A program made the position numbers and the translations under genes. The notes below the pieces were generated by a model. That model saw only the letters and a list, made by a program, of their open reading frames with translations. It was not told the DNA's origin and did no database searches. From NCBI GenBank assembly GCA_026390245.1, contig JAPLGI010000121.1, positions 1-12,414 on the forward strand: a stretch of 12,414 nt of DNA, in the 5' to 3' direction. Positions 1-12,414 of this stretch are shown here, piece after piece (within the stretch, counting starts at the first letter, position 1; each line of letters starts with the position of its first letter). Source of the DNA: Caldisericota bacterium. Lineage in GTDB: Bacteria; Caldisericota; Caldisericia; Cryosericales; Cryosericaceae.

Positions 1-228
1 ACGTCGATCGAGCAGGTTCTCAGCGCCAGCATCGACCTTACGGACAATGTTGTCATCCTCTCTCTCGTCCCGGGCGGAGAAGTCCTGACGAACGTGCGCA
101 GACTGGCGCGACAGGTCTTTGGGGACTTTGCCCGTCCGAACACGGGTGTTCTGTTTGTGCTGCCAGTCGCTGATGCCGAAGGTCTTGCGACAGGTCCAGA
201 TGTGACATTGCCGCCTGGTGCTGGATAA
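1..228 (+). CDS. PII-like (GlnB-superfamily) protein, C-terminal fragment
   Basis: The window opens inside a reading frame (frame 1) that gives 75 codons before TAA at 226-228; the start lies outside. The readable part has a hydrophobic strand (NVVILSLVP, about residues 17-25), a helix (about 26-43) and a second strand, NTGVLFVLPVADAEGL. This order matches the end of PII-type nitrogen-regulator folds, where a helix is followed by a GDGKIFVLPV-like strand. Aligned by eye, six of those ten positions agree, but the Lys and the downstream RTGE of classical GlnB are missing. It is therefore more likely a divergent PII-like protein than true GlnB or GlnK. PII proteins are small trimeric cytoplasmic sensors of ATP/ADP and 2-oxoglutarate or other small molecules. 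The gene converges on an operon containing glutamine synthetase, which fits a nitrogen role. The T-loop, the most diagnostic part, is not visible. A c-di-AMP receptor of the same fold is the main alternative. Confidence 0.6.
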   Translation, partial: TSIEQVLSASIDLTDNVVILSLVPGGEVLTNVRRLARQVFGDFARPNTGVLFVLPVADAEGLATGPDVTLPPGAG

Positions 229-242
229 GGCGTGAGCGTCTG

Positions 243-269
243 ATGCCGGTACGCCGGACGTCCCGGCAT
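243..269 (+). terminator. hairpin after the PII-like gene
   Basis: A perfect 7-bp stem, ATGCCGG (243-249) with CCGGCAT (263-269), is extended inside by ACG/CGT around a 5-nt loop, with one T-C mismatch. It begins 14 nt after the stop codon of the PII-like gene, where a terminator would be expected. No T-run follows on either strand, so it is not a canonical intrinsic terminator. It could also stabilise the 3' end of the mRNA. Confidence 0.4.
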
Positions 270-338
270 GTTGCAGCGTCGCAGGCAACCTCATCATGAA
301 AGGCACGTAGCAGTCCGGCGCTGACGTACGAACAGACA

Positions 339-361
339 CCCCCGGAGATCAACTCCAGGGG
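339..361 (-). terminator. hairpin downstream of the deaminase-glnA-MoaD operon
   Basis: CCCC (339-342) and GGAG (344-347) pair with CTCC (353-356) and GGGG (358-361), giving two 4-bp blocks around one mismatch and a 5-nt loop. Read on the minus strand, it lies about 30 nt after the stop codon of the sulfur-carrier gene and is followed by the moderately T-rich TGTCTGTTCGT. It is a plausible weak rho-independent terminator for the minus-strand operon. Confidence 0.45.
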
Positions 362-392
362 CATCGTGATGCATGGATGTGCCCAGGCGCGG

Positions 393-617
393 TCAACCGC
401 CTCCCAGGAATGGGACGATGAAGACAGTATCCTCGCCGTGCAGTTCGGTGTCGTACGTGGTGCGCCGTCCGTTCACAAGCACGAAGCCCGCGCGGTCGCG
501 TTCAATGCGCAGCGTCGCAAGCAATCCGGTAACGGTTGTTCCTGCAGGCACCTGGACCTCGTGCAGGTCTCCGATCTGATCGGCAACAATGGCATGCAGT
601 TTGAGCTTGATGAGCAT
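393..617 (-). CDS. MoaD/ThiS-family ubiquitin-like sulfur carrier protein
   Basis: This 74-residue protein has the size and pattern of a beta-grasp sulfur carrier: a first strand at residues 1-11 (MLIKLKLHAIV), a helix-forming middle containing TVTGLLATLRI, a turn LVNGRRT, and the C-terminal strand DTVFIVPFLGGG. Proteins of this family end in a Gly-Gly that is adenylated by an E1-like enzyme and converted to a thiocarboxylate, which donates sulfur to molybdopterin (MoaD), thiazole (ThiS) or other acceptors. The free -GGG end is intact here. The start is set by a GAGGAG motif about 5 nt upstream. The gene follows glnA by 9 bp on the same strand, so the two are probably co-transcribed. The nearby aldehyde ferredoxin oxidoreductase needs a tungsten-bis-pterin cofactor, which makes a pterin-sulfuration role attractive. 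No E1 enzyme or MoaE is visible, so MoaD cannot be separated from ThiS or a free-standing carrier. Confidence 0.82.
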   Translation of the reverse strand: MLIKLKLHAIVADQIGDLHEVQVPAGTTVTGLLATLRIERDRAGFVLVNGRRTTYDTELHGEDTVFIVPFLGGG

Positions 618-626
618 CCAATCTCC

Positions 627-2060
627 TCAGCAATCGTAGTAGAGCTCGAACTCCTTGGGATGAGGCAGGCGGCGGAGGACTTCTGCCTCGTTCTTCTCCT
701 TGTAGGAGCAGAACACTTCAACGAATGTGGCAGGAAATACGCCGTCGCGCGTGAGAAAGTCATTACCACGCCTCAGAGCCGTAAACGCTTCAGAAAGTGA
801 GGTCGGAAGCACCGGGATCCTCCGGACGACCTTCTCCGGCAGTTTCTCGATGTTTCCAGAGTATGGGCCGAGATGAAGCGCCGTCGGATCAGTCTGCTTC
901 TCGATGCCGTCCATTCCGGCAAGAAGCATTGCGCTGATGGCAAGGTATACATTGGTCGTGGCATCCGGTGGGCGGAACTCGATACGCTTCTCAGCTGCCG
1001 TATCCGCGTAGATGGGGATGCGAACCGCCGCCGTGCGGTTGCCCAGCGAGAAGAAGGCTCGGATGGGAGCCTCGAATCCGGGGATGAGCCTCTTGTAGCT
1101 GATCGTGGACGGGTTTGTGATGCCGAGGAGGGCTGACGCGTTACTGAGAATGCCGCCGATGTAGTGTACGGCAAGCGGCGAGAGATCGTAGGGTTCGCCA
1201 CCCTTCTCGTAGAAAGTGGATTGTCCTTTTCTGGTGAGGTACTGGTGGAAGTGCATTCCTGTTCCGGCTTGCCCTGCGATCGGTTTGGGCATGAAGGTCG
1301 CCGTCATGCCCATCTGGCGGGCGAGGTTCTTGGCAAAGTACTTGATCTTCTGTGATGCGTCGCCCATGACGCGCAACGTTCCCGGCATGACCTCGAGCTC
1401 GATCTGACCAGCTTCCCCGGCCTCATGGTGGTGATAGCGGACGGTGACGCCGGCATTCTCGAGCATCTGAACGAGCGTGCTTCGATAGTCGAAGAGGCGG
1501 TCGAGCGGCTGTTCCGTGTGGTACCCCTGACCACGGCGGATGGCATAACCCTGTAGCTGTGAGTTGTCGAGTGATACCGCGCTGCCTGTTTCTGCACTCT
1601 CGATCGAGAAGAAGCTGGTCGTCTCAGAGGACTTGAAATCGACATTCTGGAAGACATAGAACTCAAACTCGGGGGCAAACCAGGCCGTATCGGCATACCC
1701 CTTGGACTTGAGCAAGGCCTCCGCTTGTTCTGCGATGAAGCGGGGGTCAAAAGGAAAGCGTCGATGGGTGTGGGGCTCAAGGATGTCACAGAAGACAGCG
1801 GCAGTAGGGACTTTGGCAAACGGGTCGATGAATGCTGTCGACAGGTCCAAGCGCAGGAGCATGTCGCTGCGCTCCACAGAGGCGAATCCGGGAATGCTGG
1901 AACCATCGAATGCCACTCCCTGCGCCAGGAAAGCATCGTCGACACGCGAGAGGGGAACAGTCACATGATGGAGACCACCGAAGAGGTCGGTGAATTTCAG
2001 GTCGACCTGAGCGATCTCGCGTTCTCTCGCGTAGTTCAGAAACTGCTGAAGCGTTTTCAT
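627..2060 (-). CDS. glnA: glutamine synthetase, type I
   Basis: This 477-residue enzyme makes glutamine from glutamate, ammonia and ATP and is expected to be a cytoplasmic dodecamer. Class I signatures occur in order: FDGSSIPGF (51-59), the metal ligands in PEFEF (Glu131, Glu133), HHEAGEAGQIE (Glu213, Glu221), GTGMHFH (His270), RLIPGFEAP (the flap, Glu330), AVRIP (Arg347), RIEFRPPDATTN (Arg359 and following) and the C-terminal PHPKEFELYY. The length matches the usual 440-475 or slightly more. At the position of the adenylylated tyrosine in enterobacterial GlnA (NLYDLP) this protein reads NIEKLP, with Glu405 in place of Tyr, so AMP-type control is unlikely. The start has a strong GGGAGGTAAGG site. 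The gene lies 50 bp after the deaminase and 9 bp before the sulfur carrier, all on one strand, and so probably shares the deaminase promoter. An ammonia-releasing enzyme followed by an ammonia-fixing one makes metabolic sense. Confidence 0.96.
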   Translation of the reverse strand: MKTLQQFLNYAREREIAQVDLKFTDLFGGLHHVTVPLSRVDDAFLAQGVAFDGSSIPGFASVERSDMLLRLDLSTAFIDPFAKVPTAAVFCDILEPHTHRRFPFDPRFIAEQAEALLKSKGYADTAWFAPEFEFYVFQNVDFKSSETTSFFSIESAETGSAVSLDNSQLQGYAIRRGQGYHTEQPLDRLFDYRSTLVQMLENAGVTVRYHHHEAGEAGQIELEVMPGTLRVMGDASQKIKYFAKNLARQMGMTATFMPKPIAGQAGTGMHFHQYLTRKGQSTFYEKGGEPYDLSPLAVHYIGGILSNASALLGITNPSTISYKRLIPGFEAPIRAFFSLGNRTAAVRIPIYADTAAEKRIEFRPPDATTNVYLAISAMLLAGMDGIEKQTDPTALHLGPYSGNIEKLPEKVVRRIPVLPTSLSEAFTALRRGNDFLTRDGVFPATFVEVFCSYKEKNEAEVLRRLPHPKEFELYYDC

Positions 2061-2110
2061 GTCCTTACCTCCCGAGAAGCTGCCGGCCGGAACTGGTCCG
2101 CGGCGCTGTA

Positions 2111-3472
2111 CTAGCGCGCCATGATTTGCGCTGCTATCGTATTCTGCCTGGCCACCAGGGCTTGGACGTCTATGTTGGTGAACAAGCCGTTTTCAATGAG
2201 AGTCTTTCCGTTGACCATGCTGAAGCTGACCTGCTTGGCGTCGCACATAACCGGAGCCGTGAAGGGATCGTGCAGGCCCCCTGCGAACTCGAGCGTGTCG
2301 AGATCCCACATGATCAGGTCGGCAGCCTTCCCGACCTCAATACTGCCGATGTCCGATTCCATGCGCAGGACGCGGGCGCCGCCCATGCTGCCCATAGCCA
2401 GAGCTTCGCGCGACGTGAGGGCGTCAGCCCCATATTTCACTCGCTGGAGCAACGTCGCCAGACGCACCTCGCCGATGAACGAATTGGTGTCGTTGCTGGC
2501 ACTGCCGTCCACGCCGATGCCGATGCGCATATTTGTCCGCTTCATGACCGTCACGGGAGCAATGCCGGAACCGAGGCGCATGTTGCTTGCTGGGCAATGG
2601 GCCATGCCGCACTCATGCTCGGATAGCTTGCGGATATCTGAGTCAGACGCCCAGACGATATGGGCAAACCAGGAGCGGGGTGTAAGCCAGGCAACCTCTT
2701 CCATGTAGTCGACGGGCCGGAAGCCAAACGTCTGGAGGCAGAATTCCTCTTCATCCTGCGTTTCGGCAAGATGTGTGTGGAGCAGAACGTCTTCTCTCTC
2801 CGCCAGAGCCGCCGTCTGCTTCATCAGTTCTGTCGTGACCGAGAAAGGTGAACAGGGGGCCAGAGCTATCCGGGTCATCGCGTACCGGCCGCGGTCATGG
2901 TACTGGTGGATGACGCGCTCGGACTCGATCAGGATCTCCTCATCTGTCTGGACCACGCTGTCGGGAGGAAGTCCCCCATCCTTCTTGCTCAGCGACATGC
3001 TGCCACGTGTCGGATGAAACCGCACGCCGACATCACGAGCTGCGCGAATCTCTGCATCGATAATCGCGTTGTTGCCATATGGATAGAGATAGAGATGGTC
3101 TGTGGTCGTCGTGACACCGGTTTTCAGCATCTCACAGATGCCGACCTGAGCGCTCGTGTAGACAGCTTCCTCGTCAATGTACTTCCAGTGTTCGTAGAGG
3201 AATGTCAGCCAGTCGAACAGCTTGGCATGCTCGACCTGGGGAACGTTCCGAAACAGCGTCTGGTAGAGGTGATGGTGAGTATTGACGAAGCCCGGCATCA
3301 TCAGCATGCGCGCGCCAGAGATGACACGGTCGGCAGGAGTTTCGAGAACAGGCACTCCTGTGTCAACGGCAGTGACGGTGTTGTCGTCGACGACGACATA
3401 CGCATCTTCAAGTTCCTGACGAAGAGTGTTGCCCGTCATCAGGAAAGCGATGTCTGTGATTAGTGTTCGCAT
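2111..3472 (-). CDS. amidohydrolase, 8-oxoguanine deaminase-like
   Basis: This 453-residue protein belongs to the amidohydrolase superfamily, cytosine deaminase/AtzA-TrzN branch. Metal and catalytic residues are all present: THHHL (His66, His68), LHTHLAE (His234 and the catalytic Glu237), FAH (His271) and GVDGSASND (Asp322). Longer stretches, RGSMSL...GGLPPD (157-171), LAPCSPFSV (204-212), HCPASNMRLGSGI (292-304) and AGGLHDP (397-403), match what I recall of 8-oxoguanine deaminases, which hydrolyse 8-oxoguanine to urate and ammonia. The related s-triazine and guanine deaminases are less similar. The start is supported by GGAGG 6 nt upstream. It is the first gene of the run that continues with glnA, so released ammonia could be reassimilated directly. 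Two roles are plausible: clearing oxidised purines, or anaerobic purine breakdown. No other purine-catabolic gene is visible. The family is certain; the exact substrate is inferred from motifs. Confidence 0.88.
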   Translation of the reverse strand: MRTLITDIAFLMTGNTLRQELEDAYVVVDDNTVTAVDTGVPVLETPADRVISGARMLMMPGFVNTHHHLYQTLFRNVPQVEHAKLFDWLTFLYEHWKYIDEEAVYTSAQVGICEMLKTGVTTTTDHLYLYPYGNNAIIDAEIRAARDVGVRFHPTRGSMSLSKKDGGLPPDSVVQTDEEILIESERVIHQYHDRGRYAMTRIALAPCSPFSVTTELMKQTAALAEREDVLLHTHLAETQDEEEFCLQTFGFRPVDYMEEVAWLTPRSWFAHIVWASDSDIRKLSEHECGMAHCPASNMRLGSGIAPVTVMKRTNMRIGIGVDGSASNDTNSFIGEVRLATLLQRVKYGADALTSREALAMGSMGGARVLRMESDIGSIEVGKAADLIMWDLDTLEFAGGLHDPFTAPVMCDAKQVSFSMVNGKTLIENGLFTNIDVQALVARQNTIAAQIMAR

Positions 3473-3497
3473 GAGCAGCCTCCGCTGGTCCTTCCCT

Positions 3498-3525
3498 ATT
3501 GTACCGCCAATGGGGCCTTAATCAA
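3498..3525 (-). promoter_or_regulatory. promoter of the deaminase-glnA-MoaD operon
   Basis: On the minus strand, TTGATT (3520-3525) and TACAAT (3498-3503) are separated by 16 bp. Transcription would start near 3491, leaving a leader of about 20 nt that holds the GGAGG ribosome site. It is the only strong promoter-like match upstream of this operon and lies back-to-back with the ferredoxin promoter. Confidence 0.6.
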
Positions 3526-3540
3526 CGCGCAGCCCGCATG

Positions 3541-3569
3541 CTTCCATTGCCACGGCATTTCGCTATAAT
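3541..3569 (+). promoter_or_regulatory. promoter of the ferredoxin-oxidoreductase operon
   Basis: A perfect TATAAT -10 box lies at 3564-3569. At the usual distance the -35 is weak (CTTCCA or TTCCAT near 3541-3547); a better TTGCCA at 3547-3552 is too close, with 11 bp spacing. A start near 3576 would leave a leader of about 34 nt before the ATG at 3610. The weak -35 suggests help from an activator, perhaps in the 15-40 bp shared with the divergent promoter. Confidence 0.5.
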
Positions 3570-3609
3570 CGGGGCGTATCATATTGCTATGACAAGGACA
3601 GGAGGCCGC

Positions 3610-4002
3610 ATGAAGCACATCGACGTAAAGCCTGAAAAGTGTACGGGGTGCCGGTTGTGCCAGCTGACGTGCTCGGCTCAGAACTTCAGGCTCAACACAC
3701 ACAAATCTGCTCGCATAGGGATCGTGCCCCGTTTTCCGGAGGGGTACTTCGAGGTTCATCTCTGCAATCAGTGTGGTGTCTGCCTGCCTACATGTCCGGT
3801 GGGAGCGATTTCTGTCGATGCAGCAGGGGCGTATGTCATCGATGATTCCATGTGCATCGATTGCGGAGCATGCGTCGACAGCTGCCCTCAGCAGGCGATC
3901 TTCAGGTCGCCCGCGAGTCTGCATCCCTACATGTGCAATCTGTGTGGGGCTTGTGTGCCGAACTGCACGTCACAGGCTCTGACCTGGGAGGAAGACCAAT
4001 GA
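3610..4002 (+). CDS. ferredoxin-like protein with four [4Fe-4S] sites, AOR electron-transfer subunit
   Basis: This 130-residue protein contains sixteen cysteines in four CxxCxxCxxxC groups: 11/14/17/21, 52/55/58/62, 82/85/88/92 and 109/112/115/119. All four groups are intact, enough for four [4Fe-4S] clusters. There is no signal peptide, so it is cytoplasmic. The start at 3610 is chosen because AGGAGG lies at 3600-3605 and the first cluster motif follows directly; an in-frame ATG at 3589 lacks such a site. The stop overlaps the oxidoreductase start as ATGA (3999-4002), which indicates translational coupling. Small polyferredoxin subunits of this kind accompany several bacterial tungsten aldehyde oxidoreductases, such as the AorA subunit of the Aromatoleum enzyme, and carry electrons away from the tungsten site. 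No FAD subunit (AorC-like) follows, so the final acceptor is probably ferredoxin or another soluble protein. Confidence 0.92.
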   Translation: MKHIDVKPEKCTGCRLCQLTCSAQNFRLNTHKSARIGIVPRFPEGYFEVHLCNQCGVCLPTCPVGAISVDAAGAYVIDDSMCIDCGACVDSCPQQAIFRSPASLHPYMCNLCGACVPNCTSQALTWEEDQ

Positions 4003-5849
4003 TCAACGGCTACGGTGGGTCCATTCTTCGTGTTGATCTGAGCACCAGGCTGGTCAAGCGAGAGCCTGTGACGCCTGAGTTGGCTCATGACTGGCTGGGG
4101 GGTCGTGCATGGATCGCGAAATACATGTACGACGAGCTTCCTGCGGGCGTGGATCCGCTCAGCGCCGCAAACAAGGTGTTTGTGGCGACCGGACCTCTCT
4201 CGGGCACACTGTGGCCTTCCAGTGCCAAGATCGTCTGGGGTACCAAGTCCCCGCTGACGGGTGGCTACATCGACAGCAACATGGGCGGCCTGATCATGGC
4301 GGAGCTCAAGTACGCCGGCTTGGACATGATCATCCTTGAGGGCGCTTCCGAGACCCCGGTCTATCTCTGTATCGACGACGAAAAGGTCGAGATACGCGAC
4401 GCCTCAGGCTATTGGGGCAAGGGTTCGGTCGACACTGAATACGCCATGAAGCGCGATCTTGGAGAAGACTTTCAGATTGCCACCATTGGTCCTGCGGGTG
4501 AGAATCTTGTGAAGTTCGCATGCATTACACACGACGTGGGACGTCAGGCAGGCCGAGGGGGAACCGCGGCGGTGCTGGGTTCAAAGAAGCTCAAGGCGAT
4601 CGCGGTGCGCGGAACGAAGCCAATTCCCGTCGCCGATATCGGGGGCCTCCAGAAGCACACGACCTCGATCATCGACGCCATCAGGAAGAAGGCGTTCTTC
4701 CCGACTTTTTCCAAGTATGGCACCACGGATGTCACGGACTGGTGTGACAGCGTCGGAGTGATCCCCGTCAACAATTTCCAGCATGCGCAGTACCCCAAGA
4801 AGGACCGTATCAACGGCAAGTACATGCGGGAGCAGATGTATGTGCGGGACAAGGGCTGCTACGCTTGTCCTCTGGGTTGTTCCACGTATACGTATTCGAA
4901 GAAATACGATGTCTACGTCGAAGGGCCGGAATACGAGACCATTGGCCTGATGGGCTCCAATCTTGGCATGGACAGTATCGAGGAAATTGCGGTCCTGAAC
5001 GCCGATGTTGACAATCTGGGCATGGACTCCATCTCTTCTGGATCAGCAGTGGCTTTCGCGATGGAGCTGTACCAGCGAGGGATTCTGACGCGAGAGGATC
5101 TTGGCGGACTGGAGATGACCTGGGGCAACGTGCAGGCGGCACGTGCATTTCTGAAGCTCATCGCGGCTCGAGAGGGGATCGGTGCGACATTCGCGGAAGG
5201 AGCTCTTGCCGCAGCACGCATGATCGGCAAGGACACCGAGAAATATGTCGTGCAGGTGAAGGGTCTGGACTACTCTGCCTACGATACCCATGCTGCGCCG
5301 GCCATGATGCTTGCATACATGACTTCAGACATCGGGGCCCAGCACACGCGCGCGTGGGCCATCGTGCAGGACATCACGATGGGACGCAGCTCCACCGAAG
5401 GGAAGGGACAGGTGGTGTATGACTTGCAGCACCTGCGTCCTCTCATGGAAGTGCTGGGTGTCTGTCGCTTCCCATGGCTTGAGGTGAAGGTCGACTGGGA
5501 GGACTACGTCAAGGCACTGAACCTGGTGACCGGGCAACACTACACAACAGAGGAACTGTTCGCCTTCAGTGAGAAAGTGTGGAATCTTACCCGGGCCTTC
5601 TGGACCCGCGAGGTTGAGGGATTTGGCCGAGCATATGACCAGCCGCCGGCCAAAATGTACGTGGAGATGCCTGATGGGCCGACGAAGGGGGCCAAGGTGA
5701 CCCAGGATATGGTAGACCAGCTTCTGGACGGCTACTACAAGGCGTACCACTGGGACCAGAATGGACTGCCAACCGCTCAGAGGCTGCGTGAGGTCGGGCT
5801 GGGGTATGTTGCAGACGACTTGATACAACGGGGACGGATCGCGGACTGA
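3999..5849 (+). CDS. tungsten-dependent aldehyde ferredoxin oxidoreductase
   Basis: This 616-residue enzyme has the usual length of the AOR family, which oxidises aldehydes to carboxylic acids, or reduces acids in reverse, with ferredoxin as electron partner. The N-terminal pterin-binding part begins YGGSILRVDLS and includes LGGRAWIAKY. The cluster ligands are in CYACPLGC (Cys287, Cys290, Cys294) and GVCRFPW (Cys489), almost the same numbers as in the Pyrococcus enzyme (288/291/295/494). The active-site residues by the same comparison are Glu313 in GPEYET and His449 in GAQHTRAW. The reading frame is open for 49 codons further upstream, but that part lies over the ferredoxin in another frame, so the ATG overlapping the ferredoxin stop is the true start. 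The cofactor requires pterin sulfuration, for which the sulfur carrier at 393-617 is a candidate. The substrate cannot be read from sequence; a close relative acting on other substrates is possible. Confidence 0.94.
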   Translation: MINGYGGSILRVDLSTRLVKREPVTPELAHDWLGGRAWIAKYMYDELPAGVDPLSAANKVFVATGPLSGTLWPSSAKIVWGTKSPLTGGYIDSNMGGLIMAELKYAGLDMIILEGASETPVYLCIDDEKVEIRDASGYWGKGSVDTEYAMKRDLGEDFQIATIGPAGENLVKFACITHDVGRQAGRGGTAAVLGSKKLKAIAVRGTKPIPVADIGGLQKHTTSIIDAIRKKAFFPTFSKYGTTDVTDWCDSVGVIPVNNFQHAQYPKKDRINGKYMREQMYVRDKGCYACPLGCSTYTYSKKYDVYVEGPEYETIGLMGSNLGMDSIEEIAVLNADVDNLGMDSISSGSAVAFAMELYQRGILTREDLGGLEMTWGNVQAARAFLKLIAAREGIGATFAEGALAAARMIGKDTEKYVVQVKGLDYSAYDTHAAPAMMLAYMTSDIGAQHTRAWAIVQDITMGRSSTEGKGQVVYDLQHLRPLMEVLGVCRFPWLEVKVDWEDYVKALNLVTGQHYTTEELFAFSEKVWNLTRAFWTREVEGFGRAYDQPPAKMYVEMPDGPTKGAKVTQDMVDQLLDGYYKAYHWDQNGLPTAQRLREVGLGYVADDLIQRGRIAD

Positions 5850-5871
5850 GATCCAGCATGGAAGGGAAGCG

Positions 5872-5903
5872 AGAGACGCCCAAGCATAAGCCTGGGCGTC
5901 TCT
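5872..5903. terminator. bidirectional terminator-like hairpin between convergent genes
   Basis: AGAGACGCCCA (5872-5882) pairs perfectly with TGGGCGTCTCT (5893-5903), an 11-bp G+C-rich stem with a 10-nt loop. It is centred between the converging ends of the oxidoreductase (5849) and heliorhodopsin (5929) genes. Neither side has a strong T-run, so it may act in both directions with modest efficiency. Confidence 0.7.
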
Positions 5904-5928
5904 GGTCTTGAGGAAGTACTGTCTGGAC

Positions 5929-6732
5929 TTAGTTGCGGGCCACGGCGCCGAAGAAGATCTGCCATGCGAGAGCAGACTTGGCGACCAGCGAGAGCAAGAC
6001 ATAGACGCGCTCGCCGAAGATGTAGTCGCGCCACTTCCCGACTTTCCGATACTGCAGAACCATGTTGATGGCGAAGCAGTTGAAGAACACGAAGATCGTG
6101 CCGAGGATGTAATAGACAAAGGTGGGGATGGTCCCCGTTGCACTGGCGGCAGCGCTGAAGAAGTACAGGCAGATGACGACCCAGGGAACAAGACCAATGA
6201 TCGAACCGAAGATGAATGATGTCCAGTCGGTCCGAGCAGTCGTCTGGTTGTGGAGTTCCATCATCAAGCCGAACAGGTTCATGGCAGCATTCAGAGAGAA
6301 CAGCATGATGGCGCTGGAAAGGTCAAACATGCCGGAGAGCTCAGCGATGATGACGATCATCACGGACGAACTCAGCGCATACTCGTACCACCGTATGTAG
6401 TTGATACCGCGTCGGAGATTTGCTTTGTACCACTCGAACACGCCGGGCAGGATGGTCACGAAGTGCGCTATCGCTGACAGCAGCAAGAATATCGCAATTG
6501 CAGGGCCGAGCCGGAAAGTGCCAAGAGTCGCTGGCGTCGGAGCCGGCATCCCGCCTGGTCCGCCCGCCTTGAGATAGCTCGTCGTGATCGGTACGGTCAG
6601 GCCCTTTCCCCAGCCAAGGATGACTATAGCGATAGCCTGTCCGAGGTGGAGAAGTCCCATGAGACTGTTGTAGATGCGCAATCTGTTGAGGTCATATGAT
6701 GAATGCTGTGTTTCCTGTCTGATTCCTGTCAT
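5929..6732 (-). CDS. heliorhodopsin
   Basis: This 267-residue protein has seven hydrophobic segments (about 21-40, 72-98, 113-133, 139-160, 171-193, 202-226 and 241-263) and the family's marks. RWYEY (114-118) carries the presumed counterion Glu117, and the last helix reads SLVAKSALAWQIF, in which Lys252 would bind retinal as a Schiff base and Ser248 lies one turn before it. His29 and His90 match histidines near the chromophore in HeR-48C12. The counterion-to-lysine distance (135 residues) matches 134 in that protein, from memory. The first extracellular loop (about 41-71) is long, as usual. Heliorhodopsins sit with the N-terminus in the cytoplasm, opposite to other microbial rhodopsins; most do not pump ions and their role is unsettled. 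The start is fixed by GGAGG 6 nt upstream; the frame stays open further but would cross the tRNA gene. It has its own strong promoter. No retinal or carotenoid gene is visible nearby. Confidence 0.95.
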   Translation of the reverse strand: MTGIRQETQHSSYDLNRLRIYNSLMGLLHLGQAIAIVILGWGKGLTVPITTSYLKAGGPGGMPAPTPATLGTFRLGPAIAIFLLLSAIAHFVTILPGVFEWYKANLRRGINYIRWYEYALSSSVMIVIIAELSGMFDLSSAIMLFSLNAAMNLFGLMMELHNQTTARTDWTSFIFGSIIGLVPWVVICLYFFSAAASATGTIPTFVYYILGTIFVFFNCFAINMVLQYRKVGKWRDYIFGERVYVLLSLVAKSALAWQIFFGAVARN

Positions 6733-6754
6733 TGCTTGCCTCCAAAAGTTAGAA

Positions 6755-6773
6755 ATACTAATGATGTGAGTAT
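6755..6773. promoter_or_regulatory. inverted repeat at the heliorhodopsin transcription start
   Basis: ATACT (6755-6759) and AGTAT (6769-6773) form a perfect 5-bp inverted repeat with 9 bp between. It overlaps the -10 box and the expected start of transcription, where a repressor could bind. The repeat is short and may be due to chance. Confidence 0.25.
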
Positions 6774-6797
6774 AGCCGACCATCCAATTGTTGTCAA
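6769..6797 (-). promoter_or_regulatory. strong promoter of the heliorhodopsin gene
   Basis: On the minus strand a consensus TTGACA (6792-6797) is followed after exactly 17 bp by TATACT (6769-6774). Transcription would start near 6762, giving a leader of about 30 nt with the GGAGG site. Eight consecutive G residues on the plus strand (6798-6805) lie directly upstream of the -35 box. The gene therefore does not depend on read-through from the tRNA. Confidence 0.8.
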
Positions 6798-6830
6798 GGG
6801 GGGGGACGCTGAGGACAGGTTTCACTGGGA

Positions 6831-6917
6831 TGGTGCCGAAGGAGGGAATTGAACCCACACGGGTGTTACCCCGGCAGATTTTGAGTCTGCTGCGTCTGCC
6901 AGTTCCGCCACTTCGGC
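6831..6917 (-). tRNA. tRNA-Leu (anticodon CAA)
   Basis: Read on the minus strand, an acceptor stem GCCGAAG (5' end at 6917) pairs with CTTCGGC, followed by the discriminator A and an encoded CCA (6831-6833). The anticodon stem GCAGA/TCTGC encloses the loop CTCAAAA, giving anticodon CAA for the leucine codon UUG. A long variable arm (GGGGTAACACCC) and the T-arm GGGTTCAATTC are present, as expected for a class II tRNA. The length is 87 nt including CCA. Confidence 0.97.
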
Positions 6918-6925
6918 ACACGCCT

Positions 6926-6953
6926 ATTATATGTGCGGGCGGAGAGCTGTCAA
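6926..6953 (-). promoter_or_regulatory. consensus promoter of tRNA-Leu
   Basis: On the minus strand TTGACA (6948-6953) and TATAAT (6926-6931) are both perfect consensus hexamers, 16 bp apart. They lie 8 nt upstream of the mature tRNA end, so the 5' leader would be extremely short. Confidence 0.85.
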
Positions 6954-7012
6954 ACCAGCGTTCGCGACGCAACATGCTGGCCCCGGCTCCTATGCAGAGT
7001 GGCGTGGATTTG

Positions 7013-7018
7013 TATAAT
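7013..7018 (+). promoter_or_regulatory. -10 box giving a probable leaderless sigma-factor mRNA
   Basis: A perfect TATAAT ends 6 nt before the ATG at 7025, so transcription should begin at or within a base of the start codon. No Shine-Dalgarno sequence is present in that gap. No good -35 is seen around 6990-6996, which may mean a different sigma or an activator is used. Confidence 0.55.
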
Positions 7019-7024
7019 GGCTGC

Positions 7025-7585
7025 ATGGATGACATGCCGAAGCTTGCACAAACGATCGATGGGGTCATGGCTGGGAGGACCGAGCTTTATGAGACCATCG
7101 TGCGCTACTACGAGGGATTCGTTTTCTCAGTAGCGGTTCGCGTGACCTTCGATCGTGATCTGGCCTATGACGTGACACAGGAAACCTTCCTGAAATTGTA
7201 CAAGACTCTCTCCAAGTTCAGGGGGCAGTCCCGGCTGTCGTCATACCTGTATCGCATTGCCACCAATGCCGGAATCGATGCTGCTCGCAAACGGTCTCAG
7301 CATCCCGTGAGTTCTGGTGACGCTCAAGCCGACCTACTGACGGTCGAGGCGCCACAGACTGCCAATGATGGTCCAGATGCAGAAGAGGTCAAGTTCGCTC
7401 TTCAAGCCGCTCTGCAGAAGGTTGATCCTGTGTTCAGAGCCGCCTTTGCCCTTGTCGACCTGGATGGCCTGAGCTATGAAGAGGCAGCAGTCCAGCTCGG
7501 AGTACCGGTGGGGACTGTGAAGAGCAGAGTATTCCGTGCCCGTGGCGAACTGCGCGAACTCCTTTCGGGAACCTTGGCACGTTGA
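7025..7585 (+). CDS. ECF-type RNA polymerase sigma factor
   Basis: This 186-residue protein has the two-domain layout of ECF (group 4) sigma factors. Region 2 covers about residues 22-92, with DLAYDVTQETFLKLYKTL and SRLSSYLYRIATNAGIDAAR, and binds the -10 element and core polymerase. Region 4 covers about 122-180 and ends in the helix-turn-helix LSYEEAAVQLGVPVGTVKS, for -35 binding. The linker (93-121) is variable, as usual. The frame is open upstream of 7025, but that part crosses the tRNA gene on the other strand and its promoter, so the ATG just after the TATAAT is chosen; ATG at 7034 is an alternative. The next two genes, a single-pass membrane protein and a DUF4349 protein, lie 26 and 42 bp apart on the same strand, so the three look like one envelope-signalling operon. 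Confidence 0.92.
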   Translation: MDDMPKLAQTIDGVMAGRTELYETIVRYYEGFVFSVAVRVTFDRDLAYDVTQETFLKLYKTLSKFRGQSRLSSYLYRIATNAGIDAARKRSQHPVSSGDAQADLLTVEAPQTANDGPDAEEVKFALQAALQKVDPVFRAAFALVDLDGLSYEEAAVQLGVPVGTVKSRVFRARGELRELLSGTLAR

Positions 7586-7611
7586 GCGCGTCTTATGAAT
7601 GGTGACAAGTG

Positions 7612-8289
7612 ATGAGACATGACATGCAAACAGACAATAAGATGATGAACGACGGCCAGCAGCCTCTTGAGCTGTCTGCTGAGTTGCGCGGCGAGGTTCT
7701 TGCCCTGTTTGCGCCGATGGACCGCTCAGTGGCTGATTCCGTCGCTGCTGCCATCAGCAGTCACCGCTCGCACCGCCGCCTGCTGCAGGGTCTGTGGCTG
7801 GGGTTCTCGCCCGTCATTGCTGTTGCCATTGTAGCTGTGCTGTATGTCGGTGGTGGCGCCTTGCCACGCAGTTCCTCGATGGTCTCATCCAAGGGAGCCT
7901 TCAGGTCCCCCAATCCTGAGATCCGCGCTCAGGACTCCGCAGCCAATGTTCTTGCCGGGTCTGAGAACGTCCCAGCTCTTGCAACCGCATGCCGAATGCC
8001 ATCCTTTCGTATTCTCCTTGACGGTGATGCTGCCCGCAAACAGCTGTTGGCAACGTGGCTGAGAGCCAGGCATCCTGATGTTGCCCTCATGCTCGACGCC
8101 GCTGCCCCGGGGAGCGAGGTCGTGTTGACACTTGAGCCTGATGAGGTCCGGGAATTTGCTGTTCTGATGGCGCTGCATGGATTCATTGGAGAGGCCCCAT
8201 CGGGTCTTCTCATACTTCCACGGTTCTCACCGCAGTCCTGGTCGCGCAGTCTGGGGACTTCATCGTTGTTCATCTGCGTCACTCCATGA
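7612..8289 (+). CDS. single-pass membrane protein, probable anti-sigma factor
   Basis: I do not recognise a named family for this 225-residue protein. It has an N-terminal cytoplasmic part (about 1-56) with a predicted helix (ELSAELRGEVLALF), a basic stretch HRSHRR, one transmembrane helix (about 58-82), a low-complexity Ser/Pro/Ala linker (85-115) and an extracytoplasmic domain of about 110 residues (from ACRMPSFRILLDGDAA to the end). Position right after an ECF sigma gene and this topology are typical of anti-sigma factors. The zinc-finger motif (HxxxCxxC) of many such proteins is absent; the only cysteines lie outside the membrane. The reading frame begins with GTG at 7609 directly followed by ATG at 7612. 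I prefer the ATG because GGTGAC (7601-7606) is then better spaced. The outer domain may sense an envelope signal or contact the DUF4349 protein encoded next. Confidence 0.7.
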   Translation: MRHDMQTDNKMMNDGQQPLELSAELRGEVLALFAPMDRSVADSVAAAISSHRSHRRLLQGLWLGFSPVIAVAIVAVLYVGGGALPRSSSMVSSKGAFRSPNPEIRAQDSAANVLAGSENVPALATACRMPSFRILLDGDAARKQLLATWLRARHPDVALMLDAAAPGSEVVLTLEPDEVREFAVLMALHGFIGEAPSGLLILPRFSPQSWSRSLGTSSLFICVTP

Positions 8290-8331
8290 GCACTTGGCGC
8301 TCATGCGCCCATTCCGGATAGGGAGGCATGT

Positions 8332-9222
8332 ATGACTCAATCTCTGCGAGTACGTCGGTTCCTTGCGCTGATCGTCGTTGTCGCCGTGGTGGCGATGGGT
8401 GCCAGTGGGTGCGCGAAGCGTGCCTCTGTCTCGCCCGAGTTCGACAGCCAGACATCGGGCAACACCGTGGACAGGGGCGCCGCTGGTACACTGTCTTCCG
8501 CCCCGTCATCAGCCACGACGGGTGAACAGCAGGCAGCGACAGACCGCAAGATCATTTTCAATGCCAGCTTGAGTCTTGATGTTGTCGACGCGGAGAAGGC
8601 GTTCAGCAACTGCGAGATTCTCGTAGCCAAGTACGGCGGTTTTGTGGCACAATCATCACTTCAGAAGTCAGACACCAGGGTGGTTGCGACCGCGACGCTG
8701 CGGGTACCCGCGGACAAGGCTACTCAGCTCATGAACGATCTTGCGGGACTCGGCACCGTTACAAGCCGCAGCAGTGGCTCGGAGGATATTACTTCACAGT
8801 ACATTGATATTGAGGCGCGGCTCAAGGTTCTGCGGGCAGAAGAGGAGCAGCTGGTAGGATTCCTGAAGAAAGCCGTGGACATCAAGGACATGCTGGCAGT
8901 TCAGGAACAGCTGCGTTCAGTCCGCACGGAGATCGAACAGTACGAGGGGCAACAGCGCTACATGGACAATGCCACGTCGCTCGCAACAGTCACCGCTCAG
9001 CTCGTACAGACAACTGAAGCCTTTGTGGCGCCCCGAGGTTTCGGATCGGCGTTCGTGCAGTCTCTGGCCCGGTTTGGTCACGGACTGGCTGCCTTCTGGA
9101 CGTGGTTTGGGGGTTCTGTGGTCTTCCTCGTGTTCTATGGGCTTCTCATCTGGGCCCTTGCATGGATAGTCCTCAGACTGATGAAGCGCCGCTCGCACAA
9201 GAGCCTGCCACCGCAGAACTGA
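8332..9222 (+). CDS. DUF4349-domain membrane lipoprotein
   Basis: This 296-residue protein has a basic N-terminus and hydrophobic signal (6-23) ending in a lipobox-like ASGC (Cys27), then a Ser/Thr/Gly-rich linker (28-70). A DUF4349 domain (about 71-227) follows, recognisable by DRKIIFNASLSLDV, KYGGFV, ATLRVPADK, SEDITSQYIDIEARLKVL and VRTEIEQYEGQ. Residues 160-210 should form a helical hairpin or coiled coil. A C-terminal transmembrane helix (about 258-284) ends in a positively charged tail (MKRRSHK). The protein would thus be held at both ends, by lipid and by a helix, with the domain outside the cell. The start is set by GGGAGG 5 nt upstream. The function of DUF4349 is not established; such proteins often occur next to ECF sigma and anti-sigma genes, as here. 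Confidence 0.88.
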   Translation: MTQSLRVRRFLALIVVVAVVAMGASGCAKRASVSPEFDSQTSGNTVDRGAAGTLSSAPSSATTGEQQAATDRKIIFNASLSLDVVDAEKAFSNCEILVAKYGGFVAQSSLQKSDTRVVATATLRVPADKATQLMNDLAGLGTVTSRSSGSEDITSQYIDIEARLKVLRAEEEQLVGFLKKAVDIKDMLAVQEQLRSVRTEIEQYEGQQRYMDNATSLATVTAQLVQTTEAFVAPRGFGSAFVQSLARFGHGLAAFWTWFGGSVVFLVFYGLLIWALAWIVLRLMKRRSHKSLPPQN

Positions 9223-9247
9223 CGGCGACGACGGACTAGCGTACCAT

Positions 9248-9272
9248 GAGCCGAGGTTCAGAGCCTCGGCTC
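9248..9272 (+). terminator. hairpin terminator of the sigma operon
   Basis: GAGCCGAGG (9248-9256) pairs with CCTCGGCTC (9264-9272), a perfect 9-bp stem with a 7-nt loop, 25 nt after the DUF4349 stop. The tail TCTTGATG is only weakly T-rich, so termination may be partial. The rest of the 158-nt gap before glmM holds two further small hairpins (near 9284-9300 and 9309-9330) and the glmM promoter. Confidence 0.6.
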
Positions 9273-9346
9273 TCTTGATGCTCCCTCGTGCTTCGGCGAG
9301 AGAATGTCTCAAGGAGAGGACGCCTCTTGAACCACATGGTTGCGTC

Positions 9347-9374
9347 TTGCGTGCAGACTCAAGCGACCTATAGT
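9347..9374 (+). promoter_or_regulatory. promoter giving a probable leaderless glmM-glmS mRNA
   Basis: TTGCGT (9347-9352) and TATAGT (9369-9374) are separated by 16 bp. The -10 box ends 6 nt before the glmM ATG at 9381, the same geometry as at the sigma-factor gene, so the message should start at the initiation codon. The AAGG just before ATG is too close to work as a ribosome site. Confidence 0.6.
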
Positions 9375-9380
9375 TAAGGC

Positions 9381-10754
9381 ATGACCAAACGGAGCCTATT
9401 CGGAACGGACGGAGTCCGGGGTGTGGTAAACGCCCAAATCACGTCCAAGCTCGCTTTGTCTCTGGGGGCGGCTGCATCCATCTACTTCGATGGACGCCTC
9501 TCCCAGCGGACACAACGCACCATAGCGATCGCCTGGGATCCACGTGTCTCGTCGGAGATGCTGGCGGCGGCCCTGGGTGCCGGCTTCATGGAGATGGGAG
9601 TGTCCGTGGATTATCTGGGAGTACTTCCCACACCAGGCCTCGCGCTGATTCTGGCTCGCGAGACGCGGTACATGGCGGGGGCCATGATCTCCGCTTCACA
9701 CAATCCTCCGGAATACAACGGGATCAAGTTCTTTGGTCCCGGTGGCCACAAGCTCGCGGACGCGGACGAGGAAGCGATCGAAGGGAATCTGGGACTGGTC
9801 GAGCTCGGCAACTCAGCGCGTGTGCACGGCGATGAAGTGGGCGGCGCTCACAGAGTCGAGAATGCTCGCGAGGAGTACATGGCTTTCGTGAAGCAGGATA
9901 ACCCGGGGCTTTCCCTGGAGGGGATCAGGATCGTTGTTGATGGCGCTCACGGCGCAACAGGCTATACGACGCCCGCACTGCTCCGGCAACTGGGAGCGCA
10001 GGTGATCGAGATGAATACGGACCAGGATGGCAGGCTCATCAACAAGGAGTGCGGGTCCACGCACCCCGGCGCCGTTGGCGCGCGAGTGGTGGCCGAGGGG
10101 GCGGATCTTGGCATTGCCCACGACGGCGATGGCGATCGGGTCATCATGGCTGACCGCACAGGGCGCCGCGTCTCCGGGGACATCATGCTGTACGTTCTGG
10201 CTCTGGGATTGGCCGCAGAAGATCGACTGGTGGGAAACACGGTCGTCGGAACTGTTCTAACCAACCTTGGTCTCGAGAAGGCACTGGAATCGCATGGGAT
10301 CAAGCTCGAGCGGACGAACGTTGGAGATCGCTACATCCTGGACCGCCTGAACGAGGGTGGTTTTGTGCTTGGCGGCGAGGAGTCGGGGCATATCATCAAC
10401 ATGTATCAGAACGTGACCGGCGATGGTCTGGCGACCACGCTTTCAGTGCTGGGATATCTTGTCAGGACCGGGCGTGACCTGTCAGAAATTGTCGAGGAGG
10501 TCGAGCTCTATCCTCAGATTGCCGAGAATGTCAGGGTGAAAGACAAGTCCATTGCTTTGTGTCCAGCGTTTGTGGCTGAGGTCGAAGCAGTGCGGACGGA
10601 GTTGGGAAGCGCTGCCAGGCTGGTTGTGCGGCCTTCGGGGACAGAACCCCTGGTGCGCATCTTTCTCGAAGGCAGGGACGCTGAGCGGCTGATGGCCCTT
10701 GCGGTTCGATTGAAGCAGGTTCTCTTGTCAGCTGGTCAGCAAGGAGAGGAGTGA
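9381..10754 (+). CDS. glmM: phosphoglucosamine mutase
   Basis: This 457-residue enzyme converts glucosamine-6-phosphate to glucosamine-1-phosphate, the step after GlmS on the way to UDP-N-acetylglucosamine for cell-wall synthesis, in the cytoplasm. The family motifs are complete: FGTDGVRG at 7-14, the phosphoserine loop ISASHNPPEYNG with Ser106, the magnesium site DGDGDR (Asp248, Asp250, Asp252), the sugar-binding GEESGH (332-337) and the phosphate-binding RPSGTEP (417-423). The length is normal for GlmM (about 445-460), and the N-terminal FGTDGVRG favours GlmM over phosphomannomutase. The start follows directly from the family N-terminus; there is no ribosome site, and the promoter is placed for a leaderless message. 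glmS begins 1 nt after its stop codon, so the two are one transcription unit supplying the same pathway. Confidence 0.97.
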   Translation: MTKRSLFGTDGVRGVVNAQITSKLALSLGAAASIYFDGRLSQRTQRTIAIAWDPRVSSEMLAAALGAGFMEMGVSVDYLGVLPTPGLALILARETRYMAGAMISASHNPPEYNGIKFFGPGGHKLADADEEAIEGNLGLVELGNSARVHGDEVGGAHRVENAREEYMAFVKQDNPGLSLEGIRIVVDGAHGATGYTTPALLRQLGAQVIEMNTDQDGRLINKECGSTHPGAVGARVVAEGADLGIAHDGDGDRVIMADRTGRRVSGDIMLYVLALGLAAEDRLVGNTVVGTVLTNLGLEKALESHGIKLERTNVGDRYILDRLNEGGFVLGGEESGHIINMYQNVTGDGLATTLSVLGYLVRTGRDLSEIVEEVELYPQIAENVRVKDKSIALCPAFVAEVEAVRTELGSAARLVVRPSGTEPLVRIFLEGRDAERLMALAVRLKQVLLSAGQQGEE

Positions 10755-10755
10755 C

Positions 10756-12414
10756 ATGTGCGGAATCATTGGATACGTTGGACCGCGTAAAGTGGTCCCT
10801 GTCATTATCGAAGGCTTGCGCAAGCTCGAGTATCGAGGGTACGATTCGGCCGGTATGGCCATCCTCGAGAAAGGGGAGCTGGTCGTCGTCAAGAAACGCG
10901 GCAAACTGAAGGCTCTTGAAGAGGCCGTCAAGGGAAATGAGTATACCGCCACGACCGGCATGGGGCACACACGATGGGCGACCCACGGCAGGGTTGAGGA
11001 CAGAAACGCTCATCCACACGTGGACTGCAAGGGCACGATAGCGGTTATCCACAATGGTATCATCGAGAACTACCAGGTTCTCCGAGACGACCTTATCCGG
11101 AGAGGACACGTCTTTATTTCCGAGACGGACACAGAGGTCATTGCGCATCTCATGGAGGAGCAGATCGATGCGGGCGTGGACCTGCTCGATGCGGCGCGGA
11201 AGACCGCGTTGCAGCTCGACGGTGCCTTCGCGTTTCTCGTCCTGGCAAAGGCGTTTCCTGATCGTATCGTGGCGATCCGCAAGTTGTCTCCGCTTGTACT
11301 TGGTGTCGGGGACGGGGAGATGATCCTGGGGTCAGACACTCCGGCGCTTCTTGAGTACACTCATCGGATTATCCCAATGCATGACGGGGACGTCGTTGAG
11401 ATCAACGACAAGGGGTATGCCTTCTACTCGCTGGATGACGGGCACCCCATCGATCGGACACCGATGACCGTTCAATGGAATGCCTCGGCCGCCGAGAAAC
11501 AGGGCTACAAGCACTTCATGCTGAAGGAAATCAATGAACAGCCTGTTGTTATCAGGGATACGCTGTACGGGCGCATTGACATTGATAGTGGACGTGTCGA
11601 GCTCGAGGAATTCAACAGCCAGCCAGTTCCCGAGCGCGTCTCGATTGTGGCCGCTGGGACGTCATACCACGCTGCGCGCGTAGGAAAGTATCTTCTCGAG
11701 GAATTGGCCCGCATTCCGACTGAGGTGAGCTTCAGTAGCGAGTATCGCTACCAGCGACCCATTGTTCGCCCAGGGATGATGGGAATTGCGGTCACGCAGT
11801 CGGGAGAGACGATCGACACACTCGCTGCACTGCGGCTCCAACGGGACCTCGGTGCAAAGGTTGTCGCAATTACGAATCGCCCTGAGAGCACCGTTTCGCG
11901 CGAGTCAGACGTCACCTTCGTTACGCAGGCCGGTCTCGAGATCGGCGTTGCAGCCACTAAGTCGTTCATGGCTCAGCTCATCGCCTTCTATCTCATAGCC
12001 ATCAATTTTGGCCAGCGCAATGGGACGCTTGACGCAGAGACATCGATCCGCTATGCATCTCAGCTGTCCAGTCTCAGCCAGAAATGCGAGCAGGTCCTTG
12101 ACTATGCCGGCATCATGGAGACGATCGCACGCAAGTTCTACAAGATCCACGACATGATCTACGTCGGACGCGGCGTCAACTACCCCATCGCACTGGAGGG
12201 GGCGCTCAAGATGAAGGAGATCAGCTACATCCATGCTGAGGGATACGCCGCTGGAGAATTGAAGCATGGCCCCATCGCGCTGCTGGACCAGGATGTGCAC
12301 GTGGTTGGCATAATTCCGCAGGGAGTGCTCTACGAGAAGATCTACTCGTATCTGCAGGAGTCCATCGAGCGCGACTCCCCCCTCGTGGTGCTGGCAGACA
12401 ATAAGGACAAGAGA
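10756..12414 (+). CDS. glmS: glutamine-fructose-6-phosphate aminotransferase (isomerizing), 3' end cut by the window
   Basis: The frame runs from ATG at 10756 to the window edge without a stop, 553 codons, so about 50-60 C-terminal residues are missing. The enzyme makes glucosamine-6-phosphate from fructose-6-phosphate and glutamine. The glutaminase domain (1 to about 225) starts with the nucleophile Cys2 (MCGIIGY) and has RGYDSAG, GHTRWATHG and HNGIIENY. Two sugar-isomerase (SIS) domains follow, with GTSYHAA (301-307), TQSGETIDT (347-355) and the catalytic region KMKEISYIHAEGYAAGELKH. There Lys485, Glu488 and His504 carry the same numbers as in the E. coli enzyme. It starts 1 nt after the glmM stop, with AGGAGAGGAG inside the end of glmM as the ribosome site. 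With so short a gap there is no room for a glmS ribozyme between the genes. Confidence 0.97.
   Translation, partial: MCGIIGYVGPRKVVPVIIEGLRKLEYRGYDSAGMAILEKGELVVVKKRGKLKALEEAVKGNEYTATTGMGHTRWATHGRVEDRNAHPHVDCKGTIAVIHNGIIENYQVLRDDLIRRGHVFISETDTEVIAHLMEEQIDAGVDLLDAARKTALQLDGAFAFLVLAKAFPDRIVAIRKLSPLVLGVGDGEMILGSDTPALLEYTHRIIPMHDGDVVEINDKGYAFYSLDDGHPIDRTPMTVQWNASAAEKQGYKHFMLKEINEQPVVIRDTLYGRIDIDSGRVELEEFNSQPVPERVSIVAAGTSYHAARVGKYLLEELARIPTEVSFSSEYRYQRPIVRPGMMGIAVTQSGETIDTLAALRLQRDLGAKVVAITNRPESTVSRESDVTFVTQAGLEIGVAATKSFMAQLIAFYLIAINFGQRNGTLDAETSIRYASQLSSLSQKCEQVLDYAGIMETIARKFYKIHDMIYVGRGVNYPIALEGALKMKEISYIHAEGYAAGELKHGPIALLDQDVHVVGIIPQGVLYEKIYSYLQESIERDSPLVVLADNKDKR

Follow-up and report, generated by a model that had tools for sequence, protein, structure and literature searches.

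The stretch of DNA analysed here (12,414 nucleotides, hereafter the window) contains a complete heliorhodopsin (HeR) gene, which is under purifying selection in Candidatus Cryosericum (Caldisericota), a genus without the two oxidase families searched, the carotenoid entry enzyme and Blh. The evidence leans modestly towards an ordinary functional HeR that senses light with a chromophore acquired from outside. How such carriers obtain retinal is a real question in the field, and Cryosericum makes it testable through strong selection on HeR, losses of the gene at the same site in sister species, and a candidate enzyme of retinoid metabolism with unusual residues.

The heliorhodopsin gene and its locus

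The genome that contains the window is 83.6% complete, with 1.28 Mb in 222 contigs, and the nearest named sequences are those of Ca. C. terrychapinii SMC7, Ca. C. hinesii SMC3 and Caldiserica MAGs from Lac Pavin (89–97% identity). The features of the locus are the following.

627..2060, minus strand: glutamine synthetase (GS) gene, 3.9 kb from HeR (context; kept in HeR-less sisters)
3610..4002, plus strand: 4Fe-4S ferredoxin gene, start codon uncertain
3999..5849, plus strand: aldehyde:ferredoxin oxidoreductase family gene (AFOR, domains AFOR_N and AFOR_C; AOR below), convergent with HeR (context)
5873..5902, no strand assigned: GC-rich hairpin where the HeR and AOR genes converge, read from the sequence
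5929..6732, minus strand: HeR gene, 267 amino acids, ATG at 6732–6730, stop codon at 5929 included
6739..6743, minus strand: GGAGG ribosome-binding site of HeR, read from the sequence
6746..6761, minus strand: short dyad TTAG-TATTT-CTAA (plus CTT), with the -10 box on one side and the ribosome site on the other
6769..6797, minus strand: promoter-like site of HeR, TTGACA-17-TATACT, near-consensus sigma-70-type
6831..6917, minus strand: tRNA-Leu(CAA) gene, immediately upstream of HeR, preceded by a promoter-like site of its own

The plus strand across 5929–6732 is interrupted by stops, and the complete reading frame lies on the minus strand. The protein belongs to the heliorhodopsin (type-3 rhodopsin) family. 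Residues 18–263 match the Pfam profile PF18761 (E 1.9e-95, 319 bits against a cut-off of 26.7), and the NCBIfam model NF038020 gives 325.6 bits against a cut-off of 100. A sequence search of solved structures (E ≤ 1e-3) matched six distinct sequences, all of them heliorhodopsins, with TaHeR (6is6) as the best match (E 1.1e-70). The family residues are in place, with RWYEY at 114–118 including E117, and with H29 and H90. The SxxxK motif that is demanded of a bona fide HeR according to Bulzu et al. 2021 (PMC8612252) is found in helix 7 as S248-L-V-A-K252 (motif LSLVAKSALAWQIF). Across 45 aligned rows of selected relatives, E117, S248 and K252 never vary, and H29 and H90 are each conserved in at least 90% of the rows.

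An AlphaFold model of the protein (mean pLDDT 90.4, pTM 0.87) consists of seven long helices, with a hairpin in the A–B loop (46–55/64–74) and a helix in the B–C loop (98–107). When the model was used for a structure search, ten PDB entries were matched at E ≤ 1e-3, all heliorhodopsins, with TM scores of 0.78–0.88. Further rhodopsins start at E 1.8e-3, with 9–15% identity to HeR, and no other seven-helix family matched better. By homology, an inverted membrane topology is implied for the protein. The earlier note, made from the sequence alone, had described 5929–6732 as a complete heliorhodopsin without giving the strand, and had named RWYEY with Glu117, His29, His90 and Lys252. Its coordinates and residues are correct, and the profile searches and structural comparison that it proposed agree with its family assignment. 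A HeR of Ca. Cryosericum is already named in one protein record.

Of 21 genome pairs, 20 give dN/dS values for HeR between 0.041 and 0.131; the exception is the closest pair, with 0.231 at a dS of 0.05. The median (0.061, four genomes) compares with 0.068 for AOR and 0.058 for glutamine synthetase (six genomes). HeR is under purifying selection about as strong as that on these two enzymes, and the protein is therefore kept for a function.

A TTGACA box followed by TATACT or TATAAT precedes HeR in all seven HeR-bearing Cryosericum genomes that were aligned (the window and six others), and the site also occurs, with changes, in the HeR-less genome G008. Six of these seven genomes carry the dyad (TTAGTNNTTCTAAC) unchanged, and G007 differs from it by one base. 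The unchanged pattern was found in 22 of 182 loci, many of which are counted twice, and every occurrence is a copy of the HeR site in Cryosericum, including that of G008. It may represent an operator-like element at the probable start of HeR transcription. Downstream, the hairpin at 5873..5902 is perhaps a terminator shared by HeR and AOR; a terminator scan did not flag it. The promoter-like site of the tRNA is a perfect match to the consensus (TTGACA at 6953, TATAAT at 6926).

From its sequence and arrangement, HeR probably forms a monocistronic unit under its own promoter. No operon partner is evident, given the separate promoter-like site of HeR and the presence of the flanking genes beside the site in HeR-less sisters as well. 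A link to glutamine synthetase of the AbHeR type was considered and rejected, the GS gene being 3.9 kb away, separated by genes on the opposite strand and present in HeR-less sisters. The ATG of AOR at 3999 gives a 4-base overlap with the ferredoxin gene; the AFOR family is clear from Pfam, and the choice between tungsten and molybdenum cannot be read from the sequence. On the other side of the locus, a plus-strand reading frame at 7609–8289 (226 amino acids), which follows the sigma factor gene, has no Pfam match and is placed like an anti-sigma factor.

Distribution and losses of HeR in Cryosericum

The comparison covered 61 genomes: that of the window, 14 of the same genus, 34 of the same class, five of the same phylum and seven from outside, so that the genus is represented by 15 and the phylum by 54. 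Completeness is uneven, and absence from any one genome is therefore weak; statements of absence rest on the whole set. HeR was found in 13 of the 61 genomes: eight belong to the genus (of 15) and five to the rest of the phylum (of 39; in G024 as fragments only).

The order GS–amidohydrolase–ferredoxin–AOR–HeR–tRNA–sigma is common to the window and to G001, G002, G010 and G013, and parts of it are present in G007 and G012 as far as their contigs reach. The corresponding site in HeR-less members of the genus differs from genome to genome. In G008, the promoter-like site and the start region are left and the reading frame is gone; G011 retains the start region and short decayed pieces that include the last codons; nothing recognisable of HeR is left in G004; and in G003 and G005 the ferredoxin–AOR–HeR block is missing beside the same tRNA. 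This reading of the locus excludes G006, with only distant sigma matches, and G014, whose contig is short and in which no tRNA was found. At the G004 site (L148, between 7863 and 7994) there is a long inverted repeat, almost perfect, whose loop resembles a T-arm (GGTTCGAACC).

A species tree of ten genomes was rooted on G003 and G005, which were chosen for their divergence and whose join is flagged as a meeting of long branches; an earlier tree with gappy rows was unresolved and was not used. G008 is sister to the HeR-bearing Ca. C. hinesii (support 100/100), so its loss of HeR is recent. The different form of the remnants suggests that the loss in G011 was separate. The simplest history is one gain of HeR beside the tRNA, followed by repeated loss.

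A HeR tree, computed by a quick method, comprises 79 rows. These exclude L041, which contains a stop codon, as well as L018, L024, L087 and the fragments L011–L015. In this tree the five rows from Cryosericum group together (98), apart from the HeRs of G051/G053 and G047. This would fit separate acquisitions by Cryosericum and other Caldisericota, but the deep forks are weak. The nearest outside row to the HeR of the window by path is L003, from G050 of the same phylum, and a shared origin with it is possible. An old gain by transfer is likely.

Oxygen, carotenoids and the source of retinal

Cytochrome bd is absent from all 54 phylum genomes (present in 3 of 7 outside). COX1 was found in none of the 15 genus genomes, in 1 of the 54 in the phylum (G040, a weak match to profile positions 2–145 only) and in 2 of the 7 outside. 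Phytoene synthase is likewise absent from the phylum (0/54; 4 of 7 outside genomes are positive). Blh (PF15461) was found in none of the 61 genomes, 54 of them of the phylum, and no control inside that set is positive; the same search over 121 genomes of another phylum matched four. The anaerobic lifestyle that the earlier note had deduced from a single AOR gene is thus supported on a wider basis, by the genome search for respiration, carotenoid and retinal genes that it had proposed. The cultured relative Caldisericum exile is termed anaerobic, and Caldiserica are also described from upper lake layers, with a capacity against oxidative stress (PMC6770359).

The envelope is apparently monoderm, as judged from one marker: Omp85 was found in none of the 15 genus genomes, in 1 of the 54 of the phylum and in 7 of 7 outgroups. 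This agrees with the published rule, based on 27 markers, that HeR hosts are monoderm (PMC8612252), and by this marker Cryosericum shows no sign of being a diderm exception. The lone Omp85 match in the Caldisericota sample (L118, G042:C77) is either possibly a contaminant contig or a real exception. Thermotogota have a sheathed envelope, and Thermotoga maritima was positive for Omp85 among the controls; HeR occurs in this phylum at L050 (Kosmotogaceae) and L054 (Thermotogales), so that these lineages could serve to probe the monoderm-only rule.

In public genomes, 127 places that encode relatives of this HeR were detected by a scan, of which 80 were kept; these span Anaerolineae, Dehalococcoidia, Thermoplasmata, Lokiarchaeia, Theionarchaea, Thermotogales, Patescibacteria and others. 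Fifty HeR-bearing genomes, corresponding to 50 of the 80, were searched; their completeness is not known, three are Cryosericum, and five (these three, G051 and G053) also belong to the 61-genome set. Blh did not exceed the cut-off in any of the 50, the single weak match below it (G100) having an internal stop. An RPE65-family gene was found in three, which are exactly the three Cryosericum, and the remaining 47 have neither. Among the relatives closest in sequence, as far as genomes of such completeness tell, HeR without known kinds of retinal-forming enzyme is the usual case. Similar cases have been described: the TaHeR host is said to have no means of producing retinal (PMC9385722), HeR occurs in Bathyarchaeota genomes without carotene dioxygenase (PMC7110647), and a figure legend names HeR fusions in strictly anaerobic Firmicutes (PMC8612252).

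Consequently, the view that a retinal sensor is unexpected in such a host is not supported, the matter being already recognised in the field; what is added here are the losses in sister species and a genus-specific enzyme of the RPE65/carotenoid-oxygenase family (CCO-like below). From the overall interpretation in the earlier note, the heliorhodopsin and the anaerobic-type host without phytoene synthase or Blh are supported and the surprise is not; moreover, the genome does hold this CCO-like gene, given which a route to retinal might exist in the host.

L170:3498-4895 (= G000:C46), minus strand: CCO-like gene, 466 amino acids, PF03055, on another contig of the same genome

The CCO-like protein matches PF03055 with 290 bits against a cut-off of 27. 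Of the 15 Cryosericum genomes, 14 carry its gene (in G005 it is cut short by the end of a contig), as do none of the 39 other Caldisericota and 1 of 7 outgroups; its restriction to Cryosericum within the phylum sample is new here. In G001 and G002 it lies on one contig with HeR, about 36 and 43 kb away. Within the genus there is no association between the two: the gene is found in 7 of 8 HeR-bearing genomes (not in G007) and in 7 of 7 HeR-less ones. Because it is kept in all seven of the latter, it is not dedicated to HeR. Purifying selection on it (median dN/dS 0.17 over nine genomes) is weaker than on HeR.

The structural model of the CCO-like protein is closest to the Nitrosotalea CCD (6vcf; E 8e-43, TM 0.91, 30% identity), followed by NinaB and RPE65, and 6vcf is also the best match by sequence (E 2.8e-62). 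The four Fe-binding histidines are present; in an alignment of 36 rows including the query, chosen from 113 matches, H164, H213 and H280 are found in all rows and H456 in 35. An outside copy (G055) has Asn at H280 in a pairwise check, perhaps through an alignment slip. Three second-sphere carboxylates are described for carotenoid cleavage oxygenases (PMC12051055). Glu150 is named in the title of a PDB match to the model. The columns that we provisionally take to be those of the second sphere were picked through the ACO numbering E150/E370/E426, and the query has D132, E347 and A400 there. The E347 column is E or D in 36 of 36 rows. In both other columns, all 21 outside rows have Glu; in the own clade (15 rows), the D132 column is D in nine, Y in two, G in two and otherwise N or A, and the A400 column is A in 14 and P in one. 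Ala occupies position 400 in the query and in each of the nine further Cryosericum sequences that were checked. The most divergent copy, that of G003, has Ala at E347 and Gly at D132 in a pairwise check.

In the reading that we prefer, HeR would be transcribed alone from its sigma-70-type promoter and made as a light-sensing membrane protein. Because the host shows no carotenoid synthesis, the chromophore would be taken up ready-made: all-trans-retinal from other organisms would enter the opsin from the membrane and form a Schiff base with Lys252, Glu117 serving as the counter-ion, and HeR would then signal light to a downstream target. In favour of an outside chromophore are the 47 of 50 HeR carriers in a similar position, and the origin of the closest solved relative, TaHeR, in a host reported to lack retinal production; against it stands the CCO-like gene, which might make retinal. 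Light sensing is harder to reconcile with the lack of an evident partner gene, the flanking genes being found beside HeR-less sites too. Photolyase is an unlikely partner in most species, as it exceeds the cut-off in just 1 of 15 genus genomes (G010), with a weak partial match below it in G002. Four named HeR-bearing relatives are Lac Pavin MAGs whose labels (WC70, SED) suggest deep water and sediment, with scarce light.

The source of the chromophore is where the main alternative departs from this. Oxygen-dependent members of the RPE65/carotenoid-oxygenase family make retinal, and it is possible, if on the whole unlikely, that the host produces its own from scavenged apocarotenoids through the CCO-like enzyme during brief exposure to oxygen, for use by HeR. 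The presence of the gene in 14 of 15 Cryosericum and no other Caldisericota, its place on the HeR contig in two genomes, the retained iron histidines, the likeness of the model to 6vcf and the purifying selection all fit this proposal; if the enzyme is normal, the host meets oxygen at times. However, a canonical member of the family requires O2, the gene does not track HeR in either direction, the two columns that are Glu in every outside row are changed in the Cryosericum clade, and the NCBIfam scores fall far under the cut-offs for apocarotenoid or stilbene cleavage (scores of 117 against 675 and 91 against 800). It is a long shot that the protein, with the changed surroundings of its iron site, is instead an O2-independent retinoid enzyme or carrier (an RPE65-like hydrolase or isomerase, or a retinoid binder) that processes scavenged retinyl esters or apocarotenoids and feeds HeR; if true, this would be a retinal supply line that works in anoxia.

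The lack of an assured chromophore source and the probably dim habitats would also suit a HeR that acts without retinal (as an apo-protein or bound to a different ligand), such as a structural or regulatory membrane protein, and HeRs have been reported to act through protein contacts with glutamine synthetase (PMC9529153) and an ABC transporter (PMC11109279). This is improbable in view of the invariant K252, E117 and S248, the SxxxK motif and the strong selection. That the HeR contig is a stray piece from a binning error, rather than stable host DNA, is scarcely credible. Seven of the 15 genomes in the genus gave no HeR, the ferredoxin–AOR–HeR block is missing from G003 and G005, and the Cryosericum HeRs group apart from most others of the phylum; against this, four further genomes, two of them named as Ca. 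Cryosericum species, share the gene order, and G011 and G008 hold decayed or deleted copies at the same site. Conserved synteny and these remnants exclude contamination in practice. We retain the functional HeR with scavenged retinal as the preferred reading. Either outcome would be informative, whether scavenged retinal or a retinoid chemistry that is new for such hosts, and the 47 of 50 carriers with neither Blh over the cut-off nor an RPE65-family gene are concerned.

Comparison with known systems

The CCO-like protein shares its fold and four Fe histidines with NdCCD of Nitrosotalea devanaterra (6vcf), and differs from it at the two Glu positions taken for second-sphere carboxylates, which are changed in the Cryosericum clade. 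As in the system of AbHeR, a GS gene is found in the Cryosericum window; that of AbHeR is adjacent and in one operon (PMC9529153), whereas the Cryosericum gene lies apart, with other-strand genes between. The Bathyarchaeota HeRs resemble the present case in that their genomes lack carotene dioxygenase and exogenous retinal or analogs have been considered; in contrast, crtY and retinol dehydrogenases are reported in some of those genomes (PMC7110647).

Among the solved structures, HeR-48C12 (PDB 6su3, 6su4, 6uh3), with which the earlier note had proposed a comparison, shares 38–40% identity with HeR at TM scores of 0.78–0.85, and comes from an actinobacterial fosmid (PMC9529153). TaHeR from Thermoplasmatales archaeon SG8-52-1 (PDB 6is6, 7clj, 7u55) is closer, with 46–47% identity and TM scores of 0.87–0.88. 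Its host is archaeal, unlike Cryosericum, and the two are alike in the apparent lack of retinal production by the carrier; for TaHeR, a fenestration has been proposed as the entry for exogenous retinal (PMC9385722).
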